NCBI RefSeq assembly: GCF_017814435.1
Contig: NZ_JAGJCB010000004.1
Coordinates: 1 to 64,000 of the forward strand
Length of the DNA stretch: 64,000 bases
Direction: 5' to 3'
DNA from: Mariniflexile gromovii
GTDB taxonomy: Bacteria; Bacteroidota; Bacteroidia; Flavobacteriales; Flavobacteriaceae
Part shown: positions 1-64,000 of the stretch, one piece after another
How positions within the stretch are numbered: the stretch's first letter is position 1
How the letters are laid out: each line of letters begins with the position of its first letter
Made by a program: the position numbers and the translations under genes
Notes under the pieces: generated by a model
Databases searched by the model: none
What the model saw: only the letters and a program-made list of their open reading frames with translations
What the model was told of the DNA's origin: nothing

Positions 1-118
1 ATATAAAGTATTATAATAATGAAAGAATTAAACTAAATTTAGAAGGTATGAGCCCGACTGAATATCGAGCTCATTATTATCAAAATTAATTATAAATTTG
101 TCTAACCTTTTGGGTTCA
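1..118 (+). mobile_element. Right end of an IS3-family insertion sequence (partial)
   Basis: The window opens inside an insertion sequence. A transposase C-terminus (3-89) is followed 9 bp later by a terminal-repeat-like sequence, TGTCTAACCTTTTGGGTTCA at 99-118, which ends in CA as IS3-type ends do. The rest of the element lies to the left of the window, so neither its length nor its target duplication can be read. Confidence 0.7.
3..89 (+). CDS. IS3-family transposase, C-terminal fragment
   Basis: Frame 3 reads 28 residues to a TAA at 87-89. They include YYNNERIKLNLEGMSPTEYR, which matches the last residues of the IS3-type OrfB integrase (the rve-like C-terminus with the usual YNN-R-----L-G-SP-EYR pattern). 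The start lies outside the window. Only the tail is visible, so activity cannot be judged. Confidence 0.75.
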   Translation: MKYYNNERIKLNLEGMSPTEYRAHYYQN

Positions 119-179
119 CTCTAAAAACCATACGATCCTTATAAAAACCTTGGCATCCCTATAAACAGAAAAAGATAAA

Positions 180-719
180 ATGAACAAAAAAAATAGTGTA
201 TTTATAGCTACTAGTATAGACGGTTACATTGCAGATAAAAATGGTGGCATTGATTGGCTTCATTCTATTCCAAATCCAAATAATGATGATATGGGCTATG
301 TGGAATTCACAAACAGAATTGACGCCCTTGTAATGGGAAGAACAACTTTTGAAACAGTTCTAGGATTTGATATCGATTGGCCATATAGCATACCTGTTTT
401 TGTGCTAAGTAATCAATTAAAAGAAATACCTGAAACCCATAAAGGAAAAGCTTTTTTGGTAAAAGGAACGATGACTGAAATTTTAGAACAAATTCACAAA
501 AAAGGATTTGAAAAATTATACATTGATGGAGGAACAACCATCATGAGTTTTCTAAAAGAGGACCTAATAGATGAAATGATACTTACTACAATTCCTGTTT
601 TATTAGGAGGAGGTTCCTCATTATTTACAGAACTACCAAAAAAACTGAATTTTGAACTGATTGGCACAAAAACCTACTTGAACCAAATAACACAGCATCA
701 CTATAAACGCAAAAGATAA
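180..719 (+). CDS. Dihydrofolate reductase family protein (RibD C-terminal-like)
   Basis: This 179-residue cytosolic protein has the DHFR-like fold of the RibD_C family. The N-terminus (S-V-F-I-A-TSIDGYIAD, residues 6-20) and MGRTTFE (residues 52-58) are the usual nucleotide and substrate region. The YIDGGTTI segment (near 114-121) and the VLLGGGSSLF segment (near 140-149) complete the NADPH site. Members (YwjB/YyaP type) are NAD(P)H reductases of mostly unknown substrate; this is not the housekeeping folA type. It stands alone between an insertion-sequence end and a convergent cupin gene. I see no clear -7 box upstream. Confidence 0.85.
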   Translation: MNKKNSVFIATSIDGYIADKNGGIDWLHSIPNPNNDDMGYVEFTNRIDALVMGRTTFETVLGFDIDWPYSIPVFVLSNQLKEIPETHKGKAFLVKGTMTEILEQIHKKGFEKLYIDGGTTIMSFLKEDLIDEMILTTIPVLLGGGSSLFTELPKKLNFELIGTKTYLNQITQHHYKRKR

Positions 720-749
720 AATGCCACTAATAAACCGAAATAACACCCA

Positions 750-1184
750 TTAAACTTTAATAATCATATCAAATTCTTCTGCAATTTCCATTACTTTTTG
801 AAAATTTTCTGGAGCAATCGATGTTTGTTGTGCGTTTTCATTTTCAGCAGGTATTCCCAATGTGTCAAAAAAGCCACTAAACCCCTTGGGGCTATGAATA
901 TTTACCCACTTACATGTTGAGTTACTTTTATTGGAGAACGTATGCAAGCTTTTAGGAGGAATATCAACTAACTCTCCTGCTTTTATATTTTTAACCTCAC
1001 CATTTATAAAAAATTCCATTTCGCCCTCTACTACCAAAAAAGACTCCTTAAAATTATTATGGATATGAGGTGGCGGCCCTTGAACCATTGCTGGGGTTTC
1101 TGCCATCATCAAGTCGTAATCACCCGTTGTATCATAAGTCGTTATTTTATGACCTAAAACCCATTTTGTACTATAATTTTTCAT
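750..1184 (-). CDS. Cupin domain protein
   Basis: This small single-domain cupin has the metal-site motif PPPHIHNNFKESFLVVEGE (G-X5-H-X-H-X3,4-E type) and a second motif near PPKSLHTFSN. A longer reading frame opens at 1235, but the ATG at 1184 (protein MKNYSTKW...) is preferred. A minus-strand -7 box at 1205-1212 places transcription start near 1198, downstream of the 1235 codon. The gene is divergent from a TetR regulator and shares two operators with it, so it is probably the regulated target. The substrate is unknown. Confidence 0.85.
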   Translation of the reverse strand: MKNYSTKWVLGHKITTYDTTGDYDLMMAETPAMVQGPPPHIHNNFKESFLVVEGEMEFFINGEVKNIKAGELVDIPPKSLHTFSNKSNSTCKWVNIHSPKGFSGFFDTLGIPAENENAQQTSIAPENFQKVMEIAEEFDMIIKV

Positions 1185-1188
1185 TTTA

Positions 1189-1204
1189 TGAGATTTTTGT
1201 CTCA
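1189..1204. promoter_or_regulatory. Operator 1 of the TetR/cupin intergenic region
   Basis: The sequence TGAGATTTTTGTCTCA is an inverted repeat (arms TGAGA and TCTCA, 6-bp spacer). It lies just after the predicted start site of the cupin transcript and covers the -33 region (TTG 1197-1199) of the TetR promoter. It repeats at 1241-1258. Confidence 0.75.
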
Positions 1205-1212
1205 CAAACTTA
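1205..1212 (-). promoter_or_regulatory. -7 box of the cupin gene
   Basis: On the minus strand the sequence is TAAGTTTG (TAnnTTTG), with a -33 TTG at 1233-1235 (20-bp spacing). Transcription would begin near 1198. Confidence 0.6.
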
Positions 1213-1217
1213 AAATA

Positions 1218-1225
1218 TAATTTTG
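1218..1225 (+). promoter_or_regulatory. -7 box of the TetR gene
   Basis: TAATTTTG fits TAnnTTTG, with a -33 TTG at 1197-1199 (18-bp spacing). The two divergent promoters overlap completely between the two operators. Confidence 0.65.
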
Positions 1226-1240
1226 AATTATCCAAATTTT

Positions 1241-1256
1241 ATGAGATATTTGTCTC

Positions 1257-1258
<2 letters not shown>
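1241..1258. promoter_or_regulatory. Operator 2, overlapping the TetR start codon
   Basis: ATGAGATATTTGTCTCAT is an inverted repeat with 6-bp arms and a 6-bp spacer. Its last bases are the first two of the tetR start codon (ATG 1257). Its centre is 53 bp from that of operator 1, close to five helical turns, so two bound dimers would sit on the same DNA face. Confidence 0.75.
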
Positions 1259-1887
<629 letters not shown>

Positions 1888-1963
1888 GGTTAAGAAAACC
1901 ACCACTATAACTGATTAAAAATTCACTATCTCCATTTCCCTAGAATGGCTTTGGCTGAAAAGT

Positions 1964-1992
1964 GCGTTAACGATTGAAGCGGCATCCTTTTT
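1964..1992 (-). repeat. Degraded half of a GCGTTA-bounded interspersed repeat
   Basis: This is the main recognisable content of the gene-free stretch 1851-2162, together with the microsatellite and the element at 2031-2067. On the minus strand it reads AAAAGGATGCCGCTTCAATC then GTTAACGC. This closely matches the right half of the complete element at 55281-55366 (AAAAGGATGCCACTTCAACC then CCTAACGC). No reading frame is supported here. Confidence 0.6.
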
Positions 1993-2030
1993 AACATGAC
2001 AGGAAAAAAATTAACTCAAAACTAAAATTA

Positions 2031-2067
2031 GACAGATTACCACAGTCGTTCCTCCTTCGCAATGACG
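2031..2067. repeat. Short interspersed palindromic repeat (GTCATTGCGA type)
   Basis: On the minus strand the core CGTCATTGCGAAGGAGGAAC continues to GTAATCT. This resembles the short palindromic intergenic repeats with GTCATTGCGA...GCAATCT that recur in many bacterial genomes. It lies downstream of hutI. Confidence 0.55.
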
Positions 2068-2162
2068 TTAAAAAGATATAGCGTAAATATTTATATTCAC
2101 GAATTCCAAAATATAAAATATAAATGCATGAGTAAAGCGTATTAAAACGTCCAAAAAAAAAA

Positions 2163-3398
2163 TTAGAGTTTCACCCCATTTATAAAAACTGTTTCAATGT
2201 GGTTGGAACCGAAGGCGTAGGGCATAAAACCATACGAGTTTATTGGCTTGGTAAGTATGACGTTGGCTTTTTTACCTATGGTTACACTGCCTACTTCTTT
2301 TTCTAAACCCATCGCATAAGCTCCATTTATGGTGGCTGCGTTTATGGCTTCTTCGGGGGTTAGTTTCATTTTTATACAGGCTGTAGACAGTACAAAATTC
2401 ATGTTTCCTGATGGTGACGAACCAGGGTTGTAATCGGTAGCTAATGCCATTGGTAAACCGGCGTCTATCATCTCTCGTGCTGGTGTGTACGGAATGCCTA
2501 AAAAAAAGGAACACCCTGGTAATGCCACGGGCATGGTATTGGTGTTTTTTAAGGCGTCTATATCTTCCGCTTTCATTTCTTCTAAATGGTCTACTGAAAG
2601 GGCGTTGTGCTTGACGCCTACCTGCACGCCACCTAGGGATGTAAATTGATTGACATGGATTTTTGGCTGAAGCCCATATTGTTTTCCTGCTTTTAAAATA
2701 CGCTCGGTATCTTCTACCGAGAAATAACCTGTTTCGCAAAACACATCAATATAGTTTGCCAATTGTGTTTGGGCTACTTGTGGCAAGAGGTTTTCTATAA
2801 GCAATTTGATATAACCATCTTTATTGTTTTTAAATGCATTTGGAAATGCATGTGCACCCAAAAAAGTGGCTTTAATGGGCAATGGATAACTTTCTTTTAA
2901 GCGTTTGATAACGCGTAGCATTTTTAGTTCAGATTTCAACGTTAGGCCGTAACCCGATTTTATTTCTATAGCGCCTGTACCTAAAGCCATAACTTCATCC
3001 AAACGTTTTTTACTTTGCTCGTAAAGGGCATCTTCTGAAGTTTCTTGGAGTTTTTTGGCTGAATTTAAAATACCACCGCCTTTGTTGGCGATTTCTTGAT
3101 ACGACAGTCCTTTTATTTTATCTACAAACTCGCTTTCCCTATTTCCAGCATATACAATGTGGGTATGCGAATCGCACCATGTTGGCAATAGCATTTTACC
3201 CGTAGCATCTATTACGGTATCTGCTTCCAAATTGGGGCACGCATCCATGGTGCCAAAATCGCTTATTAGGCCATTTTCAACCAACAAATAAGCATCTTTT
3301 ATAGTGGGAAGTTTACTCATAGCCTTCCCTGAAACAAAAGCGATGTTTTGGTCTCTAACTTGCAGCAGTTCTTTAATATTTTTAAATAAGGTTCGCAT
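2163..3398 (-). CDS. hutI: Imidazolonepropionase
   Basis: HutI hydrolyses 4-imidazolone-5-propanoate to N-formimino-L-glutamate, the third step of histidine degradation. The protein (411 residues) is a cytosolic amidohydrolase with the metal motif HTH inside WCDSHTHIVYAGNRESEF (about 75-92). Later conserved pieces are KSGYGL, HVNQF and ATDYNPGSSPS. Its start overlaps the hutU stop by one base (TAATG), so it is translationally coupled as the last gene of hutH-hutU-hutI. No formiminoglutamate hydrolase gene follows. Confidence 0.95.
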   Translation of the reverse strand: MRTLFKNIKELLQVRDQNIAFVSGKAMSKLPTIKDAYLLVENGLISDFGTMDACPNLEADTVIDATGKMLLPTWCDSHTHIVYAGNRESEFVDKIKGLSYQEIANKGGGILNSAKKLQETSEDALYEQSKKRLDEVMALGTGAIEIKSGYGLTLKSELKMLRVIKRLKESYPLPIKATFLGAHAFPNAFKNNKDGYIKLLIENLLPQVAQTQLANYIDVFCETGYFSVEDTERILKAGKQYGLQPKIHVNQFTSLGGVQVGVKHNALSVDHLEEMKAEDIDALKNTNTMPVALPGCSFFLGIPYTPAREMIDAGLPMALATDYNPGSSPSGNMNFVLSTACIKMKLTPEEAINAATINGAYAMGLEKEVGSVTIGKKANVILTKPINSYGFMPYAFGSNHIETVFINGVKL

Positions 3399-5395
3399 TA
3401 AAATAGGTTTTCTAATAGTTGATTATCTACCATATGGGGAATGGTTACTTTTAAATGGGGCGTTCGTTCCATTTCGCGTTTTATGGCGAATAAGGCTTCA
3501 TCGTTTCTTGCCCAACTTCTACGGGCAATACCATTATTCACATCAAAAAACAGCATGTTTTTTAGGCGTTCTTCGGCTGCTTTGGTACCGTCCAACAACA
3601 TGCCAAAACCGCCATTGATCACTTCGCCCCAACCCACACCACCACCATTGTGGATGGACACCCAAGTGGCGCCCCTAAAGCTATCGCCTATAACGTTGTG
3701 GATGGCCATATCTGAGGTAAATTTACTACCGTCGTAAATATTGGAGGTTTCCCGATAGGGTGAATCGGTGCCGCTAACATCGTGATGGTCGCGACCTAAA
3801 ACCACGGGGCCAATGTCCCCTTTTGCAATGGCATTATTAAAGGCTTGGGCTATTTTAGCGCGCCCTTCAGCATCGGCATATAAAATACGTGCTTGTGAAC
3901 CTACTACCATCTTGTTTTTCTTCGCATCTCTAATCCAAGTGATATTATCTTGCATCTGAAGTTGAATCTCTTCAGGCGAATTTTTCATGATTTTTTGAAG
4001 CACTTCCATGGCAATTTCATCTGTTTTATCTAAATCTTCTGGTTTTCCCGAGGTACATACCCAACGAAAAGGACCAAAACCATAATCGAAACACATGGGG
4101 CCCAAAATATCCTGCACATAAGAAGGATATTTAAAATCGATATTATTTTCTGCCATCACATCGGCTCCAGCTCTTGAAGCTTCCAACAAAAAGGCGTTTC
4201 CGTAATCGAAAAAATAGGTGCCTCTTGAAACGTGTTTGTTGATAGCTTCGGCGTGTCTGCGTAATGATTCCTGGACTTTTTCTTTAAACACTTCCGGAGC
4301 TTCACGTATTAAAGTGTTTGATGCTTCGTATGAAAGTCCTACAGGATAGTAACCTCCCGTCCATGGAATATGTAACGAGGTTTGATCGGAACCTACATGG
4401 ATAAATATATCTTCATCATAAAAACGCTCCCAAACATCCACCACATTTCCTATAAAGGCTGTGGAAACCACTTCGTTCCGTTCTTGGGCTTGTTTCACCC
4501 TTAAAACTAAATCATCTAAATCATCAATGAGAACATCTACCCAACCCTGTTCATATCTTTTTTTTGCTGCTTTTTCATTTACTTCGGCAGCTACGGTAAT
4601 GCAACCTGCTATATTTCCTGCTTTGGGTTGCGCACCACTCATCCCTCCCAACCCAGCGGTTAAAAATATCTTGCCATTTGGGTTTTCATCACTTTTTAAG
4701 ATTTTACGAAATGCATTCATAACGGTAATGGTTGTACCATGTACAATGCCTTGCGGACCAATATACATGAAGGAACCCGCCGTCATTTGTCCGTATTGCG
4801 TAACCCCTAAGGCGTTGAATTTTTCCCAATCGTCTGGTTTTGAATAATTGGGAACCATCATGCCATTAGTAACCACAACCCTTGGCGCATGTTGTGAAGA
4901 AGGAAACAAGCCCATAGGATGCCCTGAATACATATGCAAGGTTTGTTCCTCTGTCATATGTGCTAAATAGTGCATGGTCAATAAATACTGCGCCCAATTT
5001 TGAAATACAGCACCGTTCCCTCCGTAAATTATCAATTCTTCGGGGTGTTGCGCCACAGCAGGATCTAAATTATTTTGGATCATGAGCATGATGGCCGCTG
5101 CTTGTTTGGACTTTGCTGGATAGTCTGAAATGGGTCGTGCATACATTTTATAGGTTGGCTTGAAACGATACATATAAATACGCCCAAAATCTTGAAGTTC
5201 CTTTGCAAACTCTACAGCCAACACCTCATGCCAATCTTTAGGGAAATATCTAAGCGCGTTTTTTATAGCTAGTTTTTTTTCTTGCTTTGATAAAACATCC
5301 TTTCGTTTTGGAGCGCGATTTACATGATCCGGAAAACGATATGGTGGCGGTAACTCCTTTGGAATACCTTGTAATATGTTTGCTTTAAATGTCAT
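3398..5395 (-). CDS. hutU: Urocanate hydratase
   Basis: Urocanase adds water to urocanate to give imidazolonepropionate, using tightly bound NAD. The 665-residue protein is longer than the roughly 557-residue proteobacterial enzymes, partly through an N-terminal extension. The NAD-binding segment GLGGMSGAQPKAG lies at about 248-260. The conserved active-site cysteine is in YGFGPFRWVCTSG (Cys 447). It starts 6 bp after the hutH stop and overlaps hutI by one base, so it is the middle gene of one operon. Confidence 0.97.
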   Translation of the reverse strand: MTFKANILQGIPKELPPPYRFPDHVNRAPKRKDVLSKQEKKLAIKNALRYFPKDWHEVLAVEFAKELQDFGRIYMYRFKPTYKMYARPISDYPAKSKQAAAIMLMIQNNLDPAVAQHPEELIIYGGNGAVFQNWAQYLLTMHYLAHMTEEQTLHMYSGHPMGLFPSSQHAPRVVVTNGMMVPNYSKPDDWEKFNALGVTQYGQMTAGSFMYIGPQGIVHGTTITVMNAFRKILKSDENPNGKIFLTAGLGGMSGAQPKAGNIAGCITVAAEVNEKAAKKRYEQGWVDVLIDDLDDLVLRVKQAQERNEVVSTAFIGNVVDVWERFYDEDIFIHVGSDQTSLHIPWTGGYYPVGLSYEASNTLIREAPEVFKEKVQESLRRHAEAINKHVSRGTYFFDYGNAFLLEASRAGADVMAENNIDFKYPSYVQDILGPMCFDYGFGPFRWVCTSGKPEDLDKTDEIAMEVLQKIMKNSPEEIQLQMQDNITWIRDAKKNKMVVGSQARILYADAEGRAKIAQAFNNAIAKGDIGPVVLGRDHHDVSGTDSPYRETSNIYDGSKFTSDMAIHNVIGDSFRGATWVSIHNGGGVGWGEVINGGFGMLLDGTKAAEERLKNMLFFDVNNGIARRSWARNDEALFAIKREMERTPHLKVTIPHMVDNQLLENLF

Positions 5396-5401
5396 ATGCT
5401 T

Positions 5402-6892
5402 CTAATTTACTATAAATGCACGATTTTTAACCAAAGTAACCAAAGCATCTATATCGTTTTTAAGCAAGCGATCTTCTTCTAATTTGGCGACTTTGCTGCG
5501 TATAATTCGAAAGTTCTTCTCTATAATATCTGAAAAAGTATTAGGTCGCCTAAACTCCATGGCTTGTGCAGCGTACATCAATTCGATAGCCAATATTTTT
5601 TCAATATTCCCTAATATTTGGTTGAATTGTCGCCCAGAAATACTTCCCATGGACACATGGTCTTCTTGCCCTAATGAAGTTGGAATACTATCTGCCGATG
5701 GCGGAAAACACAACGATTTATTCTCGGTTACTAAAGCCGCCGTGGTATATTGCGGAATCATAAACCCTGAATTTAAGCCACCGCTTGCTGTTAATAATCG
5801 GGGCAATCCATATTTGCCTTCAATGAGTAAATAGCAACGTCTATCGGAAATATTTCCCAACTCGGATGCAGCAATGGAACCATAATCTAAAGCCATGGCC
5901 AGTGGTTGTCCATGAAAATTCCCTCCTGAAATGGCTTCCGTATCACTTAAAACAATGGGGTTATCGGTTACCGAATTCATTTCAATATCGGTGAGTTCTT
6001 TTAAATGGTAATACGCATTTCTTGAAGCGCCATGCACCTGCGGAATACAACGCATGGAATATGGGTCTTGCACCCGAGCGCAGTTTTTATGCGACTTTAT
6101 ATTTTTAGAATTCTTGAACAACATACGCATGCGTCTTGCCACTTCTAAATTCCCTTTAAAAGGGCGGATGCTGTGCAACAATTCCTTAAATGGCGATTCA
6201 CTTCCTTGGTAGCCTTCTAAACTCATGGCGCCAGCAACATCGGCTAAATCCAGTAAATATGCCATTTTATAAAGTCCTGTTATGGCATGCGCCAAAATAA
6301 ACTGTGTTCCATTGATGAGGGCCAATCCTTCTTTAGCTTGTAATTCAATAGGTTTTAAATCGTGCTTTTCTAAAAGTGTTTTCGCTGGAATCACTTCTTC
6401 ACCAAGCCAAAATTCACCTTCACCAATTAATGGCAAAAATAAATGGGATAAAGGTGCTAGATCTCCCGAAGCCCCCACCGAGCCTTGTTCCGGAACTACC
6501 GGTATCAAGTTATTTTCAATAAAAAAAATAATACGCTCAACAACTTCAAATCGAATACCTGAAAATCCCTTACATAAAGCATGCACCTTACAAATCATCA
6601 TGATTTTTGATAATTCTTTCGAAATAGGATTTCCCACACCAACCGCATGAGTCAGTAATAAGTTTTTTTGAAGTAAACTGGTTTCATCTGGAGAAATTTT
6701 CACATCACACAAAGGACCAAACCCCGTATTAATGCCATAAATGGGCTTATTGGAATTAGCCATCACCTCTACTTTTCGTCTCGATTCGTTAATTTTTGAA
6801 ATGGTATAATCGGTCAGAACACCTTTGAGTGAACCCTTGGCAATAGCCATCACCTTTTCTACCGTTAATCGATCTGTTCCGTAAACAAACAT
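5402..6892 (-). CDS. hutH: Histidine ammonia-lyase
   Basis: HutH removes ammonia from L-histidine to give urocanate, the committed step of the Hut pathway. The Ala-Ser-Gly triad that cyclises into the MIO cofactor is at residues 141-143, in GSVGASGDLAPLSH. INGTQF and the later FQGSESPF-like region (YQGSESPFKELL) also fit. The length, 496 residues, is normal. It is the first gene of the operon. Its -7 box (6936-6943, minus strand) lies inside a LysR-type palindrome shared with the divergent regulator, so expression is probably activator-dependent. Confidence 0.97.
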   Translation of the reverse strand: MFVYGTDRLTVEKVMAIAKGSLKGVLTDYTISKINESRRKVEVMANSNKPIYGINTGFGPLCDVKISPDETSLLQKNLLLTHAVGVGNPISKELSKIMMICKVHALCKGFSGIRFEVVERIIFFIENNLIPVVPEQGSVGASGDLAPLSHLFLPLIGEGEFWLGEEVIPAKTLLEKHDLKPIELQAKEGLALINGTQFILAHAITGLYKMAYLLDLADVAGAMSLEGYQGSESPFKELLHSIRPFKGNLEVARRMRMLFKNSKNIKSHKNCARVQDPYSMRCIPQVHGASRNAYYHLKELTDIEMNSVTDNPIVLSDTEAISGGNFHGQPLAMALDYGSIAASELGNISDRRCYLLIEGKYGLPRLLTASGGLNSGFMIPQYTTAALVTENKSLCFPPSADSIPTSLGQEDHVSMGSISGRQFNQILGNIEKILAIELMYAAQAMEFRRPNTFSDIIEKNFRIIRSKVAKLEEDRLLKNDIDALVTLVKNRAFIVN

Positions 6893-6898
6893 TGTATT

Positions 6899-6955
6899 TT
6901 ATTGATAAATAATTGATTATCACATGCTTCCCATACAAATTTATTGATAAATTTG
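6899..6955. promoter_or_regulatory. Divergent hutH/lysR control region
   Basis: A perfect 20-bp palindrome CAAATTTATTGATAAATTTG at 6936-6955 contains the hutH -7 box (TAAATTTG on the minus strand, 6936-6943) and the lysR -7 box (TAAATTTG on the plus strand, 6948-6955). It has the T-N11-A core typical of LysR sites. The 12-mer TTATTGATAAAT occurs here (6941-6952) and again at 6899-6910, 42 bp away, about four helical turns. I see no matching -33 element for either promoter. Confidence 0.7.
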
Positions 6956-6993
6956 ATGCTTAATAAGACTATTATTTTAACCAATTAATAACC

Positions 6994-7890
6994 ATGAGTT
7001 ATCAAATAGAATTAAGGCATTTAAAATATTTTTTGGCTGTTGCCGAACATTTACATTTTAGAAAAGCTGCCGAATCGCTTTTTATTTCGCAACCTGGGTT
7101 AAGCCGACAAATTAAGGAAATGGAAGAAAGCTTGGGAGTTCAACTATTTGACAGACACAACCGCGAAGTAAAATTAACACACGCTGGGCTGTATTTAAAA
7201 GAAGCACTTTCAAAAAACCTTAAAAATTTAGAAGACATTTTACACCACGCCAAATTATTGGAAGATGGCAAAGAAGGGCTATTAAACTTTGGTTACGTTG
7301 GGTCTGCCATGCAAAAAATTATACCTGAGTTGCTGTTAAAGTTCACAAAAAACCATCCGAATATAGTGTTTAGTCTAAAGGAAATGGACAACAACAAACA
7401 AATAGAAGGCTTGCTTGCAAAAACTATGGATATCGGTTTTGTAAGATTGGACAAAGTACCTAGGGGCTTGGAAATTGAACCCATTTTAAAAGAACCTTTT
7501 TGCTTGGTGCTTCCTAAAACCCATCCTGTTGATGCTTCAAATTTTAAGACCTTGCTACAATGCAAAGCAGATCATTTTATATTATTCGACCCCGAATACA
7601 GCGCTTCTTACTATGAAAAAGTCATGGAAATTTTTGACGACCATGGTTTTTCCCCTTTAGTATCACACAACACCATTCATGCAGGTTCCATTTACAAACT
7701 GGTTGAAAATGGTTTTGGGGTTTCCATTGTACCCAAATCACTTCAAACGGAAACAAATCAGAACTTAAAATTTATAGAACTTAATGAGATTCCACAACGC
7801 ACCACCCTATCTTTAATTTGGAACAAAGACAACCAAAACCCCATTTTAGGTAAGATTTTAGCAGTAATTCATAAGGAAATCTTAACATAG
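6994..7890 (+). CDS. LysR family transcriptional regulator, likely hut regulator
   Basis: This 298-residue protein has an N-terminal winged helix (about 7-65: LRHLKYFLAVAEHLHFRKAA, then LFISQPGLSRQIKEMEESLG). A periplasmic-binding-like effector domain follows (about 95-295). It is divergent from hutH and shares a palindromic control site with it. I infer that it senses histidine or urocanate and activates the hut operon. The site layout fits LysR practice (a strong palindrome plus a second partial site), but the ligand is not shown by sequence. Confidence 0.9.
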   Translation: MSYQIELRHLKYFLAVAEHLHFRKAAESLFISQPGLSRQIKEMEESLGVQLFDRHNREVKLTHAGLYLKEALSKNLKNLEDILHHAKLLEDGKEGLLNFGYVGSAMQKIIPELLLKFTKNHPNIVFSLKEMDNNKQIEGLLAKTMDIGFVRLDKVPRGLEIEPILKEPFCLVLPKTHPVDASNFKTLLQCKADHFILFDPEYSASYYEKVMEIFDDHGFSPLVSHNTIHAGSIYKLVENGFGVSIVPKSLQTETNQNLKFIELNEIPQRTTLSLIWNKDNQNPILGKILAVIHKEILT

Positions 7891-7911
7891 TTGAAATAAC
7901 AAATAAATGTG

Positions 7912-7919
7912 TACCTTTG
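7912..7919 (+). promoter_or_regulatory. -7 box of the DEAD-box helicase gene
   Basis: TACCTTTG fits TAnnTTTG, with a -33 TTG at 7891-7893 (18-bp spacing). It predicts a leader of about 107 nt before the ATG at 8034. Confidence 0.7.
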
Positions 7920-7935
7920 CCGCTTGAAAATAATT

Positions 7936-8023
7936 CCTCAGAGTGAGGATGTGTTACTAGAAGTTTAGGTTTAAGTATGTCGATTCGCTTCTTATGTAAC
8001 ACTACATAACAAATCGAATACTT
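7936..8023 (+). promoter_or_regulatory. Structured 5' leader of the DEAD-box helicase mRNA
   Basis: Two stem-loops can be read. The first is CCTCA-GAG-TGAGG at 7936-7948. The second spans 7973-8023 and is built from three nested arms: AAGTAT with ATACTT, CGATT with AATCG, and TTATGTA with TACATAA, closed by the loop ACAC. That is 18 paired bases with small internal loops, ending 10 nt before the start codon. It could control translation, for instance in the cold or by the helicase itself. Confidence 0.6.
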
Positions 8024-8033
8024 ATACAACAGA

Positions 8034-9935
8034 ATGAGCACATTCCAAGATTTAGGTCTTAATGACGACCTTTTACACGCAATTACCGATTTAGGTTTTA
8101 CAAAACCAAGTGAAGTACAAAGCAAAGCAATCCCTATTTTATTAGAATCTGAAACCGATTTAGTGGCCTTGGCCCAAACCGGAACAGGAAAAACTGCAGC
8201 TTTTGGTTTCCCAATGCTTCACAAAATCAATGTGGATAGCAGAACAACACAAGGTTTGATTTTATCGCCAACCCGCGAACTTTGTTTACAAATTACCAAC
8301 GAAATGAAACTTTACGGTAAATACTGTAAAGGTTTGAACGTGGTGGCTGTTTACGGTGGCTCTAGCATTACAGACCAAGCCAGAGATATTAAAAAAGGCG
8401 CGCAAATTATTGTGGCGACTCCAGGTAGAATTAAAGACATGATCAGCAGAAAATTGGTTGATATTTCTAAAATAGAATATGCTGTTTTAGATGAAGCTGA
8501 TGAGATGTTGAACATGGGTTTTTATGAAGATATCACTGATATTTTATCAAACACACCTGAAGAGAAATGTACTTGGTTATTTTCTGCAACCATGCCAAGA
8601 GAGGTTGCAACTATTGCTAAGAAATTCATGGAAAACCCACAGGAAATTACTGTTGGAAATAAAAATGAAAGCACCAGTCAGGTTTCTCACGAATACTATT
8701 TAGTGAATTCAAGAGACCGTTACGATGCTTTAAAACGTTTGGCAGATGCGAATCCGGATATTTTCTCGGTGGTATTCTGTAGAACTAAAAATGATACACA
8801 AAAAGTTGCCGAACGCCTTATTGAAGATGGTTATAGTGCTGGCGCTTTACATGGCGATTTAAGCCAAAACCAACGTGATTTGGTAATGAAATCGTTTAGA
8901 AATAACCAAATACAAATGCTTGTGGCGACTGATGTTGCTGCGCGTGGTATTGATGTAGACGATATTACCCACGTAATAAACTATCAACTTCCTGATGAAA
9001 TTGAAACCTACACACACCGTTCTGGTCGTACAGGTCGTGCCGGAAAAACAGGCGTTTCTATGGTTATTGTTTCAAAAAGTGAAGTACGTAAAATAAAAAG
9101 CATCGAGCGCATTATTAATAAAGCCTTCGAGAAAAAAGATATTCCAGATGGTTCTGAAATTTGTGAAGTACAATTAATGTCGCTTGCCAATAAAATTCAT
9201 AATACAGAAATCAACCATGAAATTGATAAGCATTTAGCAAGCATCAATGAATTGTTTGAAGACACGTCAAAAGATGAATTAATCAAGAAATTCTTCTCGG
9301 TTGAGTTTACACGTTTCTATAACTATTACCAAAAATCGAAAAACCTAAATATTTCTGATGCCGATATTCGCGATAGAGACAGCGGACGTGATGGTGGTCG
9401 TGATTTTGGTGGAAGCTCTGATTCTACCCGTTACTTTATAAACGTTGGTAGTAAAGACGGTTTCGATTGGATGCAGTTAAAAGACTTCTTAAAAGAAGTT
9501 TTAGAACTTGGTAGAGACGATGTTTTTAAAGTGGAAGTAAAAGACAGTTTCTCATTTTTCAATACTGAAAATGAATTAAAAGATAAAATACTTGCTTTCT
9601 TTACCGATTACAAACACAACGGACGTTTTGTAAATGTTGAAGTTTCTGAAAACCGCGGTGGCGGAGGAAGACGCAACGACCGACGTGGTGGTGGCGGAAG
9701 ACGCGATGGTGGAAACCGAAGCGAAAGACGTGGCGGTGGCGAACGTCGTTCAAGTTCTAGAGGCGATTCTGGAAACAGAGGAGAAAGACGCGGTGGTGAT
9801 GAATCTAGACCAAGACGTTCTGGTGGCGATTTCAAATCAAATGGTTCGGAACCAAACAGGTCTGCAAGACGTTCGGGTGGTGATTCAAAACCAAGTGATT
9901 CTGGTATTTCAAGACCAAGACGCTCTAGACGTTAG
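8034..9935 (+). CDS. DEAD-box ATP-dependent RNA helicase (DeaD/CsdA-like)
   Basis: This 633-residue helicase has the Q motif region FTKPSEVQSKAIP (about 22-34), motif I AQTGTGKT (about 47-54), motif II DEAD within VLDEADEML, motif III SAT, and motif VI HRSGRTGRAG. Residues about 460-545 look like the DbpA/CsdA RNA-binding domain. The tail (about 548-633) is rich in Arg-Gly and Ser and unstructured. Family members remodel rRNA and mRNA, often in the cold. It is monocistronic with a structured leader. The RGG-rich region also creates spurious open frames on other strands. Confidence 0.95.
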   Translation: MSTFQDLGLNDDLLHAITDLGFTKPSEVQSKAIPILLESETDLVALAQTGTGKTAAFGFPMLHKINVDSRTTQGLILSPTRELCLQITNEMKLYGKYCKGLNVVAVYGGSSITDQARDIKKGAQIIVATPGRIKDMISRKLVDISKIEYAVLDEADEMLNMGFYEDITDILSNTPEEKCTWLFSATMPREVATIAKKFMENPQEITVGNKNESTSQVSHEYYLVNSRDRYDALKRLADANPDIFSVVFCRTKNDTQKVAERLIEDGYSAGALHGDLSQNQRDLVMKSFRNNQIQMLVATDVAARGIDVDDITHVINYQLPDEIETYTHRSGRTGRAGKTGVSMVIVSKSEVRKIKSIERIINKAFEKKDIPDGSEICEVQLMSLANKIHNTEINHEIDKHLASINELFEDTSKDELIKKFFSVEFTRFYNYYQKSKNLNISDADIRDRDSGRDGGRDFGGSSDSTRYFINVGSKDGFDWMQLKDFLKEVLELGRDDVFKVEVKDSFSFFNTENELKDKILAFFTDYKHNGRFVNVEVSENRGGGGRRNDRRGGGGRRDGGNRSERRGGGERRSSSRGDSGNRGERRGGDESRPRRSGGDFKSNGSEPNRSARRSGGDSKPSDSGISRPRRSRR

Positions 9936-10040
9936 TTAAAGCCGTTTGTTAATTTTAAGTCAAAATAAAACCTATAAATTTATTATTCATGTTTTGTTTA
10001 GTACTTTTATAACCGTATTTTACCTTAACCCATTAATTGC

Positions 10041-10805
10041 ATGAAGAATTACCTACTCCTGTTTATATGTTTATTTATCTCATCCATAACAATGGCTCAA
10101 GAATTAAACAGTGTGATGGGAGTGGTTGTAAATGCCTCAAATGGCGAGCCACTTGAAAGCGTAAACATCGTAAACCTTAATCAGGTAAAGGGAACAGCAA
10201 CCAATAAAGAAGGAAGCTTTCAAATTGTTGCCAAAGTTAATGACACGCTGCATTTTTCCTATTTAGGATTTAAATCTATAAAAGTGCGTGTTACCAACGA
10301 CTGGTTAAAATTTGGCAGTTCTAAAATTGAACTTACCGAATTGGCATTGGCACTGGAAGAAGTGGTTGTAAATCAATTAAAATTAACGGGGTATTTGGAA
10401 GTAGACATCAAACAAGTGCCTACAATTAATAATAATTACCGTTATAGTATTTCTGGTTTGCCTAGCGGCTATGAAGCTGGAAAATCATCAACTATTACAA
10501 AAATTATTGGTTCTATATTCAATCCTGCCGATTTTCTGCACCGTATGTTTGGTAAAAACCCGAACGAAATGCGTAAGTTGAAAAAGATGAAGGAGGACGA
10601 CGAAATTAGAAACCTTTTGGCTTCACGTTTTGATAGAGAAATGCTTATGGCATTATTACAAGTTGACCGGGTTGATTTAGATGAAATTGTTAGTCAATGC
10701 AACTATTCCAAAGGCTTTATACAAACCGCTAACGATCTCCAAATATTAGATGCCATTAGCGAATGTTACGAAGAATACAAGGTTTTAAATAGAAGCCGAA
10801 AATAA
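10041..10805 (+). CDS. CarboxypepD_reg-like domain protein, exported
   Basis: This 254-residue protein starts with a signal peptide (MKNYLLLFICLFISSITMAQ). A carboxypeptidase regulatory-like beta-sandwich follows (about 22-105: GVVVNASNGEPLESVNIVNL ... LHFSYLGFKSIKV), the plug-side domain seen at the N-terminus of TonB-dependent receptors. Here it stands alone with a helical C-terminal half of no recognised family. It is probably periplasmic or outer-membrane associated. A bidirectional terminator follows at once. Confidence 0.8.
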   Translation: MKNYLLLFICLFISSITMAQELNSVMGVVVNASNGEPLESVNIVNLNQVKGTATNKEGSFQIVAKVNDTLHFSYLGFKSIKVRVTNDWLKFGSSKIELTELALALEEVVVNQLKLTGYLEVDIKQVPTINNNYRYSISGLPSGYEAGKSSTITKIIGSIFNPADFLHRMFGKNPNEMRKLKKMKEDDEIRNLLASRFDREMLMALLQVDRVDLDEIVSQCNYSKGFIQTANDLQILDAISECYEEYKVLNRSRK

Positions 10806-10815
10806 AATTTAAAAG

Positions 10816-10839
10816 AAAAGGAAGCATTTGCTTCCTTTT
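10816..10839. terminator. Bidirectional terminator
   Basis: The stem AAAAGGAAGC / GCTTCCTTTT with loop ATTT is followed by T-rich DNA on the plus strand and preceded by A-rich DNA. It lies between convergent genes. Confidence 0.85.
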
Positions 10840-11492
10840 TTATTTTTCATAATATCTCGCAACAATGTCATCATAACTTTTAATCGTTTTCTTTATCCAA
10901 TCAAAACGTTTTTCAATCAACTCAGTTTCCGTTAACTTCCAATTAATATCAGTTTGTTTTAGCCTTGTAGTAACATGTTGTAGAATAATAGCTGCCGATA
11001 CCGATATATTCAAACTTTCGGTAAAACCAACCATAGGAATTTTCAAATAGCAATCGGCTGCTTTCAAAACCTCTTCCGATAGACCTTCGGTTTCCCTTCC
11101 AAAGAAAAAACAAGATTTTTTAGTAACATCAAACGCGTGCAATTCGCAATCGTTGGCATGTGGTGTGGTGGCAACTATTTGGTAACCATTTTGCTTTAAT
11201 TGCTTGATGCAATCTTAACTGTGTGAAATCGGTTTAAATCTACCCATTTTTGGGCACCCATGGCAATCTCCCTATCAATACGTTTGGAGTTGCGTTCTTC
11301 AACAATATTAACTTCCTGTATACCAAACACATCGCAACTTCTTATTACCGCACTGGTGTTATGCAATTGGTACACATCTTCGGTAGCAACCGTAAAATGT
11401 TTAGTGCGTTGTGCCAATACTTTTTCAAATTTATCTTTGCGCGCTTCGGTTAAAAAAGTTTCTAGATGTTCTAAGAGTTTTAGGTCGGTCAT
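10840..11492 (-). pseudogene. trmH: tRNA/rRNA 2'-O-methyltransferase, TrmH (SpoU) family, frameshifted
   Basis: Two frames together make one SpoU-family protein. The N-terminal part (11196-11492) carries motif 1, NTSAVIRSCDVFGIQEV. The C-terminal part (10840 to about 11212) carries FGRETEGLS and the knot motif IPMVGFTESLNISVSAAI. The frame shifts near 11212-11216: VKIASSN-stop in one frame, DCIKQLKQNGYQIVATTPH in the other. Restoring one base (AAGAT to AAAGAT on the minus strand) joins them into about 217 residues, close to E. coli TrmH (229). This is either a recent inactivation or a sequencing error in an A/T run. All catalytic motifs are intact on both sides. Confidence 0.85.
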
Positions 11493-11529
11493 AATTCTAT
11501 TAAATTTCGAATTTAGTAAAAATGAGTGG

Positions 11530-11549
11530 ATTCCTGCTTTCGCAGGAAT
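11530..11549. repeat. Short palindromic intergenic repeat
   Basis: ATTCCTGC-TTTC-GCAGGAAT is a perfect hairpin. It belongs to the widespread GGATTCCTGC...GCAGGAATGA class of small intergenic repeats. It lies 25 bp before the sirtuin start and falsely extends that reading frame upstream. Confidence 0.7.
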
Positions 11550-11574
11550 GATAAATAATAACTATTTTTATATC

Positions 11575-12258
11575 ATGAAAAAACACCTTGTTGTACTTAC
11601 AGGCGCTGGAATAAGTGCCGAAAGCGGCTTAAAAACCTTTCGTGATGCCGATGGCTTATGGGAAGGTCATGATGTTATGGAAGTTGCCACTCCCGAAGGT
11701 TTTGCTGCAAATCCTGAATTGGTATTGGATTTTTACAACCAACGTCGCAAACAGTTATTTGAAGTAGAACCAAACTCCGCACATATTGATTTGGCAAAAC
11801 TTGAAAAGGATTTTACCGTTTCCATCATTACCCAAAATGTGGATGATTTACACGAACGCGCAGGAAGCAGTAACGTGATTCATTTACACGGCGAATTACT
11901 GAAATCGAGAAATATTGTAGACCCTTTTACCTTATTTGATTGTAAAACAGATATTCATTTAGGCGATACTTGCCCCAACGGACACCAATTACGACCCCAT
12001 ATTGTATGGTTTGGCGAAGAGGTGCCCATGATTAATAAAGCTAGGGAAATTTGCGAAACTGCCGATGTTTTACTAATTATTGGCACTTCTATGCAAGTAT
12101 ATCCTGCTTCTGGTTTAAGACATTATGTTCCTGAAAATACGCCAACGTATTTTATAGATCCGAAACCAAACATGGAGAGCAAACAAAATTTAACAGTTGT
12201 TGCAGAAAATGCAACCATTGGCATGAAAATGCTATTAAAATTATTAATAACTCAATAA
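11575..12258 (+). CDS. cobB: NAD-dependent protein deacylase, sirtuin family (CobB/SIRT5-like)
   Basis: This 227-residue sirtuin removes acyl groups from lysine using NAD. NAD-binding motifs are GAGISAESGLKTFRDADGLW (about 10-29), TQNVDDLHERAG and HLHGE. The Tyr-x-x-Arg pair in DFYNQRRKQL marks the class III, acid-acyl (succinyl/malonyl) preferring subgroup. The usual four-cysteine zinc site is incomplete: I see only FDC and DTCPNG. The ATG at 11575 is chosen because the upstream part of the frame is antisense to trmH and an intergenic repeat. Confidence 0.9.
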   Translation: MKKHLVVLTGAGISAESGLKTFRDADGLWEGHDVMEVATPEGFAANPELVLDFYNQRRKQLFEVEPNSAHIDLAKLEKDFTVSIITQNVDDLHERAGSSNVIHLHGELLKSRNIVDPFTLFDCKTDIHLGDTCPNGHQLRPHIVWFGEEVPMINKAREICETADVLLIIGTSMQVYPASGLRHYVPENTPTYFIDPKPNMESKQNLTVVAENATIGMKMLLKLLITQ

Positions 12259-12377
12259 ATAGCCATTTCATTTTATTATCAATTTTAATTTACTAAAACC
12301 CAATCAAATAATATAAACAGTTCTAAAATTTGCAATTAATCGCTTAATTTTGAATTAGTATTTTAATATATGGATTT

Positions 12378-13172
12378 ATGTGGTTAAGAGTTGGTTGCGA
12401 CTTATTATTTGAAATAGAAGTTCCTACGCCATTTATTCTTATGTTACGTCCTAGAAGTGGCGAACATCAATGGGTAGCCCGCGATGAATTTAAAATTAAA
12501 CCAAATGTTCCGGTAGTAGAATTTACGGATGATTATGGGAATTTATGCCAAAGATTGGTGGCGCCTCCAGGATATTTTTCTATACACACAACGGCCGATG
12601 TTAAAACATCTCAATTTGTTGATACAGCTTTTGATGCGCCGTTTATAGACATCCAAAATTTACCACACAACCTTTTAAATTATTTATTACCAAGCCGTTA
12701 TTGTGAGTCCGATAGATTTAACGATTTAGCTATGGAAATAACCGCAAACCAATTGCCGGGTTACAACCAAGTAGCTGCCATTGAAACGTGGTTACGAAAT
12801 ACTATTAGCTATATTCCTGGGAGTAGCGACTACCCTATTTCAGCCATCGAGGTTAATTACAGACAATCTGGAGTGTGTAGAGATTTAGCGCATTTGGGCA
12901 TTGCCTTATGTAGAAGTTTGAGTATTCCTGCGCGTATGGTGGTAGGCTATTTGCACCATTTAGAACCTATGGATATGCATGCATGGTTTGAAGCTTACGT
13001 TGGCGGACGTTGGTACACCTTTGATGCTACCCAACACGGACCCAAAGGTGGTTATGTGGCTATTGGCTACGGGCATGACGCTGCCGATGTTGCTGTATTT
13101 AACCAGTTTGGACCTTCGGTTTACCCTATAAAACAAGTGGTTGGTGTAGAGTTGATTGAGGAGGATTTATAG
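12378..13172 (+). CDS. Transglutaminase-like domain protein
   Basis: This 264-residue cytosolic protein belongs to the bacterial transglutaminase-like (cysteine protease-like) superfamily. The catalytic cysteine lies in SGVCRDLAHLGIALCRSL, the histidine in MDMHAWFEAYVGGRWYTFDAT, and the aspartate in the same segment. An N-terminal beta domain (about 1-80) precedes it. Many relatives sit in ATP-grasp/peptidase clusters, but no partner is adjacent here. A possible -7 box TAATTTTG lies at 12345-12352. Confidence 0.85.
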   Translation: MWLRVGCDLLFEIEVPTPFILMLRPRSGEHQWVARDEFKIKPNVPVVEFTDDYGNLCQRLVAPPGYFSIHTTADVKTSQFVDTAFDAPFIDIQNLPHNLLNYLLPSRYCESDRFNDLAMEITANQLPGYNQVAAIETWLRNTISYIPGSSDYPISAIEVNYRQSGVCRDLAHLGIALCRSLSIPARMVVGYLHHLEPMDMHAWFEAYVGGRWYTFDATQHGPKGGYVAIGYGHDAADVAVFNQFGPSVYPIKQVVGVELIEEDL

Positions 13173-13293
13173 AGATTTTGTGTTCGTTGAAGGGTTTAGA
13201 CTATCAGTACTTACATGGGTTAGCACTTAACGTTATAGGTACACACCTAATTAAAAATCCTAACTGATTTTCAAAATTAGAGGAGAAATAAAA

Positions 13294-14247
13294 TTATTTT
13301 TTCAGTCCGTGTGTTTCTAATAAATATATAGCCAAAGTAGAAGCTGCACCTACTGCTAATTTTGCGTGTCTTGGCTGCAAACCTTTAAATTTCCCGTCTT
13401 TTCCGTGTCCGCTACCATATTCGTTTCTTACTTCTCCAATTCCCTGAACGACTGACGATAAACTTCCTAAGATTTGTTTTATTGAACTTGCAGCTTTCGC
13501 CTCGTTCGGAATATCATCTGGTGTTAGTTTTAATAATTTAGTGGTTTCTTTCATCAATTTCGGTAAGTCCCAATTTTTATCATATTCTTCTTCTCTTTCG
13601 TCAAATATCGATTTACACGAAGTTTCAATTAATTCTTTAGCTAAACCAATAGAAATATGTGGTGAATTCTCAATTGAAGATTCCATTAAATTTATTTGTT
13701 GAGAAACGTAATCAGCATTTAAAATCTGTTTTATTTCTTTACCTTTCTTTTCTATAGATTCCTTACCATTTATTTTAATCCTGCCTACAAAAATTGGCTT
13801 ATTCGATATTCGTGTCTTTTCAACAATTTCGAAATTATCCTCAGCTAAATTATCATTAAAAATCTGAAGTAATTTATTCACCTCTTCTATATTTGCTCTA
13901 ACTAAAGGGTGAATCATTTCACAAAGGAAATCCAATAATTTGGAATCGTGACAATTTAAAAGGTTGAATCTATCATCATTAAAAATCCAATTATCTTCCC
14001 AATCATAATTATTAACTCTATGTTGCCAAATATCTCCAGCGGCATTCGGGAAGCGACTGTCATAAGAAGGCATATTTTCCAAATCAAACATTCGTGACAG
14101 AAAATTAGATTCTTCAAGTCTCCCAGCCCACCAAAACCCTTCAACTTGGATAAAATCAAATATATTTTGTCTAGTTATTTGAGATATTTTATTCAATGAA
14201 TTTCGTTTTATTTTAATTCCCCTAACATATAACGAACATAATTCCAT
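13294..14247 (-). CDS. Abortive infection family protein (AbiJ N-terminal-like + Abi C-terminus)
   Basis: The C-terminal half (about 190-317) matches the Abi_C type: a helical segment KELIETSCKSIFDEREEEYD, then VVQGIGEVRNEYGSGHGK, whose R-N-x-x-G-x-G-H-G pattern is a hallmark. The N-terminal half (ISQITRQNIFDFI ... WAGRLEESNFLSRMFDL ... RFNLLNCHDSKLLDFLCEM) looks like one of the AbiJ N-terminal domains (NTD3, from memory). Such proteins abort phage infection by killing or stalling the host. It stands alone, with no toxin, methylase or recombinase beside it. The gene is AT-rich with ordinary flanks. Confidence 0.8.
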   Translation of the reverse strand: MELCSLYVRGIKIKRNSLNKISQITRQNIFDFIQVEGFWWAGRLEESNFLSRMFDLENMPSYDSRFPNAAGDIWQHRVNNYDWEDNWIFNDDRFNLLNCHDSKLLDFLCEMIHPLVRANIEEVNKLLQIFNDNLAEDNFEIVEKTRISNKPIFVGRIKINGKESIEKKGKEIKQILNADYVSQQINLMESSIENSPHISIGLAKELIETSCKSIFDEREEEYDKNWDLPKLMKETTKLLKLTPDDIPNEAKAASSIKQILGSLSSVVQGIGEVRNEYGSGHGKDGKFKGLQPRHAKLAVGAASTLAIYLLETHGLKK

Positions 14248-14366
14248 TTCAATAAATCATATTCGAAGCCAAACGAAGATAGTCGATTTTTTCTACAAAA
14301 TCAAACTCAATCCTACAGTATCAAATCAATTTAAATTTTAGGTATAACTATTCGGTATTAGTACAA

Positions 14367-15389
14367 CTATTTAAACATACTAATCAAAATAAGCGTTAGA
14401 AAATAAGAAAAGATAGGTGCAACACTCCAAACAACAAAAAAACGTCTCACTATTTTATTTTTAAAAGTGCTTTTTAAGCCTTTTTTACTAATACTTAAAG
14501 CTATAAAAGCGGCGCCATTTAGTTGTACAAGCGAAGTTGGTATGCCTTTAGTTACCGAAGCAAAAATAAGGAGGCTGGCAACTATAATGGCTATAACAGT
14601 AGCATAAAACGGGGTGACTTCTATTATTTCTTTCCCTGTTGTTTCGGTTACTTTATGCCCTAAAAGTGAACTTCCTATAGCAAAACAAGGTGCTACAATT
14701 AAAACCGATAAAATAATTATGGGCATGAAATTTTTAATACTGTCCGATCCTATTTCATTTGCTGTTAATGATGCAATGGGTGCGGCAGCATTTGCTACGT
14801 TATTGGCACCAATTGAAAACGCTACATATAACGAGGATAAAACCAAAAGTACTTTTAGCCATTTACCGTTTTGATTTATTTCACCAAATTTATATGTAAG
14901 CACTTTACTTTTCAAAACAGGAAACACCCACTTAGTAAGAAAAAACATTATTAAAAATGATATAATTGGTAACAAAACCCAAAAAGGAATAATTTCAAAG
15001 AATAGTTTACGAGTGTTTAGCCCATTTAAAGCTGTGGCGGCCCCGGCAATAGCCAATACTGTGGATTGACTGGTAGATTGTGGAACACCTATTAAATTAG
15101 AAATCAATAACGACAAAGCCACTGATAATAATATTATAGACGTATTAACAGGCGTAAAAAACGAATGGTCTAATAGGCCATCACCCAAAGTTAAAGAAAC
15201 TTGTTTGCCTGCAATTAAAGCACCTGCCAATACCATAACACCAAATAAACCTGGTATAACACTACGTTTTATAACATTGGCACCATAGGCCGCTGAAAAT
15301 GAAGGTGCGGTTCCGCTACCTCCCATGGTTACTGCCAAAAACATAGCCAAAAGGAACGGTATGGTTAAAACATTAAATAATTCAGACAT
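14367..15389 (-). CDS. Inorganic phosphate transporter, Pit family
   Basis: This 340-residue inner-membrane protein has about ten hydrophobic segments. The duplicated Pit signature is present as MGGSGTAPSFSAAYGANV near the N-terminus and SIGANNVANAAAPIASL in the second half (GANN-A). The family imports phosphate, or sulfate in some branches, driven by H+ or Na+. Its start overlaps the end of the DUF2490 gene by 8 bp, so the two are co-transcribed. The overlap suggests a linked outer-membrane partner, which is inference. Confidence 0.9.
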   Translation of the reverse strand: MSELFNVLTIPFLLAMFLAVTMGGSGTAPSFSAAYGANVIKRSVIPGLFGVMVLAGALIAGKQVSLTLGDGLLDHSFFTPVNTSIILLSVALSLLISNLIGVPQSTSQSTVLAIAGAATALNGLNTRKLFFEIIPFWVLLPIISFLIMFFLTKWVFPVLKSKVLTYKFGEINQNGKWLKVLLVLSSLYVAFSIGANNVANAAAPIASLTANEIGSDSIKNFMPIIILSVLIVAPCFAIGSSLLGHKVTETTGKEIIEVTPFYATVIAIIVASLLIFASVTKGIPTSLVQLNGAAFIALSISKKGLKSTFKNKIVRRFFVVWSVAPIFSYFLTLILISMFK

Positions 15390-16122
15390 GCGATTTATTC
15401 TTTTTAAGATTGATATTATGATGAAAAGTTAACCGAACAATGTTTCTATTATAGAGATCTACACCCGATGGTCTTTGCTGAAACCAGTTGATGTAACCTA
15501 ATTCAAATCCGAAATCTTCTGAAGGCATATACTGAACACTGCCGCCATATCTATTTTGGTCAAACACATTATTAGTAATTGAACTACCAACATTGATAAG
15601 GATTTCATCAAAGACTTTTACGGTTGCTTTTTTTACAGGATTATATTGCAACTCTAACTTGTAACGCATTCTAGAATTTGAAAATTCAAATGAACCATCG
15701 GGCTGTTCAAAAAACCTAAACTCTGCCCAATACCGGTGTTCTAAATTTAGTGAATTTGTTAAAATTTGCTTATTATAAATTTCTGCTTGAGGTCGTATTT
15801 CTGCAACATTATAGGTATCCGAGATATTGGGATTATTAGGAAGCGATTGTTCTGAATAAGTTAATCCAACACCAGCAATCCAACCATTTCCTAAAGAACG
15901 CTCCAAATGTGTTTTTGAAAGCATTTGATGTTGCCGCCAAGGAAACCAATATGTTCTTTCTTCAAACTCTTGACGTATTTGGTATGTGTTATTAATCTTT
16001 AATTTAAGATTATACCTAACCCATAAAAGCTGTTGATTATCTACATTCTTTTGGGCATTCCCCCTGAAATGTATTAAAATAAGGAACAGAATTCCTAAAC
16101 TGATATATTTGCCTTTTCGCAT
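15382..16122 (-). CDS. DUF2490 domain outer-membrane protein
   Basis: This 246-residue protein has a signal peptide (about 1-23, ending RGNAQ). The body is built of alternating aromatic/polar strands (YRYWAEFRFFEQ, RMRYKLELQY, FGFELGYINWFQQRP) that fit a small outer-membrane beta-barrel of the DUF2490 family. The final strand ends LTFHHNINLKKNKSHV. A minus-strand -7 box (16146-16153) precedes it. It is the first gene of a two-gene operon with a Pit permease. Confidence 0.8.
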   Translation of the reverse strand: MRKGKYISLGILFLILIHFRGNAQKNVDNQQLLWVRYNLKLKINNTYQIRQEFEERTYWFPWRQHQMLSKTHLERSLGNGWIAGVGLTYSEQSLPNNPNISDTYNVAEIRPQAEIYNKQILTNSLNLEHRYWAEFRFFEQPDGSFEFSNSRMRYKLELQYNPVKKATVKVFDEILINVGSSITNNVFDQNRYGGSVQYMPSEDFGFELGYINWFQQRPSGVDLYNRNIVRLTFHHNINLKKNKSHV

Positions 16123-16145
16123 AAATTATGCATTTATTATTTTGA

Positions 16146-16153
16146 CAAATATA
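16146..16153 (-). promoter_or_regulatory. -7 box of the DUF2490-pit operon
   Basis: On the minus strand the sequence is TATATTTG, about 24 bp before the ATG at 16122. Confidence 0.6.
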
Positions 16154-16228
16154 TTTAATTCCTATTAAATATATAGACTTAATAGGGATTTTATTTTTAA
16201 TTCACATATTTCATTAATTATCAGATGT

Positions 16229-17866
16229 TTACTTCTTCAAATCAATCTGTTTCAAGTTTTCAATACGGTTTCTAACTAAGAAATCATCAATGGTTTCAAA
16301 GTGTTCGATAACGCGTTGGTCTTTAAACTCAAATACTTTTTGCGATAAACCTTGAAGAAAATCACGGTCATGCGAAACTAGAATCAAGGTGCCATCAAAA
16401 TTCTTTAAAGCTTCCTTTAAAACATCTTTCGATTTTAAATCCAAATGGTTGGTTGGCTCATCCAGAATCAACAAATTAACGGGTTCTAAAAGGAGCTTCA
16501 CCATAGCCAATCGGGTTTTTTCACCACCTGAAAGCACACTTACTTTTTTATCAATATCGTCGCCCTTAAACATAAAACCTCCTAAAATGGTTTTTATTTG
16601 GGTACGTATATCACCTTCTGCCACTTCATCAACCGTTTGGAAAATGGTTAAATTCTCATCTAATAAGGAGGCTTGATTTTGCGCAAAATAACCCACTTTC
16701 ACATTATGCCCCAATGCACATTTGCCTTCAAAATCTATTTCACCTAAAATAGATTTAATCATGGTAGATTTTCCTTCACCATTTCTACCCACAAAGGATA
16801 CTTTTTCACCACGAGAAATAGACATGTTGGCATTTTTAAACACCACATGATCGCCATAAGATTTTGATAAATCTTTCACCGTTACAGGATAATCGCCCGA
16901 ACGAGGTGCTGGAGGGAACCGTAATTTTAACGCCGACGTATCTACTTCATCTATTTCAATTATTTCCAGTTTTTCCAACATACGCTCGCGAGACGTTACT
17001 TGGTTGGTTTTGGAATAGGTTCCTTTAAAACGTTCAATAAACGCCACATTATCAGCAATAAATTTTTGTTGTTCTTGGTAGGCTTTTACTTGGTGTGCAC
17101 GTCTATCTTCACGCAATTGCAAATAGTGGGAATAGTTAGCTTTATAATCGTAAATACGACCCATAGTCACTTCTATTGTACGATTAGTAATATTATCAAT
17201 AAAGGCTTTATCATGCGAAATAACCATAACCGCTTTGGCTTTGTTCAATAAAAAATCTTCCAGCCAAATAACCGATTCGATATCAATATGGTTGGTAGGC
17301 TCATCCAATAAAATTAAGTCGGGTTTTTGCAATAAAATTTTAGCCAACTCAATACGCATACGGTAACCACCGCTAAACTCGCTGGTTAACCGTGTAAAGT
17401 CGTCGCGTTTAAAACCCAATCCGCCCAAGGCCTTTTCAACCTCGGCATCGTAGTTTACATCTTCAAGCGCATAATATTTTTCACCCAAATCGGATACCTT
17501 TTCAATAATACTCATGTATTCATCCGATTCGTAATCGGTTCTGGTTTCCAATTCCTTGTTTAAACGCGCCATTTCGTCGCGCATCACAAAAACATGTTCA
17601 AAAGCTTTAGAGGCTTCTTCAAAAACCGTACAGTTATCTTCAGTTAATAAATGTTGTGGCAAATAGGCAATAACCACATCTTTTGGAAAACGCACATGCC
17701 CACGAGTTGCTTTTTGTTCGCCGGCAATAATTTTCATCATGGTAGATTTTCCGGCACCATTTTTACCCATTAGGGCAATTTTATCATTTTCATTTATAGT
17801 GAAAGACACCTCACTAAATAAGGCACTTCCGCCAAATTCAACCGCTAAATTATCAACTGAAATCAT
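16229..17866 (-). CDS. ABC-F family ATPase (YbiT/EttA-like)
   Basis: This 545-residue soluble protein has two ABC ATPase domains and no membrane domain. Walker A is GKNGAGKST (about 34-42) and GRNGEGKST; the signatures are FSGGYRMRIELA and LSGGEKTRLAM; Walker B is LILLDEPTNHID and LLILDEPTNHLD. A charged linker of about 80 residues (LREDRRAHQVKAYQEQQKFI ...) fits the P-site tRNA-interacting motif that defines ABC-F translation factors. It is monocistronic. Whether it serves general translation or ribosome protection cannot be told. Confidence 0.92.
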   Translation of the reverse strand: MISVDNLAVEFGGSALFSEVSFTINENDKIALMGKNGAGKSTMMKIIAGEQKATRGHVRFPKDVVIAYLPQHLLTEDNCTVFEEASKAFEHVFVMRDEMARLNKELETRTDYESDEYMSIIEKVSDLGEKYYALEDVNYDAEVEKALGGLGFKRDDFTRLTSEFSGGYRMRIELAKILLQKPDLILLDEPTNHIDIESVIWLEDFLLNKAKAVMVISHDKAFIDNITNRTIEVTMGRIYDYKANYSHYLQLREDRRAHQVKAYQEQQKFIADNVAFIERFKGTYSKTNQVTSRERMLEKLEIIEIDEVDTSALKLRFPPAPRSGDYPVTVKDLSKSYGDHVVFKNANMSISRGEKVSFVGRNGEGKSTMIKSILGEIDFEGKCALGHNVKVGYFAQNQASLLDENLTIFQTVDEVAEGDIRTQIKTILGGFMFKGDDIDKKVSVLSGGEKTRLAMVKLLLEPVNLLILDEPTNHLDLKSKDVLKEALKNFDGTLILVSHDRDFLQGLSQKVFEFKDQRVIEHFETIDDFLVRNRIENLKQIDLKK

Positions 17867-17884
17867 AGTAAATTTTTAAAGTTG

Positions 17885-17892
17885 CAAAGCTA
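17885..17892 (-). promoter_or_regulatory. -7 box of the ABC-F gene
   Basis: On the minus strand the sequence is TAGCTTTG, 19 bp before the start codon, giving a very short leader. Confidence 0.55.
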
Positions 17893-18039
17893 TAAAAAGA
17901 AGTTAGATTTTAGATGTTAGACCTAAGATTTTAAGCCCTTAAAATAATGCCATTATAAACTTACTATCTTTTGTCTTTTATCTGATATCTAGTATCTTAA
18001 AAAAGAGTATCTTCGCGCCTTATTTAGAAAAATCAGCTT

Positions 18040-18486
18040 ATGAAACGTATTAACGAGTACAAAAAATTGTTTAATGTTGAAAACGAAATGACACTTAAAC
18101 AACTGAAAACCACTTATAGAAATTTAGTAAAAGAGTGGCATCCTGATAAGTTTCAAGCTGGTGATGAAAAAGCTATTGAAGCCGAATTAATGAGCAGAAA
18201 AATTATTGATGGCTACCATTTTCTAGTAAGCATTGCCCCTGAAACCAAAGCAGCTAATTTAGAAGAGTACAACGAAACCATCAATAGCCCTATTATGGAT
18301 TGGCAACACAAAGGTTTGGTTTTAGAAATTACTTTTTTAGATGGCAATACCTATGAATATTTTGGTGTTAACAAAGCGTTGTACATTAAACTTTGTCAGT
18401 CTGATAAATTAACGCGTTTTGCAAAACGTAATATTTTCAACGCGTTTACTTATAGAAAAATTAAGAAGAGCGAAGTAGAAGCTTAG
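18040..18486 (+). CDS. J-domain plus KTSC domain protein
   Basis: This 148-residue cytosolic protein starts with a J-domain-like region (about 5-65) holding the HPD tripeptide in VKEWHPDKF, the contact for DnaK. The C-terminus (about 95-140: ITFLDGNTYEYFGVNKALYI ... FNAFTYRK) fits the KTSC fold. The pair is found as one protein across Flavobacteriaceae. The function is unknown; a specialised co-chaperone is a reasonable guess. Confidence 0.8.
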   Translation: MKRINEYKKLFNVENEMTLKQLKTTYRNLVKEWHPDKFQAGDEKAIEAELMSRKIIDGYHFLVSIAPETKAANLEEYNETINSPIMDWQHKGLVLEITFLDGNTYEYFGVNKALYIKLCQSDKLTRFAKRNIFNAFTYRKIKKSEVEA

Positions 18487-18513
18487 GCTTAGATTTTTAG
18501 ACTTCTTAGACTG

Positions 18514-19761
18514 TTAGGGTTTTAGATTTTTACTGTTTTTTTCCTCAATCCATTTACTCATAAACTTGGTGCTTTGCATAGTATGATGCTGAAGCATTTG
18601 CCCTGTGAAGTTGTTTAGGCGTTTATTCTGTAGGTGCTTGGTTGTTTCTTCTAAAACAAGAGCGAATTGTTGTTGTATTTCGGTTTTGTTGAAGCGTTTA
18701 TTAATTATTTGAAATCCGTTTTGCTGCTTTTCATACCACAGGTTTTCATGTTCATATAATTGAACTGCTTTGTTTGCAAAACCGTCTGGTTCATTTTCAA
18801 TAAAACCACTAACATCCAAATTACCGAACATCCCCTCTGCTCCAATTAAAGTGGTTACACAAGGCGTACCGTTTTGCATGGCATCAACTAATTTACCCTT
18901 TAAACCAGCACCAAAACGAATGGGAGCTAAACACACTTTGGCTTGTTGCATCACCTCGTTTACATCACTAGCGAATCCTTTTATTATGAACCCTTCCTTT
19001 TGATTGTGAAGTTGATTTACTTTTTGCGAAGCATAGGCGCCATAAATATGCAATTCCGCTTTAGGCAATTGCTTTTTTATCAATGGCCAAATGGTGTCCT
19101 TTAAATACAGAACCGCATTATAATTGGGTTCGTGCAAAAAATTCCCAATGGTTATAAAATGTTGGCGGTCTTCAAATTTTGGGAGCTTTTGAATGGTTTC
19201 TTTTGAAATTTCATCCAACATAAATGGCAAATACACCAACAAATCGCTAGGGACTTTAAATTGATTTTCAAGAATTCCCATTTCAACTTCTGAAATAATC
19301 AAACTTAAATCACACCTATAAATACTGGCTATTTCGCGTTTTGCTGTATCATTGAACAAATACGACGCATCAAAAGCATTCCCATCTTTAAAAGCTTGAT
19401 GCCTGCCTTTACGTAGGCAATGCAAATCTTCGGTATCTAAAATACGTAAAGCATTAGGACATTGTTCCGCAATGCGCCATCCAAATTGTTCTTCCATCAT
19501 AAAACGGTCGAACATGACGCTATCCGGATTCAAATTCTTTACAAAAACATCAAAACTCGAATGATTTAATTCAATAGTGACTTGCGAAACACCAATGCTT
19601 TCCAAATTAAAAGCATGATCGCTTTTGGCACACGGACTCGCAAACGTAATTTGATAATCTTTAGATTGAAAAAAATAAATCAATTGCATCATACGGCTAC
19701 CAGCAGCAGAACTTTTGGGTTCTGGCCACACAAAGCCTATGATTAAAATTTTTTTCTTCAT
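18514..19761 (-). CDS. Glycosyltransferase, GT4-like
   Basis: This 415-residue protein has two Rossmann halves. The first begins KKKILIIGFVWPEPKSSAAG. The second holds the donor-site signature region ICLAPIRFGAGLKGKLVDAM (as VCLAPIRFGAGLKGKL), then NGTPCVTT and GAEGM, as in GT-B enzymes of family 4. It probably acts at the inner face of the cytoplasmic membrane on a polysaccharide or glycolipid. No other sugar genes are adjacent. The acceptor is unknown. Confidence 0.8.
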   Translation of the reverse strand: MKKKILIIGFVWPEPKSSAAGSRMMQLIYFFQSKDYQITFASPCAKSDHAFNLESIGVSQVTIELNHSSFDVFVKNLNPDSVMFDRFMMEEQFGWRIAEQCPNALRILDTEDLHCLRKGRHQAFKDGNAFDASYLFNDTAKREIASIYRCDLSLIISEVEMGILENQFKVPSDLLVYLPFMLDEISKETIQKLPKFEDRQHFITIGNFLHEPNYNAVLYLKDTIWPLIKKQLPKAELHIYGAYASQKVNQLHNQKEGFIIKGFASDVNEVMQQAKVCLAPIRFGAGLKGKLVDAMQNGTPCVTTLIGAEGMFGNLDVSGFIENEPDGFANKAVQLYEHENLWYEKQQNGFQIINKRFNKTEIQQQFALVLEETTKHLQNKRLNNFTGQMLQHHTMQSTKFMSKWIEEKNSKNLKP

Positions 19762-19854
19762 AAAAAATTAAAACATCAATGTTAAAAAACAAATTCCAAA
19801 TACCAATCGCAAGGTATTGGTATTTGGAATTTTAAGTTTTTGAATTTTTCAGAG

Positions 19855-20328
19855 TTACTCGGCTTTTGGCATTAAAGCATATTTTGCTCTAACTAATTTT
19901 GCCCAATCTACCACCGATTTTATTTGCGCATCGGTTAATTTAGCTTCACTGTGTGTCCATGTATAAGATTCCAATGGCATTTCTTTGTCTTCTACCATTT
20001 CAATCAATTCTTCAAATTTATGGTCTTTGCGTTTTACCGAATTACCTTCCCAATTTGAAACATTAAAATGTTTTTTCCCATCTTTTACATGGCCAGCCAA
20101 CCAATAATTTACTGGGGTAATCTTATCATACCATGGATAACGCGTTACATCACTATGGCAATCAAAACAAGTTTCCTTTAAAATAAGTTTTACATCTTCT
20201 GGAGGATTCGTTTCAGCTAAAAAAGCATCGATAGACGCTAAATCACCTTCATTTTTTTCTGGTCCAAAAAATTGTGCAATAACTAATGCAATAAGCAAGA
20301 ATAAGAAGATCTTTTTTACTATTTTCAT
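19855..20328 (-). CDS. Haem-binding domain protein (c-type haem motif)
   Basis: This 157-residue protein has an N-terminal membrane anchor or signal (VKKIFLFLLIALVIAQFF) and one CxxCH haem attachment motif, CFDCHSD (about 53-59). A conserved WxxH-rich body follows (RYPWYDKITPVNYWLAGHVK, MPLESYTWTHSEAKLTD). This fits the periplasmic haem_bd family. The methionine in KEMPLESY may be an axial ligand. It is a single gene, divergent from a HEAT-like protein. Confidence 0.85.
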   Translation of the reverse strand: MKIVKKIFLFLLIALVIAQFFGPEKNEGDLASIDAFLAETNPPEDVKLILKETCFDCHSDVTRYPWYDKITPVNYWLAGHVKDGKKHFNVSNWEGNSVKRKDHKFEELIEMVEDKEMPLESYTWTHSEAKLTDAQIKSVVDWAKLVRAKYALMPKAE

Positions 20329-20368
20329 ATCGATTTTAATTAAAAGTTTAAAAATAGTAAATTTAAAT

Positions 20369-20953
20369 ATGAGTTTAGAAGAATTTTATGATGAATTGAA
20401 TTTTGTTGATGCTTCTCGTGAAAACCGACAAAAATATGCTCAAATGGTTTTAGACGACATGAGCTTATTTCCGAAATTGATAGATGTGATGTTTCGGGTC
20501 AATGACAAAATATCGTGTCGTGCCGCTTGGGTTTTTGAGTTTGTTTGCGAGCATTATATTTATGCCATTGTACCGTATTTAGACACTTTTTGTTCCAATA
20601 TAAAAAAAGTACATTTAGATTCTGCCGTGCGACCCATAGCCAAAGTTTGCAGTTTTATTGGGCAAGAATACGATACTAAACAACCCAATACTTTAAAAAA
20701 AGTATTAAACTCCAAACATATTGAATTAATAATTGAGGCTTGTTTTGATTGGTTGATTGGCGACCAAAAAATTGCAGCCAAGGCGCATGCCATGGACGCT
20801 TTGTTTCTTTTAGGAAAAAACCACTCGTGGGTGCATCCGCAATTAGTACAAATTTTACAGCAAGATTTCCCTACGCAAAGTGCTGGATATAAAGTGAGAG
20901 CTAAACGTATTTTGAAGAAACTTACACCTGTTGCAATAAACAATAGGCAATAG
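20369..20953 (+). CDS. HEAT-repeat-like protein upstream of purB
   Basis: This 194-residue, mostly helical cytosolic protein carries segments such as DKISCRAAWVFEFVCEHYIY and AAKAHAMDALFLLGK that look like HEAT/ARM helical pairs. It has no catalytic motif I recognise. It is conserved next to adenylosuccinate lyase in many Flavobacteriaceae (from memory). Its stop codon lies inside the second unit of a CAATAGG tandem array. Confidence 0.65.
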   Translation: MSLEEFYDELNFVDASRENRQKYAQMVLDDMSLFPKLIDVMFRVNDKISCRAAWVFEFVCEHYIYAIVPYLDTFCSNIKKVHLDSAVRPIAKVCSFIGQEYDTKQPNTLKKVLNSKHIELIIEACFDWLIGDQKIAAKAHAMDALFLLGKNHSWVHPQLVQILQQDFPTQSAGYKVRAKRILKKLTPVAINNRQ

Positions 20954-20982
20954 GCAATAGGCAATAGGCAATAGGCAATAGG
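20941..20982. repeat. Heptamer tandem repeat (CAATAGG)6
   Basis: Six exact 7-bp units are followed by CAAAGG. The array starts within the last codons of the preceding gene, whose stop TAG falls in the second unit. Confidence 0.95.
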
Positions 20983-21061
20983 CAAAGGAAAAACAATTCT
21001 TGAATTTCCATTTTTTAGTTTAAAGTTTTCTTATTTAAATGTTCTGTTTTTAAAAACTCAA

Positions 21062-21101
21062 AAATCGTAAATCAAAAATCGTAAATCGTAAATCAAAAAC
21101 G
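21062..21101. repeat. ATCGTAAATC direct repeats before purB
   Basis: The sequence (A)ATCGTAAATC occurs three times in 40 bp, just upstream of the purB -7 box. The same words recur in the insertion inside the B12 riboswitch (31784-31859). Confidence 0.8.
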
Positions 21102-21109
21102 TATCTTTG
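21102..21109 (+). promoter_or_regulatory. -7 box of purB
   Basis: TATCTTTG lies 26 bp before the ATG. No good -33 TTG is present; repeats occupy that region. Confidence 0.65.
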
Positions 21110-21135
21110 CAACTTCAAAAAAAATCAAACAACAC

Positions 21136-22479
21136 ATGCAATTATCACCTTTAAATGCCATCTCACCAATTGATGGACGCTATAGAAGTAAAGTAAACGA
21201 ATTAGCACCTTTTTTCTCGGAAGAAGCTTTAATAAAATACCGTGTTCTGGTTGAAATAGAATACTTTATTGCACTTTGCGAAATTCCGTTACCACAACTT
21301 AAAGAGGTAAATGCAGCAGTTTTTGATGATTTAAGAGCGATATATAAAAACTTTAATAGTGAGGATGCTCTTGCCATAAAGAAGATTGAAAGCGTTACAA
21401 ACCACGATGTTAAAGCGGTTGAATATTTTATAAAAGAAAAATTTGACAAGTTAAACTTGACTAAATATAAAGAGTTTATCCATTTTGGACTAACCTCTCA
21501 AGACATTAATAATACGGCGATTCCTTTAAGCATAAAGGATGCTATGAATGCCGTTTATGTACCGGAATACACTATTGTTTTAAACAAATTGAAAGCTTTA
21601 TCCAAAGATTGGGCAAGTGTTTCTATGTTGGCAAGAACCCACGGGCAACCTGCTTCTCCTACCCGACTTGGAAAAGAAATTGAAGTATTTGTGGTGAGAT
21701 TGCAAGAGCAATTTAATTTATTGAATGATATACCAAGTGCTGCTAAATTTGGTGGTGCCACAGGAAATTTTAACGCACACCATGTAGCATACCCAAACAT
21801 TGACTGGAAAGCTTTTGGAAGTAAATTTGTGCAAGAAAAATTAGGTTTGCACCACTCATTTCCAACAACACAAATTGAGCATTACGACCATATGGCTGCA
21901 TTGTTTGATACTTTAAAACGTATCAACACCATCATCATTGATTTAAACCGTGATATTTGGACCTATGTATCTATGGATTATTTCAAACAAAAAATTAAAG
22001 CAGGCGAAGTTGGAAGTTCTGCGATGCCACATAAAGTTAACCCGATTGATTTTGAAAACAGTGAAGGTAATTTAGGTATTGCCAATGCCGTTTTTGAACA
22101 TTTATCGGCTAAACTTCCTGTATCTAGATTGCAACGCGATTTAACCGATAGCACCGTTTTAAGAAATGTGGGCGTACCTTTTGGACATACTTTAATTGGT
22201 TTTAAATCGACTTTAAAAGGATTGGATAAATTATTGTTGAATGAAGCTAAGTTTGCTGAAGATTTAGAAAACAATTGGGCGGTGGTTGCTGAAGCGATTC
22301 AAACTATTTTACGTCGTGAAGCATACCCTAACCCTTATGAGGCTTTAAAAGGTTTAACACGTACCAATGAAAAAATAAATAAAGATTCTATTTCTAATTT
22401 TATTGATACTTTAGAGGTCTCTAACACAATAAAAGAGGAATTAAAACGTATTACACCTAGCAACTATACAGGAATTTAA
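21136..22479 (+). CDS. purB: Adenylosuccinate lyase
   Basis: PurB acts twice in purine synthesis, splitting fumarate from SAICAR and from adenylosuccinate. The 447-residue protein carries the fumarase/aspartase-superfamily signature SSAMPHKVNPIDFE (about 294-307), with the catalytic serine in the flexible loop. It also has TSQDINNTA and ARTHGQPASPT. The length matches the shorter E. coli-type enzyme. A small membrane protein follows 9 bp later. Confidence 0.97.
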   Translation: MQLSPLNAISPIDGRYRSKVNELAPFFSEEALIKYRVLVEIEYFIALCEIPLPQLKEVNAAVFDDLRAIYKNFNSEDALAIKKIESVTNHDVKAVEYFIKEKFDKLNLTKYKEFIHFGLTSQDINNTAIPLSIKDAMNAVYVPEYTIVLNKLKALSKDWASVSMLARTHGQPASPTRLGKEIEVFVVRLQEQFNLLNDIPSAAKFGGATGNFNAHHVAYPNIDWKAFGSKFVQEKLGLHHSFPTTQIEHYDHMAALFDTLKRINTIIIDLNRDIWTYVSMDYFKQKIKAGEVGSSAMPHKVNPIDFENSEGNLGIANAVFEHLSAKLPVSRLQRDLTDSTVLRNVGVPFGHTLIGFKSTLKGLDKLLLNEAKFAEDLENNWAVVAEAIQTILRREAYPNPYEALKGLTRTNEKINKDSISNFIDTLEVSNTIKEELKRITPSNYTGI

Positions 22480-22488
22480 TTTTAAATT

Positions 22489-22680
22489 ATGCTAAACGAC
22501 AGACAATCCTTAATACTTTGTGGCTTTGTAGCTGGCGGTATATTTGTGTCTGGAATTTTAGATATTTTAGACAATTACATTGTTAAAACCATATTGACTA
22601 TTCTTTTTTTAGTGATTTTGATTAACTTTTTTGTAGTGTATTCAAAATCTAAAAAAGAAGAACAAAACGATTTAAAATAA
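22489..22680 (+). CDS. Small membrane protein of unknown function
   Basis: This 63-residue protein has two hydrophobic segments (SLILCGFVAGGIFVSGILD and VKTILTILFLVILINFFVV) and a charged tail (SKSKKEEQND). No family is recognised. It sits 9 bp after purB and before a strong terminator, so it is probably co-transcribed with purB. Confidence 0.6.
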   Translation: MLNDRQSLILCGFVAGGIFVSGILDILDNYIVKTILTILFLVILINFFVVYSKSKKEEQNDLK

Positions 22681-22712
22681 AAAAGGTTTGCCAGATTTGG
22701 CAAACCTTTTTT
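22681..22712 (+). terminator. Terminator of the purB operon
   Basis: The stem AAAAGGTTTGCCA / TGGCAAACCTTTT with loop GATT is followed by TT and T-rich DNA. Confidence 0.9.
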
Positions 22713-22770
22713 CTATGATACTGTTGGTTTGACGAAAGTTAAGAACTTCAAAATGATGTTTTGATTTAAG

Positions 22771-22793
22771 CCTCGACTGCGCTCGACCTGACA
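22771..22793. repeat. Short intergenic repeat (CTCGACTGCGCTCGACC type)
   Basis: CCTCGACTGCGCTCGACC followed by TGACA is a GC-rich hairpin-like word (TCGA...TCGA) in AT-rich DNA. It resembles the TCGACTGCGCTCGA repeats scattered in flavobacterial genomes. Confidence 0.55.
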
Positions 22794-22807
22794 ACAAAAC
22801 CTTCGTA

Positions 22808-23350
22808 TTATTTAAAAAAGTTCATGATGTCTTGAACTTGTCCTTCATCAACATGAGCACCTTGTAAAATGCCAACTAAGGTTACCATTTTATCTGGGCT
22901 CATAGCATCGCCCAAAACTCGAACTATTCCAAAACCCATGTCTTTAGAGCTTCCAAAAACCACAACTTCATCGGCTTCATCATCGTCACCAAGATATTTT
23001 ACAACCACTTTATTGCCTCTATCGCTAAATTCCATAAGGTCGTTATACTTCTGGTTACCCAAAATGGTTTTCACTTTTGCCAATTCCACTTTTAAGGTTT
23101 CGGCATTGGTTTCATTGGCTTTAAAACCTAAAAAATTTAACCGCGATACTGAGTTATAAGCTTCCTTTTGTTCGCTATTGAATTTAGATTCGTCTATTTT
23201 CAACATAGAAATTGGAATATCTTGCGTTATAAAATCTTTAGATTCCTGATGGTCTACAAAATACTTTTGCAAACTGGCTCCGTCATTACAGCTCACCAAA
23301 ACAGTAGCTGTAAACAAAATCAATAGGATATAGTTGATGGTTCGATTCAT
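22808..23350 (-). CDS. DUF4252 lipoprotein
   Basis: This 180-residue protein has a lipoprotein signal (lipobox near VSC, Cys 21) and a DUF4252 body (about 40-178), including FSDRGNKVVVKYLGDDDEADE and a C-terminal MVTLVGILQG. It is the last of four minus-strand genes after an ECF sigma factor and a membrane anti-sigma-like protein. DUF4252 proteins commonly follow ECF sigma genes in this phylum; their function is unknown. Confidence 0.8.
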   Translation of the reverse strand: MNRTINYILLILFTATVLVSCNDGASLQKYFVDHQESKDFITQDIPISMLKIDESKFNSEQKEAYNSVSRLNFLGFKANETNAETLKVELAKVKTILGNQKYNDLMEFSDRGNKVVVKYLGDDDEADEVVVFGSSKDMGFGIVRVLGDAMSPDKMVTLVGILQGAHVDEGQVQDIMNFFK

Positions 23351-23365
23351 GATTGATGCGCCTTG

Positions 23366-23929
23366 TTATTTCTTTTTCTTTTTGTCTAAATGATTTCCGC
23401 CAGGGATATTCATTTTCTCTGTAAGTTTTGAAATTTCATTCAAATTAATATCACCAGTAAGGGATACAATAACGGTTTCGATACGTCTTTGTTGCCCATT
23501 AACATCAACCGATTCTTTCATCACTTTATTGATGCCATTTACAAAAATCAAAAGCTCTTTAACATGGTTTGAGTCTTTCCCTTCCTTTACATAAAATTTC
23601 ACTTCTGCACCATCGTCTTTAACTTCCATAAGTTCTTCTAATGAACTTGAACGCGATTTTACCCATTTGCTAATATCTGTCGAAATTGATTTATTATCGG
23701 TAACAATGGTTTTAAAACTGGTAATGCTTTTTACCATATCCATATAGGCCTTAGCTTCTGGATCACCTTCATTGATGCCCATTTTTGCTATCATTTGAAA
23801 CATTTTGGGTTTTATGGACACATAGGTAACATCTGAATTATCGTTGTATTTTTCAAAAATATCTTGAGCCATTCCGGTTAGGGGCATTAACATGATTGTC
23901 ATTACGATTACTATTAATTTCTTCTTCAT
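23366..23929 (-). CDS. DUF4252 exported protein
   Basis: A 187-residue form begins at the ATG at 23929 (MKKKLIVIVMTIMLMPLTGMAQ), which gives a clean signal peptide. The longer frame from 23965 would put 12 residues ahead of it. The body matches its neighbour: WVKSRSSSLEELMEVKDDGA, VKFYVKEGKDSNHVKELLIF and VIVSLTGDINLNEISKL. It is probably periplasmic. It lies between the anti-sigma-like gene and a lipoprotein paralogue. Confidence 0.8.
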   Translation of the reverse strand: MKKKLIVIVMTIMLMPLTGMAQDIFEKYNDNSDVTYVSIKPKMFQMIAKMGINEGDPEAKAYMDMVKSITSFKTIVTDNKSISTDISKWVKSRSSSLEELMEVKDDGAEVKFYVKEGKDSNHVKELLIFVNGINKVMKESVDVNGQQRRIETVIVSLTGDINLNEISKLTEKMNIPGGNHLDKKKKK

Positions 23930-23971
23930 CTTACTTGTTTTTACGTGTTTAATTATAGGGTTCAATCCGGG

Positions 23972-24460
23972 TTATTGTTTTTTAAAAATGATATTTGTGG
24001 CGTTCTGCATTTCATTCAAATATCCAAGGGTTTCGGTGCCTTTGTTTACTTCTTCAAGGTAATTTACCGTTGAAACTCCTTTGTTAAAATGATTTGAAAT
24101 CATTGCCAACTGTTTTGTGACTTCGTTAAGTGCTTCTTCGGGATTGCTGTATGTTCCGTAAGCATATTCTTCATAAGAAGACACAACAGGGTTTTTAAAA
24201 TAATAACCTAATGTAAGAACAGCTACTGCCGCTACGGCAATCCATTTATAGTTGAATACTTTTTTAGTTTTTAATGGAAGTGCTTTAGTAAATTGTTCTT
24301 GCTTATTTACCGAAAAATAGGCGAACATGGGTTTATACATTTCTAAATGTGGCGCTACAGTTTCTTGCGAAAAATAGTTTTTTAACTGTTGCTCTTCTTT
24401 TAGCGATGTTTCTCCGTTCTCGTACTTTTCAAGTAACTTTTCTATACTATTTAATACCAT
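23972..24460 (-). CDS. Putative anti-sigma factor, single-pass membrane protein
   Basis: This 162-residue protein has a cytosolic N-terminal region (IEKLLEKYENGETSLKEEQQ) with the look of a short anti-sigma domain, one membrane segment (WIAVAAVAVLTLGYYF, about 88-103) and a periplasmic part. It overlaps the sigma gene by 14 bp, which implies matched synthesis. I infer that it holds the ECF factor at the membrane. No zinc motif is visible. Confidence 0.7.
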   Translation of the reverse strand: MVLNSIEKLLEKYENGETSLKEEQQLKNYFSQETVAPHLEMYKPMFAYFSVNKQEQFTKALPLKTKKVFNYKWIAVAAVAVLTLGYYFKNPVVSSYEEYAYGTYSNPEEALNEVTKQLAMISNHFNKGVSTVNYLEEVNKGTETLGYLNEMQNATNIIFKKQ

Positions 24461-24956
24461 AATTATGTGTATTAGTCAATTTTTCTCTTATTGTTTTTCT
24501 GGCTCTAGACAAGGCTACGCGTACTGCGGTGTTGTTCATATCTAACATTTTAGCTATCTCGTCCAAATCGTATTCTTCTATATCCCTTAATTGAATTACT
24601 AATTTTTGCTGTTCGGGCAATCCTTCTATAATTTTTGCAACCCAATGAACACTATCGGTTAATTCAACCTGTTTTTGTAAAGATGTGTTGCCATCTTCAT
24701 AATTGTTATGCACAATTTTTAAATTTTGTGCTTGCTTAGATTTCAATTTATCAAAACAAAAATTCTTCGTCATGGTCATAGAAAATGCTTCCACATTCTT
24801 ATACTCTTCCATTTTTGTTTTGTTGCTCCACAACTTCAACAATATTTCTTGTGTAGCATCTTCTGCTTCCTCGGTAGAAACAAGCAATCGTTTTGCTAAA
24901 CGAAACACTTTATCTTTAAAAGGCATCACAATATTTAAAAACTCTGTTTGAGTCAT
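24447..24956 (-). CDS. ECF RNA polymerase sigma factor
   Basis: This 169-residue group IV sigma has region 2 with AEDATQEILLKLWSN and MTMTKNFCFDKLKS, and region 4 with LPEQQKLVIQLRDIEEYDLDE and an HTH MLDMNNTAVRVALSRARKTI. It heads the operon sigma - anti-sigma - DUF4252 - DUF4252. A candidate -7 box on the minus strand, TACTTTTG at 25120-25127, would give a leader of about 155 nt. The rest of the 254-bp gap shows nothing further. Confidence 0.9.
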   Translation of the reverse strand: MTQTEFLNIVMPFKDKVFRLAKRLLVSTEEAEDATQEILLKLWSNKTKMEEYKNVEAFSMTMTKNFCFDKLKSKQAQNLKIVHNNYEDGNTSLQKQVELTDSVHWVAKIIEGLPEQQKLVIQLRDIEEYDLDEIAKMLDMNNTAVRVALSRARKTIREKLTNTHNYGIK

Positions 24957-25210
24957 TTTGTTGGTTTGCTTTGGTTGGTTTAAAAACAGGCTTGTTAGGG
25001 CTATTTGATATTACGACGAACGTTCATCTAATTTGTTACAAATATTTTTTAATTCTATAATAATGTAAGTAAATTTAGAGTTTTAAAGACTAACGTTATA
25101 AAAAAATCTATTATACGGACAAAAGTAACATCCATCACTAAATTTATTCTACTCAACAATATAGTTTATATGGATATTCCATTTGACCGATTAAAATCAA
25201 TTAAGAACAA

Positions 25211-26695
25211 ATGAAATTAACAAAAGCCCTAATTCTAGTATTTGCCATTTCCTTTTTAGCAACCAGTTGTTTTGAAGATGAAGATGACAATCAAATTTCA
25301 GCAAGTTCTATAAACGATTTTGTTTGGAAAGGCATGAATGTTTTTTACCTATATAAAGATAACATTCCAAATCTTGCCAATGATAGGTTCACTTCAAACC
25401 AAGAATATAGTGATTATTTGAATAGCTATTCTGACCCTAAAGACTTATTTGAAAGTTTAGTATACCAAAGTGAAACTGTAGATAAATACAGTTGGATTGT
25501 TGATGATTATATTGCTTTAGAGCAACTTTTTAGTGGTGTTTCAACCAGTAACGGCATGGAGTATAAACTTTTTCTTCAACCCAATAGCAACACCAATGCC
25601 ATAGGTATTGTGCGTTTGGTGCTTAACAATAGCGATGCTGCCAATAAGGGTTTAAAGCGTGGTGATGTTTTTAACGCTATAAATGGCACACCTTTAACAG
25701 TAAATAACTACAGCAGTTTATTAGCTTCTACCTCATACACCTTAAATTTAGCAACTTACAACACGAATAACACACCTGAAACTTCTGATGATACCGTGGT
25801 TTCTAAAAACGAAACCATTGCTCTTACCAAATTAGAATATGCTGAAAACCCCATTTATACCACTAAAATTTTTAGTGTTAAGGGAGAAAATGTTGGCTAT
25901 TTAATGTACAATGGTTTTACTGCAAACTACGATTCACAACTTAATGCTGTTTTTGGCAATTTTAAATCTAACAATGTAAAGCACCTTATATTGGATTTAA
26001 GATATAATCCTGGGGGATCTGTAAATTCCGCCATTTTATTATCTAGCATGATTACGGGGCAATTTAACGGAGAAATTTTTAGTACCGAAGCATGGAATAG
26101 CGAATTTCAAGAATATTTTGAAACAAAAGAACCCGAATCGTTAATCAACCGATTTACAAATAGGGTAAATGGCGCTGCTTTAAATAGTTTAAACCTTCAA
26201 AAAGTATATATTTTGGCAACTGATGCTTCTGCTTCTGCCAGTGAATTGGTTATAAATGCTCTAGACCCGTATATTAATGTTGTCCATATTGGCGATTATA
26301 CCACTGGAAAATACCAAGCTTCAACCACTTTATACGACTCTGAAAATTTTACAAAAGAAGGTGCTAACCCAAACCATGCTTATGCCATGCAACCCCTTAT
26401 TTTTAAATCTTTAAACAAAGTAGGTTATACCGATTATGATAACGGCTTAACACCAGATATAGAACTAAAAGAATCATACATCAATTTAGGTGTTATTGGC
26501 AATGAAAACGAGCCACTTTTAGCCGCAGCCTTAGCTAATATTGAAGGTTCTATTAGTAAGTTAGAAGCTATCAAATCAAAATCTTTTCAAACTTTAAAAC
26601 CTTTTAAGGATAGCAATAGTTTTGAACCCCACCATAATGAAATGTATGTGGACAAAAAGCTTCCTGCGGACTTTATTAGAAAAAGCTTTAAGTGA
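25211..26695 (+). CDS. S41 family peptidase, lipoprotein
   Basis: This 494-residue protein has a lipobox (FLATSC, Cys 20), then an acidic linker DEDDN. A PDZ-like domain (about 130-190, IGIVRLVLNNSDAANKGLKRGD) and a C-terminal processing-protease-like catalytic domain follow. Catalytic candidates are the serine in TDASASASELVINAL and the lysine in DYTTGKYQ; LILDLRYNPGG is the usual strand. It probably cleaves cell-envelope proteins at the outer membrane. The stop overlaps the GTG of the next gene. Confidence 0.88.
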   Translation: MKLTKALILVFAISFLATSCFEDEDDNQISASSINDFVWKGMNVFYLYKDNIPNLANDRFTSNQEYSDYLNSYSDPKDLFESLVYQSETVDKYSWIVDDYIALEQLFSGVSTSNGMEYKLFLQPNSNTNAIGIVRLVLNNSDAANKGLKRGDVFNAINGTPLTVNNYSSLLASTSYTLNLATYNTNNTPETSDDTVVSKNETIALTKLEYAENPIYTTKIFSVKGENVGYLMYNGFTANYDSQLNAVFGNFKSNNVKHLILDLRYNPGGSVNSAILLSSMITGQFNGEIFSTEAWNSEFQEYFETKEPESLINRFTNRVNGAALNSLNLQKVYILATDASASASELVINALDPYINVVHIGDYTTGKYQASTTLYDSENFTKEGANPNHAYAMQPLIFKSLNKVGYTDYDNGLTPDIELKESYINLGVIGNENEPLLAAALANIEGSISKLEAIKSKSFQTLKPFKDSNSFEPHHNEMYVDKKLPADFIRKSFK

Positions 26696-27405
26696 ACAAA
26701 CTAAAAACCTATTTTAATTGGAGTTCTGGGAAAGATTCCGCTTTAGCGCTCTATCATTTATTAAAAGATGAACGTTATACTGTTGATGAGTTAATCACAA
26801 CCGTAAATAGTCATTACAACCGCGTCTCCATGCACGGTTTGAGAAAGGAATTACTATTTGCTCAAACAGATGCTATAAACATTAAATCTAGTATTATAGA
26901 ATTACCGGAAATGCCAAGTATGGAAATCTATGAACAAAAAATGTTAGAAACCGTTTCTAGATTAAAAACGGAAGGTTTTACACATAGTGCTTTTGGCGAT
27001 ATTTTTTTGGAAGATTTAAGAACTTATAGAGAAGAACAACTGGCAAAACAAGGTTTTGAAACCGTTTTCCCAATTTGGAAACGAAACACCAAAGAACTCA
27101 TTCTTGAATTTTTAGATTTAGGCTTTAAAACAATCGTCGTTTGCGCCAATTCTAAATATTTTGGTGAAGATTTTGTTGGTACTGTTATCGACAAAAACTT
27201 TATAGACAATTTACCAGAAGGTGTTGACCCCTGTGGTGAAAATGGCGAATTCCATACCTTTTGTTTTGATGGACCTATTTTCAAAAACTCCATTCCATTT
27301 ACTATTGGAGAAAAAGTGTATCGTGAATATGATAGTCCAAAAACCGATAATGCTATTTGTGAGAGTGATAAATATGGTGTTTGGTATTGCGATTTAATTC
27401 CATAA
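26692..27405 (+). CDS. Diphthine-ammonia ligase-like ATPase (Dph6 family)
   Basis: This 237-residue adenine-nucleotide alpha-hydrolase has the PP-loop FNWSSGKDSALALYHLL (about 6-22) and the family-typical GDIFLEDLRTYREEQL and GVDPCGENGEFHTF. In eukaryotes and archaea the family amidates diphthine. Bacteria lack diphthamide, so the substrate here is unknown. It starts at a GTG that overlaps the S41 stop (GTGA), implying coupled translation. A 134-bp palindromic repeat follows. Confidence 0.85.
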   Translation: MNKLKTYFNWSSGKDSALALYHLLKDERYTVDELITTVNSHYNRVSMHGLRKELLFAQTDAINIKSSIIELPEMPSMEIYEQKMLETVSRLKTEGFTHSAFGDIFLEDLRTYREEQLAKQGFETVFPIWKRNTKELILEFLDLGFKTIVVCANSKYFGEDFVGTVIDKNFIDNLPEGVDPCGENGEFHTFCFDGPIFKNSIPFTIGEKVYREYDSPKTDNAICESDKYGVWYCDLIP

Positions 27406-27407
27406 AA

Positions 27408-27542
27408 AAGAGGCTGTCTTAAAAGTCTATATATTGTCAAACTGAACTTGTTTCAGTTTCTAATAAATATTGGTTATCAACGAGTTAAGATTCTGAAATG
27501 AATTCAGAATGACACTTGTTGATACTTTTCAGACAGCCTCTT
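27408..27542. repeat. 134-bp palindromic element, copy 1 (bidirectional terminator-like)
   Basis: The element is bounded by AAGAGGCTGTCT on the left and AGACAGCCTCTT on the right. Inside are two smaller palindromes, AACTGAACTTGTTTCAGTT and TTCTGAAATGAATTCAGAA. The reverse complement of 60967-61103 matches it with only a few differences. It fills most of a convergent intergenic gap, and the outer stem followed by T-rich DNA could terminate transcripts from both sides. Confidence 0.85.
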
Positions 27543-27569
27543 CTATCTTTAAATTTTAAAATTCTGAAT

Positions 27570-28538
27570 TTAACGTTTTATTAGTTTTTGAACTCCTGAA
27601 CCTTGTGTGTTTGTTAACTTCACAAAATAAATTCCTGAAAGTAAGTTTTCAATTGAAATTGGTGTTTGCTTCACATTTAATTCTTGCTTTAAAACCAAAC
27701 TTCCTGAAACAGAATAGATTTCCAAAGTTCCCGTTTCTGAAACTTGAAATGAAGTTGTGGCTGGATTTGGATACAATGCGATTATCATTTTATTGGAAGC
27801 ATTCTTTAAACTCAATGTTTTTTGGTTAATAACGCCCACAGCATCTAAATCGAACCCAGATGAAGCAAATGGTGTTGGATAAGGATCGTTTACCATATTA
27901 CCATAACTATCATAAGTTGCATATGTTGGATTAATGCTTCCCACAACATCAATAATTTTTACATGTGTAATGCTATTTTTATCTAACAAAACATCATCTT
28001 CAATATCATCTAAATTAAAAGGCGTACCGTAACTTGCTTTATACTTTCCCGCTAAATTATTAATATAAGTAGGATCTAGATTTCCAAATCCCCCAACTTG
28101 TGTAGTGGTTTGCGTTTGGCTATGCGCTGGAAATCTGAAAAAATTTATACCATCAGAACTTACTTCAACAAAAGCCAATTCTAGAAAAGTATTACTGAAA
28201 CTATTTTCAAAAACAGCAAAATCAAACCCCGAACCATTCGCGATTGGGGTGCTAAACGCAAGCGTTGCTGTTCCTCCGTCTCCTAAACTTACTATTTGTC
28301 CATTCGCTTTATTAATAGCGTATTCAGGACTTCCAGCACTTGCTAAGGCAACGGTGGTTGCCGCTATATCTTGTGGCCCTCTAACAACAGTGATGCCTGT
28401 TGCCCAACCTGTAAATACTTCGGAATCCCTGAAAATAGCTGTGGTGCCTTCAACTCCTACTGCGGGCGCATACGATTGTCCAAACATTGAACTATTTAAC
28501 AATGCAAATAGGCCTAAAAAAAAGTAATTTTGTTTCAT
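27570..28538 (-). CDS. T9SS-exported cell surface protein in the B12 locus
   Basis: This 322-residue protein has a signal peptide (ends SSMFGQ), a beta-rich domain (about 22-245) with FDFAVFENSF and SSGFDLDAVGVI, and a type IX secretion sorting domain (about 250-322: MIIALYPNPATTSFQV ... GIYFVKLTN ... LIKR). It lies downstream of the BtuB-like receptor and BtuG-like propeller genes under the B12 riboswitch. I infer a surface role in cobalamin capture. It could instead be an unrelated adhesin with its own promoter. A 15-bp hairpin precedes it. Confidence 0.75.
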   Translation of the reverse strand: MKQNYFFLGLFALLNSSMFGQSYAPAVGVEGTTAIFRDSEVFTGWATGITVVRGPQDIAATTVALASAGSPEYAINKANGQIVSLGDGGTATLAFSTPIANGSGFDFAVFENSFSNTFLELAFVEVSSDGINFFRFPAHSQTQTTTQVGGFGNLDPTYINNLAGKYKASYGTPFNLDDIEDDVLLDKNSITHVKIIDVVGSINPTYATYDSYGNMVNDPYPTPFASSGFDLDAVGVINQKTLSLKNASNKMIIALYPNPATTSFQVSETGTLEIYSVSGSLVLKQELNVKQTPISIENLLSGIYFVKLTNTQGSGVQKLIKR

Positions 28539-28622
28539 AATTTATCTTAAAATTTGGATGTGGAAATTTAGTCGCACATGGCAACTTTGTCTATTATATT
28601 ATGTATTAGAGAATTAACTTAA

Positions 28623-28682
28623 ACTTAAAACCATATGTCTTTCAAAAAATACATTTTCAAAAAACACCATATGGTTTTAAGT
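28623..28682 (-). promoter_or_regulatory. Long stem-loop between the BtuG-like and T9SS genes
   Basis: Perfect 15-bp arms ACTTAAAACCATATG (28623-28637) and CATATGGTTTTAAGT (28668-28682) enclose a 30-nt loop that holds TTTTTTGAAA twice on the minus strand. No T-run follows on the minus strand, so it is more likely an mRNA processing or stability element than a terminator. Confidence 0.7.
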
Positions 28683-28701
28683 AAGTTGAAAGAAAGGAGT
28701 C

Positions 28702-29769
28702 TTAGTTGAAGTAAATTTTTGCAGCTCCTACTTTTAATGATTTAGTAGTAGTCAACGATTTTGATGATAAATCGTAAATAAGGAGGTCGCCAGTACCTGC
28801 TGTGAAATCTGTTTTTGTACCGTATAACATATTATCATTAACGGCCAATCCATAAAACGAATCGTTAATAATACTTTCCGTAGGCAAACTTGTTGCAGCA
28901 TCATTTATAGTATATATTTTACTGCCTGCTTGATAATATAATTTTCCATCGGCATAAGCCATCAAACTCGGGTATATACCATTATTGAAAATTAAAGTTG
29001 AAACAATGGAGTTATTAGCCACATTAATTCTAACAAGACTTCCATCGGTATGTCCGGTAGGGTTCCAATTGGCATCATACTGAGTAGCACCCTCACATAA
29101 AACCACCAATTCGCCTGCTTGATTAAAAACCATTTCATCTGGAACATCATTAACTGTTATGGTTTGAACAGTTTTGGTTGCTGCATCAATTACCGAAACA
29201 ATATTATTTGTAGACCATCCGCCTTTATGCGAAACGTACAACTTACCATTTTTAGCTAAAATTTGCTCTGGTCCTTCTCCAACCGAAATGGAGCTTTCTA
29301 CAGTATTTGTAGCTAAATCGATAACGGCAACAACATCATCTAAAGCACTACCGCCATCACCCCAATCGGTTACATACCCTTTGCCATTAGCAAACGCCAT
29401 GTATCTTGGGTTTGTTAAACCTGCATCAATAGTAGCAATAGATGTAAATGAATAACGATCTACCACTTCAATTTTTTGAGATACGTTTACAACTATATAA
29501 GCCAATTCATCAGTAAAAGCAATACTCTGAGCTGTATCTCCTAATAATCTTGAATTTACATTGTTAAAAATATTATTCTCTACAACAGAATAATCGTTAG
29601 ACACATAAGATACCGAAGCATTTCCTTGAAAGAAGTTGCCCTCATTTACAATTAACATCCCATTGTCATAAACACCTTTTATTTCATCTACAGGATCATC
29701 GTCATTAGTACACGATGTAAAAATAAGACCTATGGCTAAGGCAAGTAAAGTAAATTTGTTCATTTTCAT
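28702..29769 (-). CDS. btuG: BtuG-like surface beta-propeller lipoprotein (YncE/DUF5074 type)
   Basis: This 355-residue lipoprotein (lipobox FTSC, Cys 20, followed by TNDDDPVDE, an outer-leaflet export-like acidic stretch) has repeated propeller blades: VAVIDLATNTVESSISVGEG, VSVIDAATKTVQTITVNDVP and LVRINVANNSIVSTLIF. It lies 3 bp after the BtuB-like receptor gene, under a B12 riboswitch. Bacteroides BtuG is the surface propeller that hands cobalamin to BtuB. The layout and fold fit that role, though this is homology and context only. Confidence 0.8.
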   Translation of the reverse strand: MKMNKFTLLALAIGLIFTSCTNDDDPVDEIKGVYDNGMLIVNEGNFFQGNASVSYVSNDYSVVENNIFNNVNSRLLGDTAQSIAFTDELAYIVVNVSQKIEVVDRYSFTSIATIDAGLTNPRYMAFANGKGYVTDWGDGGSALDDVVAVIDLATNTVESSISVGEGPEQILAKNGKLYVSHKGGWSTNNIVSVIDAATKTVQTITVNDVPDEMVFNQAGELVVLCEGATQYDANWNPTGHTDGSLVRINVANNSIVSTLIFNNGIYPSLMAYADGKLYYQAGSKIYTINDAATSLPTESIINDSFYGLAVNDNMLYGTKTDFTAGTGDLLIYDLSSKSLTTTKSLKVGAAKIYFN

Positions 29770-29772
29770 AAT

Positions 29773-31602
29773 TTAAAATTTTATAATTGTTTGTATTTGA
29801 TAATTTCTATTTGGCATGGGTCGTAATGCCACGTTTTCGTAATAAGTATTGTATAGATTGTTTATTTTAAAATTAATTTCATAATTAATATGGCCGTTTT
29901 CATTTAAGCTGTAACCCAAGCCCATATTACCAACATTATAACCTGTAAGTGTACTACCTATAATAGATACTTCACCATTATACATATGCTGATAATACAT
30001 GTTGAATTTTTTATGACCATATGAAAAAGATGTATTTGCCTTATGAAACGGCACATAAATAAGTTGCTTTTTGGTTTCCATATTTTCTGAAACCGTGTAT
30101 GAATAATGCGCATTAAATTTAAACTGGTGTGCCTTTACCCTGTAATATGATTCCATTTCTAATTCGGCACCATAACTTTGAGACTCTGTTACATTTTTAG
30201 GGCTCCAAACACCACTATTATTAGGTGTCCATTGAATTAAATCTTCGGTATGTATATAATAACCGTTTAGTTTAAAATTGAAATATTCAAAATGAAGTTG
30301 CTGACCAAAATCTAATTGATACGACGACTCTGGAACCAAATCTAAATTCCCACCTGGATTCCAATACAAATCGTTAAAGGTTGGTACACGATAATTTTTT
30401 GAACCGTTCATTAGAATTTTATATGTATCCGTAACTTGATATGCTGCATCTAAAGAATACACAAACGGACTTTCGAACCCTGAAGTAAAGTCTTTTCTCA
30501 GGTTTAAACCATAACTCAACTTTTCTGTTACCTTGTGGTTTAATAAAATTGTTGTTGAAAAAGCGTCTCGTTTGGGGTTGCCAAAACTGCTTCCTGCTCC
30601 TTCATAACTGTTATAATCTAAAATGGTTTTAAATTGTAGTTTTTCTGATAAGCGTACATTCAAACTATGGTTTATGAAATACGTATTCACTTTTCCGAAG
30701 GTATAGTTATCGGTGTTTTTATTTTCAAAATATTTAAATACCTCCTGAAGATGCCCTGCTTTTAAGCTTGAATTGAACATTCCTGAAATACGAACCCATT
30801 CTAGCATATTTCGGTAATTTTCATCTTCATACTTACTTCTTGCGGGAGCCACCAAGGTTCCAGAAAATTCTCTTTCACCTATATAACTCTGACTATATAA
30901 TTTCAAAACATCATTCTTTGAAATAAAATATCCAAGGTTCACATTCAAATTTAAGTTTTCGAACGCCCCATTTTCATTCACTTTATTAGTTCCTAAAAAC
31001 TTATAATCATTATCAGAATCTACGTAAAACAATCCGAAATTAACAGAAAACAAATTGGTTCCGAAAGATGACTTAAAGCCAGTTTGCTTGGTATTAAAAC
31101 TTCCATAAGATGCCTCAACAGTATTTTCAAAATGCGTATTAAAAGCCAATTTGTTATTTAAATGAATACTTCCTCCAATGGCGCCACTACCATATTGCAC
31201 ACTCCCACCACCACTTCTAATGGAAATAGAATTGAAATTACTGGAGCTTAACGTATTGAAATCTGCTTGACCATTAAGTTGCGAATTGATATTAATACCA
31301 TTCCAAATAACAGCAGTTTGTGAAGCATTGGTGCCTCGAAACGATGGTGAAGACACCATACCATAACCGTTTTCCTTAAAATACAAATTACTATTAAAAG
31401 CCAACAAACTGGTTAATGACCTTGAATTGTTCTTTAAAATTGAATCATTTAAAACAGACTGATTAACTCCTGAAGCATAATGAATTAGCTTACTGTCACT
31501 TAAAACAATTTCATCCAAAACCTGAATGGAATCTGTGATAGATTGCGCCCTGCCATGTAAACAAGTACTTGCAAAAAAGAAAATAAGTATTATTTTTTTC
31601 AT
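29773..31602 (-). CDS. btuB: TonB-dependent cobalamin receptor (BtuB-like)
   Basis: This 609-residue outer-membrane receptor has a signal peptide (to GRAQ) and a TonB-box-like VLDEIVLSDS. The plug domain (about 50-160) includes PSFRGTNASQTAVIWNGINI and SIRSGGGSVQYGSGAIGGSI. A 22-strand-type barrel follows, ending in YQIQTIIKF with a terminal aromatic. The cobalamin riboswitch lies directly upstream on the same strand, which identifies the substrate well. It is slightly shorter than many siderophore receptors, as BtuB proteins are. Confidence 0.92.
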   Translation of the reverse strand: MKKIILIFFFASTCLHGRAQSITDSIQVLDEIVLSDSKLIHYASGVNQSVLNDSILKNNSRSLTSLLAFNSNLYFKENGYGMVSSPSFRGTNASQTAVIWNGININSQLNGQADFNTLSSSNFNSISIRSGGGSVQYGSGAIGGSIHLNNKLAFNTHFENTVEASYGSFNTKQTGFKSSFGTNLFSVNFGLFYVDSDNDYKFLGTNKVNENGAFENLNLNVNLGYFISKNDVLKLYSQSYIGEREFSGTLVAPARSKYEDENYRNMLEWVRISGMFNSSLKAGHLQEVFKYFENKNTDNYTFGKVNTYFINHSLNVRLSEKLQFKTILDYNSYEGAGSSFGNPKRDAFSTTILLNHKVTEKLSYGLNLRKDFTSGFESPFVYSLDAAYQVTDTYKILMNGSKNYRVPTFNDLYWNPGGNLDLVPESSYQLDFGQQLHFEYFNFKLNGYYIHTEDLIQWTPNNSGVWSPKNVTESQSYGAELEMESYYRVKAHQFKFNAHYSYTVSENMETKKQLIYVPFHKANTSFSYGHKKFNMYYQHMYNGEVSIIGSTLTGYNVGNMGLGYSLNENGHINYEINFKINNLYNTYYENVALRPMPNRNYQIQTIIKF

Positions 31603-31639
31603 AATCTTGAAGACTCTTTTCCCGAAAGCCGTATTAGAT

Positions 31640-31930
31640 GATGAAAAATGGCAGGTCTCCTGACTTATTTAATGTTATGCTACCTTCCCAGTATTAACCA
31701 GTGGTTTTGAAGTAATAACATCCTTTTTATAGGTACTGAAACAAGTTCAGTATAAACTTACAGTTGCGGGAACAGTTCTGGAATTAATGAATTACGATTT
31801 AAGAATTACGAATTTTATAAACACAAAAAACATAAATCTAAAATCTGCAATCGTAAATCATTGCACCAGATTCCCTTTTAATCGACTCAAATCCCTAAAC
31901 TTTTTAGAAGGTTGATTGTCGAACCAAATT
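31640..31930 (-). ncRNA. Cobalamin (AdoCbl) riboswitch upstream of btuB
   Basis: Read on the minus strand, the conserved parts are in order: AAAAGGGAATCTGGTGCAAT (from about 31880 down to 31860), then TTCCAGAACTG, TTCCCGCAACTGTAA, and the B12 box AAGTCAGGAGACCTGCC (31666-31650). GGGAA pairs with TTCCC and TCTGG with CCAGA. The loop of the second pair is enlarged by about 76 nt of low-complexity DNA (31784-31859). The expression platform lies between the B12 box and the btuB start at 31602. The divergent importer operon does not carry it. Confidence 0.92.
31734..31752. repeat. Palindrome in the riboswitch shared with the 134-bp elements
   Basis: TACTGAAACAAGTTCAGTA (7-bp arms, 5-nt loop) forms a peripheral hairpin of the aptamer. 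Its 17-nt core ACTGAAACAAGTTCAGT is identical to the inner palindrome of the repeats at 27408-27542 and 60967-61103. Confidence 0.75.
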
Positions 31931-31936
31931 TCTCTG

Positions 31937-31944
31937 CAAAAGTA
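31937..31944 (-). promoter_or_regulatory. -7 box of the riboswitch-btuB transcript
   Basis: On the minus strand the sequence is TACTTTTG. It gives a start near 31930, just ahead of the aptamer. The nearest TTG is 23 bp upstream. Confidence 0.6.
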
Positions 31945-31970
31945 AACATTTTGTTTAAAGATTTATCCAA

Positions 31971-31993
31971 AAGATTAAATAATCTTACTTTTG
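31971..31993 (+). promoter_or_regulatory. Promoter and palindrome of the BtuFCD-like operon
   Basis: The -7 box TACTTTTG is at 31986-31993. A palindrome AAGATT-AAAT-AATCTT (31971-31986) abuts it and could be an operator. The transcript would have a leader of only about 13 nt before the TTG start at 32013, so it lies outside riboswitch control. Confidence 0.5.
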
Positions 31994-32012
31994 AAAAAAC
32001 AAATAACAATCA

Positions 32013-33155
32013 TTGAAAAAAGCAGTTTTATTATTCGTGTTTCTATGCTTCCTAGCATGTAAAAACAATCAGAAAAAACCTCTTGAAACGGTACAAGACC
32101 TTACTAAGTCTGAATATCAATATGCTAAAGGGTTTTCAGTTACTTATACTGAAAATTTTAAAATCCTAACCATTTCCAATCCTTGGCCCAAAGCTGAAAA
32201 GGTTTACAAATATGCTTTGGTTCAAAAAAACATGCTTTCAAAAATAACTTTAAACAAAGATGAATTTGATGGCATTATCACCGTTCCTATTGAAAAAATT
32301 GTGGTTACTTCAACCACGCACATTCCTGCTTTAGAATTGTTGAACGTAGAACAAACACTGGTTGGGTTTCCTGGGTCGGATTATATTTCTTCTGAAAAAA
32401 CAAGACACAGAATTGATAGCGGATTGATACGAGAATTAGGCAAAAACGAAGGCATCAACACCGAAGTTTTGTTGGAATTGAAACCCGATGTGGTGATAGG
32501 TTTTGGCATTGATGGTAACAACCGAACCTTCGAAACCATAAAGAAATCTGGGATTCCTGTTATTTTTAATGGCGATTGGGTTGAAGCATCACCTCTGGCA
32601 AAAGCAGAATGGATTAAGTTTTTCGGTGTGTTGTTCAATAAAGAAAAAGAAGCCGATTCTATATTCAACACTATTGAAAAAGATTATCTGGAAGCCAAAA
32701 TATTAGCCAAAAACGCTAAAACAAAACCGAGCATATTAAGCGGCGCCATGCATAACGATGTTTGGTTTTTACCAAACGGCAACAGTACGGAAGCACAACT
32801 TTTAAAAGATGCCAACACCAATTATTTGTGGAGCGACTCCGAAGGCACTGGTAGTTTATCCCTTAATTTTGAAACTGTTTTTTCAAAAGCCAAAGACGCC
32901 GATATTTGGTTGAGCCCTTCAAACTACATCCATAGGGAAGCGCTTAAAAACGCCAATTCACATCATGCCATGTTTAAAGCGTTTCAAAATAAAAACATAT
33001 ATTCCACTATAAATACCAAAGGGAAATCTGGCGGTATTCTGTATTTTGAATTGGGCACTACCCGACCCGATTTGGTTTTAAAAGACTTAATTAAAATTTG
33101 CCATCCAGAACTCTTAAAAAATCATGACCTTTACTTTTTTAAACCTTTAGATTAG
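32013..33155 (+). CDS. btuF: ABC transporter substrate-binding lipoprotein, BtuF-like
   Basis: This 380-residue protein has a lipoprotein signal (FLCFLACK, Cys near 16) and the helical-backbone metal-receptor (type III binding protein) fold of vitamin B12 and siderophore carriers. Conserved pieces are KIVVTSTTHIPALELL, LELKPDVVIGFG and FNGDWVEASPLAKAEWIKF. The start codon is TTG. It is the first gene of an importer divergent from the B12-riboswitch receptor operon. Iron-siderophore binding is the alternative; context favours cobalamin. Confidence 0.85.
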   Translation: MKKAVLLFVFLCFLACKNNQKKPLETVQDLTKSEYQYAKGFSVTYTENFKILTISNPWPKAEKVYKYALVQKNMLSKITLNKDEFDGIITVPIEKIVVTSTTHIPALELLNVEQTLVGFPGSDYISSEKTRHRIDSGLIRELGKNEGINTEVLLELKPDVVIGFGIDGNNRTFETIKKSGIPVIFNGDWVEASPLAKAEWIKFFGVLFNKEKEADSIFNTIEKDYLEAKILAKNAKTKPSILSGAMHNDVWFLPNGNSTEAQLLKDANTNYLWSDSEGTGSLSLNFETVFSKAKDADIWLSPSNYIHREALKNANSHHAMFKAFQNKNIYSTINTKGKSGGILYFELGTTRPDLVLKDLIKICHPELLKNHDLYFFKPLD

Positions 33156-33203
33156 AATCTGAAAATTCAAAAGAAAAAAATCTAAATTCCAAAATATTAT
33201 TAA

Positions 33204-34235
33204 TTGCTGAATTCAAAAACATATAGCTTTTCATTTTTAGTATTACTCCTAATACTACTTATCTGTTTTTTTACAAACATCAGCTTGGGTTCTGTTTATA
33301 TTCCGTTTAAAGATGTATTTAACAGCCTTATTGGAAGCTCCACCGAGCAAGAAACTTGGCTACAAATCATCCAAAATTACCGGTTACCAAAAGCATTAAC
33401 AGCAATTTTAGTAGGTTCCGGCTTGGGTATTTCAGGGTTGTTGATGCAAACATTGTTTCGTAACCCATTGGCTGGACCTTTTGTGTTGGGCATTAGTTCG
33501 GGCGCTAGTTTGGGTGTTGCTTTGGTTATTCTTGGTTCGTCGGTTTTTGGCGGGGTATTTATGGCTTTTTTAATTTCAAAATGGAGCATTGTAATTGCTG
33601 CTAGTTTGGGTAGTTTTTTAGTACTATTAGCGGTTTTAATGGTTTCAATAAAAGTACGCGACACCATGGCCATACTTATTATTGGACTCATGTTTGCCAG
33701 TATAACAGCGGCTATTGTAAGTGTACTTTCTTATTTTGGATCGGCACAACAACTGCAGCAATATATTTTTTGGGGCTTTGGAAGTTTAGGAAACCTTTCG
33801 TGGGACGAGTTATTCGTATTTTTTATTATTTATTGCCTTGGAATCACAATTAGTTTAGCCTCAGTTAAATCGTTAAACACCTTACTTTTAGGTGAAAATT
33901 ATGCCAAAAGTTTGGGATTGAATATTAAAAGAAGCCGATTGGCCATCATTCTTTCAACCAGTTTATTAGCAGGAACCATTACCGCTTTTACAGGCCCTAT
34001 TGCATTTATAGGCTTAGCCATTCCGCATTTAACACGTCAAATTTTCAATACATCAAATCATAAAATTTTATTACCAGCCGTTTTTTTATTGGGCGCCATC
34101 GTCATGCTTATTTGCGATAGCATTGCACAAGTTCCCAATAGCGACTATACATTGCCTATAAACGCCATAACATCGTTAGTGGGTGCTCCAGTGGTTATCT
34201 GGCTATTGGTTAGAAAACGGAAAATGGTTTTTTAG
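33204..34235 (+). CDS. btuC: ABC transporter permease, FecCD/BtuC family
   Basis: This 343-residue inner-membrane protein has about ten hydrophobic helices. Family signatures are LRNPLAGPFVLGISSGASLG (here FRNPLAGPFVLGISSGASLG) and GPIAFIGLAIPHLTR, which contacts the ATPase. The apparent start is TTG at 33204; no ATG fits before the first helix. It lies between the BtuF-like lipoprotein and the BtuD-like ATPase. The substrate is inferred from the locus. Confidence 0.9.
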   Translation: MLNSKTYSFSFLVLLLILLICFFTNISLGSVYIPFKDVFNSLIGSSTEQETWLQIIQNYRLPKALTAILVGSGLGISGLLMQTLFRNPLAGPFVLGISSGASLGVALVILGSSVFGGVFMAFLISKWSIVIAASLGSFLVLLAVLMVSIKVRDTMAILIIGLMFASITAAIVSVLSYFGSAQQLQQYIFWGFGSLGNLSWDELFVFFIIYCLGITISLASVKSLNTLLLGENYAKSLGLNIKRSRLAIILSTSLLAGTITAFTGPIAFIGLAIPHLTRQIFNTSNHKILLPAVFLLGAIVMLICDSIAQVPNSDYTLPINAITSLVGAPVVIWLLVRKRKMVF

Positions 34236-34291
34236 ATTGGTAGGCAAGTTAGATTATTAGATTGTTTGACTGTTAGACGAATTAGACCCTA

Positions 34292-34355
34292 TGAAACTTT
34301 GAAACCCTGAAACTCTGAAACTTTGAAACTTTGAAACTTTGAAACTTTGAAACTT
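34292..34355. repeat. Octamer tandem repeat (TGAAACTT)8 before the BtuD-like gene
   Basis: Eight 8-bp units run without a break; the second and third are the variants TGAAACCC and TGAAACTC. The array ends 5 bp before the ATG at 34361 and so fills the ribosome-binding region of that gene. Confidence 0.95.
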
Positions 34356-34360
34356 AATCA

Positions 34361-35155
34361 ATGACAAACAAAAACCAACATATCATTTTAAAAACCGAAG
34401 ATTTATCCATTGGATATCAATCAAAAAAGGTACGAACTCTTGTGGCTTCAAATATCAATATTGAGTTACATAAAGGTGAATTGGTTGGTTTGGTTGGAGG
34501 AAATGGTATTGGAAAATCGACACTTTTACGAACCATTACGAATGTACAGGATGCTTTAAGTGGAGCCATTTTTATAAACGGAAAACCCATAAAAAAATAT
34601 CCCGCTCTTGATTTAGCCAAAGTATTAAGCTTGGTTTTAACCGAACAAATGATGTCTAAAAATTTATCGGTTTTCGAATTGGTGGCTTTGGGCAGGCAAC
34701 CTTACACCAATTGGGTTGGGAATTTATCTGAAAATGACATGGCTATCATCAACAATGCCTTATCCCAAACCAATATTGTAGATTTAAAACAGAAACGGTG
34801 TTTTGAATTAAGCGATGGTCAATTACAAAAAGTAATGATTGCTCGGGCGTTGGCACAAGACACCGACTTAATCATCCTAGATGAACCCACAACCCATCTG
34901 GACATGTACCACAAGGCCTATATTCTGAAACTGCTTCAAAAATTAACTAAAGAAACGGGAAAAACCATTCTGTTTTCCTCACACGAAATAGATTTAGCCA
35001 TTCAACTTTGCGATAAACTAATTGTAATGTCTTCTAACCAAGTGGTATCCGACACACCTTGCCATTTAATTTCAAAAGGTGTTTTTGAAACTTTATTTCC
35101 TAAAGATTTAATCGCTTTTGATGAAAAAACAGGAAGTTTTAGGGTTAAGAAGTAA
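34361..35155 (+). CDS. btuD: ABC transporter ATP-binding protein, BtuD/FecE-like
   Basis: This 264-residue ATPase has Walker A GGNGIGKST (about 46-54), a Q-loop region, a signature variant LSDGQLQKVMIARAL, Walker B LIILDEPTTHLD, and the switch histidine in LFSSHEIDLA. It powers the BtuC-like permease. It is the third gene of the importer operon. Its start is preceded at once by an octamer tandem array in place of an ordinary Shine-Dalgarno region. Confidence 0.92.
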   Translation: MTNKNQHIILKTEDLSIGYQSKKVRTLVASNINIELHKGELVGLVGGNGIGKSTLLRTITNVQDALSGAIFINGKPIKKYPALDLAKVLSLVLTEQMMSKNLSVFELVALGRQPYTNWVGNLSENDMAIINNALSQTNIVDLKQKRCFELSDGQLQKVMIARALAQDTDLIILDEPTTHLDMYHKAYILKLLQKLTKETGKTILFSSHEIDLAIQLCDKLIVMSSNQVVSDTPCHLISKGVFETLFPKDLIAFDEKTGSFRVKK

Positions 35156-35309
35156 TATTATTTTCTTCGTCCCTTAAAATTCACTATATTTATAAACAGC
35201 TCTCTTCCCTAAGAACCAAGCTAGTAGCGTGATTTCTACACCCACTTATTACAATTGGTTGCGATTAAAGATATTGCTTCTTTACTAATATTATTTTATT
35301 TCAGAAATT

Positions 35310-37037
35310 ATGAAAACTAAATTAATCCTTTTGTTTACCTCTATGATTCTGGCTTCTGCCTTTTTGTATAAAACAAGAAGCAATGAAGATTCTTTTGATT
35401 ATTCTAAAAAAATAGGGGTTAACGCCATGAGTTGCACAACAGCCAAATTTTTGCTTAAAAATGTTGACACTACAAAGCAAATTGCACCTCTATTTGAAAA
35501 CTTAGGAAACCACACATACGTTGTAAGTACTAAAAACAAATTAGCACAACAATTTTTCAACCAAGGTTTAAGGCTAACTTATGCTTTCAATCATGCCGAA
35601 GCGCACCGATCGTTTATGGAAGCATCCCGATTAGACCTTAAATGCGCCATGGCTTATTGGGGGCAAGCTTATGTTTTAGGACCAAACATTAATGACCCTT
35701 TACCCGATGATGAGCGCAAAAACAAATACAATGAGGCTATTGATAAAGCCATGAAACTCATGAATAATGCAAACCCAAAAGAGCAAGCGCTCATTGAGGC
35801 GTTAACCCATAGATATTCCAAAGATTTAACCAAAGATGTTTCAATTTTGAATAAAGCTTATATGGAAGCTATGGCAAAAGTAGCAACTAAATACCACAAC
35901 GATTCGGATATTCAAACATTGTACGCTGCATCGGTTATGAACACGGTACCTTGGAATTATTGGGATAAAGAAGGGAATCCATCACCAAATATCAGAGAAG
36001 CAAAAGCAGCACTTGAAAAAGCCATGCAACTAAACCCCAATAACCCTGGCGCAAACCATTATTACATCCATATGGTTGAGCTTCCTTATCCAGATTTAGG
36101 AGTGCCTAGTGCCGAAAAATTGGGTAGTTTAATGCCTGCTGCTGGTCACATCGTTCATATGCCCTCCCATATTTACATTAGAGTTGGCAGATATAAAGAT
36201 GCCGTAAAAGCAAACCAAGAAGCTATTTTAGCTGATGAAGATTATATTTCACAATGCTTTTCCCAAGGCATGTACCCACTAGGTTACTACCCCCATAACA
36301 TACATTTTCTTTGGTCGGCATCAAGCCTTTTAGGCAACAGTAAACTAGCTATTGATGCAGCAAAAAAAACAGCAGAAAAAGTTCCGGTAGGTGAAATGAA
36401 AGACCTTCATTTTTTACAAAATTTTGCCTCTACACCACTTCTGGCTTACACTCGATTTGGAAAATGGAACGATATACTCACCTACCCTAAACCAAATGAC
36501 AACATCAAACATTTAAAACTTATTTGGCATTATACAAGAGGCATCGCATTCATCAGAAAAAACAATATCAAGGAAGCCAAAGAAGAATTAGAAGCTATTA
36601 ATGAGATGATTAAAGATCCTGAAATGGAAACCATCATAGCCACAGGATTTGATTCTGGAACTACCATTGCAAAATTAGCCTTTGAAGTTGTTTCGGGCGA
36701 ATTAGCTGGATTAGAAGGAAATTATAATTTGGCAATTGAACATTTACAAAAGGCAGTTGTTTTAGAAGATGGTCTAATTTATAACGAACCTGCTGCATGG
36801 CACATCCCAACCAGACAAAACTTGGGAGCAATACTTATGAAAGCTAAAAAATATGAAGAAGCTGAAAAAACATATAATGAAGATTTACGTGTGCTTAGAC
36901 AAAATGGTTGGTCTTTAACAGGTTTATACCAAAGTTTGAAAGCGCAAGGCAAAATGGAAGAAGCTGAAAAAATAAAACAAGAATTTGACCTAGCCTGGAA
37001 CGATGCCGACATTAAAATTGATGCATCCATATTATAA
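35310..37037 (+). CDS. Exported tetratricopeptide-repeat protein
   Basis: This 575-residue protein has an N-terminal signal or anchor (KLILLFTSMILASAFLYK). TPR-like helices run through most of its length, for example FFNQGLRLTYAFNHAEAHRSF, ALEKAMQLNPNNPGANHYYI, GNYNLAIEHLQKAVVLEDG and KKYEEAEKTYNEDLRVLRQNG. A His-rich segment (AAGHIVHMPSHIYIRVGRY) is conserved in this unnamed family. It is monocistronic. The function is unknown; it is probably periplasmic scaffolding. Confidence 0.75.
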   Translation: MKTKLILLFTSMILASAFLYKTRSNEDSFDYSKKIGVNAMSCTTAKFLLKNVDTTKQIAPLFENLGNHTYVVSTKNKLAQQFFNQGLRLTYAFNHAEAHRSFMEASRLDLKCAMAYWGQAYVLGPNINDPLPDDERKNKYNEAIDKAMKLMNNANPKEQALIEALTHRYSKDLTKDVSILNKAYMEAMAKVATKYHNDSDIQTLYAASVMNTVPWNYWDKEGNPSPNIREAKAALEKAMQLNPNNPGANHYYIHMVELPYPDLGVPSAEKLGSLMPAAGHIVHMPSHIYIRVGRYKDAVKANQEAILADEDYISQCFSQGMYPLGYYPHNIHFLWSASSLLGNSKLAIDAAKKTAEKVPVGEMKDLHFLQNFASTPLLAYTRFGKWNDILTYPKPNDNIKHLKLIWHYTRGIAFIRKNNIKEAKEELEAINEMIKDPEMETIIATGFDSGTTIAKLAFEVVSGELAGLEGNYNLAIEHLQKAVVLEDGLIYNEPAAWHIPTRQNLGAILMKAKKYEEAEKTYNEDLRVLRQNGWSLTGLYQSLKAQGKMEEAEKIKQEFDLAWNDADIKIDASIL

Positions 37038-37099
37038 AAATAATTACAAAAAGCCGTATTTCTGTCAATAGCAAACTTCGTTCTTCCGACTAAAAAAAT

Positions 37100-37107
37100 T
37101 ATCTTTG
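37100..37107 (+). promoter_or_regulatory. -7 box of rmuC
   Basis: TATCTTTG lies 19 bp before the ATG at 37126. It excludes the in-frame start at 37105. Confidence 0.65.
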
Positions 37108-37125
37108 GTCAAACATATTTTTTCA

Positions 37126-38448
37126 ATGAACGATAACCTTATCCTTATTCTTGCTATTCTAATTTCTGGAGGTATTGGTGCTTATATTGGTATGATCATT
37201 ACCAAACTAAAAAGCAAAAGTGAACAAAGCACTTTAGAAGAACGCCAAAACCAACTTAATATCACTATTAATGAGCTGAAACAAACTGTTGATAAAATTG
37301 AAGGCGAACGTGAAGATATTCGTCGTGAAAAAGAGTTTTTAAATGCTGAATTAACAAGAAAACAGGCCGATTTTGAGAACCTAAAACTTAAAAACGAAGA
37401 ACAAAGAGCAGAAGTACAGCAACTACAAGAAAAATTCACCAAAGAATTTGAAAACCTTGCCAATAAAATTCTAGAAGAAAACTCAAAAAAGTTTACTGTA
37501 CAGAATAAAGATAATATTGATGCCATTTTAAAACCCTTACAAGATAAAATTCAGAATTTCGAAAAACGGGTTGAGGAAACCAATAAAGAAGACATTAACA
37601 GAACAGCCGATTTGAGAAGGCAAATTATTGGTCTAAAAGAACTTAACGAACAAATGACCAAAGAAACCACCAATTTAACCAAAGCATTAAAAGGTGACAC
37701 GAAAATGCAAGGGAATTGGGGCGAGTTGGTATTGGAACGCGTGTTGGAACGCAGTGGTTTACGTAAAGATTTTGAATATTTTGTACAACAAAGTTTTACG
37801 AATGATGATGGCAGAAGGGTTATGCCAGACGTCATTGTACATTTACCAGGCAGCAAAAAACTTGTTATAGACTCTAAAGTTTCATTAGTTGCTTATGAAC
37901 GCCACATTAATGAAATAGACGAAACCCAACGATTAACCCACCTAAAAAACCATGTTTTATCTGTGAAAAAACGGGTTAGCGAACTTGGAGAAAAAAATTA
38001 CCATCAACTCTACCAGATGGAAAGTCCAGATTTTGTGCTCTTGTTTATACCTATAGAATCGGCTTTCGCCATAGCTTCCATGGAGCACCCTAGTTTATAT
38101 TCAGATGCTTTTGAAAGAAATATCATTATTGTAACACCCACCACCTTATTAGCTGTTTTAAAAACAATTGATACCATGTGGCAAAATGAAAAGCAAAAAG
38201 CAAATGCCATTGAAATAGCTACCCAAGCTGGTAAACTTTACGATTCTTTTGTTAATCTTACAGACGAGCTTATAAAAGTAGGAAACCAAATTGGTACCGT
38301 TCAAAAATCCTATGAAAGCGCCATGGTTAAATTAACTGGTAAAGGAAATTTAATTAAACGGGTTGAAAATTTAAAAACTCTTGGAGCCAAAGCGAGTAAA
38401 GAACAAAACCAAAAACTTCTAAAACGTGCTGAAGACGATTTAGACTAA
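37126..38448 (+). CDS. rmuC: DNA recombination protein RmuC
   Basis: This 440-residue protein has an N-terminal membrane anchor (LILILAILISGGIGAYIGMII), a long coiled coil (about 25-125) and the RmuC nuclease-like core. Core motifs are KMQGNWGELVLERVLERSGL, GRRVMPDVIVHLPGSKKLVI with DSKVSLVAYE, and LLFIPIESAFA. Family members limit recombination between inverted repeats. The start at 37126 is chosen because the alternative at 37105 lies in the promoter. It is followed by a small membrane protein gene. Confidence 0.92.
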   Translation: MNDNLILILAILISGGIGAYIGMIITKLKSKSEQSTLEERQNQLNITINELKQTVDKIEGEREDIRREKEFLNAELTRKQADFENLKLKNEEQRAEVQQLQEKFTKEFENLANKILEENSKKFTVQNKDNIDAILKPLQDKIQNFEKRVEETNKEDINRTADLRRQIIGLKELNEQMTKETTNLTKALKGDTKMQGNWGELVLERVLERSGLRKDFEYFVQQSFTNDDGRRVMPDVIVHLPGSKKLVIDSKVSLVAYERHINEIDETQRLTHLKNHVLSVKKRVSELGEKNYHQLYQMESPDFVLLFIPIESAFAIASMEHPSLYSDAFERNIIIVTPTTLLAVLKTIDTMWQNEKQKANAIEIATQAGKLYDSFVNLTDELIKVGNQIGTVQKSYESAMVKLTGKGNLIKRVENLKTLGAKASKEQNQKLLKRAEDDLD

Positions 38449-38460
38449 TAGCATTAAGTT

Positions 38461-38805
38461 ATGAAAATTCTAATAAAAATAGGTATTGGTCTCGTTTTAG
38501 CAATTATTGCATATTTCTGCTTTCTCTACTTTGTTAGCTATAGCAATGGGGTTAGAGCTGGAGAATTGATAAAATTCAGTCATAAAGGCGTGATGTTTAA
38601 AACTTGGGAAGGTGAAATAAGTCAGGGTGTTTCTGAATCGCAATCGTTTATTTTTTCGGTTGAAGATAAAGAAAAACAAGTTATTGAAGACTTAAATAAT
38701 TTTCAGGGTAAAATGGTAAAGTTGTATTATTTTGAACGCTACAAAACTTTATTTTGGTTAGGGGACACTAAATACTTCATCACTAAAGTTGAAGTACAGC
38801 AATAA
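38461..38805 (+). CDS. Small membrane-anchored protein of unknown function
   Basis: This 114-residue protein has one N-terminal membrane segment (ILIKIGIGLVLAIIAYFCFLYFV) and a short beta-rich extracytoplasmic domain (LIKFSHKGVMFKTWEGEISQ). Relatives in this family of bacteria are sometimes labelled 6-phosphogluconate dehydrogenase, but no dehydrogenase feature is present. It lies 12 bp after rmuC and is probably co-transcribed with it. Confidence 0.65.
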   Translation: MKILIKIGIGLVLAIIAYFCFLYFVSYSNGVRAGELIKFSHKGVMFKTWEGEISQGVSESQSFIFSVEDKEKQVIEDLNNFQGKMVKLYYFERYKTLFWLGDTKYFITKVEVQQ

Positions 38806-38821
38806 TAAAATGACGCTATTT

Positions 38822-38961
38822 TATCATCTAAAAACGTGATATATTTGTTTATCACCTAAAAACGTGATATATTTAAATATTCCACAAAAAGAGCATATAT
38901 TTAAATATTCCTTAAAAAAGGCATATTTTTGAATATTCCCTAAAAATGGAATATAAAATTT
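38822..38961. repeat. Five tandem 28-bp palindromic repeats, likely operators or RNA hairpins
   Basis: Units start at 38822, 38850, 38878, 38906 and 38934, each exactly 28 bp and contiguous. Each has a left arm, an A-rich 8-bp spacer (CTAAAAAC-like), a right arm and an AT-rich tail. Unit 2 is TATCAC/GTGATA and unit 5 is TATTCC/GGAATA, so both arms changed together. Unit 1 keeps one T-G pair, unit 4 has one mismatch, and unit 3 is worn. The array ends 4 bp before the SatD-like gene. Confidence 0.9.
38924..38931 (+). promoter_or_regulatory. -7 box of the SatD-DUF3307 operon, inside repeat unit 4
   Basis: TATTTTTG fits TAnnTTTG. Transcription would start near 38937, so repeat unit 5 would be the first hairpin of the mRNA. 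A second match (TATATTTG, 38840-38847) lies in unit 1. Confidence 0.6.
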
Positions 38962-38965
38962 GAAT

Positions 38966-39601
38966 ATGGTAAGTATAATAACAGGCGACATCGTTAGGTC
39001 CAAAAAATTTAAAAACCCAGAAATATGGTTAACGCCCTTAAAAGACGCATTAACAAAAACGGGAATTGATAAAAAATATTGGGAAGTTTTCCGTGGTGAT
39101 AGTTTTCAAATTGAAATTGAGGACAATCAAAGGGCATTCCATATTGCAACATATATTAAAGCGTGTGTAAAAACCGTAAAAGGGTTGGATGTAAGAATGG
39201 CAATTGGCGTGGGCAATAAAGCCTTTGAAGGCAAAATAATTACAGAATCTAACGGTGAAGCGTTTCAATTTTCTGGAGACACCTTAGAGGAACTTAAAAA
39301 AGAGAAAACAAACTTAAAAATAAAGTCCCGATATTTATTTTTAAACGAAGAATTAAACCTGTATTTTAAACTTGCCTTAATAACGATGGATAATTGGTCT
39401 GTCAATTCCGCAGAAACAGTTAAAATAGCTCTTGAAAACCATAGTGTTTTACAAACAGAAATGGCACAAGTTTTAGGTGTAAGTCAAGATGCGGTGAGCA
39501 AACGTTTAAAACGCGCCCATTTTAGTGAAATCATGGAGTTGGACGGCATGTTTCGAAAAAAAATAAATCTGTTAGAAGAAAAACAATTGGAAGAGAAATG
39601 A
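38966..39601 (+). CDS. SatD-family protein with C-terminal helix-turn-helix
   Basis: This 211-residue protein starts with a SatD-like domain (about 1-130: SIITGDIVRSKKF, FRGDSFQIEI, DVRMAIGVGNKAF). It ends in a helix-turn-helix (about 155-190: VLQTEMAQVLGVSQDAVSKR). The ATG at 38966 is preferred to an upstream in-frame TTG. Five tandem palindromes end just before it, and I infer that it binds them and controls its own operon. It overlaps the next gene by 4 bp (ATGA). Its biological role is not established. Confidence 0.8.
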   Translation: MVSIITGDIVRSKKFKNPEIWLTPLKDALTKTGIDKKYWEVFRGDSFQIEIEDNQRAFHIATYIKACVKTVKGLDVRMAIGVGNKAFEGKIITESNGEAFQFSGDTLEELKKEKTNLKIKSRYLFLNEELNLYFKLALITMDNWSVNSAETVKIALENHSVLQTEMAQVLGVSQDAVSKRLKRAHFSEIMELDGMFRKKINLLEEKQLEEK

Positions 39602-40302
39602 TGGTACTGATAAAACTTTTACTGGCTCATATTATTGGCGATTTTTTTCTTCAACCTGAAAAATGGGTGAAAGAAAAAGAAAAGAAAAAGCTAAAATCCA
39701 ACAAGCTCTATTTTCATGTTTTAATCCACATCATCTTAACTAGCGTCTTTCTTTGGGATGCTTCCTTATGGCCCATCATTTTAACCATCGGCATAACGCA
39801 TTTCATTATTGATGCTACAAAACTTTCAATTCAAAAGAAAAAAACAAGGCGTCTTTTATTTTTTATAGACCAAATACTGCATATTGCTGTTATTTTTTGC
39901 TGCTATTATATTTTTATCGAGAACACATTCAGCTTGAACAATATTGTAACAGAATTCAATCTTTTGCTATTAGCTTGTTTGCTATTTTTAACAATACCTA
40001 CTTCAATAATTATGAAAACCATTTTTTTAAAGTGGAATATTTCAGAACTCACTAAAAATAACGAGTCACTTGAGGATGCAGGGAAATATATTGGTATTTT
40101 AGAGCGTGTTTTAGTGTTTATTTTTATAATAGTAGGACACTGGGAAGCTGTTGGATTTTTAATTACGGCTAAATCGGTTTTTAGATTTGGCGATTTAAAA
40201 GAATCTAAGCACCGCCAACTTACAGAATACATTTTAATAGGAACTTTAATAAGTTTTGGTATCGCTATTTTTACCGGACTTATTTTCAATTCGCTAATTT
40301 AA
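39598..40302 (+). CDS. DUF3307 membrane protein
   Basis: This 234-residue protein has about six hydrophobic segments. The family motif is at the N-terminus (LLLAHIIGDFFLQPEKWVKEKE), with THFIIDATKL shortly after, where His and Asp residues within the membrane are conserved. The function is unknown. It overlaps the SatD/HTH gene by 4 bp and is probably the target of that regulator. A thioesterase gene follows 5 bp later. Confidence 0.85.
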   Translation: MMVLIKLLLAHIIGDFFLQPEKWVKEKEKKKLKSNKLYFHVLIHIILTSVFLWDASLWPIILTIGITHFIIDATKLSIQKKKTRRLLFFIDQILHIAVIFCCYYIFIENTFSLNNIVTEFNLLLLACLLFLTIPTSIIMKTIFLKWNISELTKNNESLEDAGKYIGILERVLVFIFIIVGHWEAVGFLITAKSVFRFGDLKESKHRQLTEYILIGTLISFGIAIFTGLIFNSLI

Positions 40303-40307
40303 TATTT

Positions 40308-40853
40308 ATGTTTAGAACAACTGAAGAATCGCAAATAACCATTACACAATTAATGCTGCCATCGCATTCCAATTTTAGTGGCAAAATACATGGTGGCTAC
40401 ATTTTAGGGCTTATGGACCAAATAGCATTTGCTTGCGCCTCCAAACACTCTAGAAACTATTGCGTAACCGCATCGGTAAACAAAGTAGATTTTTTAAATC
40501 CTATTGAAGTAGGTGAATTGGTTACCCTTAAAGCATCAGTAAATTATACCGGTAGAACATCCATGGTTATAGGCGTAAGAATTGAATCTGAAAACATTCA
40601 AACAGGTGAAAAAAAACATTGTAACTCCTCATATTTCACCATGGTAGCTAAAGATGAAAACGGGAAAAATGTTCCAGTTCCCGGTATTATTTTAGATTCA
40701 AAAGATAAAGTAAGGCGCTATGCCAGAAGTATTGCTAGACAGGAACAAGCAAAAAATAGAACGACTGCTTTTAGAACTTCGGAGTTTAAAATGGAATTGT
40801 ATCTAGATTCTTTAAAAGATCAAAATGCTAAAATTGAAGTGACAGAGAGTTAA
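40308..40853 (+). CDS. Acyl-CoA thioesterase, hot-dog fold
   Basis: This 181-residue protein belongs to the YciA/acyl-CoA hydrolase group. Typical motifs are NFSGKIHGGYILGLMDQIAFACASKHS (about 20-46, with G-G and D of the active site), VDFLNPIEVGELV and the SMVIGVRIESEN strand. It cleaves fatty acyl-CoA in the cytosol. It is the last gene before a strong terminator and may be read with SatD-DUF3307, though a functional link is not evident. Confidence 0.88.
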   Translation: MFRTTEESQITITQLMLPSHSNFSGKIHGGYILGLMDQIAFACASKHSRNYCVTASVNKVDFLNPIEVGELVTLKASVNYTGRTSMVIGVRIESENIQTGEKKHCNSSYFTMVAKDENGKNVPVPGIILDSKDKVRRYARSIARQEQAKNRTTAFRTSEFKMELYLDSLKDQNAKIEVTES

Positions 40854-40875
40854 TTTTATTAAAAACAAGACATAA

Positions 40876-40898
40876 AAAAGCCGCTTAAAGCGGCTTTT
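40876..40898. terminator. Bidirectional terminator
   Basis: The stem AAAAGCCGC / GCGGCTTTT with loop TTAAA lies between the convergent thioesterase and carB genes. Confidence 0.9.
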
Positions 40899-40904
40899 CT
40901 ATTT

Positions 40905-43757
40905 TTATTTATTAAGATACATTTTTCGTCTTGAGTATAGTTCGTAAAACTCATCGTCTTTTAAACTATCTATAAACAAAATGCTTTCTCCTGTACTTTT
41001 CATTTCAGGTCCTAATTTCTTATTCACATTATGGAATTTGTTGAAAGAGAACACCGGTTGCTTAATAGCAAATCCTTTTAATTGCGGATTAAAGTTGAAA
41101 TCTTTAACCTTCTTCTCTCCTAGCATTACCTTAGTAGCGTAGTTTACATAAGGCTCACCATATGCTTTTGCTATAAACGGAACCGTTCTGGATGCTCTTG
41201 GGTTTGCTTCAATAATGTAAACAATATCATCTTTTATAGCGAACTGAATGTTTATTAAACCAACCGTATTAAGCGCCAAGGCTATTTTTTTAGTATGGTC
41301 TTTAATTTGTTGCATCACAAACTCACCTAGGTTAAATGGAGGTAACATGGAGTTACTGTCCCCTGAGTGGATTCCACATGGCTCGATATGTTCCATGATA
41401 CCAATGATGTACACATCTTCTCCATCGCAAATGGCATCAGCTTCAGCTTCAATAGCCCCTTCCAGATAGTGGTCCAAAAGCAGTTGATTCCCTGGCATTT
41501 GGCTCAATAAGTCTACAACATGTTTTTCAAGCTCTTCTTTATTGATAACAATCTTCATCCCTTGTCCCCCAAGTACGTAAGAAGGCCTTACCAATATTGG
41601 GAAATCCAACACATCTGCAATGGCAGCAGCTTCATCCGCTGTGGTTGCAATATCAAACTGTGGATAAGGAATGTTGTTTTCTTTTAAAAGGTTTGAAAAA
41701 TGCCCTCTATCCTCAGCTAAATCTAAAGACTCAAAACTTGTTCCTATTATTTTAATACCGTATTTGGTTAATTTTTCAGCAAGTTTTAAAGCTGTTTGTC
41801 CACCTAATTGTACAATAACACCTTCTGGTTTTTCATGCTTGATGATATCGTAAATATGCTCCCAAAAAACTGGCTCGAAGTATAATTTATGTGCGGTATC
41901 GAAATCGGTTGAAACCGTTTCAGGATTACAGTTAATCATGATGGTTTCATAACCACATTCAGCAGCTGCCAAAACACCATGCACACAACAGTAATCGAAC
42001 TCAATACCTTGCCCAATTCGGTTTGGCCCAGAACCTAAAACAATAACCTTCTTTTTATCCGTTACAATACTTTCGTTATCTGCATAACGGTTTCCGTCTG
42101 CAGTTTCCATATCACTTTCAAATGTTGAATAGTAATAAGGTGTTTTTGCTTTAAACTCAGCAGCACAAGTATCTACCAGCTTGTAAACACGGTTTACCCC
42201 GAATTCTTCACGCTTATTGTAAACCTGACTTTCTAAACACCCTAGCATGTGCGCTATTTGTCTATCTCCATAACCTTTTTGCTTCGCTTCAAGCAATAAG
42301 TCTTTTTGGATGGTATCAATAGTAAAAGTAGAAATTTCCTTTTGAAGCAAGAACAACTCTTCGTATTGTCTCAAGAACCACATGTCTATTTTTGTGATTT
42401 CGTGAATTCTGCTTAAAGGAATTCCCATTGCAATGGCATCGTAAATAATAAATACACGATCCCAAGAAGCATGGGTAAGTTTTTCTATAATTTGATCGTA
42501 GTTCTTGTTTTCTTTTCCGTCGGCGCCTAAACCATTACGCTTAATTTCAAGCGATTGTGTAGCTTTATGAAGCGCTTCTTGGAAGGAACGCCCAATACCC
42601 ATCACTTCTCCTACCGATTTCATTTGAAGTCCTAACGTTCTATCAGACCCTTCAAACTTATCAAAGTTCCAACGTGGTATTTTCACGATTACGTAATCTA
42701 AAGTCGGTTCAAATAAAGCTGAAGTAGATTTCGTAATTTGATTTTGTAATTCATCTAAATGATAACCCAAAGCTAGTTTAGCAGCAATTTTCGCAATAGG
42801 ATAACCCGTTGCTTTACTTGCTAATGCCGATGAACGCGATACACGCGGGTTGATTTCAATGGCAATAATATCTTCATTTTCATCTGGTGAAACCGCAAAC
42901 TGCACGTTACAACCTCCAGCAAAATCCCCAATACTACGCATCATATGAATGGCCATATCACGCATTTTTTGGTAGGTTTTATCACTTAATGTCATGGCAG
43001 GTGCCACGGTTATAGAATCACCTGTATGAATCCCAATCGGATCCATATTTTCAATAGAACAGATGATTACTACATTATCATTGGAGTCTCGAAGCAACTC
43101 TAACTCATATTCTTTCCAACCTATTAACGCCTTATCAATCATCACTTCGTGAATTGGAGACACCTCTAATCCACGTGTTAATAACGCATCATAATCTTCT
43201 TCTTTATAAACAAATGAAGCACCTTCACCACCTAAAGTAAACGATGCTCTAATAATTAAAGGAAAGCCAAACTCTTGCGCTATTTCCTTACCTTTTAAAT
43301 AGGATGTTGCAGTTGCTTGAGGTGCCATAGGAATACCTATTTCAAGCATTAACTTTCTAAACTTCTCTCTATCTTCGGTTATGTTTATGGCATCGATATC
43401 AACACCAATAATTTCAACATTAAAATCTTTCCAAATACCTTTTTCATCGGCTTCAATACATAAATTTAATGCAGTTTGACCACCCATTGTTGGTAAAACG
43501 GCATCAATTTGTGGATGTTCTTTTAAAATTTTAATTATCGATTTGGTTGTAAGCGGCAACAAGTACACATGATCGGCCATGGATGGATCGGTCATGATGG
43601 TTGCAGGATTCGAATTAATTAAAATGGTTTCAATTCCATCCTCTCTTAAAGAGCGTAAAGCTTGTGTTCCTGAATAATCAAACTCGCATGCTTGCCCTAT
43701 AACAATAGGACCAGATCCAATAATTAGAATAGATTTAAGTTTTGAATTTTTTGGCAT
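40905..43757 (-). CDS. carB: Carbamoyl-phosphate synthase large subunit, lacking the allosteric domain
   Basis: CarB makes carbamoyl phosphate for arginine and pyrimidines. Two ATP-grasp halves are visible: SILIIGSGPIVIGQACEFDY ... AIEINPRVSRSSALASKATG, then KVIVLGSGPNRIGQGIEFDY ... IIEANPRASRTVPFIAKA. The protein is 950 residues against about 1073 in E. coli and stops soon after GPEMKSTGES. The C-terminal MGS-type domain that binds UMP and ornithine is therefore missing. The ends look natural, with no frameshift. The small subunit gene is not in the window. Confidence 0.96.
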   Translation of the reverse strand: MPKNSKLKSILIIGSGPIVIGQACEFDYSGTQALRSLREDGIETILINSNPATIMTDPSMADHVYLLPLTTKSIIKILKEHPQIDAVLPTMGGQTALNLCIEADEKGIWKDFNVEIIGVDIDAINITEDREKFRKLMLEIGIPMAPQATATSYLKGKEIAQEFGFPLIIRASFTLGGEGASFVYKEEDYDALLTRGLEVSPIHEVMIDKALIGWKEYELELLRDSNDNVVIICSIENMDPIGIHTGDSITVAPAMTLSDKTYQKMRDMAIHMMRSIGDFAGGCNVQFAVSPDENEDIIAIEINPRVSRSSALASKATGYPIAKIAAKLALGYHLDELQNQITKSTSALFEPTLDYVIVKIPRWNFDKFEGSDRTLGLQMKSVGEVMGIGRSFQEALHKATQSLEIKRNGLGADGKENKNYDQIIEKLTHASWDRVFIIYDAIAMGIPLSRIHEITKIDMWFLRQYEELFLLQKEISTFTIDTIQKDLLLEAKQKGYGDRQIAHMLGCLESQVYNKREEFGVNRVYKLVDTCAAEFKAKTPYYYSTFESDMETADGNRYADNESIVTDKKKVIVLGSGPNRIGQGIEFDYCCVHGVLAAAECGYETIMINCNPETVSTDFDTAHKLYFEPVFWEHIYDIIKHEKPEGVIVQLGGQTALKLAEKLTKYGIKIIGTSFESLDLAEDRGHFSNLLKENNIPYPQFDIATTADEAAAIADVLDFPILVRPSYVLGGQGMKIVINKEELEKHVVDLLSQMPGNQLLLDHYLEGAIEAEADAICDGEDVYIIGIMEHIEPCGIHSGDSNSMLPPFNLGEFVMQQIKDHTKKIALALNTVGLINIQFAIKDDIVYIIEANPRASRTVPFIAKAYGEPYVNYATKVMLGEKKVKDFNFNPQLKGFAIKQPVFSFNKFHNVNKKLGPEMKSTGESILFIDSLKDDEFYELYSRRKMYLNK

Positions 43758-43791
43758 TTTTACTGTTTAATAATTGTTTTATAATAAGTTA

Positions 43792-43799
43792 CAAAAATA
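43792..43799 (-). promoter_or_regulatory. -7 box of carB
   Basis: On the minus strand the sequence is TATTTTTG, giving a leader of about 28 nt. Confidence 0.6.
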
Positions 43800-43814
43800 C
43801 GGATTAACAGATAT

Positions 43815-43848
43815 AAAAAAAGGCATTACACTTAAGTAATACCTTTTT
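43815..43848 (-). terminator. Terminator of rpmH
   Basis: The stem AAAAAGG-CATTAC / GTAATA-CCTTTTT (one mismatch) has the loop ACTTAA. Downstream of rpmH on the minus strand it reads into a T-run. Confidence 0.75.
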
Positions 43849-43869
43849 AATATCAACAATTGTTAATCA

Positions 43870-44031
43870 TTATTTTTTATGTCTCGATTCAGATGATACA
43901 GACAATTTCTTTCTACCCTTAGCTCTTCTACGAGCAAGTACTTTTCTTCCATTAGCAGAAGCCATTCTTTCTCTAAAACCGTGTTTGTTTCTTCTTTTTC
44001 TTTTCGATGGCTGAAATGTTCTTTTGCTCAT
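43870..44031 (-). CDS. rpmH: 50S ribosomal protein L34
   Basis: The protein (53 residues) begins [20 protein letters not shown], continues [20 protein letters not shown] and ends [13 protein letters not shown]. This is the canonical highly basic L34 sequence with a short C-terminal extension. It is a component of the large ribosomal subunit. A textbook promoter (TTG, 19 bp, TATATTTG) and a terminator bracket it, so it is monocistronic. An open frame on the opposite strand is its shadow. Confidence 0.97.
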
Positions 44032-44099
44032 TACTTTATATCTTTAAAATCTGAATTGTACTTTTTATTTATTATTTTAGGTTCCTTTAAAACCGAGGG

Positions 44100-44129
44100 C
44101 AAATATACAAAGAGTTTTTACTTTGACAA
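44100..44129 (-). promoter_or_regulatory. Promoter of rpmH
   Basis: On the minus strand a -33 TTG (44127-44129), 19 bp and the -7 box TATATTTG (44107-44100) give the best promoter match in the window. The leader is about 62 nt. The remaining gene-free DNA to 44324 holds only AT-rich sequence and a small leader hairpin (TTAGATG/CATCTAA, 44279-44300). Confidence 0.8.
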
Positions 44130-44324
44130 ATGTTATTTTAAAAATATTTCGAATTTATTTTTAAGACACGAATTAACCACGAATTCCTTTATTTATTTGG
44201 GCTCAACAACTCCCTTTTGTTAAATATCTATGGATTGATTTTGATAAAAATTTAGTTTCTTTGCATTCAAAATTAAACTTAGATGCGAAAAAACATCTAA
44301 AAACAATAATTCAAACTATAAAAA

Positions 44325-44900
44325 ATGTACAATAAAATAATAAAATTAGTTACAGCTGCTGGAATAATTGCTTTTGCAGTCTATCAATTTATCGAAGGAA
44401 ACATTGGTAATGGCATCATGTTTATATTACTTTCATTAATATTTGTGTTTCTTTATTTTAAGAATGAATTTATATTATTGGCATTTTTAAGATTACGTAA
44501 GCAAGATTTTGAAGGTGCTAAAAAATGGTTGGATAAAATTAAAAATCCTGAAGCTGCCTTGGTAACAAAACAACAAGGTTATTATAACTACTTACATGGT
44601 TTAATGGTTTCTCAAACAAACATTAATGAAGCAGAAAAATATTTTAAGAAAGCCGTTTCATTGGGTTTATCTATGGACCATGATATGGCCATGGCAAAAT
44701 TGAATTTATCAGGCATTGCTTTTTCTAAACGCAGAAAAATTGAAGCTGAAAAACTACTTGCTGAAGCTCAAAAATTAGACAAACAAGGCATGCTTACTGA
44801 TCAAATTAAAATGATGAAGGAAAACATGAAACGTGCTGTGGGCCCAAACCAACATTTTGGGGCTGGTGGTTCTATAAGAGCTCAAAAAAGAAGAGGCTAA
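44325..44900 (+). CDS. Membrane protein with TPR-like domain
   Basis: This 191-residue protein has two adjacent membrane segments (LVTAAGIIAFAVYQFIEGN and IMFILLSLIFVFLYF). A cytosolic helical region of TPR type follows (FEGAKKWLDKIKNPEAALVT, INEAEKYFKKAVSLGLS, RKIEAEKLLAEAQKLDK). It has a basic, glycine-rich tail (FGAGGSIRAQKRRG). No function is known. It is monocistronic, with a hairpin in its leader and a terminator behind. Confidence 0.7.
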   Translation: MYNKIIKLVTAAGIIAFAVYQFIEGNIGNGIMFILLSLIFVFLYFKNEFILLAFLRLRKQDFEGAKKWLDKIKNPEAALVTKQQGYYNYLHGLMVSQTNINEAEKYFKKAVSLGLSMDHDMAMAKLNLSGIAFSKRRKIEAEKLLAEAQKLDKQGMLTDQIKMMKENMKRAVGPNQHFGAGGSIRAQKRRG

Positions 44901-44920
44901 TTCTAACAACTCCCAAAAAG

Positions 44921-44958
44921 AAAAGACCAACTATAATATGATTTAGTTGGTCTTTTTT
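44921..44958. terminator. Bidirectional terminator
   Basis: The stem AAAAGACCAACTA / TAGTTGGTCTTTT is followed by a T8 run on the plus strand. It lies between convergent genes. Confidence 0.9.
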
Positions 44959-44965
44959 TTATTTA

Positions 44966-45892
44966 CTATTGTACATTGTAATATCCCTTTTCCGGAATTT
45001 CTATAACATAGCTTTTCCCCGATTTATTATTAAGTTTCGGTTCTCTTAACCAAGGATTATGGATTTTGAGTATTTTATAGTTAATGCCATTTGCTTCAGC
45101 AAATTTTGTAAAATCTGTTACTTCAGTATTAACAGTTACTTTTCGGGTAGGCACATTATTGTATAAATCCTTCTCTCTAAAATTAAAACCATATTTAGCT
45201 GGATTGGATAAAATTTCCTTAAGGGCAACGATTCTAAAAATATAACGCCCCGTTTCTTCACCCAACAACAAATCGTAATAATTCTTAACGTTTTGTTCTC
45301 TTAAATATCTAGAAATTCCAGCATTACCAGCATTGTAAGCAGCGGCTGCAAGCGTCCATGAACCTAAATCTTCTTTAGATTTTAATAAATACTTACAGGC
45401 TACTTCGGTTGATTTTTCTAAATGGTAGCGCTCATCAATATTTTCATTTACCTCTAATCCATTCTCTTTCGCCGTAGCAGGCATAATTTGCCATACACCA
45501 CGAGCTCCTGCTGGAGAAACAGCATTGGTTAAACCACTTTCTATAACCGCTAAATATTTAAAATCGTCTGGAATACCATTTTTGGCTAAAATGGGCTCTA
45601 TAATCGGGAAATACTTATTAGCCCGTTTAAACATTAACAATCCGTTGGATTGCCAATAGGTGTTAACCAACAACTCTTTATCCATACGCTCAAAAATATC
45701 CGGATCTTTAAGTGGCATGGGCTCACCTGCAAAATTCAAATTGCTAGGTACTTGAAGCGCATAAACATTATAATCGTTTATCAGCTTTTTTTCAAAGTTT
45801 TCATCGGTTGGCGCTTCTTGGATGGCATAAACAAATAACGCACACAAACTTAATAATCCCACAAACGCCAATAATTTCTGTATAGTCTTCAT
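44966..45892 (-). CDS. Lytic transglycosylase (SLT domain, MltD-like)
   Basis: This 308-residue protein has an N-terminal signal or anchor (KLLAFVGLLSLCALFVYA). The SLT domain (about 95-215) holds the catalytic glutamate in YLAVIESGLTNAVSPAGARG, followed by VWQIMPATA and AAAYNAGNAG. A short C-terminal LysM-like region (VTDFTKFAEANGINYKILKI ... SYVIEIP) may bind peptidoglycan. It cuts glycan strands in the periplasm to leave 1,6-anhydro ends. Confidence 0.9.
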   Translation of the reverse strand: MKTIQKLLAFVGLLSLCALFVYAIQEAPTDENFEKKLINDYNVYALQVPSNLNFAGEPMPLKDPDIFERMDKELLVNTYWQSNGLLMFKRANKYFPIIEPILAKNGIPDDFKYLAVIESGLTNAVSPAGARGVWQIMPATAKENGLEVNENIDERYHLEKSTEVACKYLLKSKEDLGSWTLAAAAYNAGNAGISRYLREQNVKNYYDLLLGEETGRYIFRIVALKEILSNPAKYGFNFREKDLYNNVPTRKVTVNTEVTDFTKFAEANGINYKILKIHNPWLREPKLNNKSGKSYVIEIPEKGYYNVQ

Positions 45893-45927
45893 TTTTAAAA
45901 AGTTTTATTTAAAGGTAAATATTTTGC

Positions 45928-46593
45928 TTAGTTTTCTAAAATTATATTAGGTAAATTTTCGTTAAACCACTTGTATTTATTGATAATCATAATATGGGTA
46001 CCTCCTTTTATTGTAATACAATTTGAAATGTTTTTTATGGGAAATACTGCATCATTTTCACCATGAATATGAACAATGTTAGGCAAACAATTTGACTGGT
46101 TCCAACAAACCATTTCTTTAATTGCCCAATTTAAATAGCTGCTATCATTAACAGATAAATATTTTTTATACAACTCCAAACGCTTTGTTATATTACTTCC
46201 AAAAGCATATTTAGCAAGAAGTTCTACATTACTAACCAACTGTGTTGGCAGCAACTTATATGCCATGGTTGTTTTGGCCAGCAACATTTTTCTAGGTAAT
46301 TCGTGTGTTGCTTTTACGCTGGACACAATAATAAGCTTCTTTACCGCAATATGCTTACTCATTTCTTGCACTAAAACACCTCCAAAAGACACACCCAACA
46401 ATACTATATTTTCATGCAATATATGCTTTGTCATTCTTAAGGCATAATCGCTAAGAGTTTCATTTTTAATTGGTAAAACCCATTCTAAGTAATGAATCTT
46501 AAATTGGTTTTCGGGCAATTTGATATACTCAAAAATTTTAGGACTTGCCGCCATTCCTGGCATTAAATAAACGTGTATAATTTCTTCACTCAT
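45928..46593 (-). CDS. Alpha/beta hydrolase
   Basis: The protein (221 residues from MSEEIIHVYL; a start 7 codons earlier is also open) has an alpha/beta-hydrolase core. The nucleophile elbow is LLGVSFGGVL (G-x-S-x-G). HIHGENDAVFPI supplies the acid, and the histidine lies in KGGTHIMIIN. No lid domain is evident. The substrate is unknown. It stands divergent from a GNAT-like gene. Confidence 0.82.
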   Translation of the reverse strand: MSEEIIHVYLMPGMAASPKIFEYIKLPENQFKIHYLEWVLPIKNETLSDYALRMTKHILHENIVLLGVSFGGVLVQEMSKHIAVKKLIIVSSVKATHELPRKMLLAKTTMAYKLLPTQLVSNVELLAKYAFGSNITKRLELYKKYLSVNDSSYLNWAIKEMVCWNQSNCLPNIVHIHGENDAVFPIKNISNCITIKGGTHIMIINKYKWFNENLPNIILEN

Positions 46594-46693
46594 ACGTTTC
46601 AATCTAAAAAACACAAAACAACCATTAAACTGTAATAGTTTATTTTATAAGGCATTAACCTATTTTTTACTTTTTACTAACGATTATTTTTCG

Positions 46694-46701
46694 TATTTTT
46701 G
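46694..46701 (+). promoter_or_regulatory. -7 box of the GNAT-like gene
   Basis: TATTTTTG precedes the ATG at 46768 by about 66 bp. Confidence 0.55.
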
Positions 46702-46767
46702 CTAAACAAAGTTATACAATAGTACTCAGCTATTTTAAGTTTCCTGAAAAATTAAAAAATACTCACC

Positions 46768-47064
46768 ATGATTGATGTTGCAGATTTAGTAGATAATGAT
46801 TTTTTACGCCAGTTTGAACTAAAAATCGATAACCATTTAGCTAAAATAGAATACTCATTGCAAGAACGAAAGATTTTTTTAACTAAACTTGTTATTCCTG
46901 AAGAAATTAATGATGAGAATTTTAGTAAAGATTTTTTAGCCGCTGTTTTTGAACAAATTGAAGAACGTAACTTAAGCGTGGTACCAACAAGTCCTGAAAT
47001 TGCTAAGTTTGTTAGAAGTAACCGCAAGTACAAGCGTATGCTTCCAGTAGGTGTTAGGATTTAG
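46768..47064 (+). CDS. Small GNAT-like N-acetyltransferase (YjdJ type)
   Basis: This 98-residue protein fits the minimal GNAT fold of the YjdJ group: HLAKIEYSLQERKIFLTKLVIP, then FSKDFLAAVFEQIEERNLSVVPTSPEIAKFVRSN, with the R-K-Y-K-R end. The acetyl-CoA loop (usually G-x-G-x-A) reads NDENFSKDF here, so it is atypical and activity is uncertain. It is monocistronic. Confidence 0.65.
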   Translation: MIDVADLVDNDFLRQFELKIDNHLAKIEYSLQERKIFLTKLVIPEEINDENFSKDFLAAVFEQIEERNLSVVPTSPEIAKFVRSNRKYKRMLPVGVRI

Positions 47065-47098
47065 ATTTTAGATTTTAGATTTTAGATTTTAGATTTTA
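47064..47098. repeat. Heptamer tandem repeat (GATTTTA)5
   Basis: Five exact 7-bp units start at the last base of the preceding gene's stop codon. Related TTAGATTTTAG words occur near 17906, 18490 and 34250 and in the riboswitch insertion. Confidence 0.95.
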
Positions 47099-47107
47099 GA
47101 TAAAATT

Positions 47108-47145
47108 AAAAAAGTCCGAAGTTTTTAAGCTTCGGACTTTTTTTT
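47108..47145. terminator. Bidirectional terminator
   Basis: The stem AAAAAGTCCGAAG / CTTCGGACTTTTT has a short loop and T-runs on both sides. It lies between convergent genes. Confidence 0.88.
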
Positions 47146-47162
47146 GTTTAAAACTGAAAAAA

Positions 47163-47669
47163 TTATTGCTTCGTATAAACTAAAGTTACTTTTTTAGTTG
47201 CTATAACATTAATAAAATCTTCACTGTATATATTGATGGCGTTTTCAAAAACACGCGTTAATTGATTGCCATTTAAAATCGCCTCACTTTCATTAATAAT
47301 AATTAGATTGTTATTTTGCGTATAGTTTACTGCAAAATTTATAGTACCTTCAACATCACATTCAACATCAAAAACATACGCATCGGTAGTTCCTTCTAGT
47401 AAAGCAATTTTAATATCGGGGTTAAATGTTTTGTTGGAAGTAACAACTCCTTTAGACTCAAAAACCAAAGTCTCGTTGTTTACACAATCTATTTCATTTA
47501 ATAAATTAACATTAGCAACACCATCTTCATTTATATCAAAACCATCTTCAACATTCATTGCCGTTAATCTCCAAACACCTTCAATAGTTAAATTATCATC
47601 AGCATCATTAAAACAACTAGTTAATAATAATGATGATGTGAAACATAAAACAAACCATGTGTTCTTCAT
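47163..47669 (-). CDS. Lipocalin-like lipoprotein of unknown function
   Basis: This 168-residue protein has a lipobox (LLLTSC, Cys 19) and an acidic DADDN stretch that fits surface lipoproteins of this phylum. A beta-rich body follows, opening LTIEGVWRLTAMN like lipocalin-type DUF5004 domains. The Asp-rich DGFDINEDGVANVNL could bind calcium. It is a single gene and its role is unknown. Confidence 0.7.
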   Translation of the reverse strand: MKNTWFVLCFTSSLLLTSCFNDADDNLTIEGVWRLTAMNVEDGFDINEDGVANVNLLNEIDCVNNETLVFESKGVVTSNKTFNPDIKIALLEGTTDAYVFDVECDVEGTINFAVNYTQNNNLIIINESEAILNGNQLTRVFENAINIYSEDFINVIATKKVTLVYTKQ

Positions 47670-47771
47670 ATTTTCGAGCGAAATTTATTCATGGGTAAAA
47701 GTATGATGTAAATCCCTATTTATAAAACAAATAAGTTGAATAAATTAAAATCAAGTTTATTGGTAATTCAA

Positions 47772-49100
47772 TTAAGAAAGGACTTTTGCAAATTCAAATC
47801 GAACCAAGCCATCTTCATCAATTTTGGTAAGCTCAACTTGGTGTAATGTATTTACCAATTCCGGATTCCATGGTGCTTTTACTTTAACATAATTTTCAGT
47901 AAATCCATAAATATAACCTTCTTTGTTTTCGCTTTCAAACAATACGGTTTTTTGGCTTCCTATTTGGCTTTCATAAAAAGCACGACGTTTTTTAACCGAT
48001 AAACCACGCAACATTTTACAGCGTTTGTTTCTAACGTTCATTGCTACCACACCGTCCATCTCAGCAGCTTCAGTGTTATCGCGCTCCGAATAGGTAAATA
48101 CGTGTAAATACGAAATATCCAGTTCGTTTAAAAAGTTGTAGGTTTCCAGAAAATGCGCATCGGTTTCACCGGGAAAGCCCACAATAGCATCCACCCCAAT
48201 ACAAGCATGTGGCATGACTTCCCTTATTTTTGAAACCCTATCAACATACAATTCCCGCATGTAACGACGCTTCATTTTTTTAAGAATGTAATTGCTACCA
48301 GATTGTAATGGAATATGAAAATGAGGCACAAAAGCTCGAGATTTTGAAACTAAATCGATAGTTTCATTCTTTAAAAGATTTGGTTCTATTGATGAAATTC
48401 GTAAACGCTCAATACCTTCTACCTTGTCGAGTTCTGTTACCAAATCCAAAAAAGTATGTTCGTGTTTCTTGTTACCAAACTCTCCTTTACCGTAGTCGCC
48501 AATATTAACTCCAGTTAAAACTATTTCCTTAATGTTTTGAGATGAAATTTCTCGGGCATTCTCCAATACATTTTGCATGGTATCACTTCGTGAAATACCG
48601 CGCGCCAACGGAATGGTGCAATAGGTACATTTATAATCGCAACCATCTTGCACTTTTAGAAAAGCACGGGTTCTATCGCCTATTGAATAGCTTCCTACAT
48701 AAAAATCGGCCTCTTCAATTTCGCAGGAATGTACCTCACCGAAATCGTTTTTTGAAAGATCGTTTAAATAATCGGTGATTTTAAATTTTTCGGTAGCACC
48801 CAAAACCAAATCTACACCATCAACATCTGCCAATTCTTGCGGTTTTAATTGTGCATAGCATCCAACAGCAGCTACAAATGCTTTCGGGTTTACCTTTTGA
48901 GCCTGTTTTACAATACTTTTAAAACGTTTGTCTGCATTTTCGGTTACCGAACAGGTATTGATCACGTAAATATCTGCGTTTTCAGAAAAATCTACACGGT
49001 CAAACCCTTCGTCTGCAAAACTTCTTGCTATGGTTGAAGTTTCAGAAAAGTTAAGTTTACAGCCTAAAGTATAAAATGCGACTTTTTTTTGTATATTCAT
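47772..49100 (-). CDS. mtaB: tRNA t6A37 methylthiotransferase MtaB
   Basis: MtaB adds a methylthio group to t6A37 of tRNA. The protein (442 residues) has the N-terminal UPF0004 cluster cysteines (LGCKLN, NTCSVT, VGCYAQ), the radical SAM motif QDGCDYKCTYCTIPLARG (CxxxCxxC) and a C-terminal TRAM-like region. The start at 49100 (MNIQKKVAFY) is chosen because the -7 box at 49119-49126 rules out the codon at 49121. It is monocistronic. Confidence 0.94.
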   Translation of the reverse strand: MNIQKKVAFYTLGCKLNFSETSTIARSFADEGFDRVDFSENADIYVINTCSVTENADKRFKSIVKQAQKVNPKAFVAAVGCYAQLKPQELADVDGVDLVLGATEKFKITDYLNDLSKNDFGEVHSCEIEEADFYVGSYSIGDRTRAFLKVQDGCDYKCTYCTIPLARGISRSDTMQNVLENAREISSQNIKEIVLTGVNIGDYGKGEFGNKKHEHTFLDLVTELDKVEGIERLRISSIEPNLLKNETIDLVSKSRAFVPHFHIPLQSGSNYILKKMKRRYMRELYVDRVSKIREVMPHACIGVDAIVGFPGETDAHFLETYNFLNELDISYLHVFTYSERDNTEAAEMDGVVAMNVRNKRCKMLRGLSVKKRRAFYESQIGSQKTVLFESENKEGYIYGFTENYVKVKAPWNPELVNTLHQVELTKIDEDGLVRFEFAKVLS

Positions 49101-49118
49101 TTCATTTTTAAAAACATG

Positions 49119-49126
49119 CAAAGTTA
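49119..49126 (-). promoter_or_regulatory. -7 box of mtaB
   Basis: On the minus strand the sequence is TAACTTTG, with a TTG at 49145-49147 (18-bp spacing). The -33 element sits in the loop of the hairpin at 49135-49161. Confidence 0.65.
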
Positions 49127-49134
49127 ATAAAAAA

Positions 49135-49161
49135 AAGAGCGTTTCAAATAGAAACGCTCTT
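49135..49161 (-). terminator. Minus-strand terminator with no evident gene before it
   Basis: The stem AAGAGCGTTTC / GAAACGCTCTT with a 5-nt loop is followed on the minus strand by eight T. It lies upstream of the mtaB promoter, so it cannot serve mtaB. The only source of transcripts is the gap 49162-49313. Confidence 0.75.
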
Positions 49162-49285
49162 AATTAAAGATTGGGGTTGTTATGATAGGCATGCTACCTA
49201 TACTGCTTTTTAAGACACAGCATTATTAAAAAAGTCACAATAATTTTTTAACTGCTTAAATAATTAGAAATAGATAATAAAAACT

Positions 49286-49293
49286 TTATTTTT
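49286..49293 (+). promoter_or_regulatory. -7 box of the peptide-binding lipoprotein gene
   Basis: TATTTTTG lies 20 bp before the GTG start at 49314. Confidence 0.6.
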
Positions 49294-49313
49294 GAATACA
49301 TAAAACCACAAAA

Positions 49314-50939
49314 GTGATTAAGGCCTATTCTAAGTTTTTTAAATACAGCATACTCTTACTTATTGCGAACATGTACGTTTCTTGCAATAAGAAATCTACA
49401 ACGAATAACGATTCCCTCGTTTTTAGGTATAATGAACATAAAAACATAGGTTCGTTAGACCCTGCTTTTTCTAAAGACATCGCCGATATATGGGCCACAA
49501 ACCAATTATTTAACGGTTTAGTACAAATGGACGACCATTTAAACGTACAACCTTGTATTGCAAAAAGTTGGACGATTTCTGATGATGCCCTAACCTATTC
49601 ATTTTCTTTACGAAACGATGTATATTTTCATAAAAATGCTTTATTTGGAACCGATTCCACCAGAACTGTTAACGCTAAAGATTTTGAATATAGCCTCAAC
49701 CGTTTGTTAGACCCTCAAATTGCATCTCCCGGAGGTTGGGTTTTAAGTAAAGTTGATAGTTTTAAAGCTGTAAACGATACCCTTTTTCAAATCCAACTGA
49801 AACAGCCTTTTCCTGCTTTTTTAGGATTATTGACCATGAAATATTGCAGTGTAGTACCTAAAGAAATTGTAGAGCACTATGGAAGTGATTTCCGTTCGCA
49901 CCCTATTGGTACAGGCCCATTCAAATTCAAACGATGGGAAGAAAACATCAAATTGGTATTTAGAAAAAATAATCATTATTTTGAAAAAGATGAAAAAGGC
50001 AAAGCATTACCATATTTAGAAGCAGTTTCCATAACCTTTTTACCCGACAAGCAAAGTGAGTTTTTACAGTTTGCGCAAGGCAATATTGATTTTGTTTCTG
50101 GATTGGACGCTTCTTATAAAGATGAAATATTAACGGCTGATGGACAACTTAGAAGTTTATACAAGAATGATGTAAACATGATTCGTGGCCCCTATTTAAA
50201 CACCGAATATTTAGCGTTTTACATGGATTCTGACATACCCGAAATACAATCCGAACGCATTAGAAAAGCCATTAATTATGGTTTCGATCGTAAAAAAATG
50301 ATGGTTTATTTACGAAATGGTGTTGGTATTCCTGCCAACGGAGGTTTTATTCCAAAAGGATTACCAGGTTACAACGAAACTATTGGTTTTGGTTTTCAAC
50401 CCGAAAAAGCCAAACAATTAATTGCTGAATTTAAAAAAGAGAGTGCCAACAAAACCCCTGAAATATCCATAACAACCACGGGGAATTATTTAAGTTTTTG
50501 TGAATACATACAGCGCGAACTTCAAAAAATTGGAATTATAGTACAAGTAGATGTTATTCCTGCGGCAACCTTAAAAGATGCTAAAGCCAATGGAAAACTA
50601 AGCGTATTTAGGGCAAGTTGGGTGGCCGATTATCCTGATGCTGAAAACTATTTATCACTTTATTACAGCAAGAATTTTGCTCCAAACGGACCTAACTACA
50701 CGCACTTTAAAAGCGATTTATTCGATAGCTGGTACGAAAAAGCTTTTACCGAAACAAATACCTCTAAAAGAGAACAACTTTATACCAAAATGGATTCGTT
50801 AGTGATGCATGAAGCGCCTGTTGTACCTCTATTTTATGACGAGGTGGTGCGCTTTACCAGAAAAAATGTAAATGGTTTAGGTATTAATCCTATTAATTTG
50901 TTGGAGTTAAAGCAGGTAAAAAAGACTAATTCAAACTAA
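49314..50939 (+). CDS. ABC transporter substrate-binding lipoprotein, oligopeptide type (SBP family 5)
   Basis: This 541-residue lipoprotein (GTG start; lipobox YVSC, Cys near 24) has the large two-lobed fold of DppA/OppA. Motifs include NIGSLDPAFSKDIADIWATNQLFNGLVQMDD, FRSHPIGTGPFKFKRWEE and RKAINYGFDRKKMM. It would deliver peptides, or another large solute, to an inner-membrane importer. No permease genes are adjacent. Its 3' end overlaps the convergent gene by 14 bp. Confidence 0.9.
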   Translation: MIKAYSKFFKYSILLLIANMYVSCNKKSTTNNDSLVFRYNEHKNIGSLDPAFSKDIADIWATNQLFNGLVQMDDHLNVQPCIAKSWTISDDALTYSFSLRNDVYFHKNALFGTDSTRTVNAKDFEYSLNRLLDPQIASPGGWVLSKVDSFKAVNDTLFQIQLKQPFPAFLGLLTMKYCSVVPKEIVEHYGSDFRSHPIGTGPFKFKRWEENIKLVFRKNNHYFEKDEKGKALPYLEAVSITFLPDKQSEFLQFAQGNIDFVSGLDASYKDEILTADGQLRSLYKNDVNMIRGPYLNTEYLAFYMDSDIPEIQSERIRKAINYGFDRKKMMVYLRNGVGIPANGGFIPKGLPGYNETIGFGFQPEKAKQLIAEFKKESANKTPEISITTTGNYLSFCEYIQRELQKIGIIVQVDVIPAATLKDAKANGKLSVFRASWVADYPDAENYLSLYYSKNFAPNGPNYTHFKSDLFDSWYEKAFTETNTSKREQLYTKMDSLVMHEAPVVPLFYDEVVRFTRKNVNGLGINPINLLELKQVKKTNSN

Positions 50940-51825
50940 AATAATAAATATCATCATCTCCTTTTCCATCATCCCTTTTGGATGTAAAATAACCTGTTTT
51001 TCTATCATTTTTTATAATAAATGAAAAATCATCCTTCGGGCTATTAATAGGTTTAGGCAATTTTTCAGCCTTTTCAAAGGTTCCATCGGCGCTCATTTGG
51101 CTTTTATAAATATCGAAACCTCCAAAACCATTTGGCCTATTGGAAGCAAAATACAAGGTATTATCTCCAGTAATAAAAGGAAACATTTCTTTACTGTATG
51201 AATTCACTTTGCTTCCTAAATTTTTCGGTTCTGAAAATTTACCATTCTCTAAAATATCGACTTTAAAAATATCTGAACCTCCTTTAGTTGTTTCCTTTCC
51301 GCCTCTAATATTTGATGTAAAATATAAGGTTTTGCCATCTTTACTTAAGGCAGGATGCGCATAGGAATATTTGGAATCGCAAAATGGCAAAACTTCAAAA
51401 TTTGTCCAACCAATACCACTTTTAAATTCGCCTACTTTTATTTGAAAGTTATCTTCATCAAAATTCCTGTCATCAAAAGTCGTGGTTATATAAAGTTGTT
51501 TTCCGTTGGATGACATGGAAGCACTTGTGATGTAATTTATCTTTTGGTCGGGGTCAATTTCAATATTTTTTATATTTTGAATAGCACCGTCCACATCTAT
51601 TTCTCCTTCAAAAATGGCAAGAATAGGATGTCCTTGAATGCGTTCTACCCTATCTTTTTTATCTAATAAATATGAAGTGAAAATAATTTTAGAATTGGCA
51701 ACCAACATTAAACCAAAATGTGGATATTCGGTATTAATTTCACTGTTTTTTACCGTGAAATTTTCCGTTTGGGAAAACCCAATAGAACATAGAAAAAAAT
51801 AAAAAAAACAGAGTGGTTTTGCCAT
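50926..51825 (-). CDS. PD40 beta-propeller protein, exported
   Basis: A 299-residue form starts at MAKPLCFFYFFLCSIGFSQ, a signal peptide. The longer frame to 51846 is excluded by a -7 box at 51844-51851. Repeats of the WD40-like PD40 type are clear: SYAHPALSKDGKTLYFTSNI, YSKEMFPFITGDNTLYFASN and DDFSFIIKNDRKTGYFTSKR. Such domains occur in TolB and OmpA-linked proteins of the periplasm. It overlaps the convergent peptide-binding gene at its 3' end. Confidence 0.8.
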   Translation of the reverse strand: MAKPLCFFYFFLCSIGFSQTENFTVKNSEINTEYPHFGLMLVANSKIIFTSYLLDKKDRVERIQGHPILAIFEGEIDVDGAIQNIKNIEIDPDQKINYITSASMSSNGKQLYITTTFDDRNFDEDNFQIKVGEFKSGIGWTNFEVLPFCDSKYSYAHPALSKDGKTLYFTSNIRGGKETTKGGSDIFKVDILENGKFSEPKNLGSKVNSYSKEMFPFITGDNTLYFASNRPNGFGGFDIYKSQMSADGTFEKAEKLPKPINSPKDDFSFIIKNDRKTGYFTSKRDDGKGDDDIYYFSLN

Positions 51826-51843
51826 TTGAATTAATGTAACACT

Positions 51844-51851
51844 CAAATATA
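51844..51851 (-). promoter_or_regulatory. -7 box of the PD40 gene
   Basis: On the minus strand the sequence is TATATTTG. It decides the start codon at 51825. Confidence 0.6.
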
Positions 51852-51980
51852 CAAAACTTTAGAATAAGTTTTCTGTTTGTTAAAAAAGCAATGTCATTTC
51901 ACGAAAATTCGTAAAATACAACTCAAGGCATTTTTAAAAAAAATATTTATCGCGCTGCTACTGCAAACCGAGACTAAAAA

Positions 51981-53156
51981 TTATTCCCGTCTGTACTTTG
52001 AAGTTTCTTGAAAAACGTGCTCTAAAATAGCTTTATCCTGTTCAGTAAATACAATATGGCGTCTTGACATTACAATTTCGGCCACCTCAAAAGCTTTTTT
52101 AGTTAAATAAGTTGTAAAACCTGCACTTCCACCCCAACTAAAACTTGGCACAAAATTTCTTGGAAAACCGCTTCCAAAAATATTGGCACTAACGCCTACT
52201 ACTGTACCAGTATTGAACATGGTATTTATACCGCATTTACTATGGTCTCCCATCATAAGACCACAAAACTGCAATCCTGTTCTGGCAAAACTTTCAGTCT
52301 GGTAGTCCCATAAACGCACTTCGGCATAATTATTTTTCAAGTTTGATGTATTGGTATCGGCACCTAAGTTGCACCATTCCCCTAAAACGGAGTTTCCTAA
52401 ATAGCCATCATGACCTTTATTGGAATTAGCAAACAGCACCACATTATTTATCTCGCCACCCACTTTACTTGAAGGTCCAATAGTGGTAGGCCCATAAATT
52501 CTAGCTCCCATTTTTACAATGGCTTCTTCACAAAGTGCAAAAGGCCCCCTTATTAAAGTTCCCTCCATAATCAAAGCATTTTTTCCTATATAAATAGGAC
52601 CATTGCTAGCATTTAGCGTTGTAAACTCTAATGTAGCTCCTTCTTCAATAAAAATATTTTCGGCAGCAATTACATTATTACTTGATGGAATGGGTTGAGA
52701 ATGCCTTCCATTGGTCAACAAATTAAAATCTTCTTGAATAGCATCGCCATTTTTTGAAAAAATATCCCAGGCATGTTCAATTTTAATAACATCGTCATTA
52801 AATTCTATAGCTTCATAGGTATCAAAATCAACTTCTTCCTGCGTATCCTTTGAAAAGAAAGCAATCACATCTTCACCCTTAAAAATAGCTTGATTTTCCT
52901 GCAAATCTTTCACCATTTCTACCAATTCCAAATTTGGAAGGTACGATGCATTTATCATTACATTTTCGTCCATTTCCACCATAGGGTATTTATCCGACAA
53001 ATATTCTTCGGTTATGGTTGTGGTGGTAGAATCTAAAAAAGCCTCCCATTTTTCACGAATAGTTAAAATCCCAATTCTTATATCGGCAACAGGACGTGTA
53101 AAAGTAAATGGCAATAAGTTATTACGCGAAGGTCCATCAAAAAGAATGTAATTCAT
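51981..53156 (-). CDS. GlmU-family sugar nucleotidyltransferase-like protein
   Basis: This 391-residue protein has an N-terminal region that starts NYILFDGPSRNNLLPFTFTRPVADIRIGI, characteristic of the Bacteroidota GlmU-like family. A left-handed beta-helix follows (about 170-330), with hexapeptides such as GPIYIGKNALIMEGTLIRGPFALCEEAIVKMGARIYGPTTIGPSSKVGGE. The usual GlmU uridylyl motif L-A-G-G-x-G-T-R-M is absent, so activity is uncertain; an acyltransferase or sugar-phosphate role is possible. Confidence 0.8.
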   Translation of the reverse strand: MNYILFDGPSRNNLLPFTFTRPVADIRIGILTIREKWEAFLDSTTTTITEEYLSDKYPMVEMDENVMINASYLPNLELVEMVKDLQENQAIFKGEDVIAFFSKDTQEEVDFDTYEAIEFNDDVIKIEHAWDIFSKNGDAIQEDFNLLTNGRHSQPIPSSNNVIAAENIFIEEGATLEFTTLNASNGPIYIGKNALIMEGTLIRGPFALCEEAIVKMGARIYGPTTIGPSSKVGGEINNVVLFANSNKGHDGYLGNSVLGEWCNLGADTNTSNLKNNYAEVRLWDYQTESFARTGLQFCGLMMGDHSKCGINTMFNTGTVVGVSANIFGSGFPRNFVPSFSWGGSAGFTTYLTKKAFEVAEIVMSRRHIVFTEQDKAILEHVFQETSKYRRE

Positions 53157-53255
53157 AAAAGTTTAAAGTTTGAAAAGTTTAAAGTTTAAAGTTGCTCACT
53201 CAAACTAGAACTTTGTTGGTTTTCAAATCAAAAGTAGGCTAATTGTATAAAATAA

Positions 53256-53287
53256 AAAAGCCTTCCATATTAAATATAGAAGGCTTT
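53256..53287 (-). terminator. Terminator of rpmE2
   Basis: The stem AAAGCCTTC / GAAGGCTTT has an AT-rich loop and a T-run on the minus strand. Confidence 0.85.
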
Positions 53288-53305
53288 ATATATAGGTTAT
53301 TAAGC

Positions 53306-53557
53306 TTATTTACTAAACTTAGCGTATTTGTTTTTGAATTTATCGATACGACCAGCAGTATCTATTAATTTAGATTTACCAGTGTAAAAAGGGTGCGATG
53401 TTCTAGAAATCTCCATTTTAATAAGTGGGTACTCAACACCATCAACCTCTAAAGTTTCGTTTGTACTTGCAGTAGATTTAGTTAAAAACACATCTTCGTT
53501 AGACATATCTTTAAATGCTACAATTCTATAATTTTCTGGATGTATATCTTTTTTCAT
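53306..53557 (-). CDS. rpmE2: 50S ribosomal protein L31, type B
   Basis: This 83-residue L31 lacks the CxxC zinc motif and has the B-type body ([20 protein letters not shown] ... [20 protein letters not shown]). The zinc-free form replaces the zinc form when zinc is short in bacteria that have both. Here it may be the only copy, which the window cannot show. It is monocistronic, with a leader of about 83 nt. Confidence 0.97.
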
Positions 53558-53646
53558 CTGGATGATATTTATTTTTTTTCTGTCAGATGCAACACAAAAA
53601 AGTGTTTCATCGCTTAAAGCTTTAATATTCTTTCAATTTTGGTTTG

Positions 53647-53676
53647 CAAAAATAAGCATTTTTTACAATCTCGCAA
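53647..53676 (-). promoter_or_regulatory. Promoter of rpmE2
   Basis: On the minus strand a -33 TTG (53674-53676), 19 bp and the -7 box TATTTTTG (53654-53647) give a start near 53640. The leader holds a small hairpin AACAC-TTTTTT-GTGTT. Confidence 0.75.
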
Positions 53677-53767
53677 TACTTTTTTGCATTTTTTATTACT
53701 AATATTATTGTAACGAATTACTATCTTTGAATACTAACTAAAAAACCAACAATTTAAACACAAAAAT

Positions 53768-54283
53768 ATGGAATCTAAAGAATTAAACCCTGGCAAATTT
53801 GGTATTAATTTAGGTTTGGTCTTAGGCGGTATCATGACGCTAATTGCTATGTACATGTATGCGACCGATATGGCATTTAAAGGACAGCAATGGCCAGTGT
53901 ACATATATTATATAGCTTTTCCTTTAATTATAATTTACGCAATAAGTCTTTATAAAAAAAGCAACTCTGGATTACTAAGTTTAAAAGAAGCCATGAAAAC
54001 AGGAATTGTAGTTGCGCTTATTAGCGCTTTAGTATATGTTGGCTACATCCTTATTTTTAATTACATCATTGATTCTGAATATAATACCAAAATGATAGAG
54101 TTTGCAACCGATCAAATTGCTGCATCTGAAGCGCCCGTTGAAGCTAAAGAAATGCAATTAAAAATGGTTGAATTCTTTTCCAATCCTATTGCAGGTAGCG
54201 TTTTTTGGGTAGCCATGAGTTTATTCTTTGGATTAATATATTCTTTAATTGGAGGTTTAGTAATGAAAAAATCAGATGCATAA
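53768..54283 (+). CDS. DUF4199 membrane protein
   Basis: This 171-residue protein has four hydrophobic segments (FGINLGLVLGGIMTLIAMYMY, IYYIAFPLIIIYAISLY, GIVVALISALVYVGYILIF, VFWVAMSLFFGLIYSLIGGL) and a short basic end. The pattern G-L-x-L-G then the amphipathic SLKEAMKTG fits DUF4199. The function is unknown. A -7 box TATCTTTG is at 53722-53729. A glycosyltransferase gene follows with its own promoter. Confidence 0.82.
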   Translation: MESKELNPGKFGINLGLVLGGIMTLIAMYMYATDMAFKGQQWPVYIYYIAFPLIIIYAISLYKKSNSGLLSLKEAMKTGIVVALISALVYVGYILIFNYIIDSEYNTKMIEFATDQIAASEAPVEAKEMQLKMVEFFSNPIAGSVFWVAMSLFFGLIYSLIGGLVMKKSDA

Positions 54284-54293
54284 ATAAATTCTT

Positions 54294-54301
54294 TACTTTT
54301 G
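54294..54301 (+). promoter_or_regulatory. -7 box of the GT2 gene
   Basis: TACTTTTG lies 23 bp before the ATG at 54324. Confidence 0.6.
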
Positions 54302-54323
54302 GAATCTGAAAACATTATTTCAA

Positions 54324-55274
54324 ATGAACATATCAGTAGTTATACCACTACTTAACGAACAAGATTCTTTAAACGAATTACACGATTGGATTGCCAAGGT
54401 TATGCAATCCAATCAATTTTCATACGAAATCATTTTTATAGATGATGGCAGTACCGATGCTTCTTGGAATGTTATTACCAGTTTATCATCAAAAAACCCA
54501 AACGTAAAAGGCATTCGTTTTTTAAAGAATTTTGGAAAATCGCAAGCACTTCATGCAGGTTTTGAAAAAGCTTTGGGCGATGTGGTTATTACTATGGATG
54601 CCGATTTACAAGACAACCCAGACGAAATACCAGAACTTTACAACATGATTGTAACCAATGGTTTCGATTTGGTGTCCGGTTGGAAAAAGAAGCGTTACGA
54701 CTCAGTCATTTCAAAAAACTTACCTTCGAAATTATTCAATTGGGCAGCCAGAAAAACATCGGGAGTAAAATTACACGACTTTAATTGCGGCCTTAAAGCC
54801 TACAAGCTGGAACTTGTTAAAAATATAGATGTAAATGGCGAAATGCACCGGTACATCCCCGTTTTGGCAAAAAATGCTGGTTTTGTAAAAATCACCGAAA
54901 AAATCGTCCAGCACCAAGCTAGAAAATACGGAGTCACTAAGTTTGGCATGAACCGCTTTGTTCATGGTTTTTTAGATTTAATCACCATCTGGTTTTTGTC
55001 AAGTTTTGGAAAACGTCCCATGCATTTATTTGGCGCATTAGGTTTCATTATGTTCGCCATTGGTTTTGGTTTCGCGCTCTATTTAGGTATCGATAAACTA
55101 TTTTTAAACCCAACTGGCAGGCTAATAACCGAGCGTCCGCAATTCTACATATCACTTTCAACCATGATTATTGGAACACAATTTTTTGTAGCTGGTTTTT
55201 TAGGCGAAATAATTTTACGCACCAAAGAAGACAAAAAACGCTATGCAATTAAAGAAAAATTAAATTTAGAATAA
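54324..55274 (+). CDS. Glycosyltransferase family 2 (polyprenyl-phosphate sugar transferase-like)
   Basis: This 316-residue enzyme has the GT-A core ISVVIPLLNEQDSLNELHDW, IIFIDDGSTDASW and TMDADLQDNPDEIPEL (metal-binding DxD). Two C-terminal membrane segments follow (LFGALGFIMFAIGFGFALYL and FYISLSTMIIGTQFFVAGFL), as in GtrB/DPM1-like transferases that load a sugar on undecaprenyl phosphate. It is probably inner-membrane bound with a cytosolic active site. No partner flippase is adjacent. Confidence 0.9.
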   Translation: MNISVVIPLLNEQDSLNELHDWIAKVMQSNQFSYEIIFIDDGSTDASWNVITSLSSKNPNVKGIRFLKNFGKSQALHAGFEKALGDVVITMDADLQDNPDEIPELYNMIVTNGFDLVSGWKKKRYDSVISKNLPSKLFNWAARKTSGVKLHDFNCGLKAYKLELVKNIDVNGEMHRYIPVLAKNAGFVKITEKIVQHQARKYGVTKFGMNRFVHGFLDLITIWFLSSFGKRPMHLFGALGFIMFAIGFGFALYLGIDKLFLNPTGRLITERPQFYISLSTMIIGTQFFVAGFLGEIILRTKEDKKRYAIKEKLNLE

Positions 55275-55280
55275 CTATTT

Positions 55281-55366
55281 GGGCGTTACCACAAGGGTCG
55301 GGTTTTCCGTTATATCTTTTGGTTTTTTCTGAAAAACCAAAAGGATGCCACTTCAACCCCTAACGC
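55281..55366. repeat. Complete GCGTTA-bounded interspersed stem-loop element
   Basis: This 86-bp element has outer arms GCGTTA / TAACGC and a strong inner hairpin, TTTTGGTTTTT with AAAAACCAAAA around a TCTG loop. Its right half matches the degraded copy at 1964-1992. I recall similar GGGCGTTACC...CCTAACGC elements as frequent in flavobacterial genomes. The rest of the gap to 55509 is AT-rich with no gene. Confidence 0.8.
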
Positions 55367-55509
55367 AAATTAAAGTTTCAAATAAAATTTTCAACATTTA
55401 AACAAAAAATTAATTTTAAACCTCAATATTTCACTTCAAATTAGTAACTTTTACAAAAATATTCTCTTACAATTAATTACTTTTTTAAAACTAACTATTT
55501 TAAAACATT

Positions 55510-57240
55510 ATGATACACATTGAACCAAAAATTTTAGATCGAATTAACTCGTGGCTAACCCCAACTTTTGATGCCGAAACCCAATCTATTATAAAAAATA
55601 GCATTGCAAACAACCCAAAAGACATTCAAGAAAGTTTTTACAAAGACCTAGAATTTGGTACTGGTGGTATGCGTGGCGTTATGGGTGTGGGCACCAACCG
55701 CATCAATAAATACACCCTTGGAAAAAGTACCCAAGGCCTAAGCAATTACTTAATTAAATCGTTCCCAAACGAAACACCAAAAGCAGTCATAGCTTTCGAT
55801 TGTAGAAACAACAGCAAATCGCTTGCAAAAGTGGTTGCCGATGTATTTTCAGCAAACGGAATACAAGTATATTTGTTTGAAGATTTACGTGCTACCCCAG
55901 AATTATCGTTCGCTGTAAAACATTTAAACTGCCATTGCGGTATTGTATTAACAGCATCTCACAACCCACCAGAATACAACGGCTATAAAGTATATTGGCA
56001 AGATGGTGGGCAATTGGTACCGCCACAAGATGGTGAAATCATTAAGGTTATAGATAGTTTAAAATATTCCGACGTTAAATTTGAAGCCAATAATTCATTA
56101 ATTAAATATATAGGTAAGGAAGTTGATGATGCGTTTATAACCGAATCAGTAAAAAATGCCAACTTTAATACTTCAAAAGAAGCAAAAGATAATCTAACCA
56201 TTGTTTTCACCTCACTACACGGAACCTCTATTACGGCAGTGCCTGAAACATTAAAACGTGCCGGTTTCAAAAATGTTCATATTGTAAAAGAACAAGAAGC
56301 TCCAGATGGAAACTTCCCAACAGTAGCCTCTCCAAACCCAGAAGAACCCGCTGCCTTAAAAATGGCTTTAGAACTTGCCGAAAAAGTAAATGCAGACATT
56401 GTTATTGGTACCGACCCAGATTGCGACCGCTTGGGTGTAGCTGTTAGAAATTCTGAAAACAAATTGCAGTTGCTTAACGGAAATCAAACCATGTTGATGA
56501 TGACCGATTTCTTGTTAAAACAATGGAAAGACGCTGGAAAAATTAAAGGAAAAGAATTTATAGCCTCTACCATTGTTTCTACGCCAATGCTAAATAAATT
56601 GGCAGATGCCTATGGCGTTGACAGTAAAATTGTATTAACTGGTTTCAAATGGATTGCAAAACTTATCAAAGATTTCCCAGAACTTGATTTTATTGGTGGC
56701 GGCGAAGAAAGTTTTGGCTATATGGTTGGCGATTTTGTACGCGATAAAGATGCCGTTACTTCTACCCTTTTAGCGTGCGAAATAGCTGCTGCAACAAAAG
56801 CAAACGGCAGTTCTTTTTACAACGAACTTTTAAACCTTTATGTAGAACACGGTTGCTATAAAGAAAAATTAGTGTCGTTAACCAAAAAAGGTATTGAAGG
56901 TGCACAAGAAATCACACAAATGATGATTGATGCGCGTGAAAACCCATTGAAAACAGTAAACGGTTCAAAAGTTTTAAAAATTGAAGATTATGATTTATCT
57001 ACTTCAAAAAACATGATAACCGGCGAAACATCTTCCATAGATATTCCAAAATCAAATGTGATCATTTATTATTTGGAAGATGGAAGTCAAGTGGCATTAA
57101 GACCAAGTGGTACTGAGCCTAAAATAAAATTTTATGTTAGCGTTAACACTAAGTTAGATGCAATAGCCAATTTTAGCAAAACCGAAGCTGCACTTGATGC
57201 TAAAGCAGAAGCCATTTTAAAAGACATGAAATTAATATAA
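55510..57240 (+). CDS. Phospho-sugar mutase (phosphoglucomutase/phosphomannomutase)
   Basis: This 576-residue alpha-D-phosphohexomutase moves phosphate between C1 and C6 of a hexose. The phosphoserine loop is [16 protein letters not shown] (about 146-161). The metal loop is [13 protein letters not shown], sugar recognition is [11 protein letters not shown], and the phosphate-binding loop is [12 protein letters not shown]. The long form resembles PGM2-type enzymes acting on glucose or pentose phosphates. It is monocistronic. Confidence 0.94.
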
Positions 57241-57247
57241 TAACACG

Positions 57248-57255
57248 TATATTTG
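57248..57255 (+). promoter_or_regulatory. -7 box of the MsbA-like gene
   Basis: TATATTTG lies just after the mutase gene. Transcription would start near 57262, four bases before a 13-bp hairpin. Confidence 0.6.
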
Positions 57256-57265
57256 CAAAAATTTT

Positions 57266-57300
57266 ACATGCTTTTATGTTACCATAAAAGCATGTTTTAT
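57266..57300 (+). terminator. Hairpin between the mutase and the exporter genes
   Basis: Perfect 13-bp arms ACATGCTTTTATG / CATAAAAGCATGT with a TTAC loop are followed by TTTAT. It could terminate the mutase transcript or be the 5' hairpin of the exporter mRNA. The U-run is short. Confidence 0.6.
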
Positions 57301-57320
57301 AAACGGACAAATCCTTTTAA

Positions 57321-59159
57321 ATGAATCAGTTTTTAAATATCCTAAAGTATGCTAAGCCTTATAAAAAGTATGCTATAGGCCATATTATTTCAAACATCCT
57401 ATTCGCTTTATTTAGCACGCTATCAATGATTGCGTTAATGCCCATGTTAGATGTTATTTTTAAACAAGAAGATATTTATAATGTCCCTAAAAAACCTGTA
57501 TTTGAAAGTTTTTTAAAATTAGGCGATTTTCTTAAAAAAAGCCTTTCATACCAAATGCATGAATTTACTGGAGGCGATAAAACCAAAGCACTCATTTTCG
57601 TTATAAGTATCATTGTCATTGCGTTTTTGCTAAAAAACCTATTTGGCTATTTAGCTAATTACTTCATGGTTTTTTTACGAAATGGTGTTGTAAGGGATTT
57701 AAGAAATGCCGTTTACAAAAAAACCGTAGAATTACCGCTTTCCTATTTTTCTGAACAAAGAAAAGGCGATATCATGGCACGTGTTACCAACGATGTGTCA
57801 ACATTACAATATTCCATGTTACCCGTTTTAGAACTCATTGTTAGAGAACCTTTAACAATTATTTTCACCATAATAGCAATGCTTTATTTAAGCACTTCGC
57901 TAACCATGTTTGTTTTTATATTTATACCAATTACTGGATTTATAATTTCAAGAATTGGAAAAAGTTTAAAAAGAAAATCGGACAGAGTTCAATCAGAACA
58001 AGGTAATATTTTATCTACTTTGGAAGAATCATTAACTGGATTACGTATTATAAAAGGTTTTAATGCAGAAGAAAAGTTTGATAATAAGTTTAGAGAATCA
58101 ACCTCTCGCTTTTTTAACTTCTCTAACAAGCTCATGAACCGACAAAATTTGGCATCACCCGCAAGCGAATTTCTGGGGATTTGTGTCATTTCGATACTTT
58201 TATGGTATGGTGGAAGTTTAGTGCTGAATGAAGGTGGAAATGGCGATTTAGATGGTAGTGCGTTTTTAGTATATATGGGTTTGGCATATTATATATTAAC
58301 TCCTGCAAAAGCCATTTCAAGAGGACTTTATAACATAAAGGAAGGTAGTGCTGCCGCAGAACGTATTCAAGATATTATTGACACACCTAACCCATTAAGA
58401 GATAAAGAAAACGCTATTACCAAAACAGATTTTACTTCTGAAATTGTGTTTGACAACATTTCTTTTAAATATGAAAAAGAGTATGTTTTAAAAAACTTTT
58501 CTTTAACCATTCCTAAAGGAAAAACCGTGGCACTTGTTGGGCAATCGGGAAGTGGAAAATCTACCATTGCCAATTTAATTACACGTTTTTATGATGTAAA
58601 TGAAGGCAGCATATTAATTGACGGCATCAATATTAAAGATTTAACAACCAAGTCCCTTCGCCAACAACTAGGTATTGTTACCCAAGATGCTATTTTGTTT
58701 AACGATAGCATTAAAAACAATTTAAAATTAGGAAAAGACAATGCTACCGATGATGAAGTTATTGAAGCTTTAAAAATTGCCAATGCTTGGGAATTTGTAA
58801 AAGAATTGCCAAAAGGTATTGAAACCAATATTGGCGATGCGGGAAACAAACTTTCTGGTGGCCAAAAACAACGTTTAAGCATTGCACGTGCGGTTTTAAA
58901 AAGTCCGCCAATTATGGTTTTAGACGAAGCAACCTCAGCACTCGATACCGAAAGCGAACGTTTGGTACAAGTAGCCTTGGAAAATATGATGAAAAACAGA
59001 ACATCCATTGTTATTGCCCACAGATTATCTACCATTCAAAATGCCGATGAAATTATAGTTTTAAACAAAGGTGAAATTGTGGAAAAAGGAAAACACACCG
59101 AACTTATTGGAAAAAAAGGTGTTTACCAAAAGCTTGTAGAAATGCAAAGTTTTGAATAA
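57321..59159 (+). CDS. ABC exporter, fused permease and ATPase (MsbA-like)
   Basis: This 612-residue protein has a six-helix exporter domain (about 15-330), with the coupling region ERKGDIMARVTNDVSTLQYS and SLTGLRIIKGFNAEEKF. The ATPase has Walker A VGQSGSGKST, signature LSGGQKQRLSIARAV, Walker B IMVLDEATSALD and the switch IAHRLSTI. MsbA-type proteins flip lipid A or other lipids across the inner membrane. The substrate is inferred from overall type only. Confidence 0.92.
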   Translation: MNQFLNILKYAKPYKKYAIGHIISNILFALFSTLSMIALMPMLDVIFKQEDIYNVPKKPVFESFLKLGDFLKKSLSYQMHEFTGGDKTKALIFVISIIVIAFLLKNLFGYLANYFMVFLRNGVVRDLRNAVYKKTVELPLSYFSEQRKGDIMARVTNDVSTLQYSMLPVLELIVREPLTIIFTIIAMLYLSTSLTMFVFIFIPITGFIISRIGKSLKRKSDRVQSEQGNILSTLEESLTGLRIIKGFNAEEKFDNKFRESTSRFFNFSNKLMNRQNLASPASEFLGICVISILLWYGGSLVLNEGGNGDLDGSAFLVYMGLAYYILTPAKAISRGLYNIKEGSAAAERIQDIIDTPNPLRDKENAITKTDFTSEIVFDNISFKYEKEYVLKNFSLTIPKGKTVALVGQSGSGKSTIANLITRFYDVNEGSILIDGINIKDLTTKSLRQQLGIVTQDAILFNDSIKNNLKLGKDNATDDEVIEALKIANAWEFVKELPKGIETNIGDAGNKLSGGQKQRLSIARAVLKSPPIMVLDEATSALDTESERLVQVALENMMKNRTSIVIAHRLSTIQNADEIIVLNKGEIVEKGKHTELIGKKGVYQKLVEMQSFE

Positions 59160-59182
59160 GAAACGAAAAGGTTTTAAATATA

Positions 59183-59218
59183 AAAAAGGATAGAGACTTG
59201 GGGGCTTCTATCCTTTTT
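59183..59218 (+). terminator. Terminator of the ABC exporter gene
   Basis: The stem AAAAAAGGATAGA / TCTATCCTTTTTT has a G-rich loop (ACTTGGGGG) and a T-run. The rest of the 297-bp gap to 59456 is AT-rich, with a possible -7 box at 59450-59457 that would make the next gene almost leaderless. Confidence 0.8.
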
Positions 59219-59456
59219 TTTTGTTCTTGTTAGACTTGGGGACGACTAACAACATAAGTAGGTTTCTGAAGCAAACTTATAATAAAAAAACACATTGCAC
59301 AAGAAAAAATGTATTTAATCGTGTTATTTTTACACTTAATCGATGTTTTTGATTTTAATTAATTGATTTATAGATAATTAACATTTTTAAAAAAATTAAA
59401 GAAGTTCAGCATTAAACTTTTAGTATATTTATTAGTCTAACTACTAAAGTATTTTT

Positions 59457-59999
59457 GTGATTGACGAAGTACAATTATTAGAAGCATTAAAATCTGAATC
59501 CCATAAAGAACGCGCCTTTAGAGAGCTGATAACGCTGTATAAAGAACGGTTGTATTGGCATATTCGTAACATTGTAAAGTCTCATGACGATACAGATGAC
59601 GTACTCCAAAACACTTTCATAAAAATTTACAAAAATATTCATAACTTTAAAGGAGACAGTAAATTGTTTTCATGGATGTATCGTATTGCAACAAATGAGG
59701 CAATAACGTTCATCAATCAAAACGCTAAACGTTTGCAAACAACAAGCGAAGAAGTACAATCTATAGCTATTAGTAAATTAAGTTCGGATGTTTATTTTGA
59801 AGGCGACGCCATTCAACTTAAATTACAAAAAGCCATTGCAACATTACCAGAAAAACAGCAATTGGTTTTTAATATGAAATATTTTCAGGATTTGAAATAC
59901 TCTGAAATGTCCGATATATTAGAAACCAGCGAAGGTGCTTTAAAAGCGTCTTACCACATAGCAGTAAAAAAAATTGAAGCATATCTAACTGAAGATTAA
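59457..59999 (+). CDS. ECF RNA polymerase sigma factor
   Basis: This 180-residue group IV sigma (GTG start) has region 2 DTDDVLQNTFIKIYKNIHNF and FSWMYRIATNEAITFINQN. Region 4 is LPEKQQLVFNMKYFQDLKYS with the HTH EMSDILETSEGALKASYHIA. It is followed by a membrane anti-sigma-like gene and a small exported protein, a second module alongside the one at 22.8-25.0 kb. The sigma factors differ clearly in sequence. Confidence 0.92.
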   Translation: MIDEVQLLEALKSESHKERAFRELITLYKERLYWHIRNIVKSHDDTDDVLQNTFIKIYKNIHNFKGDSKLFSWMYRIATNEAITFINQNAKRLQTTSEEVQSIAISKLSSDVYFEGDAIQLKLQKAIATLPEKQQLVFNMKYFQDLKYSEMSDILETSEGALKASYHIAVKKIEAYLTED

Positions 60000-60032
60000 A
60001 CCTTTTACAAAATATAAAGTCTTATTAACAAG

Positions 60033-60533
60033 ATGAGTACAAATAAATTACATAATATAAAAGAAACTGGGTTCAAAGTTCCGAAGGATTACTTTGCATC
60101 GCTTGAAGACACGATTTTAAGCGAAGTGAAGCTTCAAGAAATGGTTCCTAAATCTGGCTATAAAGTACCCGATAACTACTTTGATTCTTTAGAAGACAAC
60201 ATATTAAATACCGTTAAAACACAACAAGAAACAAAGGTTATCAAACTATTCACATGGAAAAAAGCTGTTTATGCTACCGCAGTTGCAGCAAGTTTAATGT
60301 TACTAATTAATATATTCTTTAATAAAACTGAAAATATTACCATCGATACTCTGGAAACAGCCAGTATTGAAAACTACATTCTAAACGAAGATTTGGAACC
60401 AACTGAATTTGCATCTCTTTTTACCCAAGAAGATTTACTGGATGTTCAGCTAATAAATGAAGGTTACAGCTCAGAAACTTTAGAAAATTATGTTTTTGAC
60501 AACTTAGAAATTGAAGATATTATTACAAAATAA
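60033..60533 (+). CDS. Putative anti-sigma protein with duplicated N-terminal motif
   Basis: This 166-residue protein has two copies of one cytosolic motif, GFKVPKDYFASLEDTIL (about 11-27) and GYKVPDNYFDSLEDNIL (about 43-59). One membrane segment (AVYATAVAASLMLLINIFF, about 76-94) and an acidic extracytoplasmic part follow. Its place after an ECF sigma gene suggests that the doubled motif binds the sigma factor; that is inference. Confidence 0.7.
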   Translation: MSTNKLHNIKETGFKVPKDYFASLEDTILSEVKLQEMVPKSGYKVPDNYFDSLEDNILNTVKTQQETKVIKLFTWKKAVYATAVAASLMLLINIFFNKTENITIDTLETASIENYILNEDLEPTEFASLFTQEDLLDVQLINEGYSSETLENYVFDNLEIEDIITK

Positions 60534-60538
60534 AGACG

Positions 60539-60961
60539 ATGAAAACACTTACAAGCATGCTTTTTATAATAAGTTTTTCCTTAGCCACCTTTGCGCAATC
60601 TAATGGTGATAAAATTAAAACACTGAAAATTGCGTACATAACGGAAAAATTGAATTTAAGTGAAAAAGAAGCCCAAAAATTTTGGCCCATATACAATGAG
60701 TATGAAGAAGAAAATTCTAACTTAAGAAGACAATCTTATGAAACTCGTAAAAAAACCGATTTAAACGCTATTTCTGATGAAGAAGCTTTGCAACTACTAA
60801 AGAAAATTAGAATGAATGAGGAGAAAAGAGACAAACTTGAAAGCGATTTCATCAATAATCTGATGAAGGTGATACCTGCAAAAAAAATCATTCTTTTGCA
60901 TAAAGTTGAAGACGATTTTAAACGAAAAATGTTTGACGAATATAAAAAGAGAAGAAAATAA
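60539..60961 (+). CDS. Exported sensor of the ECF module (Spy/CpxP-like)
   Basis: This 140-residue protein has a signal peptide (ends SLATFAQ) and a helical, charged body with KIAYITEKLNLSEKEAQKFW (LTxxQ-like), then PIYNEYEEENSNLR. The type is often annotated as a sensor of ECF-type sigma factors and resembles periplasmic Spy/CpxP chaperones. It lies 5 bp after the anti-sigma-like gene and closes the operon. A 134-bp palindromic element follows. Confidence 0.75.
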   Translation: MKTLTSMLFIISFSLATFAQSNGDKIKTLKIAYITEKLNLSEKEAQKFWPIYNEYEEENSNLRRQSYETRKKTDLNAISDEEALQLLKKIRMNEEKRDKLESDFINNLMKVIPAKKIILLHKVEDDFKRKMFDEYKKRRK

Positions 60962-60966
60962 AAACT

Positions 60967-61103
60967 AAAGAGGCTGTCTGAAAGTATCAACAAGTGTCAT
61001 TCTGAATTCATTTCAGAATCTTAACTCATTGATAATCAATATTTATTAGAAACTGAAACAAGTTCAGTTTGACAATATATAGACTTTTCAGACAGCCTCT
61101 TTT
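60967..61103. repeat. 134-bp palindromic element, copy 2 (inverted relative to copy 1)
   Basis: It has the same outer arms AGAGGCTGTCTGAAA / TTTCAGACAGCCTCT-like and the same inner palindromes as 27408-27542, in opposite orientation. I count about four differences in 135 bp. Again it fills the gap between two convergent genes and ends in a T-run. Confidence 0.85.
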
Positions 61104-61105
61104 TT

Positions 61106-62158
61106 TTATTCCCTAAAAGTAAGCTTAGAAATTCTTCCAGCACCTGCTGCATAAGCAATACTATCATTTAAAAAACGAAGCGTATAAAAACCTTCATCAC
61201 TTAAATGCTTCCAAGAATCGCCAGAATCACTACTAAAATCGATACCTTTAGAACCTACAGCAATAAGTTCCTTTCCATTCCTATTGGGTATGTACTGTAC
61301 ACAACTTCTATATCCAGGGTTTTCATGTTGTGCTACCAATTGCCAAGTTTTACCACCATTGGTAGTCCTTATTTTGTTTGATGTATTATCATTTGGTTTA
61401 GTATAATCGCCGCCTATGGCAAATCCATGCATGTCATCATAAAAAGCGATGGAATATATCCCTGTGGTTTCTAAACCTTGCACTATGGGCGTTTCAAAAA
61501 CCTCCCAAGTTTCACCCTTATCTGCCGAATATAATACCCTACTCGATGTTCCACCTGTGGCAACCCAAGTTTTATCTCCTAAAATGGCTATATTGGTATT
61601 GCTAGCTGCAAAAGCCGCTTCACCTGCTTTGGGTTTTGGTAATTTATCACAAGAAATTTTATTCCACGTGTTACCACCATCTCGGGTAATAATGATACTC
61701 ATACAACCATCAGTTGGATCGCCAATAGCAATACCTTCTTGATTGTTCCAAAAAACCATAGCATCATAAAAAACTTTAGCGTGATTTTCTTTATAAACCA
61801 CTTGCATTTGTCCCGTATCGCCTGTTTTATATAATATAGCTGGGTTTTCAATACTTAGCATAAAAAAATCGGTTGCTGTGTGTGCTACTGCCCTAAACTG
61901 AAGTTCCAAACTATCAAACTCTTGTTTTGAAATCATCCAACTATGCTTCAGCGGATTAAAAAGACCAAAAGCACCATTATTGGCAGCAAAAGCAAGACTT
62001 CCATCGTTCAATATATCAATGGCCCGAATACTTAACAACGAATCCTCTAAAATGGTTTCAATCTCTACGTTGGAAAAATTACGTGGTGGTAACGTTTTCT
62101 TTTTTCCACAGGAAATAAAAAAAACAATGGTTATCAAGATGACGGAAATCTGTTTCAT
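61106..62158 (-). CDS. YCF48/BNR-repeat lipoprotein
   Basis: This 350-residue lipoprotein (lipobox FFISC, Cys 17) has a beta-propeller of YCF48/BNR type. Repeats include IIITRDGGNTWNKISCDKLP, VLYSADKGETWEVFETPIVQ, IRTTNGGKTWQLVAQHENPG and SSDSGDSWKHLSDEGFYTLR, each with the S/T-x-D-x-G-x-T-W Asp-box. YCF48 helps photosystem assembly in plants, while in other bacteria the role is open. It is the last gene of a run with SCO and YHYH proteins. Confidence 0.82.
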   Translation of the reverse strand: MKQISVILITIVFFISCGKKKTLPPRNFSNVEIETILEDSLLSIRAIDILNDGSLAFAANNGAFGLFNPLKHSWMISKQEFDSLELQFRAVAHTATDFFMLSIENPAILYKTGDTGQMQVVYKENHAKVFYDAMVFWNNQEGIAIGDPTDGCMSIIITRDGGNTWNKISCDKLPKPKAGEAAFAASNTNIAILGDKTWVATGGTSSRVLYSADKGETWEVFETPIVQGLETTGIYSIAFYDDMHGFAIGGDYTKPNDNTSNKIRTTNGGKTWQLVAQHENPGYRSCVQYIPNRNGKELIAVGSKGIDFSSDSGDSWKHLSDEGFYTLRFLNDSIAYAAGAGRISKLTFRE

Positions 62159-62236
62159 AAATTAAAAATTTCCTTAAAAGTAGAAAAGCTCTGTGGATTT
62201 CAATCTAGTAATTCTACAAAACCACACAAAATAAAA

Positions 62237-62869
62237 TCAATGCTCTTGTTTTAGAATGTCTATATGGCGCTTTAAACGCTCCACATCCAATTCAATAGTG
62301 CCATTATAAACCCCACGTATATATCCTTTTTTATCTACCAAAATAAAGTTTTCGGTATGGATAAAATTGCTTTCATCTTGAGTTTTAATAAAATCTTCAT
62401 CGGCAAAATAGCCATTTCTTGCTATTTTATAAATCGCGTCCTTATCGCCCGTTACCAAGTGCCATTTGTTACTTATAACATTATGTTCTTTGGCATAGGT
62501 GTTCAATACAGAAACGAAATCTTTCCAAGGCATTACGGTATGCGATAACAGCATGATTTCTGTATCCTTTAAATAGGTTTCTTGAAGGCTGCCCATATTT
62601 TTTGTAAGCTTAGGGCAAATACCAGGGCATGTGGTGAAGAAAAAATCGGCTATATAAATTTTACCTTCAAATGTTTTATTGGTAATGGTTGTTCCGTTTT
62701 GGTCCACAAATGAAAATTCAGGAATTTTATGTGTACCATGATCCCACTCTGGTGTAAAATCTTGACTATTGAAATAGGGCAACTTTGAAACTGAGGAGGC
62801 TTCGCTGGGTTTTTCTTTACAGTTGAAAAAGACCAAAGAAACTACTATTAAAAATACTGATTTTTTCAT
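62237..62869 (-). CDS. SCO family protein, copper chaperone/thioredoxin-like lipoprotein
   Basis: This 210-residue lipoprotein (lipobox VFFNC) has the SCO1/SenC fold. The copper motif CxxxC is in FFTTCPGICPKLTKNMG, and the later histidine is in LLSHTVMPWKDF. SCO proteins help build the CuA centre of cytochrome c oxidase or handle thiols in the periplasm. It lies between the YwqK-like and YCF48-like lipoprotein genes. Confidence 0.92.
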   Translation of the reverse strand: MKKSVFLIVVSLVFFNCKEKPSEASSVSKLPYFNSQDFTPEWDHGTHKIPEFSFVDQNGTTITNKTFEGKIYIADFFFTTCPGICPKLTKNMGSLQETYLKDTEIMLLSHTVMPWKDFVSVLNTYAKEHNVISNKWHLVTGDKDAIYKIARNGYFADEDFIKTQDESNFIHTENFILVDKKGYIRGVYNGTIELDVERLKRHIDILKQEH

Positions 62870-62920
62870 TTTTATGATTTACACATGAAGCCCTAAATGC
62901 ATCAGAACAACCAAAAGTAG

Positions 62921-63490
62921 TTATTTAACTTCGTCCTCGCCAACGGTAACGGTGTAGCATTTCTTTAAACCAATCAGTCCAAACCGTTCGCCATTTACAA
63001 CTTCATAGTTTGCTTTAATGGTGCCATCTTCTTTCCACAAACGCTGACTGCCAACTTCCATTCCTTCCTTATAATTAAAATCCCTGAAAAGCTGACCTGT
63101 TTTATACCATTCTTTCACACTACCATCAAAAGCACCTTGATTATTAAAATGATATTCAAATTTTGGTTTTCCGCTTTCCCACCACGCTTTATGCACTCCT
63201 ATTTTAACCCCATTCGCATAAAAGCGTTCACTGGCTAAACGGCCATTTTCAAACCATTGTTTTTCTGAACCCTGTTTTTTTCCATCACGATAAAACATTT
63301 CAGATTTTAATTTTTCTTTTGAATAATATGAAACCAATCGTCCTGAAAATGGTTGATCCTGATACATTAAAACACCATTTTCAAGCATTAAATTTTTATT
63401 GGAAGCCTCCATAGTAATTGTTTGATTAGCGTTATTGCAGGCTACAAAAAACAAAATCGAAACTACAATATGTAACCCACCAAACTTCAA
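62921..63490 (-). CDS. YwqK-like MORN-repeat lipoprotein
   Basis: This 189-residue lipoprotein (lipobox FFVAC, TTG start) has repeated MORN-like units: GKKQGSEKQWFENGRLASER, GVKIGVHKAWWESGKPKFEY and DGSVKEWYKTGQLFRDFNYK. The family is often called an antitoxin after YwqK, but no toxin gene is adjacent and the protein is exported, so that label is doubtful. Its start follows the YHYH stop directly (TAG then TTG). Confidence 0.8.
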   Translation of the reverse strand: MKFGGLHIVVSILFFVACNNANQTITMEASNKNLMLENGVLMYQDQPFSGRLVSYYSKEKLKSEMFYRDGKKQGSEKQWFENGRLASERFYANGVKIGVHKAWWESGKPKFEYHFNNQGAFDGSVKEWYKTGQLFRDFNYKEGMEVGSQRLWKEDGTIKANYEVVNGERFGLIGLKKCYTVTVGEDEVK

Positions 63491-64000
63491 CTATCGTGAT
63501 ATATTGCCTGGTGTTCCAAAAAAGCCATTTCCGTTAATATAGGGGTCGTCAGCAGTTACGTGGTAATGGTAAATACCGTTGGGAAAATCTGCCGTAACAC
63601 CAACATGTCCGTGGTAAGCATCTAAATCTGCCGAAGTGAGGATGACACCATTTTCTTTAGGTCCGTAAACAGGAAACCCATCGGCCAAAAGCCCTAAAAA
63701 AGCATCTTCACCAAATTGGCCAGTAAGATATGTTGGCTGTAGGTGATAATGGTACATATCAAAACCTGTGGGATGCCCCAACCATTGGTCGAACGAATTG
63801 ATTTCATTCGTTAAAGGTTGGTCTGGTCCTGCATATTGATTAAAAAACACGACGCCATTTCTGGAAATCCCAATAGGCCCTAACGGAGTTGCTTGATGAT
63901 TGGTAGCTTCTTTTGGATTTAATGTTATTGTAAAAACCACATTTTGCGAAGCAATTTCATTGGGGTTTTTTCTCCAATTGGGGTTGGTACCGTTATAAGC
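63491..64000 (-). CDS. YHYH domain protein, N-terminus beyond the window
   Basis: At least 169 residues are visible; the frame runs off the right edge, so the GTG at 63940 is not the start. The defining motif appears twice, MYHYHLQPTYL and IYHYHVTADDP, with DGFPVYGPKENG and DLDAYHGHVG. Histidine-rich YHYH proteins are exported and probably bind metal. It sits 0 bp before the YwqK-like gene, with an SCO copper protein next, which supports a metal link. Confidence 0.88.
   Translation of the reverse strand, partial: AYNGTNPNWRKNPNEIASQNVVFTITLNPKEATNHQATPLGPIGISRNGVVFFNQYAGPDQPLTNEINSFDQWLGHPTGFDMYHYHLQPTYLTGQFGEDAFLGLLADGFPVYGPKENGVILTSADLDAYHGHVGVTADFPNGIYHYHVTADDPYINGNGFFGTPGNISR

Follow-up and report, generated by a model that had tools for sequence, protein, structure and literature searches.

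Tandem palindromes before satD co-vary with the recognition helix of SatD and are probably the operator of a self-repressing operon

The SatD family (PF16264) is named after the sat operon of Streptococcus mutans. Our searches of the open-access literature found no self-regulating DNA-binding role for the family, no paper naming SatD and DUF3307 together among the matches listed, and only unrelated matches for operators of this kind in Flavobacteriaceae. The part of PMC10326533 that speaks of the "SatD family" connects it with acid resistance only. Described systems resemble the locus reported here in different respects. Xre-RES of Pseudomonas putida (PMC12204516) has a palindromic operator in the regulator's own promoter and acts by transcriptional repression. 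For the IclR (PMC8222616), GntR (PMC4494728), and MerR (PMC5045206) regulators, correlations between amino acids of the DNA-binding domain and site bases are described. Some actinobacterial proteins join a class III cyclase domain to a LuxR-type helix-turn-helix (HTH) (see PMC2447327), a pairing of cyclase-type domain and HTH that would recur in SatD.

The window is a stretch of 64,000 nucleotides from Mariniflexile gromovii (contig NZ_JAGJCB010000004.1, positions 1 to 64,000), and the units, promoter boxes, codons, and genes given here lie on its forward strand. Its satD gene (38966 to 39601) encodes a protein of 211 amino acids with a putative palm-like N-terminal domain and a C-terminal HTH, and the stop codon is overlapped by 4 bases by the gene for a DUF3307 membrane protein of 234 amino acids (39598 to 40302; PF11750, 8e-30). 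Five 20-bp palindromes with an exact 28-bp period occupy positions 38822 to 38961, in the promoter of this gene pair. An earlier note, made from the letters of this DNA, had described contiguous 28-bp palindromic units with two arm types, TATCAC/GTGATA and TATTCC/GGAATA. Both observations are confirmed: the units start at 38822, 38850, 38878, 38906, and 38934, spaced exactly 28 bp, with the first arm type in units 1 and 2 and the second in units 3 to 5. Every palindrome is followed by an 8-bp A/T-rich linker, and 12 bp separate the last palindrome from the ATG of satD. Of 7 outer arm pairs, 5 are formed in unit 1 (TATCAT...GTGATA, 38822 to 38841), 6 in unit 2 (TATCAC...GTGATA, 38850 to 38869), 4 in unit 3 (38878 to 38897), 6 in unit 4 (TATTCC...GGCATA, 38906 to 38925), and 6 in unit 5 (TATTCC...GGAATA, 38934 to 38953); the symmetry is poor in unit 3 (TATTCC/AGCATA), and a single T.C mismatch occurs in unit 4. 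The array scores 18.0, whereas 500 dinucleotide shuffles of the 260 bases concerned reach 6.0 at most, and a score of 18 was reached by none of 605 shuffles of the 121 upstream regions described below. Elsewhere in the window, tandem repeats with short units lie at 34292 to 34355 (8 bp, 8 copies), 20933 to 20985 (7 bp, 7.6 copies), and 1847 to 1886 (ATA, 13.3 copies).

We propose that the array is the private operator of SatD, whose dimers would tile the repeats, cover the promoter, and repress their own operon. We consider this reading as a whole probable; that SatD itself binds the array is very likely and, given such binding, repression rather than activation is what we would expect with good confidence. 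Since changes in the repeats go along with changes in the DNA-reading residues of the protein, SatD very probably binds its own promoter, and does so as a dimer. The -7 box recurs at a single slot within the repeat, and the -33/-7 spacing often equals the repeat period, which suggests promoter occlusion, i.e., negative autoregulation. One SatD dimer would read one 20-bp palindrome through the C-terminal HTH, recognizing on either side of the A/T-rich center a TAT and three to four further specific bases. Usually three or four dimers (2 to 6; the window has five sites) would align, presumably cooperatively, every 28 bp or, in certain lineages, every 29 bp. The satD-DUF3307 promoter would have its -7 box, and often its -33 box too, in fixed slots of the same repeat, so that bound SatD would cover the promoter and hold the operon down. 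A nucleotide bound by the palm-like domain would set DNA binding, this domain being the probable point of entry for the signal. The self-regulated SatD-DUF3307 operon that the earlier note had supposed is thus supported, at the level of sequence, by the conservation of the array and by the co-variation of half-site and recognition helix.

Within the family to which the window belongs, 161 of 299 genomes have a SatD homologue, and upstream regions were read in 111 of these 161 (109 plus the window's own and that of L006). To the 121 satD loci analyzed, the genus search together with named contigs contributed 12 and the family search 29, and a further 80 were fetched. They are almost all from this family; L013 belongs to Cyclobacterium, outside it, and L012 to an unplaced Bacteroidia MAG. 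The partial match G056 was left out, as was L002, a duplicate of L007; some loci may be one species twice, and rows more than 80% identical were down-weighted in the mutual-information test alone. Across the 121 upstream regions the mean autocorrelation is 0.160 (standard error, 0.006) at lag 28, 0.094 at lag 56, and 0.026 at lag 84; the next lag, 20, reaches 0.023, and lags other than 28, 56, and 84 average -0.005. Perfect palindromes with 6-bp arms are most strongly enriched at a total length of 20 (243 versus 23 in mononucleotide shuffles), followed by lengths 22 (105) and 18 (93). An array score of at least 7 at period 28 is attained at 106 of the 121 loci, compared with 4 of 605 dinucleotide shuffles and none of 121 stretches of the DUF3307 gene. 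Palindromes upstream of orthologous satD operons, which the earlier note had suggested looking for, are present in 111 of the 121 loci when arrays passing at period 28 or 29 are counted (the shuffle comparison is for period 28 alone), and 10 loci fall below the threshold at both. The earlier note had conjectured that array length or state sets expression; the number of units per array varies between loci from 2 to 6 and is usually three or four.

The array also extends beyond the family. A phylum-wide sample contains the SatD protein in 99 of 395 genomes and 47 of 171 genera. Among 49 outside-family loci from 48 genomes, 30 pass the threshold, 29 of them at period 28 or 29, with each locus scored at the best of ten periods (24 to 33) and shuffle controls covering the fixed period 28. 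Twenty of the 49 fail at period 28 or 29, and for 17 of these the score against the SatD profile is below 175 bits. Among the most distant SatD proteins, loci such as L194, L196, and L198 to L201 are without a passing array, as are the closer relatives L154, L171, and L172; in L180 and L201 the start codons are misplaced by 138 and 83 residues, and the true upstream regions lie outside the stretch covered. Lineages with a 29-bp period are L166, L169, L170, L173, L175 to L177, L182, L188, L189, L195, L102, and L128 to L132; a difference in the promoter spacer or in protein contacts may lie behind this period. A 28-bp periodicity was also seen before distant SatD genes with another recognition helix, in L183, L184, and L186 (z values of 4.4, 2.8, and 3.7), the half-site in L183 being AATCAAC/GTTGATT.

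The flavobacterial sigma-A -7 box is TAnnTTTG and spans -12 to -5, according to the relevant part of PMC9723704. The earlier note had placed the -7 box in unit 4, and TATTTTTG at 38924 to 38931, overlapping the end of this unit, fits that consensus and is the likely -7 box of satD. The -33 slot 24 nucleotides upstream (38900 to 38903) holds TTTA instead of the consensus TTTG, so that the promoter of the window fits only partially. A second -7-box-like sequence, TATATTTG, is found at 38840 to 38847, in slot 18 of unit 1, the slot preferred in other arrays. A box in slot 18 starts two bases before the end of the palindrome or one period further on, and 87 of 96 TAnnTTTG boxes in or beside 106 arrays lie there, a count partly raised by the preference of the array finder for units that end in ATA. 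TAnnTTTG occurs at most 120 bases from the ATG in 70 of the 106 arrays (10.6 expected from shuffles), and the last 120 bases of the other 36 contain none. Of the 60 arrays defined by a TAnnTTTG nearest the ATG and within 80 bases of it, 39 have a TTTG placed exactly 24 bases before this -7 box (20-bp spacer), against a background of 2 of 96 TAnnTTTG on both strands of the window. Judged by motif alone (slot 18 and TTTG at N20), the array sites overlap the core promoter. Since the distance from TTTG to TTTG equals the repeat period, the -7 box of one unit could double as the -33 box of the next in uniform arrays.

The position of the units relative to the -7 box also bears on the sign of regulation. 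If SatD bound the array as an activator, stacked upstream dimers would recruit RNA polymerase and create a positive loop. We regard this as improbable, although there are layouts that suit it: in 41 of the 60 arrays no complete unit lies downstream of the -7 box, in some lineages the promoter comes just downstream of the array with the last unit where an activator could sit, and L094, L096, and L109 have all units upstream of a TTTG-N20-TACATTTG promoter. However, in most arrays with a -7 box this box coincides in part with a unit's end or follows one period after it, as the slot 18 count illustrates, and 19 of the 60 arrays have one or two units downstream of the box, an arrangement expected to block polymerase.

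Half-sites nearly all begin with TAT, and their inner bases differ by lineage, the types being TATCAC, TATTCC, TATTAGC, TATAAGC, TATCGT, TATCGG, TATCTGC, TATTACC, TATATGC, and TATTGG; the array finder favors units that start with TAT and end with ATA, and the inner bases, which carry the code described below, were not so chosen. In 326 units the A/T content is 94% in the palindrome center, 88% in the linker, and 51% in the inner arms. Two half-site types coexist in 6 of 106 arrays (L001, L007, L008, L025, L039, and L042), which do not amount to six independent cases because L001, L007, and L008 are close relatives. In these mixed arrays both arms are of one type in all 28 readable units, and the facing arms of neighboring units differ in 6 of 22 cases, which identifies the 20-bp palindrome as the recognition unit. 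The order of the two types is reversed between the group of the window and L025/L039. To judge from these sequences, one protein faces two half-site types in mixed arrays.

Co-variation with the protein was analyzed in 106 of the 121 loci, those with an array score of at least 7 and two good units. Residue 179 of SatD ranks first of 170 columns for the information it shares with the half-site (corrected value, 2.15 bits; effective n of 91.4 after weighting of rows more than 80% identical), followed by residues 175 (1.39) and 185 (1.24). Residues 179 and 175 are both in the recognition helix, predicted to comprise residues 174 to 183 in the window protein (39485 to 39514; pLDDT block means of 94 and 96), and residue 185 comes just after it; the tracking residue of the window is Lys179 (codon 39500 to 39502). 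Related genomes share both the residue and the half-site, and relatedness was therefore controlled in three ways. At matched identity of SatD plus DUF3307, sharing residue 179 raises half-site similarity by 0.296, the first of 167 columns (mean, 0.005; standard deviation, 0.036), and residue 175 with 0.092 does no better than residues 193 and 195 (about 0.09). When the tree was built with the HTH left out, all 6 independent supported pairs for K or R had the half-sites expected (P = 0.031); for E the figure was 4.9 of 6, no pair being opposite (P = 0.0625), and for Q it was 3 of 3 (P = 0.25). Small residues (N, T, S, M, and G) gave one pair with the same direction and two without a difference. 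The residue and half-site groups of this test were set after the table was seen, with CCC joining the K/R group late. A tree of the SatD domain only had too few supported pairs, and adding DUF3307 helped. Finally, the class of residue 179 as read from the 106 loci predicts the half-site in 20 of 24 outside loci, with none of 10,000 permutations as good; the 24 loci represent 17 genera (13 right throughout), and some are near relatives.

The resulting code can be read from residue 179 to bases. Within the 106 loci, Q179 goes with TAG or AAG half-sites in 30 of 34 loci, K179 with TCC or GCC in 21 of 26 (plus three mixed arrays with a majority of CCC and two with TAC), R179 with TAC in 3 of 3, E179 with CGx or CTx (CGT, CGG, CTG, or CTT) in 19 of 20, and N, T, S, or M179 with CAC or CAT in 13 of 16. 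Among the E179 proteins, N176 accompanies T and T176 accompanies G at the middle position (8 of 9 versus 0 of 10; Fisher P = 1.2e-4). The code is not carried by residue 179 alone, since the half-site class was recovered in only 84 of 103 cases when loci were left out in turn. The window protein, with D175, A176, and K179, fits units 3 to 5 best, and units 1 and 2 (TATCAC) fall outside the code for K179. The co-variation of arms and recognition helix in orthologues, which the earlier note had named as a check of its idea, is thus borne out, with residue 179 as its main carrier. Its suggestion of symmetrical recognition by a protein dimer agrees with this co-variation; the RNA stem-loops that it had offered as the other possibility fare poorly, as detailed below.

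The code also bears on which protein occupies the array. One or more other DNA-binding proteins could bind it, with SatD a mere neighbor, and the two half-site types in one promoter (6 of 106 arrays) could then mean two proteins. We consider this very unlikely, as throughout the phylum the half-site changes with the recognition helix of SatD itself, and the one neighbor examined, DUF3307, has no DNA-binding Pfam match among 16 members.

The repeats could instead act as RNA stem-loops in the leader, as an attenuator, in translation control, or as protein-binding hairpins. Units 2 and 5 alone do fold, at -4.2 and -3.8 kcal/mol, but unit 3 has no fold, and mismatches in the arms show no excess of wobble pairs (94 G.T versus 118 A.C). 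Moreover, the 41 arrays without a complete unit downstream of the -7 box would leave no such unit in the transcript, and the arms track a DNA-reading residue of SatD. The earlier note had taken unit 5 as the first hairpin of the mRNA. With the -7 box at -12 to -5, the expected start is near 38936, inside the left arm of unit 5, and would truncate this hairpin; for the expected 5' end (38936 to 38975) the folding energy is -2.0 kcal/mol, which does not surpass that of shuffles (z = +0.55). We therefore give the stem-loops even less credit than a foreign binding protein. That the array is a mobile or replication-type repeat (CRISPR-like, iteron, or MITE) that lies here by chance is scarcely credible: the tandem units of constant length would suit such an element, but the array has a fixed place before one gene in 111 of 121 loci, no spacers, and no second copy in the genome by exact pattern.

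Exact matches to TATCAYN8RTGATA occur at 7 places in the 4.28-Mb genome, 2 in the array and 5 alone elsewhere (3 matches for the reversed control), and TATTCCN8GGMATA matches exactly in the window array only. No second array of the TATCAY or TATTCC type was found in this genome with these exact patterns, which looser copies would escape. A two-unit TATCAY pattern matched in 8 of 10 genomes, always just before satD. For these two half-site types there are no tandem sites away from satD in the genomes searched, and we rejected a wider regulon of tandem sites as a candidate, these being at satD only (exact TATCAY and TATTCC patterns in its own genome, two-unit pattern in 10 genomes); single or weak sites may exist elsewhere.

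The window protein scores 29.4 bits against PF16264, narrowly above the curated cut-off of 29, and 13 of 14 diverse SatD relatives match the model at an E-value of 0.1 or better. The Pfam model spans residues 5 to 184 of the window protein. The earlier note had read the protein as a SatD domain fused to an HTH; the HTH is there, whereas its status as an extra fusion does not stand, because the family model itself runs across it. DNA binding may thus be a common property of SatD proteins, those from outside Bacteroidota included. The AlphaFold2 model (pLDDT of 90.4 overall) has the HTH at the C terminus, and residues 1 to 120 are predicted to form a beta-alpha-beta-beta-alpha-beta core with one more helix and strand. 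In a Foldseek search of this model against the PDB, the first 14 matches are GGDEF, adenylyl/guanylyl cyclase, and Cas10-type proteins and GTP cyclohydrolase III (probability of 1.00; TM score of 0.25 to 0.41 over the query), the best being 4zvf (GGDEF) with an E-value of 2.9e-3 and none reaching 0.001; by sequence, no solved relative was convincing (best E-value, 0.28). The N-terminal domain is accordingly modeled as a palm like that of GGDEF proteins, class III cyclases, and Cas10, with which it would share two conserved aspartates: Asp8 (ITGDI; codon 38987 to 38989), kept in 99% of 168 sequences, and Asp45 (RGDSF; codon 39098 to 39100), kept in 100% (rounded), which by their position would be metal ligands. 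Class III cyclases carry an Asn/Arg pair, of which the SatD alignment, inspected by eye, has no clear counterpart. The PADLOC candidate model PDC-S05 weakly matches residues 147 to 188 (39404 to 39529; E-value of 7.8e-5), which probably reflects HTH likeness. A known anti-phage defense system was rejected as a candidate, with PADLOC giving this weak HTH match alone for SatD and no match for DUF3307, and the window SatD matched none of 50,697 phage records (tblastn, E-value of 0.001).

DUF3307 is a nearly constant partner of SatD: its gene follows satD directly in 120 of 121 loci, with the frame opening within 71 bases. Fifty-nine of its positions are at least 93% conserved, among them H10, D14, Q18, H39, H43, H67, D71, D90, and H94 (a second numbering runs one higher). 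The predicted structure (pLDDT of 82.9, pTM of 0.55) found no fold match in the PDB with an E-value better than 1.1; our impression is that the protein resembles membrane metal hydrolases. A more far-reaching reading, which we offer tentatively and consider doubtful, joins both proteins and the promoter. SatD, with palm and HTH, would read or make a nucleotide and tile a lattice in which the operator is the promoter, the 28 bp between two TTTG being the period and each TTTG serving as a -7 box and then as the next -33 box. The nucleotide state would switch the whole tract and with it DUF3307, and SatD with this membrane protein, rich in invariant His and Asp, would form a signaling unit used throughout the phylum.

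In summary, private repression by SatD of its own operon would give the SatD family a concrete role, that of a self-binding transcription factor, and the locus makes the residue-to-base code of a small HTH legible over a whole phylum. The arrays and their matching proteins are a natural series for testing the evolution of protein-DNA specificity, and the signal of the palm-domain regulator and the task of its DUF3307 partner become directly testable questions. The actinobacterial proteins that combine a cyclase domain with a LuxR-type HTH are much larger and of other make-up than SatD, and we know of no promoter lattice for them. Compared with autoregulated HTH repressors such as Xre-RES, the SatD arrays usually have three or four units on a 28- or 29-bp lattice and are found phylum-wide; they also differ from operators of this type in carrying the promoter boxes in slots of the repeat. 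Measured against the residue-base correlations of the IclR, GntR, and MerR regulators, SatD stands out in that one residue dominates the code and that the only tandem sites found are those of the gene's own array.
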